From contig OU744736.1 in NCBI GenBank assembly GCA_916613615.1, forward strand, positions 10,675,724 through 10,739,723: a stretch of DNA of 64,000 nucleotides. Direction: 5' to 3'. The notes under the pieces were generated by a model, which had not been told where the DNA came from, ran no database searches, and saw only the letters and a list, made by a program, of their open reading frames with translations. Position numbers and translations under genes: made by a program. This DNA is from Steromphala cineraria (Eukaryota > Mollusca > Gastropoda > Trochida > Trochidae). This document shows, piece after piece, positions 1 to 64,000 of this stretch. Each line of letters begins with the position of its first letter. Positions within the stretch are counted from its first letter, which is position 1.

Positions 1-71
1 AATACATATATTCCAATGTATAACCTAACCCCAAAGTCCATACTATCTTGAAAAAAACTACAAAGTTTCAA

Positions 72-150
72 TGCTTCCACAGTGCGGGATTCGAACCCTC
101 AACCCTCTGAACCTAAAGCAAACACTCTAACCACTACTCTAACGGGCCAG
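72..150 (-). repeat. tRNA-like sequence, probable SINE head
   Basis: Read on the minus strand, a block starting GGCCCGTTAGAGTAGTGG carries an A-box-like stretch and, about 50 bases on, a perfect B-box (GGTTCGAATCC) with a T-arm-like GGGTTCGAATCCCGC. No convincing anticodon stem or acceptor pairing could be drawn. A SINE head or tRNA pseudogene is more likely than a working tRNA. It lies in the intron upstream of the first visible exon of the + strand cysteine-rich gene. Confidence 0.45.
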
Positions 151-299
151 ATAGAAGTGAAGGCTATGTTAAACGATCTATTGATTGAAGTTCAGATTTC
201 GGTAAAAAAAAAAGGTCGGTCCTAAAGCATTACAATCTCATTGTATCTGGTACCATTGACATCGATTCTAAAGACACCGGTATCTCTGTATTTCCTCAG

Positions 300-707
300 G
301 TACCTCTCTTGTGCTCGGACAGTCGGCAGGATGCGACAATGCGATGAGTGTCTGCGGAGACGCCATGTATGAAGAGATGAGACAAGCCATGGGAGATTTC
401 GTAGCGTCATGCGCGTGAGTGTGTTTACTGCTATCGGTTGGGCAGGTCATGCAATATATAAGAGATGAGGGAAGACTAGGATATATCAAACATTTGTCAG
501 TATTTTATTTTCGACAAATCTCTACAACTGTTTTGCGTGATTATGAATATGCTTCTATCTCTGTATGTTACAGCCCAGTGGACAAGGCGATGGGTTGTGT
601 TGCCACGGAGATGGGCGCCTGTGACGTCATGGCCAAAGCCAACACAGTGAGACTTATGGGGGATCTGAAAAACATCTACACAGAGAGCCCCTATAACTGC
701 AGCTTGC
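300..707 (+). CDS. Cysteine module 1 (exons 300-414 and 574-707)
   Basis: The first exon enters in phase 1 (one base carried from an upstream exon), runs 115 nt and ends with two bases over (GC). The second, 134 nt, starts after TTACAG and ends at TTGC|GTGGGT with one base over. Cysteines fall as C-x6-C-x18-C-x8-C-x7-C-x25-C, with short landmarks CDNAMSVC, CVATEMGAC and ESPYNC. The unit is a 1-1 symmetric module, so it can be duplicated without breaking the frame. Modules 1 and 2 end in similar motifs (SPYNC, SPYEC), which supports common descent. Confidence 0.78.
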
Positions 708-3700
708 GTGGGTTCCTTTTTGCAATATATAGCCTACTACTCAAAAGAAATTAAGGGTCAAACCTATATTATGAAATGACATCTAGATACACGAGGAAGC
801 ACTGCATGGCTGCAGGATGCTTCCACACACAGGAATGTTGCACAGAGACTATGCTGCAGCAAAATAATGGAGTACTTCTATATAACCAGCCTGTAACGAC
901 ACAGTGATGTCCTCCTCTTTAAAGATCGTTTTCCTTTTGTAGGCCTACGACCATGACGAAATTTTAAATGTTAACAGCACCATCATGGTAGTTATTTTTG
1001 TGCTCAAATTGTTTATTAAAATACATATGACAAGTCTAAACACACAAACTCATAATAAAAGTCAAATTTTCATGTCGTTAAATATTGATGTGAAAAGTTG
1101 TCTCAAACCCTGTTTTCCTGTGTACGACAGCCAACTCGCAGCACGTCGCCTTCCAGGACCCCTGTATTCTGCAGCTCATCGAATGTCTCAACCTGTTCTA
1201 CGAGGCGGAGTTCGCCATCAACATGACGGAGGCTTGTCAGTGAGTTACCTCCCCTTTTGTAATCTGCAGCTGTAATCTCCCTTAACTAAACTGACAAGAT
1301 TGTCGAATTTGATAAATATGTCTTTTAAAACAAGTTTGTCACTCGGGTTTTAGATTTAAGTAAGATGAGAACGCCGAAAAGGAAATCTTAATCATTTGGT
1401 TATGTATGTGGCCTGTGGGTCGGTCTTTATCCTACTTATAAACGATACAAGTTGTATTTTAGTCCTAGCATAACCCGCCTGTTGTAATCACTACCTAGAT
1501 GAGGTAATGCAGCCTTTCATCAATCATGGTGTCAGTTCTTTAGGCTACGAAAGCAAGGCCGAAATCAGCCAAGACAGTAGATACTTTCTGACTTGCATGT
1601 TTACAGGAACTACGAGCGGTTCACGACGTGTATGCGGACCGGTACATCAGGGTGTGTAGGAGCCGTGGAGAGAGAAACGATCGAAGACAGTCTGGTTAAC
1701 GTCACAGACAAAATGCACGGCAGTCCATACGAGTGTCCCGTTAGTAAGTGTAAAAGTTTGACTGACTGTCATAAAAAGCGATATAAACTAAACGATGTAC
1801 GTCATCCTGCTAAATCATCATTTAATTATCCGTGTTGCTCCTGCACATATCATGACATCCACCTGGCCATATTACTCGTATCGCTCGCACGACTGGGTAC
1901 TCAACGGTTTTTATAACCAAACTTTTTGGAACTTCAAGCACCGTTATCGTGTCTCTGCCCCGTTTTCAGCACTGCATCTCATGGACATCGTAAAGAACGC
2001 TGCTTGCCAATAAGCAGCAACCTGTTCCTTTTGCACATTCTTAACTGAGAAAACGTTAACTTTAAATCATCTTATGTATTTATTGCAGTGTATGGAGTTC
2101 GATATAGCTTTGCTGAAAACACACCAACTAGAAATAACGTTGATTAAGCAGGCGATTCCATGGGTCCAAATAATATCGACTCCCTGAGGAATCAAGAAAT
2201 CATGTAATATTGTTGGTCATTCTAGATGTTATGCATTAAGATGTCGTTTTATACATGGTCATATGCAGTATGTGTTGACACTTATGTCTTGACACAGCCA
2301 TGATGATCACCTAACTTCACACAAACAGTCTAAGATAATCGAAATAACGAACAATAAACTCCATATTTTGACTCCTCGAGTCCAGGTGACCCCGATTCGG
2401 GATCGAGTACTCGAGTACCCGTGGAAGCCCAGCTGATCGATACGAGTGTTTTTGGTTGATGGATATCATAGATGTGTTTGAGCTCAACGCGAAACCATAT
2501 ACGCTGATGTAGCAGAATGATTTTTCCTTAACGCCTTTACAATTGCCATGACTTTGTTTGCTTGTTCCTAGCCCCACTTCAATTTATAACTTGAAATCGT
2601 TTCCATTGAAACGTCAAAGCTTGCCATAACGTGTATGCTTCCTAACGACATTTTCATTGACTACATGTTTGCGATTTTCATTTACGATGCTTTACTGTCA
2701 CATTGGCTAAAAGTCGTCTACATAGACGCGATATATATTTACAGGACTGGCTAAGGAGGCGGCGGTGTGTCAACCTCTCTTCTCCACGTGTCACGAGCCC
2801 TTCCGTCCCTTCTACATCATGCCCGAACAAGTACCTGCCGACGCCGATATCTGTCTGTACGTGGTACCTAACGTTATTGTTAACTTTGATAAGGAACCAA
2901 CGAGTCTCTGTCCGTATGCAGGAACTTGCAATCATATGGGGGACATCTGAGACAGATGGTGACAACCATTCTACATTGGCTGCCATCCTCAATCGCAACC
3001 TTCCATCTTATTTAACATCCTTGTATCATCAATCAGCCAAATCCATTCTTCATTCCATATATTCAATCGCCACAAATTATCCTTTCCTTTGGCTATACAT
3101 CTCGTCCCAAGTGTTAACAATTGATTGATTAATTCATCAATTCTTCCATTAAATCCACCCAATTTCATATCAACGAATTTTAATTCTTTCTTCAATTCCT
3201 CTATTGAAAATTTATGCATCGGCCACACTCCATTTACCAATCATAATTGACATCACCCCATGAAACATCATGGAGCAACACACATTTGACAGCAAGAGTC
3301 AATTTATTTCCCCGTGTTATGTTATGTCTAGCGAGGCCCGGAAGTTCTCCGAGTGTGTAAAACAGCGTGTGGTGAACGAGACGTGCGGACCTGCACTTGT
3401 AACCTACTTCTACAACTACGCTAACAACATCACAGCAGACTTCGCTCAACCGCCTCACAACTGTGGTATGCATAATTATGCTTTGTGTTTAAACCTACAG
3501 CTGCACATAAAGACTCCAAATCTTCATCTTGTCTCAAAACCTTTTTTTGGCATTTGTATCTTGTCTTTAAAAGGTCAAATATCTTGGCGAAGGCAGAACA
3601 AAATAATTATTTAAAATTGAAAAAGGAAGGGTTGATTTCGAAAATAATTTAATATAAATATTCTATTCATTCATTGGCCAACTAGTGAAGCTTAACCATT

Positions 3701-5049
3701 CAAGTCAAGCATTTTGTTGAAACTTTTATAAAACAACAACAAAATAATAGTTTGTTGTACTTTGCAGTGAAATATGCGACTATTTGAATTAAAAACATGA
3801 ATTCATGAACATTTATTAAATTACACAATCAAGTTTAAATGATATCATTTATTGCCATATCTCAGGACAAATAAGACTAACTACAACTACAACAACTACC
3901 ACAACGACAACCACTACAACCACTACCACCACAACCACAACAACCACTACTACAACGACACCTACCACAACTACACCAACAATAACAACTACACATCTGC
4001 CAACAACGCAACCGACGACATCAACAACGAAACCGGCACCAGTTCCAACTAGACCGTCACCAGTGGTTACAGAGGGACCAATCAGAAAGACGACGACGGC
4101 CAACCCAAACTCGAATGTGCATGACAACCCAATCCGGAATCCGGTTGACGATGACACACGAAACCCCGGAAGCGGTCAGTCTCACGACAGCTATACGGGT
4201 ATGAGGAATCCTTGCAAAACTTCCTGTGCAAGTCATATTTAGCGCTAGTCTACTTTACTGCTTTATTCAAGCCTTACTGAACGATGCTAAATTTTCATTT
4301 TTCAATACAGTGTCAGCAATTAGTTACGGTCTCAGATTTCGAATTCGAGTGTGGGTATAGAATGCTACATCTTACTACGCAGAGCCTAAAAGGCCAGTTT
4401 CCAAACTGTCATGTTATGCCTTGCTGCAGAGACTTTACTTTTCTGTGCTTCTATAGTGCCCCTACAGACTAGAGAGCAAGCACAGAAAACTCAAGGTTAT
4501 GCAGCAAGGCATAAAACTGACAGTTTGGAAACTGGCCTTTTAGGCTCTGCGTAGGAAGATGAGAATGCTAAAGACTAGGCACGTAAAAAATGACTTAAGG
4601 GCTAATTAACGAATCAAATTCTATTTCACAAGCACCATTTAAAAAATATTCCTGTAAAAATGCAAAGGTATAAATATACCAGTTTCAAAATTTCCAAAAT
4701 TAATTTTGTACCGGAATATCAAGGTCGATAGATCTCTGATCGATGTAAGAAAATGTTGAAAATTTATATTTGGAGCTATCAAAAAGCGTCTTAGTATCAC
4801 ATCCTAAAGGAGAAGGTTCCTTACCGCAGCAGATTATCATGTTGTGTTTTCTTATTTCTTCATACACCAATTACGCAATACCTTGATGTCATGTGAGCGA
4901 AACAATCATGTACTTTCATATTTGAAATACAATTTTTATAGCAACTTGAAAAAAAAACCTTTCATATTGTTTCAGGGTCTGCATCTAAAGGATTCGCCAC
5001 GAAGCAGATATATGGCGCCATTCTGCTCGTGCTTCTGTTGTTGGTCTGA
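300..5049 (+). CDS. Six-cysteine-module GPI-anchored protein, three modules (5' partial)
   Basis: Spliced gene with eight visible exons: 300-414, 574-707, 1131-1239, 1607-1743, 2745-2856, 3332-3465, 3866-4174 and 4976-5049 (stop TGA at 5047). All junctions are AG/GT and the frame closes through every one. The product is extracellular. It has three tandem cysteine modules with spacing C-x6-C-x(16-20)-C-x8-C-x(7-9)-C-x(25-26)-C, then a Thr-rich stalk, then a 23-residue tail ending in a Leu/Val run (ILLVLLLLV) typical of a GPI signal. The signal peptide exon and possibly more modules lie left of the window. Several Asn-X-Ser/Thr sites (for example NMT, NVT, NET, NIT) fit a secreted glycoprotein. 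I do not recognise the family; its helical cysteine-rich look is reminiscent of DUF19-type extracellular domains, but that is only a guess. A polyadenylation signal AATAAA lies at 5320-5325. Confidence 0.8.
1131..1743 (+). CDS. Cysteine module 2 (exons 1131-1239 and 1607-1743)
   Basis: Exons of 109 and 137 nt with the same phase pattern as module 1. Acceptors are GTACGACAG and TTTACAG; donors are TCA|GTGAGT and GTTA|GTAAGT. Cysteine spacing is C-x6-C-x16-C-x8-C-x7-C-x26-C, with landmarks CILQLIEC, CMRTGTSGC and GSPYEC. Two N-glycosylation sequons (NMT, NVT) are present. The frames of both exons stay open only in the phase that joins them. Confidence 0.8.
2745..3465 (+). CDS. Cysteine module 3 (exons 2745-2856 and 3332-3465)
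   Basis: Exons of 112 and 134 nt, again phase 1-2-1. Cysteine spacing is C-x6-C-x20-C-x8-C-x9-C-x25-C, with landmarks CQPLFSTC, CVKQRVVNETC and PPHNC. The second exon follows the acceptor TTATGTCTAG and ends at TGTG|GTATGC, with the last base completing the Gly codon that opens the stalk exon. Confidence 0.8.
3866..4174 (+). CDS. Thr-rich stalk exon
   Basis: A 309-nt exon that begins after ATCTCAG and encodes an uninterrupted run of about 28 threonines, then Thr/Pro-rich and finally Asn/Pro/Asp-rich sequence up to NPGSG. The threonine codons mix ACA, ACT, ACC and ACG, so the run is not a pure trinucleotide microsatellite. A densely O-glycosylated, extended stalk lifting the cysteine modules off the membrane is the natural reading. 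The donor is AGCG|GTCAGT. Confidence 0.75.
4368..4561. mobile_element. Foldback MITE with 9-bp target duplication, copy 1
   Basis: A 194-bp element whose two ends are long inverted repeats: CATCTTACTACGCAGAGCC at the left and its near-complement ending GCGTAGGAAGATG at the right. It is flanked on both sides by the identical 9-mer AGAATGCTA (4359-4367 and 4562-4570). Nine-base duplications are characteristic of Mutator-like elements. No coding capacity. It lies in the last intron of the three-module gene. Confidence 0.85.
4976..5049 (+). CDS. C-terminal GPI-signal exon of the three-module gene
   Basis: A 74-nt exon after TTGTTTCAG encoding a small-residue region (GSASKG), a short spacer and a hydrophobic end ILLVLLLLV followed directly by TGA. 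No cytoplasmic tail follows the hydrophobic stretch, which favours a GPI attachment signal over a transmembrane helix. A candidate attachment site is the GSAS cluster. Confidence 0.7.
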
Positions 5050-6451
5050 AACGCAAAGGAACAGTCCAACTTGATGGTTCTGTGGAAATGAAAGTCCCGT
5101 TTTTTAATTTTAACTATAGAACTTTCCATTAAGGTGCTCCATCATGATGAAGATACCATGCGCTGTTCTACATTTCTTAGAAACATAAGCAAACAAATCA
5201 TACCAAATATCAAGTAACCGATTAAATGAACATTTGTTCTTCAGTAAGATTCTTCTTCTTAGATTTAATGGCTTCCATCTTATCATTTGATATTGGGCTC
5301 TTGATAAGTTTTAAGTATCAATAAATGAATATATTTTACTTCTCAAGTTGATCACGGTAACCTATGGTATTTTTTAAAGTATATAGTCCAGGTGAAACCT
5401 AATGATAATGTGAACGTATACATAAAAGTACATTATTATTGTTCTGGGGAGATTATTGTAAAATACTGAATATCATTTTCTTTTTTAGATGAAATATATT
5501 TATATTCATATCTATAGGAAAACGAGGCGTACAGTGTTTTGTCGATACGTACGTATTGAAGTCATTAAACGTTATCAAGTTACCATTAAAACTAATGTTA
5601 TATCACCCTTGATGAGCCATGTATTGTCTAAATGTTCGGTTTTGTAAAGAAAGTGACATACACTCAAGGGTAAAAGAAACAATACAAACTGTTTAAAAAA
5701 GAACGAAACAAACTGTATGCAACTACGACTCCTTGTGACAGGCACAATTTGACTGTTTAAATACACACTGGGTCCCAAACAGCTTTTTCAATGTTATTTT
5801 TCGACATAATGTTTGGATTTGGAATATATAAACAAGTAAATGTATAAATTTTATTAACTTAAGAAGTTATCAATATAAATAACCTTGATAGAAGGGCCAT
5901 TTTCACTATCCTATCTCGTCTAGTTAAGAAGATTCTTAACCGACGTTTTTTGGAAGGCATGCTTTTCAAAAGTGTTAACAGATATAGCTTTTAAAATAAA
6001 AACTAAGTTCAGTTGCCTCTTGGAGACATGAATTAGCATTGTTTCAACCGTAACTATCACTCGTATATTAATCTACCATGCATTTATATGGTATCGTTTC
6101 TTTTGCCCCTGAGTGTATCAGAAACGTTATAATCATAAATTATTTTATGCATTTGAATTTTAACTTAGATATAGATTTATTTCATATTTTACAATGTCTT
6201 ACATCTGTTAATGTTGTATTGCAACAAAAACATTAATTGAAATGTAAAAAATATCTTTATATATTTTTTCATAAGCATTTGATTGCATGTTATGCAGATT
6301 TGTGAAATGAATTAAATGTGGTTTGGGTCGAAGTTAACATTAAAATTATACCAAAATGATTTTGCTGTTCTGTTCTGTTGTTTTTGACGGGTTAATGTAC
6401 TTGTGACGACATGGATTACATCATTATATTCTGACGTCATTCTTCAGTTCT

Positions 6452-6570
6452 CTGATATAAACAAATTAAACAATAGCATTATAAGTCATGTAGTTTGATG
6501 ATATATCATATATATGATATAAACAAATTAAACAATAGCATCATAAATCTTGTAGTTTGATGATATATCA
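6452..6570. repeat. Tandem duplication, about 65-bp unit
   Basis: Two adjacent copies of a segment reading GATATAAACAAATTAAACAA and continuing through TAGTTTGATGATATATCAT, differing at a few positions. It is a local duplication in AT-rich intergenic DNA with no coding meaning. Confidence 0.7.
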
Positions 6571-6957
6571 TATTGATTTAAAAGAATAATCCCTACTCGT
6601 ATAAACATCAAGCGAGTACACTTGATCTAACAAATACATCTCCTGTTTTATATAGGTTTTGATGATGGAAAAAAACGTACATGCGTCATCTCCTGAAAAG
6701 TTGGGTCACAAAAGTTAATTGCCAAAATGAGTTCGTATCCGATAATTTTGTTCAATTGGACTTCAATCATGTTCTATCGATTGCTTTAGGTACAATCACA
6801 CTACCACAAACCCTGAAAAAAATACTGATATAGACACTCTTATATTATTCAAATCTGAGTGTTTTCGTTTTTGGTCATGCCCAATGTGTTATCTCGAAAT
6901 CTCGTTGCCACATTAATATATTTCAAAGAGCAACGCACTAACTGACGATATGACATG

Positions 6958-7012
6958 TCAGTCAGACTGACAGACAGACAGACAGTCAGTCAGTCAGTCA
7001 GTCAGTCAGACA
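6958..7012. repeat. Simple repeat of CAGT/CAGA tetranucleotides
   Basis: About 55 bp of mixed CAGA and CAGT tetranucleotides, including a run of six consecutive CAGT units. Confidence 0.85.
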
Positions 7013-7066
7013 GGTCATAAAACCTGGAAAGCTTATGGCTTACACGATAGCCATTCCATGATAGTG

Positions 7067-7259
7067 CATCTTCCTATACAAAGCCTAAAACGCCAGTTTC
7101 TGAACTGTCAGTTTTATGCCTTGCTGCAGACCCTTGAGTTTTCTGTGCTTGCTCTTAAGCCTGTAGGAGCACTATAGCAGTACAGAAAGTAAAGCCTCTT
7201 CAGCAGGGCATAAAATGCCGGTTCGGAAACTGACGTTTTAGGTTATGCGTAGGAAGATG
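7067..7259. mobile_element. Foldback MITE with 9-bp target duplication, copy 2
   Basis: A 193-bp relative of the element at 4368: it opens CATCTTCCTATACAAAGCC and closes GCGTAGGAAGATG, with inverted arms and a shared interior (TTTTATGCCTTGCTGCAGA). It is flanked by a perfect 9-bp duplication ATGATAGTG at 7058-7066 and 7260-7268. Two copies with different but perfect 9-mers establish both the element ends and the duplication length. Confidence 0.87.
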
Positions 7260-7965
7260 ATGATAGTGATGCACTAAGAGACGAGAGGATGAAATACAAC
7301 ATAGTTAAACTGAAATGGATTTGTTTCCTCTTGCGTAGAGTCATGTCTGTCTGTGGAATTTACAAAGTAAAGATATCAATGCTCTTGAATTGAATGTTAT
7401 TAAAAATATATACAGTGTAGACATCACCAGCAAGGAAGTATAATGGAAGTCCATATCTGTGATTGTACGAGTCAATGACGGGTTACGGTGTAACGCCTGT
7501 GTATACTTCCCTCAAAACACTATAAAAGACACAATATCATCAGTTTAATTTATTGTTTACAGTCAAGCGAAAGCAACACGGGTAGTTCATCTGAACAGAG
7601 GTCTTCAAAGCGTTGTTAAAACGGTAGCACTGCTATATATCAAGAAAAAATTACGATTTAATTCAAATATATATTTCAAAAATGTTCAAACAATAATTCA
7701 CATACATAACAATTGTCAATGATAATATTCTTCCATTGTGATCTAGCTCAATGCTATATGGGTAGTCTATCAGCGTGATATTTTAAACGTGCTGAGAACA
7801 TATTAATGCAAAAACTATCTGCGTATGGCTGAACTATGACGTTCCTCTTGGGAACATTAAGATGAATTTTATTCATTTTTTATGGGGAATTTACTGTTCT
7901 CGTTTCAACCATTTTTCAGACCTTGCTCTGAGTCATAACCCACAAAACTGTATATCCTCTGAGAT

Positions 7966-8402
7966 TTATAGAAGAGAAATAAGAAAGAAAATGACACCCA
8001 TTAAAAGGGGGAAAGTTGACTGTGACGTCACGCCCTTGTTTCCACCCTCTGGTTCGGGAGAGGGGACTTCAGTAGAGTTGGAGGTCGACATGATATCGGT
8101 ATCATCCCCTTCTTCCCCTTTAATGTAATCCTCATCAACCACCTCATCTCCTCCATACAGCTCCTCCTCACCAACCACCCCCTCTCCTGTCGCCTTTACC
8201 TCCTCGTCAATATCGTCCTCCTCCTTCGAAGCTTCGCCTCTTGTGATACCATTAGCCGTATTTCCTTTCGAGTTATCTCCCCCTTGACCACTTCCGGTCA
8301 AACCTCCCGGGTTTATTCCAACACTTCCGGTTACAACTGCGCTTGAATCTCCCTCATTTGGCTTTCCTACTTGAGGACCGTTCATGTGGATACTACAGAC
8401 AC
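7966..8402 (-). CDS. Acidic linker and GPI-tail exon of the single-module gene
   Basis: A 437-nt terminal exon beginning after ATTACAG. It codes GVCSIHMNG, then a Gly/Asn/Ser-rich stretch, an acidic region rich in Glu/Asp (EEDDIDEEV, GEEGDDTD), and a hydrophobic end FPLLMGVIFFLISLL before TAA. It has the same plan as the end of the three-module gene, but the Thr stalk is replaced by an acidic one. Confidence 0.75.
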
Positions 8403-11400
8403 CTGTAATATATTTTTTTAAATACATAAATTTTTAATAGCCTCATTTCGTGCATCTTTTAAGCGAACAACAGAACAAATAAAGGAAAAGAACATCTTTC
8501 TTAATTTACACAGGGGCACCAATACTGAAATTAAGCATGTTGGCGATGTAATGTCTGATACAGGTAATCACTTCAGATATAGAAAGTTCTCAACATTCTA
8601 AGAAAATTTAAAATACTGGTGACCCTCAACTGAGTAAGAAGGCTTCCAAGTCTACAATGGATAATTTAGGATGTATGATGCAAAGGTTAACAAAGCCACA
8701 GGGTCACCAAATCTTTAATATATAACCATCACTATCGTCAAGGAGTATGTATAAACGTTTCAGTTTTCTGGCCCTTATACTATCATTAAGGGCGCGACCC
8801 CTGTGGCCCATATTTCTTTCTAGGTATTTTGCTCCTGGACAATAAGATGAAAAAAGGTTTTAATGACGTGGCCCCTGTGGCCCTATGGGCCTAATGTTTC
8901 TTGGGAAGAAGTCGAAAATGAACAACGTTTACGAACGGACTGACGGACGCCGGACACCATGCAGTGGCATAAGCCTGTCAGACCTTTCAGGCCTGATGAT
9001 CTCAAATAGACAATGACGTTTGTAACATCTGACCTTTAGGCTTTCGAGACACTTAATAAGCATTAACACTTCATATGAAATAATGATAGGTAACATAAAT
9101 GAATTGCATGACACTACACAAATACTTATGTTCTATATTCAAACACACAGGCACTCGCACTTACATCGGCGTAAATTATGTCATTTAAAGTGACACAAAG
9201 TTACTTTCTTAAAATTGTATTTGGTTTTGATAAGCTACAAAATATCAAATATGCTGATTGAAGTTCATATCTCATCTCCGGACTTGCAAATATATCCATT
9301 GATTACCTACGAGGGCAGTCATACCGGGGTTCATATTTTTCATATGTTGCCCTAGGGCAAAATATCACTTTTTCATTATTTCGTCACGTTATTAACAATG
9401 CTTTGACGTCACGGTTCACCTATGACGTCACAATCTATACGGGCCGGCGGCGGCTTTTCCGCCTATGCTGATCAGAAGGTTTTGAGTAATTTCTTTGATT
9501 TGGAGGCTACGGTAATAATCAGAATATTATATTCGTGCCGATGACATACTATGTTTACGACACTCATGCCTAAATATCAGTATATCCCTCGCTCTCGCTC
9601 GGGAAATACTAATATTTAGCCACTCGTGTCGTAAACATAGTATGTCATGGACACTCATATAATATCTTCTATTTATTGCATAATATCTCTAAAATGCTTG
9701 ATTTTATGGAAAAATCAAGAAAACATCTCCAATACGTTTGATATTCGAAATTATGCATTCAATTAATCTACCTATTAGTTACAATACAATAAACACTATC
9801 GAATCGAATGTTTCTTCATGTCAGCTTATGACAAGGTTTCAAAATTACGTTTGGCGAATTTGCGCGCGCCACTCGAGCCACATTGTCCGGTTTTCGATCA
9901 AAATCCCGACTTTGAATGGCCGTATTTTCGCTCTAATGTACTGATTGACCTTTAACTTGTTATTTTCAGTAACAGTTTATTAGTGGTTCCCGATGTAATA
10001 ACATCGATTTCAAAATCCTTCAAATGCACTCCGACGTGCAGCTATTTGCTTTCGCTTTCTCATTTAGACTAAAGTCAGTTAATCTGCTAACATTTAGACT
10101 GGAGATTCAGGGGAATAAAGTAACACCTCGGATATATTCATCCCGATAAAACGGGATTGTAGCTCAGTTTGTAGAGTGTCCGCTCGTCACCCTGAAGACC
10201 GGAGTTCGACTCCGGTCGCGTCCTACTAAGAGACGTTGAAATGGGAGTTGTTGCTGCCTTTGTTGACACTCAGCATTGCAAAGGCAGAACTACGCATTAC
10301 CGGTACTGCACTGAGGCTGCAGCTGTGCATAGACACACCTGAATATCCTATGTACTTGTACTGAGAACAATAAAGTGTTATTATATTATATTTTATATAC
10401 ATTTATTAGTCTACGGGACCACATACACAATAGATTCATATGCGAGTATTTGCAGTCTAAGTAAACCAAGCCTCAATAGTACCCGTTTCCCTCCGATATT
10501 GAGTCTAGAAAGGTCGCGACAGCCCACTTATTTATTTGACCAATCAGACCTCATCTTACCAAGCCACAGTAGTCTGCCTTCGCACGTTTAACGTTTGAAG
10601 GTCATAGGTCGCAGAAAGGACGGGTGACGCGGCCCTCTACTAGACCTTTCTAGACTCAATATCGGAGTGAAACGGGTAATATTGAGGCTAGGTTTACGTA
10701 GACTGGAGCATTGTAGACTAAGTTAAGCCAGTATATGAGACTATACCTGATGCTGGGCACTGTCTCCTACACTTGATGGTGCTCGCTCTGAGTCTGAGCA
10801 GGAACTTGGGATCACCAGAGGACTTGCAGACTCTTCTCGCTTCTTGTACACACACAAAATACTTTTGGTAAGCGCTGGAATAAATAGCAACATTTTTAAC
10901 CAAAGATCAATGACAGTTTTGTAATATTTCCGGTTTAGAACATTAAGAAGACAAAACAGAGGAAATTGGTTCAATAAGGTTGATATGAGAAAAACAGAGA
11001 CATAACCTGGTTCCCGGACCTCCTTCAGCACATGCGCAGACCAAATAACACATCGATACACTACAGCCAATCATCGTGCATTTTGGTTAAGTTACATGTC
11101 CCTGGTTACTTATATTTGCCGACGATATCGTCTCGTTCAAAGGAACCTCGGGCTCACTAGCCTTTGTCCGAGAGTTCGGAGGTGCTATCGGTTGGTCAGG
11201 ATATGGTTATCATTTTGAGTCCTCGTGTGGTCATATATAGAGATTATTACCCGAGGAAGTGTGTCATATGAATTTTACGAAACGAGTTTGAATTTTTGTA
11301 TTACCCGAGCGAGAGCGAGGGTTATACAAAACTTTGCACGAGTTTCGTAAAAGTCATATGACACACTTCCGAGGATAATAATTTCTTTATTACCGATTCT

Positions 11401-14209
11401 ATTCTATTTTACCATCTTAGAAATATCCAAGAAACGCTTCCCTTGCGACGGCCGGCTACGGTGACGGCAATGGTGTTGTGACGTCACAGGCGAAACAAAA
11501 CGGGAACTCGCGCTACAACAATCGTTGCTAGGCAAAAATGATATGTGCACTAGTGCTCATATTGAAAATACGTCACCACATATTTCCAACCATATGGGTA
11601 ATAAATTAACTTAACTTATTCTTTGAGGGATTTGTCAAGTACGGAGTTATGTAAAAGCTATTGGAATCTTCTTGCGGATATAAACAATCATTGTTTCCCT
11701 ACAGAGGCAGCTCAGTCATGTAAACTTGATCTAGCCTCTGTTCAAACTTGCCAAATAAATGGGCAAGAAAGGTGGGGGCCTAATTGGATGGATCAAATTA
11801 GTTGTGCAATCAGCGATGCCGTATAGCTCAACAGTTCTTTTTTATTAGGTCCTACTGTGACTTTGACCCTCGGGTTTCTTCTCACCTTCATGTTAACATC
11901 TTCAAACAAAACCTAGGGAGAGGTTAATATCCTTTACTTAGCGATCACATGTACAGCACAAATACAAATGCTTGTATGGAACTTAAATTGGATGGATCAA
12001 AATTAGTTGTGCAATCAGCGATGCCGTTTAGCTCAACAGTTTTGTTATTAGGTCCTACTGTTAGCAAATATGGAACTGTCGATCTGAATTTATTTAGATT
12101 GTTTCGGCTTGAGCTACCGAGACTTTTATTATTGTTATTTCAATAAACATATTTATGTTTATGTTTATATAAATCTGAATCGCATGCAGGAGTGTATTGT
12201 TAATGTTCAAAATGCTGTTAAGCAGGCATTTTGCTGTAATTGGCTGCGTTTATGCGTTATCTTTCAGTGATTATATATTCCATGAATTTGACGTCCATTT
12301 ACTCGCTTTATATGACCCGCGGGTTTCTTCTCACCTTCATGTTTACATCTTCAAACAAAACCTAGGGAGAGGTTAATATCCTTTACTTAGCGATCACATG
12401 TACAGCACACATTCTTATGGTTGTATGGAACTTTGACACGATCAAACGCTGTTTCGACGATTAGTCACTCTTTTGGTATGTGTTCGAGTCCCAAATGAAC
12501 TTGGCCTTCACACAACTAATTAGTAACTCTTTTGGTATTTGTTCGAGTCCCAAATGAACTTGGCCTTCACACAACTAATTAGTGACAGTGTGAACATACA
12601 TGCAACAATATTGAAACAACGTTTTCGGGTCCGACTGACGTCCAACGAAGGAAAATTTCTTCAGCAGTTGAAATATACATAGAGATTATTACTAAAGGAA
12701 GTATGTTTTTGTATTGCCAGGGAGAAAGCGAGGACTATACACAAATATGCACGAGTTTCGTAAAAGTCACATGACACACTTCTCAGGGTAATAGTTTTCT
12801 TTATCACCGATTCTTTTCCATTTTACTCTCTAAGAAATATGCAGTTAACGAATCGCTTGCCTCGCTACGGCTTGCTGTAGTAACGCCATTTACAATGGTT
12901 AGCGCTACAACAATCGTTGCTAGGCAAAAGTGATATGTGCACATGTGCTCATATTGAAAACTTGTCCCTACCTATTTTCCAACATATGGATAAAAAACTA
13001 CTTACGGGCACATTGTAGTCTTCTTGTTGACATCAGCCTTTCTACTGAAGTCCAGCTGACACTTCCTGATCTCATCACATGTGCTGTAGCTGGAGGCTGC
13101 TTGCTTCACCACCATCCCTAGCACACACATTATAGGTTACTACACGAGTTCACGTGTAATACTGTTTACATTTGATTTGATAAATGAATATAGGCCGTTA
13201 AGAGGCCATTCTTTCGAAACATGAATTCTGAACGTCAAACGCCTGATACCGTTATTCCTCCAATTTTCAAGCCACTTTTACGCCACGGCGTCTATTTGAG
13301 ACCTGGTGTCTAATAGTATTCAAAACAACTTTTTATGTTTTTGCAGATAAAAAATCCCGTTTGCAAAATAATCATAACGCACTCTTTCAAACCTGATTGT
13401 TTTGACTGAAAATGCATTTATGATTGAACGCGTACATGTAAATTAGCACTCTGATCCGACGTCTAATCGAGGAAATACGGTGTGCTAAAGTGCTATTTTT
13501 ATACACAGATAAAAAAATCAATCAAGCTTCCTTGTAACATTAGTTGTTTTTCCTATTCTTTTATTCAGCTCAAAGCTTCATAATTACATTGTCTTTATGT
13601 TCATTTAAATCAGATTACACCACTTACCAGTCAACAAGTTTGATATGCAGACAATATGCTACATGGAATGCGATCATGACGCCTTGTGTCGCGGTCTTAC
13701 CTGCATTTTGTCATGAAACGATATCTTATATATATATTGCACTATTAGTCTCCAATTTTGTTCAAAGAGATTGAATTTGCTGTAAATAGGTTTGTCGAAT
13801 GATTGGATTAATTGGTAACTGGAGGATTAAGAAAGATACGCCTTTTTTATAAAAGTAATCAGATTTGAATTCATATATATCGCTTTTAAAGAAATAATTG
13901 GACGGCATAAGTCAAGCTTTCAAGAGGGTTGTATCTGGTAGATAAATTATAGCTGAAGCCTATTAAATATGAAGAAAAGAATTTGTCAGTGATGCAAAAC
14001 TATGAACGAAGTTGGTATAAAAGGAAAAAAGGATTAAAGGAAAAACGTCAATTGCATTAACATGAACACAATTTTCTATTTTCAATTGTTCATTTACTTT
14101 CTACATTAATTCAATTTTCTAAAATAGTTTCATTTTCAAACCAAAAATTTTTATCATAAAACTTACCCAGTAACAGGCCCACACAAAGTTTAACGCCTGC
14201 AGCGTCCAT
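7966..14209 (-). CDS. Six-cysteine-module GPI-anchored protein, single module (complete)
   Basis: Minus-strand gene with four exons: 14167-14209, 13006-13117, 10747-10874 and 7966-8402. Together they are 720 nt, that is 239 residues plus stop. Exon 1 encodes MDAAGVKLCVGLLLG and, with the start of exon 2 (MVVKQAAS), makes a signal peptide. Exons 2 and 3 encode one cysteine module: C-x5-C-x19-C-x8-C-x7-C-x18-C, with an extra Cys four residues later. Exon 4 is an acidic, Gly/Ser-rich linker ending in a hydrophobic GPI-type tail. Exon phases 1-2-1 match the exon pairs of the three-module gene, which is the main evidence that the two are paralogues. AATAAA (minus strand) lies at 7873-7868, about 95 nt past the stop. 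An alternative exon-2 acceptor 21 nt downstream (13096) also keeps the frame. Confidence 0.72.
8750..9010. repeat. Interspersed repeat with CCCCTGTGGCCC and GGCCTGATG
   Basis: Contains two GACCCCTGTGGCCC / GCCCCTGTGGCCC motifs, ACGGACGCCGGACACCATG and a closing TTTCAGGCCTGATGATCTC. The same closing block (GGACACCGGACACCAT, TTTCAGGCCTGATGGGCTAA) recurs at 38530-38570, and its complement (GCTCATCAGG, GTCCGGCGTCCGG) recurs at 50152-50210. It is a dispersed family within introns. Confidence 0.6.
9521..9666. mobile_element. Foldback element with CCCTCGCTCTCGCTCGGG centre
   Basis: Imperfect palindrome: the left arm contains GACATACTATGTTTACGACAC and the right arm its complement GTGTCGTAAACATAGTATGTC, around a centre CCCTCGCTCTCGCTCGGG. 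It has the style of the hairpin elements at 11235, 12670 and 49280, but different arm sequence. It is intronic to the single-module gene. Confidence 0.65.
10151..10395 (+). mobile_element. tRNA-derived SINE
   Basis: A tRNA-like head GGGATTGTAGCTCAG (A box) with a B box GAGTTCGACTCCGG is followed by about 170 bp of unrelated body. It ends in AATAAAGTGTTATTATATTA-type AT-rich sequence. This head-body-tail layout is that of a Pol III SINE. It lies in an intron of the single-module gene, in the opposite orientation. Confidence 0.72.
10452..10706. mobile_element. MITE with about 64-bp terminal inverted repeats
   Basis: The left end GCAGTCTAAGTAAACC and the right end (complement of CCAGTCTACGTAAACC) extend into matching arms of about 64 bp, reaching GAGTCTAGAAAGGTC. 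A unique interior of roughly 125 bp separates them. The outer ~27 bp are shared with the short palindrome at 22481-22575, so the two are the same family. No clean target duplication is visible here. Confidence 0.75.
10747..10874 (-). CDS. Second half-module exon of the single-module gene
   Basis: A 128-nt exon between TATTCCAG and ATCAG|GTATAG. It supplies the fourth to sixth cysteines (CVQEARRVC, then STIKC and RRQC). The C-x8-C-x7-C spacing spanning the exon junction is the same as in modules 1 and 2 of the + strand gene. Confidence 0.7.
11235..11610. mobile_element. Hairpin element with ATAGAGATTATTA terminus, copy 1
   Basis: Begins ATATAGAGATTATTACCCG. Arms (AAGTGTGTCATATG and complement; ACGAAACGAGTTTG and partial complement) flank CCGAGCGAGAGCGAGGG, and the hairpin closes GGATAATAATTTCTTTAT. 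About 200 bp of further sequence (including GCGCTACAACAATCGTTGCTAGG) is shared with the copy at 12670, so the mobile unit extends to about 11610. Confidence 0.65.
11623..11826 (+). other. Candidate cysteine-rich exon or gene remnant
   Basis: An open stretch after CTTATTCTTTGAG encodes about 65 residues with five cysteines spaced C-x13-C-x8-C-x9-C-x17-C before TAG. The x8/x9 pair matches the core of the six-cysteine modules of the flanking genes. A downstream near-copy of the last 75 bp (11985-12062) continues into a hydrophobic end, and AATAAA follows at about 12142. It could be a degenerate family member or chance. No splice partners could be placed upstream. Confidence 0.25.
11860..12440. 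repeat. Local direct duplications
   Basis: A ~115-bp block with CTTCTCACCTTCATG and ACCTAGGGAGAGGTTAATAT occurs at 11868-11980 and again at 12318-12437. A ~75-bp block with GTTGTGCAATCAGCGATGCC occurs at 11780-11855 and 11985-12062. These are overlapping segmental duplications inside one intron. Confidence 0.8.
12461..12582. repeat. 59-bp tandem duplication
   Basis: Two adjacent copies of a unit beginning ATTAGTCACTCTTTTGGTAT and ending CCTTCACACAACTA, differing at two or three positions. Confidence 0.85.
12670..12995. mobile_element. Hairpin element, copy 2 (related to 11235-11610)
   Basis: Starts ATAGAGATTATTACT and shares with the copy at 11235 the segments CACGAGTTTCGTAAAAGTCA, ACACTTC, TTTCTTTATCACCGATTC, GCGCTACAACAATCGTTGCTAGG and TGTGCTCATATTGAAAAC. 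It ends close to 13000, a few bases from the donor of the minus-strand half-module exon. Confidence 0.7.
13006..13117 (-). CDS. First half-module exon of the single-module gene
   Basis: A 112-nt exon, the same length as its counterpart at 2745-2856 on the other strand. It begins after GTGCTAG and ends TGCCC|GTAAGT. It carries CDEIRKC and, 19 residues on, a third Cys (TTMC). Its donor sits just beyond the end of a MITE-like element (12670-12995), so that insertion nearly reaches the splice site. Confidence 0.7.
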
Positions 14210-15259
14210 GCTCCAATACCGTATGCCAAAATTACTACCTTAACAAACCTAAAATACATTAAAGTATACATTGTATACCAAGTCACTCAGCATGTTTTCA
14301 TGACTAAAAGTAATAAAAATTTGTTAGCGAGAACATTTGATATGTTGATGCCAGATACGGACGGTGAAACAATAGAGACATCATTACTGTTACTCTTGAC
14401 ACCGCAATTACTTTCTTACATTAGATTACAGTTAATATTTATTTGTCTTTTTTGAAAAGAGAAATATGTCACAATTCTTAACGTTTGATACTTAATTCAG
14501 TGTATGTGAAATGTCATTTTCATGTCTCTTCATGATTTTGAAAACATGGTTTTTGAAAGAAGTTTCGAATAATATTCACATACTGTATTTTCAGTCGATA
14601 CATATATACACTTGTAATTTTATTTTCATATCAATTTAAATATTTGGTGCAATATCTAATACGTAGATTGTAAATTGTAAATTTGAATTAGTTTCAATTA
14701 TTTATGATTACATAATGGGAAGTAAGTAAAATACGAAACACAAATCCTTCCGTGTCATAGCAGCCGAATATTCTTACAACAAACCATTTAAATCAGCCGT
14801 AGAAATTTAACGAATGCAATAAATATGTGTATCTTATCATTAATGTTAATTATTATCAACGACTGGAATGATAAAATTCAAACGCTGGTTTCAGACAAGG
14901 TTGTCTTCTAAGTCCTATTCTTTTTTGTTGAAATTACTGACACAGCTATATATTTTTGATTCAGCATTACAATGCAATAAGTTTGAATCCCTGCACAGAA
15001 TTACATTGTTTTAAGGTCATGATACAGTATCAATTTACTATATATCATTGACATCTATGAGAAAGGTCGAACTCGACAAGGATGTCGACGAACGTGTGCT
15101 ATAGCTTCTATGTTGAATTTAATGGCTGCACATTGTACGTCGATGTATATCTTATAACAGATACATAGTTATAAATCGATATCTAAATTGTTCTCTCTCG
15201 ACATTCCTGGTTCTTTGAAATGAAAATAGAGAGCAAATCCCAACAGTGAGCGTAATTAT
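14210..15259. other. Intergenic, no gene seen
   Basis: AT-rich sequence between the start of the single-module gene and the 3' end of the HtrL-like gene. It should contain the promoter of the former, since its ATG is at 14209, but no clear core promoter motif could be picked out. Confidence 0.5.
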
Positions 15260-16877
15260 TCATGCTGTCTTGTTAGAAATAGTTGTTACGTTTCTCGTTG
15301 TCAATATGGAACGTTTTGTAGTTTGTCCTTTCAATCGTTCCTTTTCAGCTTGAAGTTTTAGCAGTGTTGATTGTCGAATTCTGCGGTAACACAAATACCC
15401 TAACCGAAACCAGTTTTTATCTGCGGGGTAAACCTGGAGCCGTGTAGCCGGTTTCAGAGCTTCCCGACCTTGGTCGGAATAGAGCGCGTAGAGAACTTGC
15501 TGGTCAGTGTTCATAAGGTCTTCGTCAAGAAAAAAGTTCACCGCGGACTTATAATCCTTCTCCAACTGTAGTAGAGGGTCCTTCTTACCGACGAACATTC
15601 CTCCGCCGATCCATATTTTGTTGGTGAGAAATATTTCTTCAAAATCTTGCTCCATATCAGCGGCAAACACCTCTGTGAATGCCACGCGACTCTTGTTTAG
15701 GTTGGGAGGTGCTACAACTACGAATTTGTATTTTTCTTTGCTTATTTCACGAAAGTAAGCAAAATCCATCCAGCAGTAAAACTCTGTTTGAAAAAGGTTT
15801 TGTCTCACTGTAGAAGCAACAAGTTCATATTTGGCATGCTGAGCAGAAGAATACGCTGGTTTGATTGTGTTGGGGTAAAATTTCGGATAATGTTTCTGTC
15901 TATATATTTTACTAATTTTGTTAGTAATACTGAAACTCCATAAATCTCTCCGCTTGACAAGAAACACCTTCGTCAACCTAGTCACGTTGGCACGCAGGTT
16001 CTTCACAAAGGAATAGAACTTCCGGGAGTCTGTGTACACAACCATGGGGTTGATCATGTGCGCATACGCACCCGACCACTCGGCGTATAGCTTCCGGGTC
16101 ATGAGTCGACTTCCCTTGACGAAATCGCCGATGTCGAAGAAGGCCGTGACGACCGTCATATTAACGGAGATGTTAGCGACGTTGTACAGTTTGTAGATGT
16201 CGTCGCGAAGTATAGTGACGTCGATCGTGCCGGGTTGTTTGTAGTAGTCTGGTTGGTCGTCAAAGTATAGGTCCTTGGATAGAATAAAATAAAACAAATG
16301 GGTAATAATAAGACAAAATCCGGCTTTATTAAAGACTGTTGCTAAGTTATTTGTTTGGTAGTAAAGGAAATGTATGCATAACTATTTTTAAGATCGGATA
16401 GGCGAACGCCAAGTGCCATGTGTAAGCCCATCAAGCTGAAATCCAACCAGAGCTTGCAGTCTTTTCTTACATTACATTATTTATCCGTTTTACATTGGTG
16501 ATAACATTCTTAAATTTGTAGAAACGTTTAATTGCAATCTGTCAGATCTTAAAAGCCTAATGGGCTAATAGCATGGCAATACTCTGCGTCCATTCTCTCC
16601 CACTTATGATGATTAGATTTTTGAAATGTGTTACTATGTTGCCATCATATTAGGTCTCTGTTACATATTATACGAGTGGTGCGTTTGTTTCTATATCTAC
16701 GTTTCACATCTGTATTCCGCTATGTCAGGCAACTGGAGAAGTAATCAGTAGAGTATATCTAAACCCAACCTTGAGGAGATTAGGTGTGTAGGTCTGTAGC
16801 AGCCCCAGAATGCTCAAATGCAAGCTGCCCAGAATCACCAATAGCCACAGTATGCGCATCTTCCGTCTCCACAACAT
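15260..16877 (-). CDS. HtrL/YibB-like type II membrane protein
   Basis: Two exons on the minus strand, 16770-16877 and 15260-16273, joined in phase 0 (CTCAAG|GTTGGG; TATCCAAG|GAC), give 373 residues. Exon 1 encodes a short basic N-terminus (MLWRRKMR) followed by a hydrophobic segment (ILWLLVILGSLHLSILGLL), a signal anchor with the C-terminus in the lumen. Exon 2 carries motifs I associate with the HtrL_YibB family: TAFFDIG (about residues 80-86), INPMVVYTDS (about 110-119), YCWMDFAYFRE and DQQVLYALY. Bacterial YibB lies near lipopolysaccharide genes and the family is regarded as glycosyltransferase-like, so a Golgi role in glycan synthesis is an inference. Several N-glycosylation sequons (NIS, NMT, NVT, NKT) fit a luminal domain. 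Confidence 0.78.
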
Positions 16878-17845
16878 CCTGTCACGTGACCTTTAACGTA
16901 TGAAGAAGGCAGATACAAAAAGTGTATTTGTGATGTTTAAAATTCGTGATAAGGAAATTGAACATTGTTTAGGGGTTCGGGCTCTAATGGCAAGACGACC
17001 TTTCACTTAGTTTGTATATATAATAATGAGCAAAATGTCAAATAGGTCTATTTTGAGTCGCACAACACAATTGTTGTACTTGTTTGATCGCAACCATAAA
17101 ATATCCGCTCTCTAAAACAATACTTTAACCCTTTTGAAATAACGATATAACCTAACTTGTTTTGACACCAAGTGGCAAGTCTACCTAAAGGTGTGACCTT
17201 CTAAGACCCAGCTTTGAAGTTAAAGCATCTTCTGGGCTCAATTTTGCTACAATACATGGATCGTTAAAGATATTGTCAATATTGAAAACAAAAGTTCTTC
17301 TGAGACTACATATTAATCTAAACAAGACCGTATAACTTATTGTATTGGCTATTCGAAAATGGGTTGACAAAGAATGAACTGACTTGATAACGACGTTAGA
17401 ATCTATGTCGAGACCTCAGATTGATGTACACGTTGCAAAGCTCGATTAACAATATTGTAACATTCTATTGTATTCACGTTTATATAATACCGTAAGAAGT
17501 TGCCCACTTCTAAACTAAACTAATAAAATAACATACTCATACGGCCGCCGTGTTCGTTCACAATTAAATCTGACGCCACTTACCTCTTCATATTTTTTTT
17601 TTAAAAACGCTTCTTGATCTTTTTAAAAATAGTCAATCGAAACTCAGCTTGAACGCTATACAATTGGCCGGATCTATTTGGCAAGTCAATCATTGGCTAG
17701 ATGAAAGAATGTCGATGTGTGCAAACTTTATAAATCGTTTCAAGTTTTACTTTTAAAACTTCAAATTTCTTCGAGACAGGTTGTGTTACATTTGTATTGT
17801 TAATCAAATTCTGCCTACGACCATCTTCGAATATTATATATGCCT

Positions 17846-17954
17846 GGGCCTAGATTTTCGAAGCTCTCTTAGTGCTAAGATAGTCGTAACTCAATGTTAC
17901 TGTATGGTACTTACGACTATCTTAGCACTAAGAGAGCTTCGAAAATCTAGGCCC
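17846..17954. mobile_element. Perfect 44-bp-arm palindromic MITE
   Basis: Arms 17846-17889 and 17911-17954 are exact inverted complements over 44 bp, starting GGGCCTAGATTTTCGAAGC, around a 21-bp spacer. The absence of any mismatch indicates a recent insertion or conversion between arms. The flanks show no clear target duplication. Confidence 0.85.
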
Positions 17955-18605
17955 TGGTCATTATTACACATGAACATCCCTCTCTATATAGATTTAATAA
18001 TTTGATGTCTGTCGACAACTTGACATTATTACGAAATTTGGCTATGTATGTGTACCATGCAAACAAGCTACGAAGAAGCCTCTTGATGGCTGCATGATTG
18101 TTAATTTTTATTGTATTATGGGCCAATAACCTCCATACACCTGAATAAAGAATTGAATTGAAAATTTATATATTATGAATTTGATATATCTATTTTCGTG
18201 ATAATCCACTTGTTTTTTCACTCATCATCCACATATTGTGTACTATACTTGGATCATATGAAATTGCTCTACACAAGATATAAGCCTTATGATGTTTTCC
18301 TGTTTGGTATATCTATCTGGTATTATCTATCTGAATGAGTTTATGGTATTTTTTCTTTAGTTAAAGTTCTTTAAGTTTAAATGTAAATAATGCTTGGGTT
18401 GGCACTGGAAGCAAGAGTTATGGAAAATGGCTTCGAGTTTCTTTGTCGTAACTTTCCTTTGAACATATCTCTCTTCATCAAATGCATTTTTTCACATATG
18501 TAATAGTGTATATGCTGTTGTATGTTATTCTTTATGTTATGCATGCGCAATCCGCATCTTTATTTCTCTACATTTAAAATTGTACCACCGTGCGTGGTTT
18601 TAGAG

Positions 18606-18634
18606 AATAAAGAATCTTGAATCTTGAATCTTGA
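18606..18634 (+). repeat. Tandem GAATCTT tail of a retroelement remnant
   Basis: AATAAA followed by three or more GAATCTT units, the kind of short-period tail found at the 3' ends of truncated non-LTR elements. Confidence 0.6.
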
Positions 18635-19659
18635 GAAATCCATGCACTGTATACCATTTTTTCTTTTAAATAAACGCCTTCGAAAATTATTAATACTGCA
18701 AGGAAAGTCCATAATCTGTAACGGTTCGACTCTACTTGTGGAATAACGTCTTTTCATCCCTCTCAACACTCACTAGTATTGCCGACAATGCTTGTCTCAT
18801 AACACTGAATCTGAAACTACATCCGTCGATCGATCGATAGTTACGTCTATCGTGAAATGCTCCCACTCTCTTGCGATAGTATTTATGAATTATATATTAC
18901 CTTAAATGTATATCAACTATTTCTATTTTCTTAGGATCTGAAAAGATCGCCTTCAATTAAATATTATGATATTTTACCATATTGAAATTTTTGATATTGT
19001 GAATCCATGTATGTTCCAGCTGAGTTGTTTAGATAACAAACCACATCGGATATTATAACGATAGAATTATTCACATCTCTAATTTCAAGCAACATGCTAA
19101 GCAAATTTTCATGATAAAAGCAATAAAATTCAGTCAAGTTCAATCCTAACCATTGTATAACAATCAACAATGGTTTTTAATTTAATCATTTAAAATCGTT
19201 TAGGCTATCTATCTTTGTTACTATCATAAAGAAAGAGTTGTGACGATTTTATCAATGTTTTATATTATGAATCCCCGTTGTAGGCATTTCCTGAATAACA
19301 TAGTTTCTTGTTACTCTGACATTCAAATGACATGAATTTGAAATGAACGCTTGCTAAAATGTATATATAAGAAATCTACGTATCCGTTATCACTGGCAGG
19401 ACGTTCTGACATGTAGACATGGAATCCAATAAGCCAACCGGAGGTATTTTCATGACCCATTGTTTCATGACAAAAGCATAAGAAAGATAAGCTCCTGTAG
19501 GTAATTGAGTTAGTACATAATGTTAGTCATGTTAGGTAAAATATTCATTCATAGTTTAACATTTCTTTCAATTAATTCTCTTCGCACCCTATGCATTTGA
19601 CCATTTGCTTACGGTACAAAACCATCAGTACAACACGAACCATCATCCCGCCAAACAAG

Positions 19660-21490
19660 GTTTTTTTTTTGTTTTTTTTAATTCTTTTTTGTGGTGCATA
19701 TGGTTACATGCGATTTTCGTTAACATACAACATGATAGTAGTAACAGGATACAGTATACATTTTGGACAACTTGATAGAATTGGTAACATAGGAAAAGGT
19801 ATGAACTTCCAAACTTTTCTTTTCATAATTCAGTGAAAACAAAGGTATATGCGAAGAGAGTTTTGTTAGTCATTAAACAGCAAGTGGCAGGTTGACCAAA
19901 ATTTCATAAATTTTGAGTAACTGCATGTTGAGAAAGCATTATACTTATCAATATTATATGTTTTCTTAATGTCATTTATAATGGAGTTTAAATTTGGTGT
20001 TATTCCATATAGTTTTGTTTTGAATAGGTTGTACTTAACAGTTGTGATTATCGTGTTCAGTACTCTGTTTTTGTTTTAAGGATATCCTAAGCAAATGTTA
20101 CGTTTGGACAGATCAATGTCAGCTTGGGTACATATCCATTCCTTAAGTTTTTTCCATATATCTTTAACAATAGGGCAATCGAAAAAAAGATGACTGATGG
20201 TTTCTTTTTCTTCCTCACAAAAGCTGCATTTATTTTCATCTTTGAATTTCATCTTATACAAAAGTTCGTTTGTCGGAAGAATTCTATGAAGAATGGAATA
20301 TTGAAACCATTTTGTTTTTGAGTTTAGATTTGATACGAATGGCATCTTGTTTATTTGATTCCATTCAAATTCATCGATTTTACAATTTAAATCTTGTTCC
20401 CACTTATTTCTGTATTTATGTAATCTCGCTGTGTTTTCTGACTCCTGTAGTATATCATAAAAAATTCGACATCCTTTTTTCTATGTAGCTATGTTTTCGA
20501 TAAAATATGGGATATATGGCATATTTAGTTTTGTTTCGATGTTGATTTTTGCTTTGACTGAATATGATTTTATTGCCCTGATAATACCAGCATATTCAAG
20601 GAAGTTTGTTTTACATTGGTACTCTTGAATTAGTTCTGAATATTTGAAGAAGTTCCCTTCACTATTGACTATGTCATTTATTGGTTGCTGCACTATATTG
20701 ATAGAAATCTATATATGCAGGGGATATATTTATATTGAAAAGCTTTTTTAACTTCGAGTTGTTATCACAGTTGAAGAGTCTTTTCACCCAACTTATTTTT
20801 TGCGAAATGATTGTATTTCTTTTATCCGGAGCTCTAATCCCAGCCTCATTGTAGTTACTAGCTATTAGTTTACGTTTAATCTTATCAGGTTTTCCTTTCC
20901 AAATGAAACTAAAGCACAGTTGTTCTAGGGATTTTATGATTTTTTTCACTAGGATTAGGAAGAACTGTAAATATATTATTTAATTTTGGTAAGATAAGAC
21001 TTTTTAAAACTGTTATCCTACCAAGTGGGGTCAGGTCTCTTCCAAGCCACTGGTTCATGATGATCCTAATTTTTTTAAGCTTATCTTTGTAATTTCTATC
21101 GACCATTTCTGCCAAGTTATTCGTAAAAGTTATGCCAAGGAAAGTAAATTCCGTTTTTGACCAATCTAATTTGTAGTCTTTGCAAAGCGTCTTTTTTTAA
21201 TGTTTTAAGGAACCTATCCAGAAAACTTGTGATTGCTTGTGTTTATTTTAAGACCAGAGAAAGATGCGTATTGAGCCAATGTTTGTAATGTCGCTTGGAG
21301 GCATGCTTCCGACCCGTCAAGTGTAAACGATGTATCGTCTGCGAATTGTGTAACGAGATATTCGCTATCACCTATTTTAATTCCCTTTATCTTTTCATTA
21401 TTACGTATCATTATGCTAAGGATTTCAGCACAGAGAATGAATAAATATGGCGGTAATGGATCTCCTTGTCTACATCCAAACAAGTTGACA
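19660..21490 (-). mobile_element. 5'-truncated, frameshifted LINE
   Basis: Minus-strand coding fragments in shifting frames. 21483-21214 is reverse transcriptase with CRQGDPLPPYLF and the catalytic FADD motif (QFADDTSF). 21115-20909 is the palm/thumb region (WLGRDLTPLGR). 20949-20674 includes FIWKGKPDKIKRK. 20345-20076 ends in a zf-RVT zinc knuckle (CSFCEEEKETISHLFFDC). T-runs on the + strand at 19662-19690 are consistent with its poly(A) tail. The endonuclease domain is missing and there are several frame breaks, so it is dead. The motifs fit an L1/Tx1- or Jockey-like LINE; I cannot choose the clade. Confidence 0.82.
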
Positions 21491-24040
21491 TTTTATAGCA
21501 AATATGATATTACCAACAATGAAAACATGTATATTTGTATTTTCAAGAAACGATATCAAGGTGTGCCTCCTAAAAGCATTTGTAATATTTTTTTCTGTAT
21601 TTTAGAATTAATAAAAAATATTTTTGTAACCAAAGCAGTTGTCATACATGTATGCTCTTATTTGCACAATCGATTAAACACTTTTCAAAAAAAATACTTT
21701 GCTTAGTAAATAATTTAGATATTTCCTCCTAAGATTTTTAAGATTAAATTATGGTAAAAATCTATAAAGATTATTCCTATAAGTAATAATAGATATCTTT
21801 ACGGAAAACGTACCTGTGGTAAATCGAGTTGTATCATATACAGCCGTCCCGTCAGTCAAATGCTTTAGTATCTCTGCATCATCATCCTCCAAGCGACGTA
21901 TCGCTCAGCAAAACGATTCATTCCATGCATATATATATAACATGTAACAATGTATATATATTACAGGAAATTAAACATTTAAATGCTCAGACAGACAAAC
22001 AATGTCACACAATGTTCTATATTGCATATCACAACAAGTGTCCCGTCGGAACTAGCATACTTGAAATAAGAGTATCTTATAACAGTTAAATCAATGGCAA
22101 TGTTTTAGGATGATGTAAAATATTCATTAGAAGAGAGAATAAGCAAATGTCACTCGACTTCTCGTATTGATACCAGCGGCTCGGGTTTCTTCTTGCCTTT
22201 TTACATGATTGCTTTTCACTTGGTTGCCATTAGCAACGCGCACCTGCTGGTAAATATACAATTGCTGATGTCCGATAACTTCTCATAATAGTTTTTTTTA
22301 TTAATTAGTCTTTTTAAAAAATATTTGCGTGATGAAGCTTGTTCTTGGATGTCAAAGAGATAACAATAAGATCTTCAATAGAAACAAAATTGTAATAAAT
22401 AATTGATGGCGTAAAATACACATTACATGAATTTGCCTTTTACAACTAGCACAGATAAAAAGTGTAGATACCATTCAGCTGCAGTCTAAGTAAACCTAGC
22501 CTCACTATTATCCGTTACACTGCTAGAGTATAGCAGTGTAACGGATAATAGTGAGGCTAGGTTTACTTAGACTGCATTCAGCTGTAACCAATGCATAGAC
22601 GGATATAAACTTATCTATTTTTAATGATATAACGGTTAACTGTGGTAAGGTAAACGGCTTAAAGATACAATAGCATGTTTATCTTTTTCCCAAATGTTTG
22701 CAATTAATATAGGTTAAAAGTGCATATAGTATTATTTACTCAACGGCAATAGAAACGCAATTTGAAATCAAATCATTGCTATAAAACTTAACACCTCAGG
22801 CTAAATATACCAAAAAGTTATTGTTATTTAGACATCTACGCATATATCACAAACTCACAAAATTCCAACAGCCATTCCCATAGCCTTTATTCTTCTTTAC
22901 AGTTTATCAAGCGTAGCATGTCCGCAATTTGACTGATTTTCAAAATTGTGTGTGCTTATAAAGGACTTGAGTGGAATGAATAACAATGTTATAGTAATCT
23001 AGAATATGGATGTCTAGAAGTTAACGACTGGGTTCAATTCGTCGGTGACTATCGTGTTCATTTAGATTTCTGGGCAAACATCTTACTGAAACCCTTTGAC
23101 ATAATATGCAATTGCTCGTAAATAATCGTGGAAAAAATTCCATGAGAAATGATCTGAAGATATGTCTGATGTTTATTTAACAATCCAGGCAATCGCACCA
23201 GCTGTAATGTCTTTAGAGGGCCTTCCTGAAAGTTGATCATCTAGGGAGCTGCGACCACTCTGTATTTCCAATATTGGTATATTCTATGCTCCTCAACTCA
23301 AAATAATTCTAACGAAAATTCTAGTAGTGTATATCATTGGCAACAATTTTCAATGTTTGTATTTCAAAAGGAAACTATTGTGAGAGGTTTTGTACATACA
23401 AACATGCATTCCTGACATGGGACTACTGATTTGTAAACTTGAAAGATTTTTTTACAAAAATTGATTAGTTTTGTTATCAAGGAAATTTTTAAAACATTGT
23501 TTTGGGAAATGTCTTTTCACTACAAGAGATATCATTTAACCAAAGCCTTGTCAAGAAGCCTGCCACGAACAAACGCCCTTGACGCCTTCTGGAAACCAAA
23601 CTTTAAAGTCATATCGTTTCCCTATTTCTTGAAATATATCATTTTCTAGAAATAATCTTTACGAAATAGATTGCCTCTAATAGACGACCATTTGAAAATA
23701 ATAGACGCCCTGCGTATAATTAAGGAAATTCTATTGAGTATACAAAGCTGTCAACACCATTTTCAAATACTGCAATGTAATTTTAATGGTTTCAATATTT
23801 GATTGTATGTTGTACCTTCAACCAATCGCACTAGCTGGCGTTGAGTGAGCGAGTCATTGTTTTACGCCGCTTGGGAAATATTTCAGCCTTTAGCGGCGTA
23901 GCTGGCTTTGAACTCTGAAGATAATACGACGTATAAAAATAATAGTAACTCCTTTGAAATTGCAATTGTAAACTTCAACGAAAGTTACATACACGACAGT
24001 TTCTATCCATTATCAATACTAAATACAAAGTGTTATGGGT
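21491..24040. other. Gene-poor AT-rich region
   Basis: No gene found. Short open frames here have no recognisable domains and no splice context. Contains the palindromic MITE at 22481. Confidence 0.5.
22481..22575. mobile_element. 95-bp palindromic MITE with perfect 8-bp target duplication
   Basis: Arms of 44 bp starting GCAGTCTAAGTAAACCTAGC are exact inverted complements around a 7-bp centre (AGAGTAT). Both sides carry ATTCAGCT (22473-22480 and 22576-22583). Eight-base duplications are typical of hAT elements (also of P elements). Its termini match the larger element at 10452-10706. Confidence 0.92.
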
Positions 24041-24049
24041 CTCTTAATT

Positions 24050-25465
24050 AAACTAGATTAGTATTTGCGGCCCCGAAGCTTAGGGTTTCGCCTTACCCTG
24101 TTCCGCCTTCTACAAGCCTCAGCATATTGGGCATTATCTTGTGACCTTGACGTTTGACACTCAAGGTCACGCAATCAATGAACACATTTCATTGAAAATA
24201 ACATTAATGTATCGATTAAAGTGTTTGAAATTAAAATAATCCATTTTCTCAATATTTGTTGACCTTGCTGTGACCTTGACCTTTGACAGTTCGTACCCAA
24301 AACCTTTCCAAAATTATGTACTTCTCAAGAGATAATATATACAAAATTTAAACTTCATAGCACAAAACTTTTCAAGTAAACGCGTTTACAAGGAATTATT
24401 TTGTGATTTTATAGCTCATGACCTTGACCTTCGACCTTGAAAGTGAACATGTCATTTTAAGTCCCCAGAGGTGTAAACAATTACACATGTTTATGAGTTC
24501 TGAAAAGCTTAACGGGATTAAGTTATATCCAAATTAGTTGCACATTGTAATAACACAAACTGTCATGACCTTGACCTTTGACCTTCAAGGTTACACGATC
24601 AATGAACTCTCTTTATTGAGTATAATAATCTTCTAATGATTAAAAGTGTTCATAGTTAAAATAAAGCATTTCCGCAAAACCATGCTAAAGTCGTGACCTT
24701 GACCTTGGACAGATTGTAGCGAAAACCTATTCAAATTTTTTACTCTTCCAAGGATGATATATACCAAGTAATAGCTTCATAGCACAAAACATTTTCAAGT
24801 TATCGCGTTTACAAGGAATTTTTGAGTGATTTTATATTTCGTGACCTTGACCTTTGACCTTGAAAGTGAACATGTCATTCTAAGTCCCCAGAGGTGTAAA
24901 CACTTATACATGTTTATAAGGTCTGAAAAGCTTAATGGGATAAAGTTATATCCAAATTAGTTGCACATTTAAATAACACAAATCTCATGAACTTGACCTT
25001 TGACCTTCAAGGTTACACAATCTATGAACACTTTTCATAGAGTATAACAATCATCTATTGATTAAAAGTGTTCATAGTTAAAATGAAGCATTTTCGCAAA
25101 ACCATGCTAAAGTTGTGACCTTGCTGTGACCTTGACCTTGAACAGATTGTAGCGAAAACCTTTTCAAATTTTTTTAACTCTTCCAAGGAAGATACATACC
25201 AAGTAAGAGCTCCATAGCACAAAAACTTTTCAAGTTATCGCGTTTACAAGGAATTTTTTAGTGATTTTATAGCTCGTGACCTTGACCTTTGAACTTGAAA
25301 GTGAACATGTCAAAATCGTTCCCCCGAGGTATAAGCAGTAAGTTATTAATACAAGTTCTGGAAAGCTTAGTAGAAAAAAGTTATAGCCATTAGTATGTGC
25401 GCGGCGGACGCGGCGGCGGCGGAGGAAACTGCACAAAACCTGATAGCAGCCCCTTCCTAATAAAC
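24050..25465. mobile_element. AGGTCA-rich non-autonomous repeat, copy A
   Basis: About 1.4 kb with no coding capacity. The left end AAACTAGATTAG and a TTTCGCCTTACCCTGTTCCGCC block, and the right end (CTGATAGCAGCCCC...CTAATAA), are shared with the copy at 32745-34215, and identity stops outside them. The interior is built of loosely repeated segments with TGACCTTGACCTTTGACCTT and AAAACTTTTCAAGTTATCGCG. A GC-rich triplet run (GGCGGCGG) precedes the right end. Confidence 0.75.
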
Positions 25466-25940
25466 ATCCTTCCATTTTATTTTGAAAGATTCTGGTACTT
25501 ATAAACTACTTATATTTACGATTTAATGAAAAGATCGTGCGATGATGATGAATGAATCTAATGAACATTTATAATCTATTACATGGTGCCGTATATATTG
25601 CGTATATTCGAAGTAAGGTTACATAGCTTCCAGATGCAGATACAGGTTTTTCGTTTGGATGAGGTGTGCCTATAAGGTGCCACAGTAAAACTATTACAAT
25701 TCATAACCTTGGATTAATTTTTTTTTACTAGATATCATTTTTCTTCTTTACACGTTTTGCGGGCTTTTATCCAGGATGACTCAAAATTTACGATACATGT
25801 ATGTGGAACTCTCTTAGGATGGTGTGAAATGATTCATTAGATAGATTTTGAATCTTTAATTCTAAAGTCTACATGTTTGTATATGCGCGGTTAAGTCTTT
25901 ACTAAACTATGTCTATTTTTTTCATATTTTCTTCTTTTTC

Positions 25941-25946
25941 TTTATT
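25941..25946 (-). terminator. Polyadenylation signal for GEN1
   Basis: TTTATT on the + strand, AATAAA on the coding strand, about 112 nt beyond the GEN1 stop codon, followed by more U/A-rich sequence. It is the first good signal after the stop. Confidence 0.55.
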
Positions 25947-26057
25947 GTATTTGAAAAAGGCATAATTCGATTACATCCCCCATTGCAGTTCTTTTATGAA
26001 TATAATGAGAGTTATGAAACGGAAGTTTTGAAACAAGAACACAATAAAAAAAGACAA

Positions 26058-29000
26058 TTATTTATTGATAGGTTTGATGTTCACACTTGAGACCACTTTT
26101 CTCTGTGAAGAAAGATTCTTAAGAGCAGCCCTTGCGTTATTGGAAAGTCTGCTCCTGAGTCTATCGGTCAGCGAGATTGGGCTCTCATGGGCAGTGGTGT
26201 TTAGAACCGAATTCTCACATAGAGAATCTGCCACGGATGATGATGATAAATTTGATGATGCTGAAGATCTTGATGAGGTTGAATTAGAGGAAGATACAGA
26301 ATTTGATGATGATGTTGAATTTGATAAAGGCAATTTGGATAATGAATTTGAGACCACAATAGAGTTGCCTTCATTTCTTGTTGATGTCATCCTAGCTGTG
26401 GACTCATTGTCCACAATATCAAGGCTACAGGAACCACTGGTAGTTCCATAGTTTTGAACTGAATTGTTCCTAGGATTTCTCGTATGACATTCAACATTGC
26501 CTTTGTTTTGACTAGCCACACATGTATCAATGGAATTGTCCAAGGGTTCTAAAGAACTGATGTATCCCTGACGCCGAAGGGTGTTAAAGTCTTCCGCGGT
26601 TGTTCTGTATTCGTTTCTTGAAGACGTTTGATTCGTTGTGACACCAGTTAGTTGGTTTGGCTTACTAGTTTTAGTTTGAGAGAATCCACCCATTTCACTG
26701 TCTGTATCACTGTCTGACAACTCCTCTAACAACCGAAACAAAGCTTGCTTCTTTGAAGTCCATGATTTTATCCTTGTCTTGGGTTTTGGATTTGTAACCT
26801 TGGCATTTGGGTTCCTAAAAATATTGCGACTCATGTGCATTGTAGATGAATTCTGTTCAATCACATTCTTTGTTTCTGACGCCTCTGCAGTAATTGGGCT
26901 GTCAGTCAAATCTATAACTTCAGGTTGAGTGGACACTGTCAAACGGGATGACGGATGTATTTCAGAGTTATCTCCCTTGCTGTTTACTCGGTCTGAAGAA
27001 TGATTTTGAGAAAGTCCTTCTGAAAAAGTGGCAACTGACCTTGATTCAGTGAGGGCAGAATCATGACTTTTTCCAAAGCCATCAGCTCTCTCTGAAGAGT
27101 GGAGTTCAGTAGGTGCATCTGCTAATAATGCTACATCAGTCCTTGAATCTGTGGAAGGGGAAATCCTTTCTGGATGGTTTTTCTTTTTGCAAGTTCTTCC
27201 TGAAGGACATTCTGCAGATTGGTTTGATAGTGAAGACATGTCACCTCCTACAGAGCCCTTCTCCAAACCCAAGTCAGAGGAAGACTTTCTCAGGGACAGT
27301 TTTGACCTATTACTTTTACATCTGGAGTCTTTAGCAACCATAGGTGTTGTTAGATCATTTCCTAATTTGTGTTGAACAGAATCAGTTTCACAAAGGTTTT
27401 GGGAACAATGATTCTGACTGTTAACAACTGTACTAAACACGTAGGAGCCATTACCACTGAACTCCATATTGTTGAGAGAGGGTGAACGTTGTTCAAAAGG
27501 TTTTGTTGAATTGATAGACAAAGATGCTAAACTTTGGTTCAATTCCTTCACACTGACATCAACACATGCCTGTTGACTGCTACTGACTACTGCTGATTGT
27601 TCATGACCAGCTGTTTCAGCAGATAAACTTGTGTCTTCACCAACTGGAATCTCCTGGACACTCTGTTCTTGATAGGCATCCTTGACAGGACTAGTCGCAG
27701 AACCTGGAACCACAATGGAGGATTGTTCACAATCAGACGTTCTGTAATGATTGTGATTTGTTGTAGCTTCAAGCTTCAAGTCTTCAGAAGGTTCTGACCT
27801 TATAGCTGAAGCACCATTAGGCATCAAACAAGCAGCTTTTGATAACAAAGATGAAGGATTGCCTCCCACAAATAATTCCTTTGTCTCTGACAAGTTATCT
27901 AAATCATGTCCATGGTTCATGCCAGCAATAGTTTCTGACATTAAGATTGAGTTTCCATCACTCTTCAAATCCTGTACAGGTGCTGAGATCAAGAGAGTTT
28001 TGGTTGTATCGTCCCTATCTTCAGACATTAGGGTAGCATTCCCACCCAGTATTGAAGCATCAGACATATAGTCTGCTGAACCATTTAGGAGAGAGGCCTG
28101 CATACTGAAGTGGCCAAACTGAAGAGTTGCATCAGTTAGAGTACGACTCGTAGATGGTGTCTGTTGAATCCTGGTTCTGTCTTCTTGTAGCATTGTGCTT
28201 GCTTCAAGGAGAGAGTTGTCTTGGATGAGTTTGCTATTCCCTTTACGAATTGTGCTTTCTTGAAGGAGAGCAGTGTTGTCCAGGTGTTTGCCGTTTCCTT
28301 GAAGTACAGTGTCCTGTTCCTGAAGGAGTGTTGATGCTTGAAGTAAATTGCTTTTATCTTGTACACAAGTGCTGTTTTCCACGATTGTTGACATCTCAAA
28401 AGAAGTTGTATCAACTGAAACCTTTTGTGGATGGGTTGCAGATCTAGTTCTGGCTGATGGCTCATGTTCCATAGATAGCTGAGTTGCAGCAGTCACGGGA
28501 AGGTGTGTCGATGGCCCCTTGTCTGAAGATCGTGTACGTCTGATCGCTGCAGGTGGTTGGTGTGACACCCTTACTTCTGGCTCTAGGAAACATTCATCAT
28601 TTCCAGACAGAATTGTCTGGGAACACAAAAATGAAGGTGATTGTTGTAGTTCTGTGCTTAGATTCATCGCTCCTGGTGAAGAGGTAATGGAGAGATCATT
28701 TCTTGATTCAAGAGGCTGTTTAAATTTCTCTTTCAATCTATTAACTAGGTTACAATAACCAGCTGACCGGCTACTTATTTCTCTCTTGTCCAGTTCAGAA
28801 ATGGCTGCCCTGAAATCTTCATGCAAGTCCTTGAAACCAAACGTTTCATCCTGACCCACCATTGCACTGTTGCGTACCACTTCTGGTGTGTCAACAACTG
28901 TCAGCATGTCGGCGACACAGGTGAACTCATTGGAGGAGGCAGCAGTGGATAGAAGAGATGGAGCTTCCATGGAGGTTATAGAGTGGGGTTCATGCTGTCC

Positions 29001-30166
29001 ATCTGAGTTTAGTGATAGGTGTTCTTTGGAGTCCTGAGACAGGTGTTCACAGTTCATTGAAGGAGAGTCTTGAGAAAGATCTTGATTAATCCCGTCAGCA
29101 ACTTCATTTGAAACAGCTTGTTTAATATTTTGTGTATCAAAAGTTTCTGACGTATCAGTATCAGGTTTAAGTTCAAGAATCAGATTAGTAGACTTGTGAA
29201 TATCATTATCATCATCTTCACTTGTCTCTATATCTCTTGTTTCAGCAATATTACTGATTGTCTTTTGTGGGAGATTTCCTTCTTGTACAGATGAAAGAAT
29301 TTCAGGTTTTGTATTCAGCATCCGCTTATTTAAACAAGATTCACTCTCAAGGGTCAATAGCTCATCTGAAGGTGTTACAGATTCCCGAGTAACTACATCT
29401 CTGACCTTTCTACCTTTCCTCCTTTGAAAGGAACATTCAGATTTAGAGATAGTTTGAGTTTTCTTCAGAGCCAAACAGGCTTCAAAGCCGCTTGAAACAG
29501 ATTTACTTTTCGCTGTTTGTCCGAGTTTCATCTGAAGACGCTGAGTAAGAGTGAGGAACACTTCATCGTTCTCCTTATCCGAGTCTGCTCCCATGTGTCC
29601 TGGTTCTTCTGTAGGACCTGCTACAGACTGAGCCGAGTCATCTCCACAACCATGATGTTCTCCAGATCTCTCTTCATTGAGTCTAGGTTCAGCACTGTCA
29701 TGTCGAGATTTCTCCATCTCCGGCAGCGCTGACAGTAAAGTGTTATCTTGACCGAAGCAACTGTCATCATTCAATCCAAAACTCAGATGTTGTGCTTCAG
29801 AGTGAGAATGTGATGTTTTCTGAGCTGCAAATTGATGAGTTTGTTGAACTTGTTTTTGCGATACAGACTTGAGCATCCTTGAGACAGCAGTCTCTTGCCT
29901 GTGGTTATGTCTTCCTTGGTTTTCAGCAATACCAACAATGTTGGTGTCAACCTCAGGCTGTTGGTTTAGGCTTGATGCTGACATCTCTCTTTCTTTATTA
30001 GCAGCCATTTTTCTGTGACTGGTTTTTCTCTTGCTTTTGACATGCACCTCATCCCCTGCCTGTACGACACCAGCGCAACTCTTGGACCCTCCCTGGTCTA
30101 GGTTCAGAGTCTCCAACTGGCTCGCCAGATCCTCCTCCTCAGCGTTCTTCTTGCTTTTTCTTGAGG
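26058..30166 (-). CDS. GEN1: GEN1 exon 11: giant disordered C-terminal exon
   Basis: A 4109-nt terminal exon after TTTTGCAG, open for 1369 codons. It is Ser/Gln/Asn/Glu-rich and low in hydrophobics. Visible elements are a basic patch KSKRKTSHRK; a SUMO-interaction-like VIDLTDSP; acidic serine clusters (SDSDTDSEMGG); a glutamine/leucine repeat near 28180-28400 with about 19-residue period (LLQAST, LLQEST, LLEAST); and a repeated short motif FLTLTQRLQMKL, CNLVNRLKEKF, PISLTDRLRSRL. The last, at the extreme C-terminus, resembles the C-terminal end of human GEN1 (LPLRQRLKLRF). This assigns the whole exon to GEN1 rather than to a separate gene. Confidence 0.9.
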
Positions 30167-33100
30167 CTGCAAAATTTTAAAAAATTATAAATTGACAGAT
30201 TCAATTTTATAAAATGTAATGACTACTGTTACCTTATAAATATTCAATTACAAATCATGATCATTTAATTGAGTATTACAATAATATAACAAATTAAAGT
30301 GTTAAAAGTTAAAATAATCCATCTTCTCAATAGATGTTGACCTTGCTGTGACCTTGACCTTTGACAGTTCATACCCAAAACCTTTTCAAAATGTTGTACT
30401 TCTCAAGAGATAATATATACAAAATCTGAACTTCATAGCACAAAAACTTTTCAAGTTATCGTGTTTTCAAGGAATTTTGTAGTGATTTTATAACTCGTGA
30501 CCTTGACCTTTGACCTTGAAAGTTAACTTGTCATAGTTATTCCCCAGAGGTGTAAACACTTTATACATTTTCATGAATTCTGAAAAGCTTAATCGGATTA
30601 AGTTATACCCAAATTAGTTTCACATTGCAATAACACAAACCTCATGACCTTGACCTTCAAGGTTACACAATCAATGAACACTTGTCATTGAGTATAACAA
30701 TCATCTATTGATTAAAAGTGTTCATAGTTAAAACAAAGCATTTTCGCAAAACCATGCTAAAGTCGTGACCTTGCTGTGACCTTGACCTTGGACAGTTTGT
30801 AGCGAAAAACTTTTCAAATTTTTTTACTCTTCCAAGGATGATACATACCAAGATAGAGCTTCATAGCACAAAAACTTTTCAAATTATCGCGTTTATCGCT
30901 GCTAATTATCAATACTACCTTTGATTAAATCTTCCCAAATACATTTATATACAAGAGTTGTGTTCAACAGCTTCAAACACTATCACTAAATTGACATTTT
31001 TCCCCATTTTTTTAAATTCCAGCATTACATCGGAAAGTTACATGTAAATGATATCTCGAGTCAGCATGGCTTCATGAAAAGTATTTGTGATTGGTTCGAA
31101 TGGCTGCAATACAAACAGAAATAAATAATGGACTGACTAGTTTTCTTCTTGTTCTTCTTGGCTGTTACTTGCTCCTCCCACCGAGAGACGACCTGAGGGA
31201 AGATCTGAGTAAAGAGAGTCTGGTCCTCCATCGTGGTGTAGAACTCACTAGACGTCCTCGTGTCGTCACCTGTACACAAAACTCTGAAGTATAGAAATAA
31301 GCAGAGCAAAGTAGCAAAACATGCAACAGTGCATGCTACAGAACCTGAAATAAACTAAAATACTGACAACTATTTTACTATTTAAAAACTCAATCATTCT
31401 AGGCTTAATTTTGCAGTTTAATATCTTTTGACCAAGCCAGTTTACTAAACTGTCAAAGAGTTTTTGAAATTTAAAGATAATAAAGCAGTAGAAACTTGAT
31501 ACTTACAAATGGTAGAATGTTAAATAAGGCATAATGTGAACACGATATATCAACATGAGTCATTTGATTTCTTATCTGTTCACTTTTATACTGTAAAATC
31601 AAAATAACATCCAGCTTGGCAGCTATTTACAATTGCAATTGAAAAGATTCTGTGTCAGCATTTATAGACAATTTGATAAACTGACAATACAGGAAGAGTT
31701 ACCTACCCTGTTTGTTCCACTCCACCTCATAAACCGAGACTCCCTGCCTCACTCGACTCTTCACGATCCTGCAATACACACACGTCTTGAATACCACTCA
31801 CAGGGAATACAAGGAGATTGAAGCAAAGTATTCTCTATTTACGATTTTCTAACTGCCACAAATCATTAAATCAATGAATTTTACATCTTAGGATTCTATC
31901 ACATAAAGTTGCATAAGCTTTTCATACAGGAGTCCATAGAAATGAGAACAACACATCGACGATAAAGTTGATTTCGTGAAGCAAAATCTTTAATAATATT
32001 TGTCTCCAATTTGAGAGGCTTCATCAGACATTAATGTCAAATAGATTTTAAATCTTGTGTGACAATTAATTTCTAAAAATTGTATAAAGAAGCAGACCCT
32101 GACAGTAGATCTAACATCCTCAAGAAAGACTCCTACAGACCTGTGTGGCTGGAGACACTGTGAAGATTTAGCGCGAGGGTTGGAAAGCTCCCAGAAGGTG
32201 ACGAGAGGAAGAATCTTCTCCGTGGTGTAGTCACTCACCCAGTCCATCTTACTCTCTGCATACTCCTGACACAAGATACAGTAAAAATGAATTCTCTGTC
32301 GATTCTCTCAAAGTAAACAACTCTTGATTAAAGTTCACATAACCACAAACATATGCCACTATTTTCTTTGGAATATAGAAAGTCTGATTACAATATTGTC
32401 TTGTGCGTCAAAGGTGGCTACTCTAATATGTTTAGTTTGGTAATGAAAGCCGTATTTGAAAGCCACTTTTAATAGGCCGCTTAGACCTATCTGACAACAA
32501 ACAAGTGAATGCATGACTGGTCACGCCCCCGTTTTGTGACGTCATGAACAGAATCAGTCTCGTTATCTATACATCTATCGTAACAATACCACAGGAAACA
32601 ACCCCAATAATTAACGATTTTCAGAAAATGTTTTCCACTCATTTAGATAAATCATTTGACGATGTAACACTACTAAGCATTTGGTATAAAAAAAGATATC
32701 CACATCAATGGTAATTAAACAATTATTTAGGTGGTATTTCAGTTGAAACTAGATTAGCGTTTGCGGGATACCGCAAAAGCAGAGCAGCCCCGGAACTTTG
32801 GGTTTCGCCTTACCCTGTTCCGCCTTTTACAGGCCTCACCAAATTGGGAATTTTCTCGTGACCTTGACCTTTGACACTCAAGGTCACACAATCAATGAAC
32901 ACATTTCATTGAGTATAACATTATTGTAATGAAATAAAGTGTTAAAAATTAAATTAATCCATTTTCTCCATATATGTTGACCTTGCTGTGACCTTGACCT
33001 TCGACAGTTCGTACCCAAAACTTTTTTTAAATGTTGTACTTCTCAAGAGATAATATATACAAAACATTGAGTATAACATTATTGTAATGAAATAAAGTGT

Positions 33101-36100
33101 TAAAAATTAAATTAATCCATTTTCTCCATATATGTTGACCTTGCTGTGACCTTGACCTTCGACAGTTCGTACCCAAAACTTTTTTAAAATGTTGTACTTC
33201 TCAAGAGATAATATATACAAAATCTAAACTTCATAGCACAAAAACTTTTCAAGTTATTGTGTTTACAAGGAATTGCAATAACTCATATCTCATGACCTTG
33301 ACCTTTGACCTTCAAGGTCACACAATAATTGAACACTTTTTATTGAGTATAACAAGCATGTATTGATTAAAAGTGATCATAATTAAAATTAAGCATTTTC
33401 GCTAAACCATGCTTAAGTCATGACCTTGCTGTGACCTTGACCTTTGTCAGATTGAAGCCAAAACCTTTTCAAAATTTTTTACTTTTCCAAGGATGATATA
33501 TACCAAGTAAGAGCTTCATAGCACAAAAACTTTTCAAGTTACCGTGTTTACAAAGAATTTTGCGGTGATTTTATAACTCGTGACCTTGACCTTTGAATTT
33601 GAAAGTGAACATGTCATAATGATTCCCTGGAAGTATTTACATTTAGACATGTTCATGAGTTCTGAAAAGCTAAATGGGATAAAGTTATACCCCAATTTAG
33701 TGCATTTTGTAATAACTCATATCTCATGACCTTGACCATTGACCTTCAAGGTCACACAATCATTGAACACTTTTCATTGAGTATAACAATCATGTATTGA
33801 TTAAAAGTGTTCATAGTTAAAATAAAGCATTTTCGCTAAAACATGCTTACGTCATGACCTTGCTGTGACCTTGACCTTTTACGGATTGTAGCCAAAACCT
33901 TTTCAAATTTTTTTACTTTTCCAAGGATGATATATACCAAGTTAGAGCTTCATAGCACAAAAACTTTTCAAGTTATCGCGTTTACAAGGAATTCTTAGAG
34001 TGAATACATAGCTCGTGACCTTGACCTTTGACCTTGAAAGTGAACGTGTCAAAATCGTTCCCCCGAGGTATGAGTAGTAAGGTATGAATAAGAGTTCTGG
34101 AAAGCTTAGGGGAAAAAAGTTATAGCTAGTAGTACGAGTGCGGCGGCGGCGGCGGCGATGGAAACTTCACAAAAACTGATAGCAGCCCCGTCCTTAGACG
34201 GGGCTGCTAATAATGATGCGTTACTCTGTATAGTCTGTTTATTAGGTCACACCCGCGCGAGTTTTATGGCCCCTAACCCAGGTGGGTTTTTCACAGCCGA
34301 TAATTACGCTGTCTTAATATAAGGTTAATTAAAGGTGTTTGTTGGACAAATCATCAAAAATTTTGTCCAGCTTTTATTTTTTGGAAAAATCTTTTAACGA
34401 AAATCGAAAAGTGGTAAGGTCGAGGTTAGTTGATGTTTAAAGACTCTTTAGCACCTTTTTAATGAAAATTTTAAAGAAATCAAAAGTTACCAACTGCAAT
34501 AATCTTTTTTTCATCAATACAAGCACTTACCTAACTCTGGTGTCTGAAGAGTAGCATCAGGGTGACAAGGGACTTAATTAAATAGGCTGCCCTGCAACAT
34601 CATTCAAATCTTGTGAGATCTATACCCAAACCTTGTAAAGCAATATAGATCTACATTTATTGAGATTGTAATAATACTTATTTATTCACCTGCATCAACA
34701 CCAGCTGAGGTCTTCTCCACACAAAGGATTTCCTTGGAACCGTCTCTTGTTCATCCAAAAACTCGGATATTATCTGGAAATATAAGAAATTATTAGAAAG
34801 TTAAAGACATAGGTACCATGTAGGTTTTTATACAAGTAATGCTCTCTTCAATTCATCTTTTAAAGATTTTTGTCAAAATAAGACTCAAATTTAATCCACT
34901 ATATTCAGACCAAGCTTAAAATCTGGATTATCATTTTTCTAGAATAAATAAATGAACTTTTATCAATTGATTTTACTTATTTTGAAAACAGTTAAATTCA
35001 AAAGATTTTGTCAAAATTTACCTACTTAAAAGAACCTTCTCAGACCAAATCTCATGGATTGTTTTAATATGTATATTTAGGTAAATAAAATTCAATGAAC
35101 TTTTCATCTATTGGTAATTTGAAAAGCAAAAAACTGTCCAACCTTTCTCTGAGGGAAGTCAGCAACAGCCAGAGCTTTCTGTTGGATGAGGACTTCGATC
35201 TTACTGACACACTGAGCCGGGGACATTGTCTTCCATTGCTTGAACCTGTATACAGATCAGGGGAGGTAATTCTCTATAAAAGTATAATAGTTGTATTAGC
35301 TACTGGTCCTTGATTAAGACTTAGAGCACAGACATTAATGGCTTCCATTGCTTGAACCTGTTTACAGATTACGACCTCCTTTCACAAGCCCTAAGGTGAT
35401 AATAAGTTCTTAAGATAACCTTAAGATAATCCCAGTTAAGGTCAACTTTAGTAAAGGTTGTTTTTTTAAAAGAGGCCCAGGGCTTAGTCTCTGAAAATGT
35501 CTTGAAGGCTAATGGTTTAAAATCTTGCTGGTCCTCAATTCAGAATATTTCTGTGTCTTTACTGTATTTTAACATTTCACCCTTTACATCTTATCTAAAC
35601 GTAACATCTGACTCTGACCTTTGCAGTAAGTCGATCCCTTTGATAGAGTCTAGGTACTTGATGATCCGGTCGACGCCCACTCCAGGAACCCCACCTGGGA
35701 GATAGTCACAGCCTAGCAACAGGGCCACGCCCACCAAGGTCTCACGTGATATCCCAAGATCCTCTTCTATAGCGTCCATACTGTAACTCTCCACATGGGG
35801 GTCCTGCAGGCATGGGGATTGTTCTATATGTCAAACTTTCTATACAAATAGGCTCCATCAAATAATATAAATATATTTGAAATACACATAAAACAGAACA
35901 ACAATGAGTATAAATAATGATACCATCAACAAAATCAGTATAAATAGACAAAGTACTTCGTGTTAAATCTTAATAAATGATACAGAGACATATACTTTTT
36001 ATATGTAAATACTTACATACTTAATTTTATTCCGTACTATTTTCTAATATTGAGCACTATGCCAAACTCTTATAAGGTCAAACTAAACAAAACCATTTTT

Positions 36101-39100
36101 GCTAATTTTTGCTTATATACATGTTCCATTGTTTTTTCTTCTTTCACCTTATTATTCATCGTGAAGTTTCTGTACACAGTCCTTGCTCCGTAAAGAAAGG
36201 CGTCTCCATCATCAGTTATACAAGCGTCAACCAGCTGTGGAGAGAAATGAAATAAAAGTGATAAAATCAATGTTTAAAGAAATGTAAAGAAATATCATTT
36301 ATTGATCATTTCAAATTTAAACAAAATATTTGATAATGCAACTTCAATAACAACAATATTTCAAAATATTTAACTCTGACATTCAACATTGCAACATTCA
36401 GGCTGTCTGAAGCATTCATAAAATCTATAAATAATTTCAAGAAATGTATTATTTGTTTTTAAAATTTTTTTATAATCTAAATATTATTTTAACAAAAGAT
36501 GATTTTTTTTTCCAGTTTTTAAATAGAATAGTTTAAAATTTGATCATTTTGTAAAATGAAGTTCATGGAATAAAGATCTTAATCCAAGGAATATGAATTT
36601 GGATGGAATATCCCTAACAACTAACTCTAAATAATAGTAGGTCAGGCAGCTGTCTACAGGGTTTGGAGGAGACATCATTGATAACAGGCCATTTTCAATA
36701 TTTAGTAAGTCTTGAATTTTAAATGGGCCATTGTCCTCATATCAATAGTTAACTTCAAAACTAAAATGGGCCATTTTCCATCAAATGTTCAGAATAGCCC
36801 ATGGAACCTCCCTTTCCCAATCTCTGCGTCCATTAGTTTTCCCCCTTATTAAATTGATGAGGTCACAAGTCACAACAACACTATTTACCGGTACTTCACA
36901 GATATAGGTCATGATATTGACTCATTCTTTTCATATTTTGGAATAAGGGGGCATCACACAATCAACAGCCTGGATGCGTTATCTACATACACTTCTTACA
37001 AATGAATATTTCTGACAGGATTCTCCATATGTGCAAAGGGCATATATGAGTACATTCAAAGGTAGCATAATGTTATATTTTTCTGATTTAGTGAAGCATT
37101 CATAAAATCTGTTATTGCCTTTATCCTTCATATTAACAAACATGCATTACACAATTTCAATGAATTTAGCTTAACAGTGTTTATTACATCCTACTGTTGA
37201 TCTAAGATTGATTGATAAGATGGGCCGTCCCAGTGAACTCTAACATCGCCTCTCAGCAATTAGAAAAGATGCTCTATCTCGCTGGAGGCTGTCTCATACT
37301 CACAGCATTGCATTTCCGGTTGATGCTGTGAGGAGTTAGCTTCATTCAGTAATCCCAAAGCGTCCATCTCAATGAATGATCTAATTGCTGGGATATGTTT
37401 TTAGATTATCATTTTTATTTTTCAAATAGATAAGTGTACTTTCTTATTGTCAATGACAAATACTGATTGCACATCCAACAGAAACTTACACAGTGAATAA
37501 TGATCACAAAACAAGTAGTAGTCACAATGTCCCCCACTGCAAGAGAGAAATTGACTAAAGGGATTGCGACATCACGGTTGGTGTCTCATAGTTGCCCTAA
37601 AAAGTCACCAAAACCAACTGGTGTCCTTGAAAATGAGGTCGTGGTCACCAAAACCCAAAAACAACTGGTTTCTGTGTATCTACCCAATGGAGACTGATAC
37701 AAAGTTTAAAGGCTCTAGTTGCAAGGGCTTGTTAGATATCAGGATAACAATGTGTAACCACCTCGACCGGGATTCGAACCCGGAACCTCTGGGTTGAGAG
37801 TTCTACACTCTACCTGCTCGGCCAGAGCCAGTAGGTTCATATTTCACCCTGTCACAAATGTTTCCCTGTTGTGACCTTGAAAATTAGGTCACGGTCACAA
37901 AAACCAACTGGTGTCTGCATATCCACCCAATGAAGACTTATACCAAGTTTGAAGATATTGCGCTTTCAAGATTTTATGTACTAGTCATAGTCCATTCGTG
38001 ACCTTGAAAATTAGAGAAGCTGAATACTATGTCCTCTGCTCCCCGGCGACAGGGGACAATTAGGAGTATGGTTGATGTCAATGCTAACAAAAAGCTGCAT
38101 GTAAGGGGAGATAACTGTATTATCAAAAACTGTTTGTTCTAATTTCTTTCAGTTCAATTCAAAGAATTAAACAAAAGATTGAATATTTTTTATCATAAAG
38201 CCAAAACTATTTCAAACAACCAAAATAGTGTCATCTTAATAATATTTTGCCTTATCAATAGCAAAAAGCAGATTGGTTTTGTAAGAAAGCATCAGTTATT
38301 GAAAACAGGACATTATGAGATATCATTCGTTTCTTCCACGACCTCTCATACTGGTCACTCTTAGATCAACACATCAGTAGGACGCTATAACGGTTGAGCT
38401 AAATTTATTTAGATTGAACAGTGAATGAATTAGAAACACCAATAAGGGCCTAGGACAAAAAAGGAAATTTATTTCTAGTTTCATACATCAACATCGAATC
38501 AGCTATAAATCATAATCCGAAAGAACAGAAGGACACCGGACACCATCCCTTTCAGGCCTGATGGGCTAAACATGTGAAAATAAATGAAAAAATCTTGGTC
38601 ATTCTACCAAGTTTGTCAGAAATTCAAAGACAAGAAACTTTTTGGGGCCTAAATAAAATCATGCATCCTTCAGTAAAGAAAATGGAAGAAGCACAAGACA
38701 GCACATACCCCAGCAGCGTTGAGTGTAGCACACATAGCCTCGGCCTCCCCACGACTGTGGATATACGGCACACCCAACATGTCTAGCAGCTGGCAACACT
38801 GCAACCATCAACATAATGACAGAACAATCAGCACTGAATGATGCAAAATAGATAAATTATTTATCAATATAAACGCCTAAACTGAGTCTTAGATTCAACA
38901 TCCAAAGTTTCTGTTAAGGAGTTTCTTTCACATTTTTATGTTGAAAACTTGACTCTGTGAAGTCAGCGTTAAAGAAGAAAGTTCAAAGAGTTATTAAAAA
39001 ATTAAAGTTTCATCAAGGCAGAATTTTTAAATTAATTTTTTTTTTTAATATCAAAATGAGACTACCAACCTCTCTGAGTTTCGAGTTGAAGTTGCCACGT

Positions 39101-39691
39101 CCCCCTTTGCCAGCTCGCGCCCCTCCCCTCCCCAGGGCCTGTTGACGTCTCTTCATCTCGCCCCATTTGAGCTGGGGTGCAGCGCCCTCTATAACAAACA
39201 CCAGCCTCACTCCCAACTGGGTCAGGTGACTCACACGGAAAAAAAGGTTCCTGAAATGTAAAAATGTACCGTATCTTTTTTCATTGTAGTTACCAATATG
39301 GTTTGAAATTAGCATTAGTCCAGTGGCCCATTGGTAGCTAAAATCATGCTGGCCTAGTAACATGCAAAAACGGGTAGTACAAAGGACTAGTTGAAATAAG
39401 GAAGATATTACTATGTAGATGTAATTGGCTAGTTGAAATGTGTTTGGGCTAGTTCTCTAAGAAATGATTGTGTCAGAATGGTTAGTATGGCAAAAGGACA
39501 TTTTTTCAGCCCTGAAATTGGTTAACTAACCTGAGATATGGCCGGGAGACAACGCCCTGCATGGACTTGACACACTGGTTCTCACACACCCAGATACTCA
39601 GATCCACCGCCACCGTCTGTCCCTGCAGCGCCGAGAGGGGGGTGTGGCACTTCACAGGTGCCAGGATGTTCCAGAGATTGGTCACGCCCAT
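26058..39691 (-). CDS. GEN1: Holliday-junction resolvase / flap endonuclease GEN1
   Basis: Eleven exons: 39531-39691, 39070-39250, 38709-38798, 36148-36234, 35619-35803, 35143-35245, 34690-34773, 32141-32265, 31707-31768, 31138-31269 and 26058-30166. The sum is 5319 nt, 1772 residues plus stop. The N-terminus MGVTNLW, XPG-N acidic motif VDLSIWVCE, XPG-I motifs GEAEAMC and TDDGDAFLYGA, and the GCDYLPGGVPGVG helix-turn-helix region are diagnostic. The Gly-2 start is typical of GEN1/FEN1-type nucleases. A chromodomain-like segment (exons 9-10, IVKSRVRQGVSVYEVEW) follows, as in human GEN1. GEN1 cuts four-way junctions late in the cell cycle. The last exon (1369 residues, disordered) makes the protein about twice human length. 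Start codons of GEN1 and BAZ1B face away from each other about 1.9 kb apart. Confidence 0.95.
30290..30897. mobile_element. AGGTCA-rich repeat, truncated copy B (GEN1 intron 10)
   Basis: About 600 bp matching the interior of the family at 24050 and 32745: GTTGACCTTGCTGTGACCTTGACC, TCAAGTTATCGTGTTTTCAAGG and GACCTTGACCTTTGACCTTG. Both family ends are missing. It lies in the intron before GEN1 exon 11. Confidence 0.75.
31138..32265 (-). CDS. GEN1: GEN1 exons 8-10: end of nuclease core and chromodomain
   Basis: Exon 8 (125 nt, EYAESKMDWVSDY, KILPLVTFWEL) completes the core. Exons 9 (62 nt) and 10 (132 nt) encode RIVKSRVRQGVSVYEVEWN and a helix ending FPQVVSRWEEQVTAKK. Human GEN1 has a chromodomain at this point that helps DNA contact. 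The aromatic VYEVEW strand fits it. Confidence 0.9.
32745..34215. mobile_element. AGGTCA-rich repeat, full copy C (GEN1 intron 7)
   Basis: About 1.47 kb. It starts AAACTAGATTAGCGTTTGCGG and ends with a perfect 12-bp-stem hairpin (AGCAGCCCCGTC-CTTA-GACGGGGCTGCT) directly followed by AATAA. Copy A has the same CTAATAA end but has lost the hairpin's second arm. A subterminal 3' hairpin with a CTRR-like end is a Helitron-type feature, but no 5' TC end is certain, so the class is open. No open frame. Confidence 0.72.
32907..33222. repeat. 158-bp tandem duplication inside repeat copy C
   Basis: The block starting CATTGAGTATAACATTATTG at 32907 is repeated at 33065 almost without change, including TCGACAGTTCGTACCCAAAAC. 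Near identity makes it recent compared with the element itself. Confidence 0.85.
34690..36234 (-). CDS. GEN1: GEN1 exons 4-7: catalytic aspartates, H2TH region, linker
   Basis: Exon 4 (87 nt) has ACITDDGDAFLYGARTVYRNF. Exon 5 (185 nt) has DPHVESYSMD, LLLGCDYLPGGVPGVG and the helix ending IDLLQR. Exon 6 is 34 codons (FKQWKTM to ADFPQRK). Exon 7 is 28 codons (IISEFLDEQE). Exon 6 joins directly to LLQR. In human GEN1 a longer cysteine-rich segment lies between LLQRF and the helix equivalent to IISEF; here only one cysteine remains. Confidence 0.92.
35342..35369 (-). repeat. Partial copy of the GEN1 exon-6 acceptor
   Basis: 28 bp identical at 27 positions to 35230-35257, which spans the true intron-5 acceptor and the first 16 bases of exon 6. 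On the minus strand it reads ATCTGTAAACAG followed by GTTCAAGCAATGGAAG. It lies about 112 bp upstream of the true exon and would run into a stop (TAA) after about a dozen codons. Confidence 0.75.
36235..38708. other. GEN1 intron 3, repeat-bearing
   Basis: A 2.5-kb intron with no coding content. It contains two divergent copies of a GTCACCAAAACCAACTGGTGTC-type block (37600-37700 and 37855-37970), a tRNA-like insertion between them, and a GGACACCGGACACCAT / GGCCTGATGGGCTAA fragment at 38530-38570. Confidence 0.6.
37752..37828 (-). repeat. tRNA-like SINE head inside a duplicated block
   Basis: On the minus strand CTGGCTCTGGCCGAGCAGG gives a good A box (TGGCCGAGCAGG), and CCGGGTTCGAATCCCGG a perfect B box and T-arm. 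The anticodon arm pairs imperfectly (six-base loop) and the acceptor ends do not pair. A SINE or tRNA pseudogene is the better reading. Confidence 0.5.
38709..39691 (-). CDS. GEN1: GEN1 exons 1-3: XPG-N and start of XPG-I
   Basis: Exon 1 (161 nt) ends CTCAG|GTTAGT; exon 2 (181 nt) opens NLFFRVSHLTQ and includes the strand RLVFVIEG followed by a Gly/Arg-rich loop (GRGGARAGKGGRG); exon 3 (90 nt) carries GVPYIHSRGEAEAMCA with the two metal-binding glutamates. Every junction matches the expected nuclease fold without gap or overlap. The basic loop lies where XPG-family enzymes have their variable helical arch. Confidence 0.93.
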
Positions 39692-41626
39692 CTACATAAC
39701 AGAAGACATGAGGTTGATAATCATGTACGTGTGGAATGACCTTTTGTTTTAAGAACATGAATTTGAAGTTGCAGCAATTATAAAATTTGTCATCAGGACA
39801 GGTAGTCAAGATGTTGCACAGGGTGGTCACTTGCATCTTGGAGGTGGGAAAGCCACCCTTGACAATGGAAAACTTTCTGAATTTCAAATGGGCCTTTGCC
39901 CTTAATTGATAATTTACTTTCAAAATTTCAGTTGGCCATTTATTTATCAAAATGCCCCTGCCTTTTGGAACAGTACACAGGCTTTGTTCATCATGGCGGG
40001 GCTCATTTCATTTCAGTAAAAGCATTAATTTAGTCCACAAGGTTGGTGAGAAATTAGATTTATCATTTGGATATGGGCCCAAGGCTTTGAGTTTGACTTC
40101 ATCATGGAAAAACAAACACAAAATGGTATAGTTTCTACACCAATTAGAATTCTGATTAACTTGGATTTTTATAGCATGATTGGGAAGGAAATAAATATGA
40201 TTGCCTCAATATATTGCGCTTTGAGTGTACCAGAGAATGTGGAGTTAAGTGTCGTATTGATGGACCTGGGATTATCATAAACAAAATAAATAACTTGCTT
40301 AATTGCAGCTCACCTTGCTTTCAATCAGGTATATGGGCTAGAAGTGAGAAGTATTTGGCTGTGACACTAATAAACAATATAGAGATAGAACCCACATCTG
40401 GATGACCATTCCTGTAGAATCCAAAAAAAAGAAATGAAGATTAAAGGTTTTTAATTGCTGCCTAACCTTGCATTGATAAAACTAACATCACAATAAAGCC
40501 ATTGTCAGATTAGGTAGAGTTATGGCGATACAGACATGTCACAATAAAAAGAATGATAAGCTTTGATATGACATATGTCATGATACACTATTTGCAGGAT
40601 ATTTGACAGAAGTAAAGCCAATAACTTGGACAAATATCAGACTTTTTAATTTAGGTTATTAAAATGAGTAATTTTATCATAGATATATATTACGATACTG
40701 ACATCATATCACAATTCATATATCGTCAGATTAAATATCAAGATTCTTGATGTATCCATATATTGTCACAACTCTAAGATTCAGTGTCACGATTCTCAAT
40801 GAATTGATATTTATCATCACATTTCTAGAATGACATTAAAGATCAAAATCTTGCAAAATGTTTTAACATCTAAGAATATGTGACTATCTTTTATATTAAA
40901 AAATGTTGATGTTCTGATGGAAGAAAATTTAAAATTGATTTTGTCACTTAAGCAGAAATCTTATCATTTATCAGGTTCCCTAGTTCTCATTTGGCGAGGT
41001 GGGACCATACCACAACCCAAAGAAACTCAAACACCTAATGTAAAAGTGCCTCTCTAGCAAATGTTTTAATTCGAACTCTTTAAAGATGATACTGCTTTAA
41101 AAGTGTTCCTCTCTAAGCCAAAAAAATCATCTTCAAACATATATCTCAAATTTTATCATACTTTATCTAAATCATTTTCCAAAAAACATTTAAAATTTAA
41201 AATGATTTAATATTTCTGTCTCTTAAAAAATGACTTTTATCACTGATCTCTTGACAGTGTGTGTGGTTGAAAATAAAGGTTCAATTTCCAATTGGCCGAA
41301 AGTATCCACCTTGCAAAACCGGGGTGTGGTCCCTTTGTTATTACAGCTGATTGAACCACCTGCCTCATTCAATTTCCCGCCATATTTTACAGATCTCGCT
41401 ATGGCGATAATTTGAAATAGGTTTTATTATTTTTCAAGAAAACATCAGCACAACATAGAGGAGATACTACTGGGAAAAAGGTACTTTGATTTTAAAAAAC
41501 TTAGATTTTTCGTCTTTATTTTGTCACGTGACCCACCATTGGAGTGCGGGAAATGGTACTCTGCCGGTGCGCGCCAGATTTTAAACACCTGTGAATTTTA
41601 GTAGAATTTCATGGATTTAACTAACT
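39692..41626. promoter_or_regulatory. Divergent intergenic region GEN1 / BAZ1B
   Basis: A 1.9-kb AT-rich spacer between two start codons pointing outwards. The BAZ1B-proximal end has several promoter-like sites: an E2F-type TTTCCCGCC at 41373-41381, a palindromic GTCACGTGAC E-box at 41523-41532, an inverted CCAAT (ATTGG) at 41538-41542 and an E2F-type GCGGGAAA at 41546-41553. A YY1-like AATATGGCGGC lies just inside intron 1 (41774-41784). No comparable cluster was seen next to GEN1, so a single shared promoter is not established. Confidence 0.5.
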
Positions 41627-43720
41627 ATGCCTCTCTTAGGTAAAAAAGTTTTCAACTGCTTAAAGTCTTTGAACGATATTAAGCCAGAGGAAACCGTTTT
41701 TACGATCCAACACACCAAGGAACAGTTCCGATCGAAAGCGTATCCTTTTGTCAAGTGACCATCTGCAGCATCCAATATGGCGGCGCGCATGGATTTCATT
41801 GTCAAAATACGTAAATTGAGGTGATTACTATGCCATGTAGATGATTGTGTTGATATTTTACGTGCATAAAGTATTTCATGAATGTAATCTTGTTGTGAAA
41901 TATCGTCGCCCGTGCAATCCAAATGATAAAATTATCAAAAATAATGAAAAATTAGCTAAATTGAGCCTTAGACGGTTGTTTACATCTCTATGGTGACCAC
42001 GTGGTTATAATATGTCAAATTTTATTCATATGAGACCAATTTAGGCTGCTTGTTAACTCTAAGTCGGTCTAAGTTGGTCTTTTGAAACGCGCTGTGCTAA
42101 GCTAGTCTTCCGCGATCCGCCATTTTGTGCTGGAATTAATGACTGGAAATGACATAGTCTGTTGCTGTCAAATGTGAATGCGATCATATTTATCAATGAA
42201 TCGCCTACCCGTGGTGTCATTATATAACTTAAATATCAATTTGAATTTAAATTGCTGTCAGGTTCATGATGTGTCATGACATTATTAAGAAATATAACGG
42301 AAATACTTTAATAGTTCAGTATATTATACCAAAAATGTATAGACCTGTTAAGAAATGTGAAATTTTTCAGACAGGTTTTTGAATCAACTGTTACTTTCAC
42401 AGTCTTGATTCTTCTTAAAACATATGTGATCCCTGCTGACATAACTTAGATTTCCTTAACTAGCTTAGTGAATTTGAGAAGAGAAAAGATCTGTATGAGG
42501 AGAGAATTTGGACCTGCCAATGTACTGGACATATAAATCTTACCCATGAAGAGGCCTGGAACTCGGAGAAAGCTGTTCAGAAGACGCTAAAAAACCAGTT
42601 TGCAACATGCTTCGAGAAACCTGTACTGGAAATAGTTCACCACAGTGAGTAATACTTGTTGATTTCACATTGTACATTTAGAATATTACTCTTATTTGTG
42701 ATAAATTGGCAATATCATTAAACAGACAATATCCCAAAACTTCATGTGAGAGAGGGTTCTGACGATTTATTTCATGTTCCCTTGGGTGTTTTTTTTGTTG
42801 CAATAAATAAACATAGATCATGCTCTACCCCAGAGTTATAAAATTCAGTTTTAGTCAAACATTTATAATTTTATGTACCTCAGGATTATAGTTCATCACT
42901 TACATATTTTCTCTACTAATTGTAACTATTTCAGATGTTTGCATGGATTGTGGTTCTCAGTAATGAATTCCAGTCTTTTGATAGAAGGAGATTTTGAACA
43001 GATTAAAACAGGCTTCTAGTTCACAGCTGAAATCAAAAACTTTAGAAAGCAACATTCCAGAAACTTTTACATCTATCATTCTTAAGATTTGTGATTGTCT
43101 TTGCCAGTTTGAAACTATTACTTTAACAAGATATCCAAGACATGTCATGTCAAGCTTGCAACAATGAATGGCTTAATCTCTCAGTAATTTCTTTCCTGCG
43201 TCAAATCTAAAGCCTTGTATCGGTGATATATATCTGTATAAAGATGTATGTCCTCTCTAGTTTAATTTCTCCCAAAATTATCTGTCGAGACAATTAACAT
43301 TACATGTTGATAAAATGAAACATTTAATGCAACTTCTCTTGGTAGTACAGGAGATATTAGAAACTTGTATAAATATATCTCTTGTATAAAATTCGTGTAC
43401 TTTCACCTCAAAAAAGAAATGTCACATTTATGTCTTCTTGCCTCATTTACTGTATCAAGATGCGCATCAAAATTAGTTTTTATTCATGAAGAAAAGAATC
43501 AAGAACAAGTTCTCCAACTTAATAGGTATTGTTTTGAGTTCTATCTTGGTATAAAAATGTATGTACTAGTATTATTGATGAAGTGAGATGTAACGCCCAT
43601 GATATTCTCTCCAGGTACGCTATCGCTGGACACGCTCGTGGATCAGGCATGGCTCAAACTGCAACAGGTGCTTGCTCTCAAGGAACAAGTCAGTCTACGC
43701 ATCAAGAACGCTGCGGCCAG
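41627..43720 (+). CDS. BAZ1B: BAZ1B exons 1-3: WAC domain
   Basis: Exon 1 starts at ATG 41627 (MPLLGKKVF, equivalent to the vertebrate MAPLLGRKPF start), contains FTIQHTKEQFR and stops at AAAGC|GTATCC. Exon 2 gives YEERIWTCQCTG, THEEAW and VLEIVHH. Exon 3 gives STLSLDTLVDQAWLKLQQ. This is the WAC (WSTF/Acf1/cbp146) DNA-binding domain, roughly residues 20-130. In vertebrate WSTF the N-terminal region including WAC also carries an atypical tyrosine kinase activity towards H2A.X; whether that holds here cannot be read from sequence. Confidence 0.94.
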
Positions 43721-46700
43721 GCACGTAATTCTCAAGTCACTTGATTCAGCTCTTTATTTTTGAAGTCTGAGAAAACAATATATAGTTTCTTTTTTTAGTC
43801 TAAACAGTGTCAACGTGCATTTATAGGCCATACAAATTTTCTGCTAGGCTCCTATGAATGAATGTGTAAGATAATAAAAATATAAAATTGATGTTAATTT
43901 AATATAATTCAGTACTTAATTTCAAGTATGAAAAAAATATATATAATTAGGATTACATTTAGCAGGTGAAATTGTTGGGTGAAAAAGGTCAAATAAAAAA
44001 CATTGTAAAAAATTTGCCATAATCATATATTGAATCTACTCAAATTATGACTGGTTGCATTTTTCTTTCAGTGGGAAGGGTTTCAGCGGCACTGTTGTGA
44101 TGATCGACATTTCAGGAGTCCAGGTTGGCAATAGCTCTTTATTTTCTGATTCTTCAGAGTTCAAACTGTTGAATTGTAATGATAATATATTTATCAAATC
44201 AACTTTTCAAAACCATCCTGGCAGCTAGACACATGTTCACAATAACTACTTTAAATCTTAATCAGCGTTTAAAGACTATTTTGGTGCATCCTCGTGGTAC
44301 AGTTCATGAGTGAGTTTGTTCAAATCCTTTTTAAATTAATGATTCTTTTCACATTTGAGTGTTGGGGGAAATGGATATATTGCTTGTTCATAAAGAAGTT
44401 GACTTGTTTTTGTGTTAAAATGTTTGCTATTCAAATAATTCTCTTACAAATATTAAATTTAGGTAAGTGAGTTTGTATCTCTCCGTAATAATGTCACATT
44501 CACTGTATAGCGATATGTATCATATTGTGTGGTACCTATATCGTGATATCCCTAGTAACTAATGATGTACACGTAATGTTTTTCCAGGCCAACCCAACCA
44601 GCAACTGCAGTTCTCCCTCCAGTGATAAAGAAAACAGTGCCAGTGAAGGGAAGGAATCGTCGCCCAAAAAATGGGTTCCACCAAAGGTACGAATACATTG
44701 TTGTGCTTTGAGTACTGCCTTGATGTAGTCATGATCAATTTCATAATGATTTTCATTTCAGTTGCGTGCATTGATATGTTTAATAAATTATGTTATAAGA
44801 CATACTTTCCAGAATTTATTGATTTGATTAAAAGATTATGGTTGGTACCTATTGTACATCTAGTTTCTGTAAGAGAAAGAATAATATGATACATCACTGT
44901 TTTTCGTTGCTTGATTCTAAAACCTTTTGAGTAATTTTGATGGTTGTGGTCAAAAATAAAAATATGTCATAACATGAGTTCAGCAACCATTCTTGATGAA
45001 TATCTCAAGTTACTTTCAAATCAAAAATGAAAATTACCAAAGGGAGATAATTTGTCAAGGGAGATAACTCTTACTTAGAGCTTTCTGGAATGATGAACTA
45101 ATGAATCAAAATTATGAATTTGTTTTCTTTCATTTCAGTTGTTGCCTTACAAGTACAGCATAAAACTGGATGAAGAGGATAAAATTATAAATAGTATACC
45201 TGCATCAGATTTAGTGTAAGTATTTACTAAAATGTGATATTCTAAATCAGTATCCCCGTAAGTTTTTGAAAACCAACAGGGTGGTGTTAGATGAGAAATT
45301 CATTGTTTAAAATATAATCCCTTTTTAAAAAATCTTTTTCTAATATGCAAATAAGCAAAAGTAAATAATCTATGTTGAATCCTATTAATCCTGTTTCAGT
45401 CGAGTCGATCGCCCACCGTCCAAAGAACTTCTGCGATTGTTTATCCGAGCTAGTGCGATCCGAGTGGGAGTGACATCAACAAGTCCATGGGTGGTCACTG
45501 ACTCTCTCGTCAAACGCTACTCTCTACCCAGCAAGTTTGCAGATTTCCTTCTTTCACCAGCCAAGGTGAGCACATTTTGTGTCGTGTAGAATTAAAAAAT
45601 TCCAGGGTTTTATGGCAAAAAATGTCCAGAGGACCCCCCAAAATGTTCATATGAACTACTCTATAGGCGTCCTGTTTAACAAATATGTTTTTGATGATGT
45701 CTATGATCAAAAGGATATGAAATTCACAGGAATAGCCAGGTAGTTTTTATCCCTTACAAAAAAATTCACTAAAAATAATAGAACTATAATCTGAAGAAAA
45801 GAAAGGATAATTAAGATATTTTTTGGCTATATAATGGTTTAAAGCATCTTTCCTCTCTTGATTTATACAAAGTAAATTAATAGAAATTACATCTTCCCAA
45901 AATGGTGTACCAGCAAACATGAAATAAAGCCTTTCTTGTAAGTGATAAGTTCTTAAATGTGTACTACAAACTCCCAATATTGGTTCCCCCACAGATGGCC
46001 GAAGCTGCAAAACGAGCCGAAGAAGAGTGTGGAAAGAAAAGAAAACACGGCTCACATCATAAACAATCGTCCTCAAAGAAAGTAAAAAAGTTAAAATTAT
46101 CTCCCAAGGAATCTGACAGCAAGAAAAGAAGTTCGAGCGGTGAGGCTAAGTCTAAGAAGAAAGACAGCTTTACGATCAAGAGGAAAAGTTTGGATGATGT
46201 TGTGGTATTAAGTGAAGATTCATCTGACGATGAAGTGTTAGCAACTCTTAAGAAAACAAACGATTCGGATGAGTCGGACAATGAAGTGCTTGCAACTCTT
46301 AAAAACACAAACGACTCTGATTCCGATACTCCATTGGTCAGTTTAAAACATCAGTTGACTCCGAAAAAGAAGAAACACAAATCAAGCGAGAGTGGTTCCG
46401 AGTCGGACACCCCTCTCAGTCAGTTGACACCTAAGAAGAAGAAGAGCAGTTCAAGTCCACGTAAGAAATCAGACTCGCCAAAAAAGAAAAAGTCGAAGAA
46501 AGAAGAGAAATCACCCAAGAAACGTGGGAGACCTCGCAAGGATGATAAACGAGGGAGACCTCGCAAGGATGATAGTGCAAACCAGGGGAAGTCTACGAAG
46601 AAGGTAGGCACATATAATTCTGATAGGTTAAGTAGTAGCTTTCTTGAAAATTTGATTGGCTTGCTGTATATAGCATCACAACTGTTTTTGATGAAAGGAT

Positions 46701-49700
46701 ATCAGGTGACAGGTGAGACAAGCTGAGGTAATAGGATCATATATTTATGAAGTCATTGAAAAGTCAGTGATTTTTAATTTCTTGCAAAAGATCTGTTCAT
46801 TAATTTAGTTGTCAAGTCATGAAGTTAACTGTTTGTGTGCCCATTAATTAAATTCAGTAACCCCAATGATATGACACTTGTACAATCCATGTGTTAAATA
46901 GCTGATAATTTGTAACATTATAGCTCCTGTACAGAAAAACGAAAACATCACCTGTGCAAATCTGCTCTTCCCCATAGCCATGAACCCACACCATAGGTGG
47001 AATCAGTAACATCCAACCAGTTGCCAGTAAAGATTTTCTTTCTGTTAGTAAATAAGTAACAATGCGACTCAAATTTCATAATTTTATAAATTGAGGGAAA
47101 GTTAGCACTATCTTATCAATTTACAAAAATGTTATCGTCTTGATTGAATGCTGCTAATGGCTGAAATATTGACCAAGCGGCAAAAACAATAACTCACTCA
47201 TTCACTCGTCTTGATTTACAACAATTTTATTGTCTTAATTAACTTAACAACTTCATTGCTGACTATCTGTTCATCCAGTATTTCTCCTTTCTCTGTAGGG
47301 CATGAAGCAAACAACCCTCCTAGGAATCGCTACCAAGAAGAGTCCTGGACAGACATCCAAATCTCCATCCAAGTCGCCAAAGAAGGCCATGTCACAACTT
47401 CCCAAAGCAGTAAAAGAGTAAGTAGCATTGTTTGAACAAATAACATTTTGAAAATTGAAGTTTGTACAGTCAGCGAGAATGTCTTATTAGAAAAGACAAG
47501 AGTAATGCATGAACAACTTCTTCTTTTTTACAGTAGCAAAGTAGATCCTTATACCGTTTTAATGCACGTGGGGAAACAAGAGGTCTCATTTGCTCATAAA
47601 TACCTAAACTAATCACGTTTAGCAAAATCAAGGATTAAAATAGTTTCAACAAGTTACTAAGGTAAACTTAAAATCCCAACTTTAATCTTTTTAATGACTT
47701 GATCCCAATAGCAAATGTATTAATCATACAAAAATCTATTTTTCAAAAAATTTCAAATATGTACATATAATTGTATCTTGGTAAGATGTTCAAAGTGATC
47801 GGGTACATATTAAGCATGATATGAACTTGATTTAAAACAAAAATGATAAATGTTCATGGCTGGAACAATGAATGAAAGGTTACATTTCAAATTCTGTTGC
47901 TATCTTTTCCTCTAGGCTAGCCAAGATCGGCCCCAACCATATAAAGTACAAACATCGGTTGTTAATGGCGGCGAAAATCGTCCAACCACAGATGTTTCCT
48001 CTTCTTCCGGAGAACATCAAGGATGTACTCATCAAGAAATACGAGGCGTTCAAAATCAAGAAACAATTGTAAGTTAGCTTTTATGGGTTTTATTTATGGA
48101 ATTGTAAGACATGAAACACCTCGCACAAGTAAAGAAAATCATGACTTGAAAGTTAAATGTTTTTTTATGAAAACATTCATTTCTGCAGGTTTGTGGATTT
48201 TCTTGTGTCATTGCCCTGTTAGTGGCAAACACTTATCTACCAAATACCAAGGGACTTGTCAATTCTGGACAGCTTGTACAGTATACTACCATTAAGAGTG
48301 ATGGATACTCGATTCTGATTGGTTCTCCTGAAAAATAAAACCTGATCCATTATGGGTTGAACTTCTCTGAACACATCTGTCATTTCAGAGCTGCTGTCTG
48401 CTATGTACTTGAAGAATTTTTCCAAAGTTATTAAACATGATTTATTTTCGTTGTTAACATGTTCTAACCAAATTGAGGTTAATAAAGTATTTTCCACCAA
48501 GTAAGAAGTTTTAAGTGGTCAATCAGCGCAGGATAACCTTTCAATATCATGACATGCATCAGGCTTCCCTTGAATACAGCAATAATACAGTGACATCATT
48601 TAGAATAAATTAAAGTTTAATATCGTCCCCTTATTTCCAGGAAGGGAATGTCTCGCGAGGAGAGGAAAGCTTTCTTGCAGAAAGAGAGAGAGAAGAATGC
48701 TAAGGAGTTGACTGAAGCTGAATTGGAGAAGAAAAAGGCTGCGCTGAGAGAAAAGTTAAGAGATATGAAAAAGGTTGGTTGGTTTTCATGTGTTAAGGTT
48801 AGCTATCAAACCCTTTTGAATCTTGGCATAATGTTTTAAACCATCTTGGTATTACAGCTCATCAAACCTCACATGGGTTCATAATGACATCAATCTGAGT
48901 GAATTAGGATCTATATTGCTTCACTTCATTAATAATAATAATAATAGAGTATTTATATCGCGCATTTATCCATGCCACAGCATGCTCAAAGCGCACACAA
49001 GATAAAGTGTTGATTAGAGTTTGAAGGCTAAGTGGAACATGTGAGTTTTGAGGTGAGCTTTGAAGGTTTGAAAGTCACAGCAGTCTCTCAGGTTCTGTGG
49101 GAGATTGTTCCATGCCACAGAACCAGAATAGGCAAATGATCTGTGTCCATATTGCACTGTCTCGTATCATTAGCGTATCGATCTCACCAGGCTCTATTCA
49201 TAGATCCAGCAGATTGACCTCTCATGTCATTCAAATGCAGCAAAGGTTGCCTCTTGAGCCAGCAACCAGTAGTGAATCAATATATAGAGATTATTAGCCG
49301 AGTGTGTTTCCGTATCATTAATATCATATAATAGGAATAAAATATGTATTATGCGAGCCTTTGGCGAGCATAATACATATATTTTTATTCCTATTATATG
49401 ATATTAATGATACGGAAACACCCTTGGCTAATATTTCTTTATCATATAATGTCATTTTGAAAGAAAAGGATTTTAAACAAAAATATGATTCCTTCTAAAA
49501 ATATGTTTGACCTAGATTTCGCGGAGTAATTTATTTCACAGTACACCAAGGTGAAGGTCATATTGTCGGCGATATACAGTTGTGAACAGTCTAGAAATAT
49601 TCCTTCATGAAATGATCTTTTCATAGTGATAGAAACGTCTCCTACAATCTATCGACATCTTAAGTGAAGTTACTATATATGGCTTATGCACAAGCAAACA

Positions 49701-52700
49701 TTTGTTTCTTCTATACAACACAAAAATTGGTACAAACCACTTGTCAACGTCACTACAACAGGGGAAGTAACTCTTACTGCACTTTGAAAAGCTGCATTGT
49801 CATTGCAGTTTCGCCAGTTCAGTGACGGTATCCTTAGACTAAACGCCGATTATTTCGAAGGTGGGATTGTTAATTGTTTGTTACTACGCTACTAGATAAT
49901 GTGTCCTATCACTAGAATATGATTTGTTTATGCTGTTAAGTTGAAAACTGACACGGTCAAAGCGGTCTAGGCCTATGTTACTCACGAAAATATTCAAGCA
50001 CATATTTTGTTCGATAGCCGGTATATTGTAAGCTGCATATCGTTATTATTTTGGTGTAAACGCACGATGAAAACAATTTGAAACGCTTCTATTACCAAGC
50101 TATTTCTAAAATACGAATGCGTGATAAGTTTACCCTGACGGATTTTTAGCTCATCAGGACTGAAAGTCCAGATGGGCTTATGGCATGGCCCGTCGTCCGG
50201 CGTCCGGCCGTAAACTTTTGACACTTTTGACTTCTCCTCATGAACCATGCACATTAGAGAGCTGAAATTTTGTGTACAAGTACCTTAGCATATGGTGATT
50301 CTAATTTGTAACTTTGGTGACCCTGTGACCCCAAATAGGGTCACAGGGGTCACAACTTTAAAAACCTATTTTCATCTTCTTCTCCAGTTCCAGAAGGACT
50401 AGAGAGTTAAAAATGATATGTGCAGACTCCTTGGCCAATGGGGATTCTAATTTGTAACTTTGGTGACCCTGTGACCCCAAAAAGGGTCACAGGGGTCACA
50501 ACCTTAAATACCTATTTTCATCTTCTTCTTCAGTTCCAAAAGGAGTAGAGAGTTAAAAATTATGTGCAGACTCCTTGGACAATGGAGATTCTAATTTGTA
50601 ACTTTGGTGACCCTGTGACCCCAAATAGGGTCACAGGGGTCACAACCTTAAAAAGCTATTTTCATCTTCTTCTCCAGTTCTAAAAGGACTAGAGAGTTAA
50701 AAATGATATGTGCAGACTCCTTGGCCAATGGGGATTCTTAATTGTAGATTTCGTGACCCCATGACCCCAAATAGGGGTCTGATATTGGCGATCTAGAAAG
50801 TGTTGAATAATAATTAGAGCTGGTTATCGCTACATTTTTGGTGATCGATAATCGCTAGTGTTCGATCGATTATCGATCGATTATAATCGTTATTATTGTT
50901 GACAGTCACTTTTCATTTCTGTGTCGAAAACCTACGTAAGCCAACTGACTTCCGGGTTGTTGTCATCACTCTACATTGGCGAAAGTATTTAAAAAAATGC
51001 TTTATCATATGTCTGCAGAATTAATACTGACCTCTTGACGTGAATAAATACAGGCAGTGAGTGACCTTTATTTAAATGTTCAAAGAAAATCTCGAACAAG
51101 AAAATGTAGGATCGTCGTCATTCATAAACTCGTCGGCCATCTTTTCCTGGGAAATGATAGTATCGAACGATGGCACCTTTTGTTATTTAATTCGTTTATA
51201 TTCTTATTTATAAGAGTTGAGAGGTCCACAAGAAGTATGAAATTGCAGAACAAGTTATGAAACATTATCTAATTGATTTGCATTTATTCACGTTAATATT
51301 GAAATGCCCGACTGACAGCGTCCTTTCAAATATTCACATTGTTTACCTTTCGGCCTCTTTCATAAGCAAATCAACTGTGATGTAAATAAATAAACGTCTG
51401 TATCCATCTGTCTTGTGTTGATATTGTATTTTAAATTGTTGATTTTGTTGTAAATGCTTATAACTAAGGCATCATGATAAAGAATCGTATCAGAAGCTCT
51501 GAAGTAGCTGTCGACTTTACCTGCCTAAGCGAAGTCACGTGACTATATGCAAATACCAATTGTTACATGGCCAATGAGAGTTGCACATCTTGTTCATGAA
51601 TATTAATTACTTCCCACGACAACCGATCTAAAAATACATGGCGATTTCATTGGCTGAGCAGGAGCCATGCGCACTTGAGTACGACATGACTTCCGTTTTT
51701 GAGGTAAACAGCAAAACTTTACGATTTGATTACACTTTTCAAATAAAGAAAATACGCTAAAGCAAAACCTTTTATTGTTTATGTATCAAAGTAATGATTA
51801 CTTCCGATTATTGATGTGCTGTTTTTTGTAATCGACAATCGTTTATTTGACTTCAATCGATCGATTAAGCGATCCTACGATTAATCGCTCCAGCACTAAT
51901 AATAATACATTTGTTTTGTAATTTTTTTATAGGTTTTCTTGCAATAGGTAACATCAGTTTAATTTTTGGCTCATCTTGCCTGTATAAAGCAAACTTGATA
52001 TGATGCCTGATGAGCTACAGAGCCAATGGCTCTATTTTGTTTACTTTTTTTTTATTCGATCAAAAACACAACCTGAAAACTCCCGATTACGTTATCAATG
52101 GTTAGCGACCGTTTTAGGACTCGCATGACATGCATGGAGTTTTGAGAAAATAGTTCGTGTTTTGACCTAATTTGCATCTTTATCAGATTTTGAGGCAATC
52201 GGATACCAAGTTTATCAGATAGCTTTATTGCATAGATAACACCCTCCATTATATGAAAAAGATCCTTATTTAATGAGATTGTAATGACATACATCTACAT
52301 TGATTAAGATTCGGTTTTATTTCTGAGCATTCAATAGTTATTATGCCCCCGAATCAGATATTCTGGGGGTATATTGTTTTTTTGCCCTGTCCATCTGTTT
52401 GTTACAAAAAAAACTTGCCCTTGCTCTTGACTTTTCATTGCTTGGAGGCAGAACTTTGATATTTCACATGTGCATCTATCATTAGACCTTTCAGATGAGG
52501 TCATAACTTTTGACCTTGTGACCTAGACCTTGGCATTAGGGGCAACAAGCACAGCTTGTTCTGCTTTGTGTTATATATCATAAAAGCCTGAAATACTTGC
52601 TATTTGTCTGTATTCTAGTCTATGTGAATTATTTTTGATATGAATTGTTTTGAATATTATGTCATTAGTTGTCTGGAGAATTGTAATTATACAAAACAAA

Positions 52701-55700
52701 TTTCCCTTTTGGGACAATAAAGATTATCTTATCTTATCTTATCTTAAAAAGCTGGAAAACTACTTGGCTTGCAAAAGGCCATAAATTCACTACCAACCAT
52801 CTAAGATTTTAAAATTTTATTGATACAACACATATTTAGAGTTGCTCTTTAAATCAATGCAATCAGAAAACCTTGTGTGATCCCATTGTTCCAAATGGCG
52901 ACCTAGTCCATTGCCCACGGTCTGTTACTTTGTGTGTCCTTGAAGATTCATATACTACTCTTGATAATACTTGGTTGAAATTATTAGCCCAGAAAAGCCT
53001 GGGGAAAAAACTTAATGAAGCCTTAGATTCAGGGCTTAAAATTTTGTTGAATACCCTGAATGATACATTACAAAAGCAATGAGTCTTTAAGTCTTCAGAT
53101 ACTCAAAATCAACATGTCTGTTTACAGAAAAAGGAAGAAGTCAGCTAACAGAAACCTTTATATCATGGGTTATCTTTCAGAGATACGAGGATTTAGACTT
53201 GAAAGGGTCACCGCTGCCGCCGCCCAAACTGATTCCCACCCCTGATGGACTTCCAAATGAGTATTTCGGTGACGTTGTCATGGTAACAGAGTTTTTGGAC
53301 ACCTACTGCGGTCTCTTTCAACCTGACGGAAAAAACATCGTCACTTCAGGTGAGATTCTGCCAGGTTTGCTCCTTGCAAATAAACTTTCCCAGAATGGAA
53401 AGACATTCTTTAGTATATTGCGGTTGCTGAAAACACAACTAGTGAGTTCATGTAGCATTCATGACTAGGACATGACGTCTAGGACATTTCTGAATGAATG
53501 AGATCATGTATCATATATAGAGAATGCTAAACTTGGTCCCATTAAGTAACATTTGTATAAAACTCTGGAATGATATAGGTGTTTATCATGCTTCTTGTTG
53601 ATAACTTATGCCATTCCAAGTTCAGTAAAAAAATTTATTAAACATAACCAAGTTGGGTATTTCACTATAGGATGATATATGTTTCGTGTCCGTCCCAGTT
53701 GAAGGAGACAACTTTTCTCAGAAATTATTTAAGATAGGATAACCAAATTTGCTGTGTCTTCAGGATGTCAATACTTAGGAGTTTCGCAGTCAAAAGCATG
53801 CAATTATTTTTTATCACCCGCCCAATGAAGTTGGTGGGAATATTGAAATTGGCTTCTTCCGCTTGTTCCAGCTTTACAAAATGATAAAATGGTCAGCGCA
53901 CAATATTATTACACAAGGTGTTATAACTTTGTAAGAATATACCATCGGTATCTTTAGTTGGCAAGTAATTAATTAATTGACTGTTTGCTTCTTATTTCAG
54001 ATGATTTAATGAAGTACCTGGCGTCCAACACAGACAAGTTTGAGCCGATATCGCAGGTGCTGGTGATTCTGCTGCAGACCTTGCTTCAAGACGAGATCGC
54101 CAAGTATTACAAGGAGCTAAGCACGTCCCTGGTCAGCCTGAGACTCAACCCGTTCAACGCCTCCGAGCTGATCCGCCTGTGTCTGAGGAAGACGGACTAC
54201 TTCCAGGGGAAGGACGAGGAATTCGGGGATGATGAAGTGGTCAGTTTGATGCTCCTTGTTCTCAAGTAGATATTAGAGCAAAATAGAAATACAATTAAAA
54301 TAAAACAGGAGTTTTAAAAAAAAACAGGAATAAATGTTTCATTAGTATTTGATAAAAGACTTTGCTACCATGGTATATGAATACCAAATAGGATGACTTC
54401 TTCAGCAATGTGGGAAAACAATACTGCAGTTTGAAGAATTTGATCTAAGAATTCCAACAATGTTCTTGATTACGGTTGAAGTAACAATCTCTGTCAGCAG
54501 TGCTCTTGTATTAGCCTTTAATCTGTTATGTACAAAACAAAGAATGTGACCCAAACCTCTGTTGTCTTCAAATGTCGCTATTGGCTGAAATATTACCCAA
54601 GCGTCGTAAAACAATAACTCACTCACTCACTGTTGTCTTCCAGTCCGATGAGGTGTTACAACAGCTGGAGACCCAAGACTTCCACCAGCTAGACCCGGTC
54701 TCCAAGCTGAAGATCATCCAGGGTCTGTGTCTGCGGATCCTCGGATCTTACTCTGTACAGGACTTCATGACGACCAAGCAAAGGACAGCCAAGGCCTCCT
54801 GGTTTGTATTTCACCTTCTCATATCCTAGTATTTGCAGTTTGGCCACTAATGGCTGAAATACGGTCTCAACGGTGTATCCAACTCAAACTCACTCACTCA
54901 CTCTCTGATTAAACATTAGACAAAAGGGGATGCAGTCAGACCTAGTTGAAAAGGAAACTGCAACTCACTGAATAAACATGAGACAATATGGGCTGCAGTC
55001 AGACCTAGTTGGAGAGGAAACTGCAACTCACTAACTCACAGAATAAACATGAGACAATAGGGGCTGCAGTCAGACCTAGTTGGAGAGGAAACTGCAACTC
55101 ACTAACTCACTGAATAAACATGAGACAATAGGGGCTGCAGTCAGACCTAGTTGGAGTGGAAGCCCCAATCTGGAACGAGTCCAAACTGGATAATGTCAAT
55201 ATGTCACAATTTTGTTCCTTGCAGTACGGTTACTTTTCATCAGATTATGTTTGTTGTAAAAGGGGATCACATAAAGGGGAATGTTCATCAAGACCGGTTG
55301 TATGAATGATAATCTTACTCATTGTTGACACTAATGATGTAAAAGTATAGACAGTAACGTTCTCAAACATGTCAAGAAGTGAAGGGATACAGAAATTTAT
55401 ATATTAGACACATTTCGGTTGATAATGAGTGGGTGTGATAATATGCAAAAACTTAAATGTCCCCTTGATTTTTGTTTTCACAATAAGCACTTTTCCATTG
55501 ACTGATTTTTCTCAAGCTCGCTTGCTCCTTTTCATAGTTCAATATTTTCTTTGTATTTTCAGCCGAGATCATAAACAGAAAAATAAGCAGAACAAGAAAG
55601 AGGAGAAAGGGGATGAAAATGAAGCAGATATGAAAAATTCTGGGGAATCTGGCGATGATAAACCAGCTGAGACGAAACCAGAGAACGAGAAAGGTCAGTG

Positions 55701-58700
55701 TTGAATCTGTTGAACAATTGGTGCTTCCCTATTCTATGATTTTCAAGGTCACTATGACACTTTGGTCACTTTTGAAACTCTTGTTAACGCTTTATCTAAT
55801 GAACCGCTGCACCTAATGTCTTCAAATTTAGTCACAGCCTACATTGGGGAATTATGCAGACACCAGTCACTTTGGATGACCTTGACATTAATTTCAAGGT
55901 CACTACGGCACTTTGGCTACTTTTGAAACTCTTGTTGAGCCCATATCTCTTGAACCATTGCACTTATTGCCAATGGGAATATAACATTTGCTTATTGGGA
56001 CAATTCTATCACAATATCCAAACGGCGGGGGACATTGCCACGTTAGTGGCAAACACTTGTTATTTCTCTCCTTGTTGCAGACAGGTTTATGGTAGAAAAA
56101 GTCATTGTCTGGTTATCATGCAAGTAGACCCACAATTATCCTTATTATCGTTGGTTTCCCCACTAAAATTTTTCTTGACAGCTCATCTAGAATGGCCTGA
56201 AACAAATAGCAGCTATCCTGAAATGATGAAAGAATCCCAATGGCCCAAGAATTCCCTCTCATACATAAACTATTCAGTGAAAGATCAGTCACATTTGTGA
56301 TTGAACAAGTAATTTATGAGACCAATCCCTGAATGAATTTTTAGTTACGAAAGAAAGAAGACTTTGTGAACAGTTTTTAATTTCATAAATGGTGTCATGA
56401 CAGGTTCAATCTTGGCTCACTTCTCAAGATAATTGATTCAATGATAGAAGAGCAGGCATATCACATATCAAGATTAACAAGTTAAGAAAGAGTACAATCA
56501 CCAGATAAATCATTAAATTGAGAAAATTTTAACCTTGTGAAAAGTAATTAATATCCATCCAATTATGAAAAACCTATTGAACATAAACTTCTTTACGAGG
56601 CATTTTAGAAGTTGGAATGATGATAATAAAGAGACATATGGATGACAATATTCTTTCAGATTTATGTGTCATTTTCAAGCAGATGAACAATAATTAATTT
56701 CCATCCATCCATGTTTCGCCAACAGGTTCGATCTTGGCTCATTTCTATGGCAAAGTGAAGGAAGGGGAGACGGACAGTGGGTCGGCCGCGGCGGAGTCGA
56801 TGGATGACGGCGAACCCTCAGACCTTCTCAACACACTCAAGAGCAGGAGACAACGAGCTGCACAAACTGCCGTGGAGAAGGAGAAGAGGGAACGCGAGAA
56901 GAAGGAGATGTGAGTGATTTGTCTTAAATATTTGTCTTAGACAAGAGAGTGCAGTGATTGGTCTCATATACACGTCCTCATACTAAACTCTTATGTTTAT
57001 AAATTTTTCAACTTCTACATTTTGAAATTGCAACAGGATGATTGAAGTGTAAATACTGTGTTATTACAAGAGCAAGCACCTGTTATGTTTCAGGAAGGAG
57101 CGTGAGTACAAGGAATATCGAGAGGAACTGACTCGAGAGAGGGAAGGCAGAATGTGCAAGGTAAGCAAATTCCCTGAATAGAGCTTGTCAGGTTAATTTC
57201 AATAGTCAGAGTTGGACTTTTCTGCCGATTTGGTAGTATATCAGTCAGTTGCGGCAATCCTAAGATGTAAACCTTTAGAAATTCCAAAGTATTCAAACTG
57301 AAATTTGCAAAATCAAACAGTATTTATAAATATGAGATCTTTTCAATATAAAGACTTGTAGATGTTACAAGGATACATTGTATTTTCAGGACATGTTGGA
57401 AGTTGCACGTCGTGTTTTACGGCATGTTCCAATTGGTGTGGACCGAAACCACAGCCGCTACTGGATCTTTCACAGCGGATCTCCCGCCATATATGTGGAG
57501 AAAGGTATCCATTCAACTTTTCTTTCTGCAATATTATCTATACTGAGACGGCACCGATCATGCTATTGAGAAGCTGACTATACTTAAGAACTTGTCTTTT
57601 CAAAAAGTATGCCGTATTGGTACTCATTCTGTTATCTGACGATGATGATTGTTGCTGTCTTGAAAAACGTAAAAAATACTTCATTGTAATACTGGCATCA
57701 TGAAGAACAAATCTCTCCACCAATGGATATAGACATTTGTGTGGCAGACATTCAATGTTATTGATCTTTACACTTTAAGGAACTGTCCTTTGGGATTCCG
57801 TTTCCGATCTTATTAGTTTTGAAAAAATAATGCTGTCCTTTTACATTGACTATTCACTAGTTTTACTTGAAATTTAAAATATATTATGTATTGATAGATA
57901 TTAATATGGACTATTTATAGACTAAAAACCAATGCCTGGTAATGACGTAGCAAGACTTTCCACAGGCTATCGCTGATGAGTGTCTTCACTTTCCATTGTT
58001 GGTGTTTTTAACCTGAATGTGCTTTTCTCTTTATCAAGTTGTCAAATAATCAACTCAAATATTACCCTCAGTAACCTGTTCAACTTGGTTGTGTTATGGT
58101 CATGTACTTTAAACAATCTTCTTTAAAGAATTTTGACATCAAAATATTTGTCTTTTGCTTTAATACATGTTTTAAATGCCTCTTAAGAACCTCATTATTA
58201 TACCCCCGCTACGACGTAGTCGGGGGTATATAGCGCTCCGCGTGTCCGTCCGTGCGTGCGTCCGTCCGTGCGTGCGTGCGTCCGTCCGAAATCGTTTCCG
58301 GAGCATTACTCAAAAACTATACCACTTAGAAACTTCAAATTTGGTATGGAAGTAGCCTATATGGTGCTGTGGTGCCTTTTAGGGGTTTCAGCTCAATGGT
58401 CCAAATAATTTTTGAAATTTTGACCAAAAACGGTCCGATTTTTGGACTTTGTCTCGTTTCCGGAGCATAACTCAAAAACTGTACCACTTAGAAACTTCAA
58501 ATTTGGTATGGAAGTAGCCTATATGGTGCTGTGGTGCCTTTTAGGGGTTTCAGCTCAATGGTCCAAATAATTTTTGAAATTTTGACCAAAAACGGTCCGA
58601 TTTTTGGACTTTGTCTCGTTTCCGGAGCATAACTCAAAAACTGTACCACTTAGAAACTTCAAATTTGGTATGGAAGTAGCCTATATGGTGCTGTGGTGCC

Positions 58701-61700
58701 TTTTAGGGGTTTCAGCTCAATGGTCCAAATAATTTTTGAAATTTTGACCAAAAACGGTCTGATTTTTGGACTTTGTCTCGTTTCAGGAGCATTACTAAAA
58801 TAATATACCACTTAGAAACTACAAATTTGGTATGGAAGTAGCCTATATGGTGCTGTTGTGCCTTTTAGGGGTTTCAGCTCAATGTTCTGAATAATTTTTG
58901 AAATTTTGACCAAAAACGGTCCAATTTTTGTTTTGTTGTTTCCGGAGCATATATAAATACCAAATGACTTGCACACTTCAAATTTGGTATGGAAGTATAC
59001 AGTCGAATTACGATTTTCAACTGTAAACAAAACAAGGTTCGACTGTATAGTGCTGTTGTGCCTTTTAGGGGTAATTCCAGGGTTCCCAGAATTTTATTCA
59101 AAAACTACATAGCCGCGGATGTTATGAAGTAAAATAGTTTTTAGGTTTGCAAGACCATTGTGTTCAAAGTCATAATCATTCAACGAGTAATTTTCATAAA
59201 TTTTCAAATTAATGTTACGTGAAGGCGGTCAAACTACAGACGGGGGTATGTGAGCCGTGCTCACTTTTGCCTTGTATGGATAAAGCAGAATGACACTTGA
59301 ATTTCATTTCCACAAAAGATGCCCCAATATGACTGTCCCTTTAAGTAGAGTATTGATGAATGATTGTGTATACCAGGCTGGGCAAGCCAGAACATCAACT
59401 ACAGCTGTCAGCACTCTGAGGACGATCTGCAGCCTCCCTGTACACCCAAGAAGGGCGACAGTGTTGCCGGGTCTCTACCGAACACACCGTCCCGGAAGAA
59501 GAGTACTTCAGAAATGAGGTGATGTATATGAAGAATGTTTTGTCACAGTGATTGCCTGTTGCATATACTGCCGAAGCAATGCTTAAAGCATACTGCACTA
59601 TAGATAGCGCAAGAGCTCACAAAAGATGAAGTGGTATTTTCAAATCAGTCACCTTTCCATTTGGGAGGTTGTTAAGCTTATTATAACTCCATAACTACTG
59701 CTTTATTTCTAAAAAATTGTCACAATATATATCTATAATGAAGTGATGAAATATTGTAGAAAGCTAACTAGCCTTTTTCACATTATGATTTTCATTTTGA
59801 AAATCTTGCATTTAGTGACAGGCTCAGGGGTTACGTTTATACTTCATTGCCAAACTGAAGTTTATTTACATTACATATTTAGAACAAGGATGATAGTCTA
59901 AAGGTTATATTAAAGTTTTCAAATATTGTAGTTAAAAAATCACACCTTGGTTTTGTGTTGCAGTTTGCCTGACAAAAATTAGGTTATGGATCTCAAATGT
60001 TTTAGCAGTTTTCATCTAGCATTTGCGGTTAAAATAATTATTATTGTTAAAAATTACTGTTGCAGTTGGTGAATAGCTAGGTAAAATATTTAATAAGTTG
60101 TAGTATTACCATTGTTTGCATTGTAAATTGAAAGTTTCCTTCTGTTGGTGATACAGCGTGCCCCCAGAAGGCCAGAACCTGTGGTTTGTGTACGAGACCC
60201 CGGAGGAAATAAAAGAGCTCATAAAATCACTCCACAAGAACGGAATCAGGGAGAGCGTTCTGTTGAAAAGACTCAAGAGCCAACATGAAACTATCGTCAA
60301 GGGAATGAGGAAGTATGAAGCTAGTTGTTATAAATAATGAAATTAGCTCGCAAACATAATCTGTTCAATATGACTGCTTTATTAGTAAAACAGGGTTTGT
60401 ACAATATTTGAATTTAGGCACTTGGCCTTAAAAAGCCGTTCATACACCTTTAAAACCTTTTTTAGCCTTTGAAAGCCTTATATTTGCTAACATTGATCTC
60501 AAAAATTCGTAAAAAGTTCAAAAGTATGGTAAAACACATTTATAAATTTTAAAAAGTATTTCTACGCAGAGGAATCTTTGTGTGATATTATGAATTCTGT
60601 CTACCAAGTCCATATTGTATGTCCCAGGATATATATGTGTGAATCATAAATTTGGGTCTTAAAAAATTTATCGAACCCTGTAAAAATAAAGTAGAACTCT
60701 GTTAGTTGAAAGTCATGTGTTAAGATGTCCGCGAACTACTTTCAGTCAATAAACTTTATGACATGGTAGAAAATCAAACGTATAATTAATAAATATCAAC
60801 CTTTACCTTGTTGAACAACAAATGAAAATATCTCATTTTTATATTGTGACAGCATGGATGTTTTTATCTGTTTTATAGTAAAATATCAAACCCAGAAGAC
60901 AAGAGGAAGGAGGATCAGGATGAGGAAGATATAGATGGAAACAAGAAAGCTGACAAAGAAATGCTGGAAGGGTTCAGAACGGTTAGTTCCCAGTTGAGAA
61001 TAATGATGAAGCACTGACTATGTTTATATACTTTGCAATTTAGTCATCTTTGTTTCTTAAGTGTCATAATTGACAGTGTATAATGTTCTTGATAAAATAA
61101 AACTTTCACTGCAGCCGAGCGGTAACTTTGATTTTCCAATTTATTACAAAATTTACCAACTATAATAAACATTTAAAACTATTCTGTTGAATAGTTTATT
61201 TCTAAAAGATGTAATGAAACTGAAAAGTTCAGTAACAAAAGTTTGTCACTCACCCCAGCATTCAATAATTAATTGCTGTTTACATTATGCTCAGCACTGT
61301 TTCTATGTATCGAATTACAATTTACATTTTTATTCTGAAATGTATATTAAATCAAAGTCAAGTGTATATTGATGCTTTAACCTGTAAGAAAAAAATTATA
61401 AGTAATAACGAATCTGTTTTTGTTTGATATTTCATCAAACTGGATACTTATTAAGAATGCGCAGTATTATCGGTATATTGCAATACAGAAATTAAGAACG
61501 ATACCCAACCTTAATACTAATGCTTCCAGGAACTACTGGAGCTGGAGGGCAGGATACGGAATGGTGGACTCGGTGGAATTCCCAAGTTCGATGTCTGGGA
61601 GGCAAAGGTGGTGTCTGCAACATGTATCAAGGAATTGGTGAGTTGGATATTAACCCTTTACATGCTGCATTCATTTATACTCTATTCTTCTGCCAATTTT

Positions 61701-63579
61701 AAAATCCTTGTTATCCCCCACAATAAAGAAACATAATGATATTGACACATTCATTAATGAGTAAAACTTATTGCAAATTCAAAATGAAAACCATGAATAA
61801 GAAAGGTATTCATATTTTCTAGCTATCGTAACTTAACAACTCGCTGATCTATGTTTTCTTGTTGACAGGGTCCGTGTCTCCTTATCTTTACAACTCGCTG
61901 ATCTATGTTTTCTTGTTGACAGGGTCCGTGTCTCCTTATCTTTACAACTCGCTGATCTATGGTTTCTTGTTGACAGGGTCCGTGTCTCCTTAACTTTACA
62001 ACTCGCTGATCTATGGTTTCTTGTTGACAGGGTCCGTGTCTCCTTATCTTTACAACTCGCTGATCTATGGTTTCTTGTTGACAGGGTCCGTGTCTCCTTA
62101 TCTTTACAACTCGCTGATCTATGGTTTCTTGTTGACAGGGTCCGTGTCTCCTTATCTTTACAACTCGCTGATCTATGGTTTCTTGTTGACAGGGTCCGTG
62201 TCTCCTTATCTTTACAACTCGCTGATCTATGGTTTCTTGTTGACAGGGTCCGTGTCTGAAGGAAGTGCAGATGAATGTTGCGGACAAGTTTACTCGGGGG
62301 ATGATGCGAGTTCTCAATATGACTGTTGTGGCAGTGAAAGGTAAATATCTTCAATCTGTTATCTTATTTTCCCTCGCAACTGGGCAGCAGAATCTGCACT
62401 AACGTTGAGAAGAAACATTGATAGATGTGAATGTCTCTGGTTGAAAATTTGCGTTAATGAGCTGTTGCTTGTCAAATTGTAGTGCCCTTAGATGGTTTCT
62501 ATAGATCAGTCCAAATCAAATCTTTTTGCAAATACTTGAATTTTTCAGGCAAAATAGGCAAATATAAAGTCAACAATATAAAATCACACAGTGCATACAA
62601 CGTTTCCAATAGATGTTTCGTCAAATTAATTTTCATGATTCTGGATACTTTGGCAGGGAAATATCGAAATCTATTCATAAAAATATAAAGTGTTAACAGT
62701 CACTAGTAAAAGTTACAATTGAAAGTGTTGTCAACAATTATCTGATGTCATTGAACAATGCTCTGACGCAAAGACACGTTCATGACATCATTCTTGGGTA
62801 ACAAGCTTTCTTTTGAGCCGACTCAACGTAAATGCAATCAGTTTCGATAAACATATAACGATTAAATCATTGAATAAATCTTGTGTATTATCACTTCTGG
62901 CTGTATCACTCATGAAATTAAGAACTTTCGTCCTCACTTGATGAGATAAGTATGGTATTTGTCAATAAAAGACAGATATCCTCCTAACATCAACTCTACC
63001 TACTATTTTCACCAACACTTTGTTTCAAATCATAACCATTTGCTGCAATCCACAGAAGAGGGGGAGGAGGAAGTGGTGGAAGACGATGACGTCCAGGCTG
63101 TGAGTGCAAGCAGTATCATCAACAAGTGGTTCAAGTCCGTGGACGAGTGTCAGACGTTCTCCAGACTCCATGTTCTGCTCAACATCCTCGAATCCTGCAT
63201 CAAGTGGGAGAAGTCCGCAGAGAATGCTGTGAGTATCGAGAACTATCTTCTCCCTGCTAACGGGAGAATTAAAGCCAAAGCACTTTCTCAAGTTCAGTGT
63301 GTCCAGAAGTTTCCTTGTATCTCAAAAACTTTGTTCAGTGTTAAAGCTTGTGCTACAGAACTTAATGAACTTTAACCCAATTTTGTACTGTCACTCATCT
63401 TAAGTTTTTTCTTCCATTACCACTTCTGATGCCCACAGAAATGCAAGATTTGTCGGCGGAAGGGAAGCGACGAGGCTGTGCTGCTGTGTGACGAGTGTAA
63501 CCAGGCCTTCCACATGTTCTGTCTCCGCCCCGCTCTCCTCCACGTCCCGCGCGGCGACTGGTTCTGTCCTGCCTGCATT
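41627..63579 (+). CDS. BAZ1B: Chromatin remodeller subunit BAZ1B/WSTF (3' partial)
   Basis: Twenty-five exons: 41627-41739, 42469-42644, 43615-43720, 44072-44123, 44588-44686, 45139-45215, 45400-45565, 45995-46603, 47299-47417, 47916-48068, 48641-48773, 53181-53349, 54001-54239, 54644-54801, 55563-55693, 56726-56909, 57094-57160, 57390-57504, 59377-59518, 60157-60312, 60879-60981, 61530-61637, 62247-62340, 63056-63228 and 63439-63579. They sum to 3783 nt, exactly 1261 codons. Domains in order are WAC, a basic Ser/Lys region, DDT, WHIM segments and PHD finger; the bromodomain must lie to the right. Landmarks shared with vertebrate BAZ1B rather than BAZ1A include the SPSSDKEN motif, KQTTLLGIA, LPSKFADFLL and RVLRHVPIGVDRNHSRYW. 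BAZ1B partners the SNF2H ATPase (WICH complex) at replication and damage sites. Confidence 0.95.
43721..44071 (+). other. BAZ1B: BAZ1B intron 3 with a GC-AG boundary
   Basis: The frame and protein continuity require the exon to end GCGGCCAG and the intron to begin GCACGT, ending TTTCTTTCAG. The next exon then reads SGKGFSGTVVMIDISG. The alternative GT four bases on (CAC|GTAATT) gives a frame (WEGFQRHCC) that is not family-like and does not join exon 5 in phase. GC-AG introns are a known minor class. Confidence 0.72.
44072..45565 (+). CDS. BAZ1B: BAZ1B exons 4-7
   Basis: Four exons of 52, 99, 77 and 166 nt. Exon 5 has the strongly conserved CSSPSSDKENSAS and KKWVPPK; exon 6 LPYKYSIKLDEEDKIINSIP; exon 7 RPPSKELLRLFIR, SPWVVTDSLVKRYSLPSKF and ADFLLSPAK. 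These match the segment that follows WAC in vertebrate WSTF, including the order and phase-compatible boundaries. Confidence 0.93.
45995..46603 (+). CDS. BAZ1B: BAZ1B exon 8: Lys/Ser-rich exon with two AT-hooks
   Basis: A 609-nt exon (residues 264-466), highly charged. It holds a near-repeat (DDEVLATLKKTNDSD, DNEVLATLKNTNDSD), repeated QLTPKKKK blocks and, near the end, two tandem RGRPRKDD motifs (46523-46546 and 46550-46573) created by a 27-bp DNA duplication. RGRP cores are classic AT-hooks, which bind the minor groove of AT-rich DNA. The exon sits where vertebrate WSTF has a long basic linker. Confidence 0.9.
47299..48773 (+). CDS. BAZ1B: BAZ1B exons 9-11
   Basis: Exon 9 carries GMKQTTLLGIATKKSPG, exon 10 IKYKHRLLMAAKIVQPQM and the helix VLIKKYEAFKIKKQL, and exon 11 the coiled, Lys/Glu-rich stretch GMSREERKAFLQKEREKN. 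In vertebrate WSTF the same order (MKQMTLL, then the YKE/LVQKRYELLEHKK helix, then MSEEQRKEYLKKK) precedes the DDT domain. The intron after exon 11 is the longest in the visible gene (4.4 kb). Confidence 0.92.
49280..49443. mobile_element. Hairpin element, ATAGAGATTATTA terminus, copy 3
   Basis: Opens TATATAGAGATTATTAGCCG and closes GGCTAATATTTCTTTAT. Arms containing TTTCCGTATCATTAATATCA and its complement flank a GCGAGCC-TTTGG-CGAGC centre. The outermost bases match the copies at 11235 and 12670, but the arm sequences are unrelated to theirs. Confidence 0.75.
50150..50780. repeat. Tandem repeat with GTGACCCTGTGACCCC units
   Basis: After a GCTCATCAGGACTG...GTCCGGCGTCCGGCC lead, a unit of about 150 bp is repeated three to four times. 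It contains TAACTTTGGTGACCCTGTGA, AGGGTCACAGGGGTCACAA and TTTTCATCTTCTTCTCCAG. The GTGACCCC / GGGGTCAC parts form short inverted repeats within each unit. Confidence 0.75.
52712..52747 (+). repeat. ATCTT-tailed non-LTR remnant
   Basis: GGGACAATAAAGATTATC followed by tandem TTATC units, a recognisable 3' tail of a truncated retroelement on the + strand. Confidence 0.6.
53181..54801 (+). CDS. BAZ1B: BAZ1B exons 12-14: DDT domain and WHIM1
   Basis: Exons of 169, 239 and 158 nt (residues about 602-790). Exon 12 has PDGLPNEYFGDVVMVTEFLD, exon 13 QVLVILLQTLLQDEIAKYY and ASELIRLCLRKTD, exon 14 DEVLQQLETQDF and LKIIQGLCLRILGSYSVQDF. The DDT domain with the adjoining WHIM1 motif is the surface that contacts the ISWI ATPase in WSTF/ACF1-type subunits. 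The exon 14 donor is CTCCTG|GTTTGT, leaving two bases completed by exon 15. Confidence 0.94.
54910..55163. repeat. About 70-bp minisatellite in BAZ1B intron 14
   Basis: Four imperfect copies of a unit with AAACATGAGACAATA, GGGCTGCAGTCAGACCTAG and GGAAACTGCAACTCAC. The unit length varies with the number of AACTCACT steps. It starts just after a CTCACTCAC-tailed repeat. Confidence 0.8.
55563..57160 (+). CDS. BAZ1B: BAZ1B exons 15-17: charged coiled-coil region
   Basis: Exon 15 (131 nt) is almost wholly Lys/Glu/Asp (KNKQNKKEEKGDENEAD). Exon 16 (184 nt) begins GSILAHFYGKVKEG and ends in KEKREREKKEM. Exon 17 (67 nt) is KEREYKEYREELTREREGRM. Together they form the Lys/Glu-rich coiled coil that links DDT/WHIM1 to WHIM2 in WSTF. 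Confidence 0.9.
56400..56424 (+). repeat. BAZ1B: Partial copy of the BAZ1B exon-16 acceptor
   Basis: 25 bp matching 56722-56746 (the true exon-16 acceptor) at 23 positions: ACAG|GTTCAATCTTGGCTCAC versus ACAG|GTTCGATCTTGGCTCAT. Both differences are third-codon-position transitions, so SILAHF is preserved. The copy then runs into TAA three codons later. It lies 322 bp upstream in intron 15. Confidence 0.75.
57390..59518 (+). CDS. BAZ1B: BAZ1B exons 18-19: WHIM2 region
   Basis: Exon 18 (115 nt) encodes LRHVPIGVDRNHSRYWIF and AIYVEKG, the conserved WHIM2/WSD motif, which in ISWI-partner proteins contacts the linker-DNA-sensing module. Exon 19 (142 nt, WASQNINYSCQHSEDD to PSRKKSTSEM) is Ser/Pro/Lys-rich and less conserved. 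Between them lies a 1.87-kb intron filled by a tandem-repeat element. Confidence 0.9.
58199..59275. repeat. TACCCCCGC-bounded element with 162-bp tandem units (BAZ1B intron 18)
   Basis: Begins TACCCCCGCTACGACGTAGT then CGGGGGTATA (an inverted pair), passes a CCGTCCGTGCGTGCG run, then carries about four to five copies of a 162-bp unit (starts at 58299, 58461, 58623 and about 58785; CGGAGCATAACTCAAAAACT). It ends near GACGGGGGTATGTGAGCCGTG. The copies are nearly identical at first and decay to the right. No protein domain is visible. Confidence 0.8.
60157..61637 (+). CDS. BAZ1B: BAZ1B exons 20-22
   Basis: Exon 20 (156 nt) carries NLWFVYETPEEIKELIKSL and HKNGIRESVLLKRLK, a well-conserved WSTF segment. 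Exon 21 (103 nt) is acidic/basic low-complexity (DKRKEDQDEEDIDGN). Exon 22 (108 nt) is ELLELEGRIRNGGLGG followed by FDVWEAKVVSATCIKEL. Phases 2, 2 and 0 are consistent through to exon 23. Confidence 0.9.
61832..62258. repeat. BAZ1B: 54-bp minisatellite made of a 3' splice site
   Basis: About eight copies of a 54-bp unit. Each contains CTCCTTATCTTT (pyrimidine-rich), CGCTGATCT (branch-point-like), TTTCTTGTTGACAG (tract plus acceptor AG) and GGTCCGTGTCT, which is the first 11 bases of BAZ1B exon 23. Acceptors fall exactly 54 bp apart, with first exon bases at 61869, 61923, 61977, 62031, 62085, 62139, 62193 and 62247. Units differ by only one or two bases (for example ATGTTTTC versus ATGGTTTC). 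Confidence 0.95.
62247..63579 (+). CDS. BAZ1B: BAZ1B exons 23-25: helical segment and PHD finger
   Basis: Exon 23 (94 nt, GPCLKEVQMNVADKF) begins at the last of eight tandem acceptors, because only that copy continues into CTGAAGGAAGTG. Exon 24 (173 nt) has QTFSRLHVLLNILESCIKW. Exon 25 (141 nt, residues 1215-1261) is a PHD finger with the Cys4-His-Cys3 pattern: CKIC, CDEC, FHMFC, WFCPAC. PHD fingers of this class read histone tails. The gene continues past the donor at 63580. Confidence 0.93.
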
Positions 63580-64000
63580 GTGAGTCTATTGTACATCTAA
63601 CATTTCAAGCACCTGTCTTTTTTTTTGAAGAATGATAACAGGGTTCGTACAGGCCTGGAATATGGGCACATGGCCTTAAAAGGCTTACTTAGCCTGAAAA
63701 GCCTGAAAAAAGCCTCGACTTCACCGACAACCATTTCAAAGATTTTAAAACTTTCTTTGCTTTGCCAGCGACGATAGTTATATGTGAACCACATTTCATC
63801 ACACTTGCTTAAATTATTGGCCCTAATTTTGCCCAGATAAACTTTGGAAATGTCCTTAAAAGCTTTAAAATTTGGGTCTTGAAATATTGTACGATACCCT
63901 GGATAAAGGCAATGTTAATTGACAACAAACTTAGTAGCTCTGCCAAAATGTTGCAAAATTGATAAAAGAAGTCATATTATGATATTAAGTAAGCAACCAC
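63580..64000 (+). other. BAZ1B: Start of BAZ1B intron 25
   Basis: Follows the donor ATT|GTGAGT. Contains a short interspersed block (GGGCACATGGCCTTAAAAGGC, AAAAGCCTGAAAAAAGCC) resembling one in intron 20 (60418-60480). No exon was found before the window ends. Confidence 0.6.

Follow-up and report, generated by a model that had tools for sequence, protein, structure and literature searches.

A run of eight near-identical candidate 3' splice sites precedes one exon of a BAZ1B-like gene, and the locus raises the question of which of these acceptors would be used, and of whether the array that carries them regulates the gene or is simply tolerated by it. We examined the array itself, the reading frames that it offers and the features that could distinguish one acceptor from another.

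The array and its host gene

Tandem Repeats Finder detected a 54-bp unit repeated 7.9 times at 61832-62257 on the forward strand of the window (the whole 64-kb stretch of DNA analysed), with 98% matches and 0% indels. Each copy comprises the end of an intron and the first 11 nt of an exon. The window contains eight occurrences of a 21-mer spanning the junction, each 54 nt from the next. Both results agree with the eightfold array reported in a first-pass annotation and with the start given there, while the end falls at 62257 rather than 62258. Over their first 48 nt, units differ pairwise at a mean of 0.68 positions and at most 2, and 15 of 28 pairs are identical; as a baseline, 2000 random pairs of adjacent 54-mers from the window agree at a mean of 14.9 of 54 positions. 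By motif, a branch point (CTGAT), a pyrimidine tract and an AG are present in each unit, which is thus a candidate competing 3' splice site, amplified together with its first exon bases as initially annotated. There is one AG per unit (counted in unit 3; the substitutions in other units add none).

The array was read in one assembly and one haplotype, and its existence or length could be an assembly error. PacBio HiFi reads greatly exceed the 426 bp of the array in length. Substitutions that distinguish the units also form an ordered pattern, which argues against such an error. According to the available part of its description, the matching published genome was obtained from PacBio HiFi libraries with 42-fold PacBio coverage (PMC11074690), and an artefact appears extremely improbable.

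The array is located on chromosome 17 of the grey top shell, Steromphala cineraria. A search of this genome, in which the best candidates were scored and very common words skipped, matched the array once, at the window itself, and a repeat family present elsewhere in the genome was rejected on this result. With head-to-tail copies of a single unit and a period above about 10 (period 54, 7.9 copies, 98% matches), the array is a minisatellite, and the genome is rich in these: a 200-kb sample of the same chromosome contained 19 arrays with a period of 30 or more, and the 64-kb window contained 9. The period, copy number and identity of the BAZ1B array lie within the range of the 19 sampled arrays, which were counted irrespective of exon position. 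From this genomic background we infer that the minisatellite is neutral, and it may well be a harmless repeat. None of 4227 RNA families matched positions 60800-63100 at the gathering threshold.

Domain matches indicate that the host gene is WSTF/BAZ1B-like, as first annotated. WSD (67.5 bits) and PHD (45.6 bits) matches exceed their cut-offs, and a DDT match reaches 19.2 bits, below its curated cut-off of 22; with this reservation for DDT, the domain order is that of BAZ1B/WSTF, DDT and WSD regions being followed by a WSTF-like PHD finger. The closest solved chain to the PHD-finger exon (63439-63579) is the WSTF PHD finger 1f62 (77.1 bits; next chain 57). A gene model built with acceptor 8 is stop-free, with 23 exons and 1164 aa; it covers exons from 43615 onwards, and both gene ends, where BAZ1B/WSTF would carry a WAC domain and a bromodomain, lie outside it. 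The array exon, numbered 23 in the first-pass annotation, ranks 21st among the exons of this model, a count that omits exons upstream of 43615. The exon before it (61530-61637, formerly exon 22, ELLELEGR...CIKEL) ends in phase 0 at the donor TTG/gtgagt. The intron between them measures 609 nt with acceptor 8 (61638-62246) and 231 nt to acceptor 1. The array exon itself (62247-62340, 94 nt, donor AAG/gtaaat) carries the purine-rich GAAGGAAG from base 12, and the next exon (63056-63228) follows in phase.

Reading frames of the eight acceptors

The eight acceptor AGs lie at 61867-61868, 61921-61922, 61975-61976, 62029-62030, 62083-62084, 62137-62138, 62191-62192 and 62245-62246. All share the six bases TGACAG, with 11-12 pyrimidines among the 16 positions from -20 to -5, and acceptors 3-8 are also identical over the 20 intron bases and the first exon bases. 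The CTGAT of unit 8 (62222-62226) places its A at -22, and the same motif occurs in every unit. After GGTCCGTGTCT, acceptor 8 continues with GAAGG, whereas acceptors 1-7 continue with CCTTA. Acceptor 8 reads GPCLKEVQMNVADKFTRGMMRVLNMTVVAVK, in phase both with the preceding exon (61530-61637, phase 0) and with the following one (63056), and is the only one of the eight to keep the frame. Acceptors 1-7 read GPCLL(I/N)FTTR and meet a stop at codon 11 (TGA at 61899-61901 for acceptor 1). Since the unit length is a multiple of three, every upstream copy is equally poisonous. The unit length, the phase 0 end, the stop at the 11th codon and the single open acceptor had all been described correctly; the TGA had been placed in the same unit as its acceptor, but it forms part of the CTGAT of the next one.

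In the model, the poison stop precedes at least two further exon junctions, as a premature stop does in a switch based on nonsense-mediated decay. A stop upstream of exon junctions is a classical signal for decay, and this weighs against the idea that mRNAs spliced to upstream acceptors escape it and encode a functional truncated protein. The array separates the DDT-type (below cut-off) and WSD-type matches on its upstream side from the PHD finger on its downstream side, and such a BAZ1B-like product would retain DDT and WSD while losing the PHD finger and everything beyond; we regard it as highly improbable.

Features that could discriminate between the acceptors

Site strength gives no reason to prefer acceptor 8 and was rejected as a discriminator. 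With a matrix derived from the acceptors of the gene itself, acceptors 3-8 score 3.87 bits each and acceptors 1-2 score 4.84, and in a leave-one-out version the real acceptor is the fifth weakest of 23. The matrix is a weak guide: it gives 5.44, more than for any of the eight, to an exon-internal AG (junction 62335).

Exon context differs: because the unit stops just short of the purine-rich exon sequence, exon-like sequence follows acceptor 8 alone. Over 45 nt downstream, exon-likeness is +6.17 bits for acceptor 8 versus -3.43 to -4.58 for acceptors 1-7, and the purine fraction at +12 to +41 is 0.73 versus 0.30-0.37. Four of the 23 modelled exons also fall below -2 bits in the 45-nt test, and a poor score therefore does not exclude use. 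Exon size would be 94 nt with acceptor 8 and 148-472 nt with acceptors 1-7; acceptors 1-5 would give exons of 256-472 nt, whereas 22 of the 23 modelled exons are 239 nt or shorter. The earlier view that poison transcripts must be either tolerated or exploited by the gene is not a necessary conclusion, given that acceptor 8 alone adjoins exon-like, purine-rich sequence and that the exons of acceptors 1-5 would be oversized.

It had also been proposed that AG scanning would favour an upstream copy. In the scanning model, as presented in the available part of PMC1431707, the search runs from the chosen branch point to the first downstream AG. The AG-free zone before acceptor 8 measures 53 nt (range in the 23 modelled exons, 16 to 83), which places its branch point inside unit 8. 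Because a branch-point-like motif and a single AG are present in every unit, scanning is neutral between units, and it was rejected as a reason for upstream choice. Recursive splicing was judged implausible: the unit contains five GT dinucleotides, and the most donor-like, AGG/GTCCGT, would leave a single G per step.

RNA structure might decide instead, if neighbouring acceptors paired through their tract and AG, which are self-complementary with G-U pairs, and thereby hid the upstream sites. The predicted fold does pair neighbouring units over about 14 bp, but shuffled sequences often fold as well. An equally strong self-duplex was obtained for 42 of 300 shuffled units, an equally strong two-copy fold in 105 of 300 shuffles and an equally large pairing gain in 35 of 300; the 108-nt unit pair was equalled in 22 of 200, and the whole intron plus exon (z = 1.32) in 18 of 20. 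All eight AG regions are predicted to be closed (unpaired 0.0004 or less), with acceptor 8 nominally highest or tied for AG openness in three folding settings. For the branch-point and tract region, unit 2 rather than unit 8 is the most open in two of the three local folding settings. We consider the structural explanation very improbable, and the predictions do not support it.

The reading that we favour, with moderate confidence and on sequence grounds, is that a young minisatellite captured the 3' splice site, that the distal acceptor is dominant and that upstream use is a minor leak into nonsense-mediated decay. The array would have grown by tandem duplication and unequal exchange, and its persistence would be due to the preservation of the copy that abuts the exon body. 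As each module is self-contained, the choice would be made at branch-point/U2AF recognition rather than by AG scanning. Acceptor 8 would then be used in most transcripts through exon definition, being the one site that borders the purine-rich body of the exon and yields an exon of ordinary length. Upstream modules are probably used to some extent, and nonsense-mediated decay should eliminate the resulting mRNAs, in which codon 11 after the junction is a stop. Several points count against this reading: the slightly better pyrimidine tract of acceptors 1-2 relative to acceptor 8, the fact that proximity to the donor can favour upstream acceptors, and the weakness of the matrix, the low-scoring modelled exons and the openness of unit 2 noted above.

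Alternatively, splicing could direct a large and roughly constant fraction of transcripts to the upstream copies, and nonsense-mediated decay would then destroy them; the BAZ1B level would be set by the copy number, which may differ from one individual or tissue to another. None of the seven upstream acceptors is damaged; each scores as high as acceptor 8 or slightly higher and leads to the codon 11 stop, and a diverged upstream copy of the acceptor and exon start, at 56404 in the same gene, also reads into a stop. However, exon context favours acceptor 8, the near-identical units keep no trace of selection either way, and by estimate, rather than computation, it is not uncommon for intron sequence to contain a stop within 11 codons by chance. 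Such dosage tuning is possible but unsupported, and we judge it unlikely. Its more elaborate form is distinctly less likely: each added 54-bp unit would contribute a further decoy acceptor equal to the others, with a branch-point motif that also supplies the in-frame stop for the preceding unit, array length would set the share of BAZ1B lost to decay, and heritable length changes would tune the dose of a chromatin remodeller.

Comparison with known systems and significance

Several known systems resemble the array in part. In NAGNAG tandem acceptors, as described in the available parts of PMC2951375 and PMC1431707, several AGs likewise compete for one donor at a multiple-of-three spacing. NAGNAG sites are separated by a few bases, and their competition takes place in step 2 of splicing (PMC1431707), whereas the BAZ1B acceptors are 54 nt from one another, a separate branch-point-like motif accompanies each, and all but one of the eight lead to a stop. 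For the NSE of ATM, the accessible text of PMC4702124 couples splice choice to nonsense-mediated decay, and here too splice-site choice brings an early stop expected to trigger decay; the NSE is a separate switch exon, in contrast to an extended exon with eight near-equal sites. In canine merle (PMEL17), a repeat likewise lies at an intron-exon boundary and matters through its length, but that repeat is the poly(A) tail of an inserted element, at least in the portion of PMC7349775 available, and in BAZ1B the repeated unit consists of the native 3' splice site of the gene.

Among titles and the beginnings of abstracts, with few subscription journals covered, we found no description of entire acceptor modules repeated in tandem. 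Duplicated 3' splice sites are a classic subject of minigene work. Competing splice sites usually differ in sequence, and the BAZ1B array is a natural test of the choice between near-identical ones. According to the available part of PMC12480690, rankings of the six site bases account for most splice-site choices, with a 23-base score performing better on human acceptors. Neither rule separates acceptors 3-8, because they share the bases that these rules weigh, and any pattern of usage in RNA must therefore stem largely from position and exon context.

Identity of the gene and structure of the acceptor array

The gene model comprises 23 exons, from 43615 to 63579, whose joined sequence gives 1164 codons and no stop. 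Its splice junctions, including a GC donor at 43720 (CAG/gcacgt), were read from the sequence and are not an annotation. The first-pass annotation had named the gene BAZ1B, and domain matches appear to support this assignment well. In a 660-aa part of the product (from exon 53181 on), WSD (67.5 bits) and PHD (45.6 bits) were detected above the Pfam cut-off, with DDT at 19.2 bits, under its cut-off of 22. The closest solved structure to the PHD finger is that of WSTF, the product of BAZ1B (1f62, 77.1 bits; next chain 57). By eye, an open frame downstream of the first PHD exon (extract L002, 2150-2368) contains another PHD-like arrangement of cysteines, CTECGGDEGLINCSTCPSAYHLECHNPPL; the human BAZ1B protein has a single PHD finger. 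A coding exon carries an in-frame duplication of 27 bp (46520-46574), which gives RGRPRKDD, an AT-hook-like motif, twice.

Downstream of the exon at 61530-61637, TRF identified a tandem array at 61832-62257 (period 54 bp, 7.9 copies, 98% matches, 0 indels), which covers the intron end and the start of the exon at 62247-62340, the 21st of the 23. The 21-mer TTGTTGACAGGGTCCGTGTCT occurs eight times in the window, at seven equal spacings of 54, in agreement with the eight-acceptor array described earlier. Acceptors 1-8 are hereafter the 3' splice sites of units 1-8, numbered 5' to 3', acceptor 8 being the most distal. Compared with the consensus, unit 1 has two differences, unit 2 one, and unit 3 differs at its last base only; units 4-7 match throughout, whereas the agreement of unit 8 covers 48 bases, after which the sequence continues into the exon. 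Units differ from each other by a mean of 0.68 over the first 48 positions (15 of 28 pairs identical), and this near-identity suggests that the array is young or recently homogenised. A 501-bp array query, searched against 1,270,125,005 bases in 281 contigs (the window's contig has 56,518,689), gave one match, at the window's own locus. The genome paper of Steromphala cineraria reports 1,270 Mb in 283 scaffolds, a chromosome 17 of 56.52 Mb, HiFi libraries with 42-fold PacBio coverage, RNA-seq run ERR6688409 and the alternate haplotype GCA_916613985.1 (PMC11074690).

Coding outcomes and choice among the eight acceptors

With the upstream exon ending in phase 0, translation from acceptors 1-7 reads GPCLL(I/N)FTTR and then TGA, and from acceptor 8 it reads GPCLKEVQMNVADKFTRGMMRVLNMTVVAVK and stays open; both outcomes had been predicted, a stop from all seven upstream acceptors and an open frame from the most distal one only. 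The premature TGA sits within the branch-point-like CTGAT of the next unit (61899-61901 for acceptor 1). The frame would likewise be lost if the exon, whose 94 nt do not divide by three, were skipped. The array is real and unusual, with eight acceptors of near-equal sequence competing and seven nonsense outcomes.

The scanning model takes the first AG downstream from the branch point (PMC1431707). Every unit has its own branch-point-like CTGAT, with the A at -22 (measured at acceptor 8, in sequence common to all units), and a single AG. Given also the 53-nt AG-free zone of acceptor 8 (range in the gene 16-83, 23 exons), its branch point would lie in unit 8. The expectation that scanning favours an upstream copy was therefore not borne out; on this model, scanning would be neutral among units. 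A matrix built from the gene's other 22 acceptors put the units almost level, with 3.87 bits for acceptors 3-8 and 4.84 bits for acceptors 1-2. In leave-one-out scoring, acceptor 8 ranks 5th weakest among 23. This matrix is a weak guide, as an exon-internal AG (junction 62335) scores 5.44 bits, more than any of the eight.

The duplicated segment ends at exon base 11, directly before GAAGGAAGTGCAGATGAA. Using an exon-versus-intron model trained on the same gene with the scored exon left out, the 45 nt downstream from acceptor 8 scored +6.17 bits, against -3.43 to -4.58 for acceptors 1-7; four of the 23 modelled exons fall below -2, so this test is suggestive and not decisive. The purine fraction at +12 to +41 is 0.73 for acceptor 8, compared with 0.30-0.37 for the others. 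Use of acceptors 1-5 would give exons of 256-472 nt. By comparison, a single modelled exon measures 609 nt and the other 22 do not exceed 239 nt. With acceptors 6 and 7 the lengths would be 202 and 148 nt, both in the normal range. Exon definition and the action of purine-rich enhancers on the acceptor closest to them, both established concepts, favour acceptor 8.

RNA structure found no support as the determinant of acceptor choice. Adjacent units can pair via their own tract and AG, but shuffled units do nearly as well, being as strong in 42/300 (self-duplex), 105/300 (two-copy fold) and 35/300 (pairing gain) cases. The fold of the whole intron and exon was no better than shuffles (18/20 as good). 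Local folding predicts the AG regions of all eight units to be closed. For the region of branch point and tract, unit 2 comes out as the most open under two of the three settings, giving no support for acceptor 8.

Tandem repeats and a second duplicated acceptor

TRF, run on twenty 10-kb samples taken at even intervals along the same chromosome, detected 19 arrays with a period of at least 30, of which five had at least five copies; the window contains nine arrays of such period. One sampled stretch (at 49.6 Mb) consists wholly of a 176-bp satellite (97% match). Introns of the BAZ1B-like gene hold three other arrays, at 58292-58997 (period 162), 50292-50776 (146) and 54892-55161 (71). A period-146 array elsewhere on the chromosome (L020, 8937-9746) has a unit resembling, by eye, the reverse complement of the 50292-50776 unit. 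Arrays this frequent are expected to land on some splice sites by chance, and those leaving a working acceptor beside the exon may survive.

We aligned 22 acceptors (gapped) to their own upstream introns, with 100 shuffles each. At two, 62247 in the array and 56726, no shuffle reached the upstream copy; for 56726, one of 300 did in a wider test. There, ACAG and 21 exon bases (56722-56746) recur 322 nt upstream at 56400-56424, with 23/25 identical. This copy, at 56404, is single and diverged, scores 4.58 bits versus 5.61 for the real site, and reads KGSILAHFSR and then a stop. At a third acceptor, 44072, the ungapped 19/32 match beats 60 shuffles, but 95/100 reached it in the gapped test. Among donors, 21 of 22 showed no excess over 100 shuffles each, and 59518 was narrowly over (score 25, shuffle maximum 23).

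On balance, we favour a young, tolerated minisatellite, in which acceptor 8 would dominate in transcripts and the upstream acceptors would form a minor leak into decay. The seven nonsense outcomes could otherwise act as a dosage rheostat, tuning BAZ1B level through that decay, which we consider unlikely.
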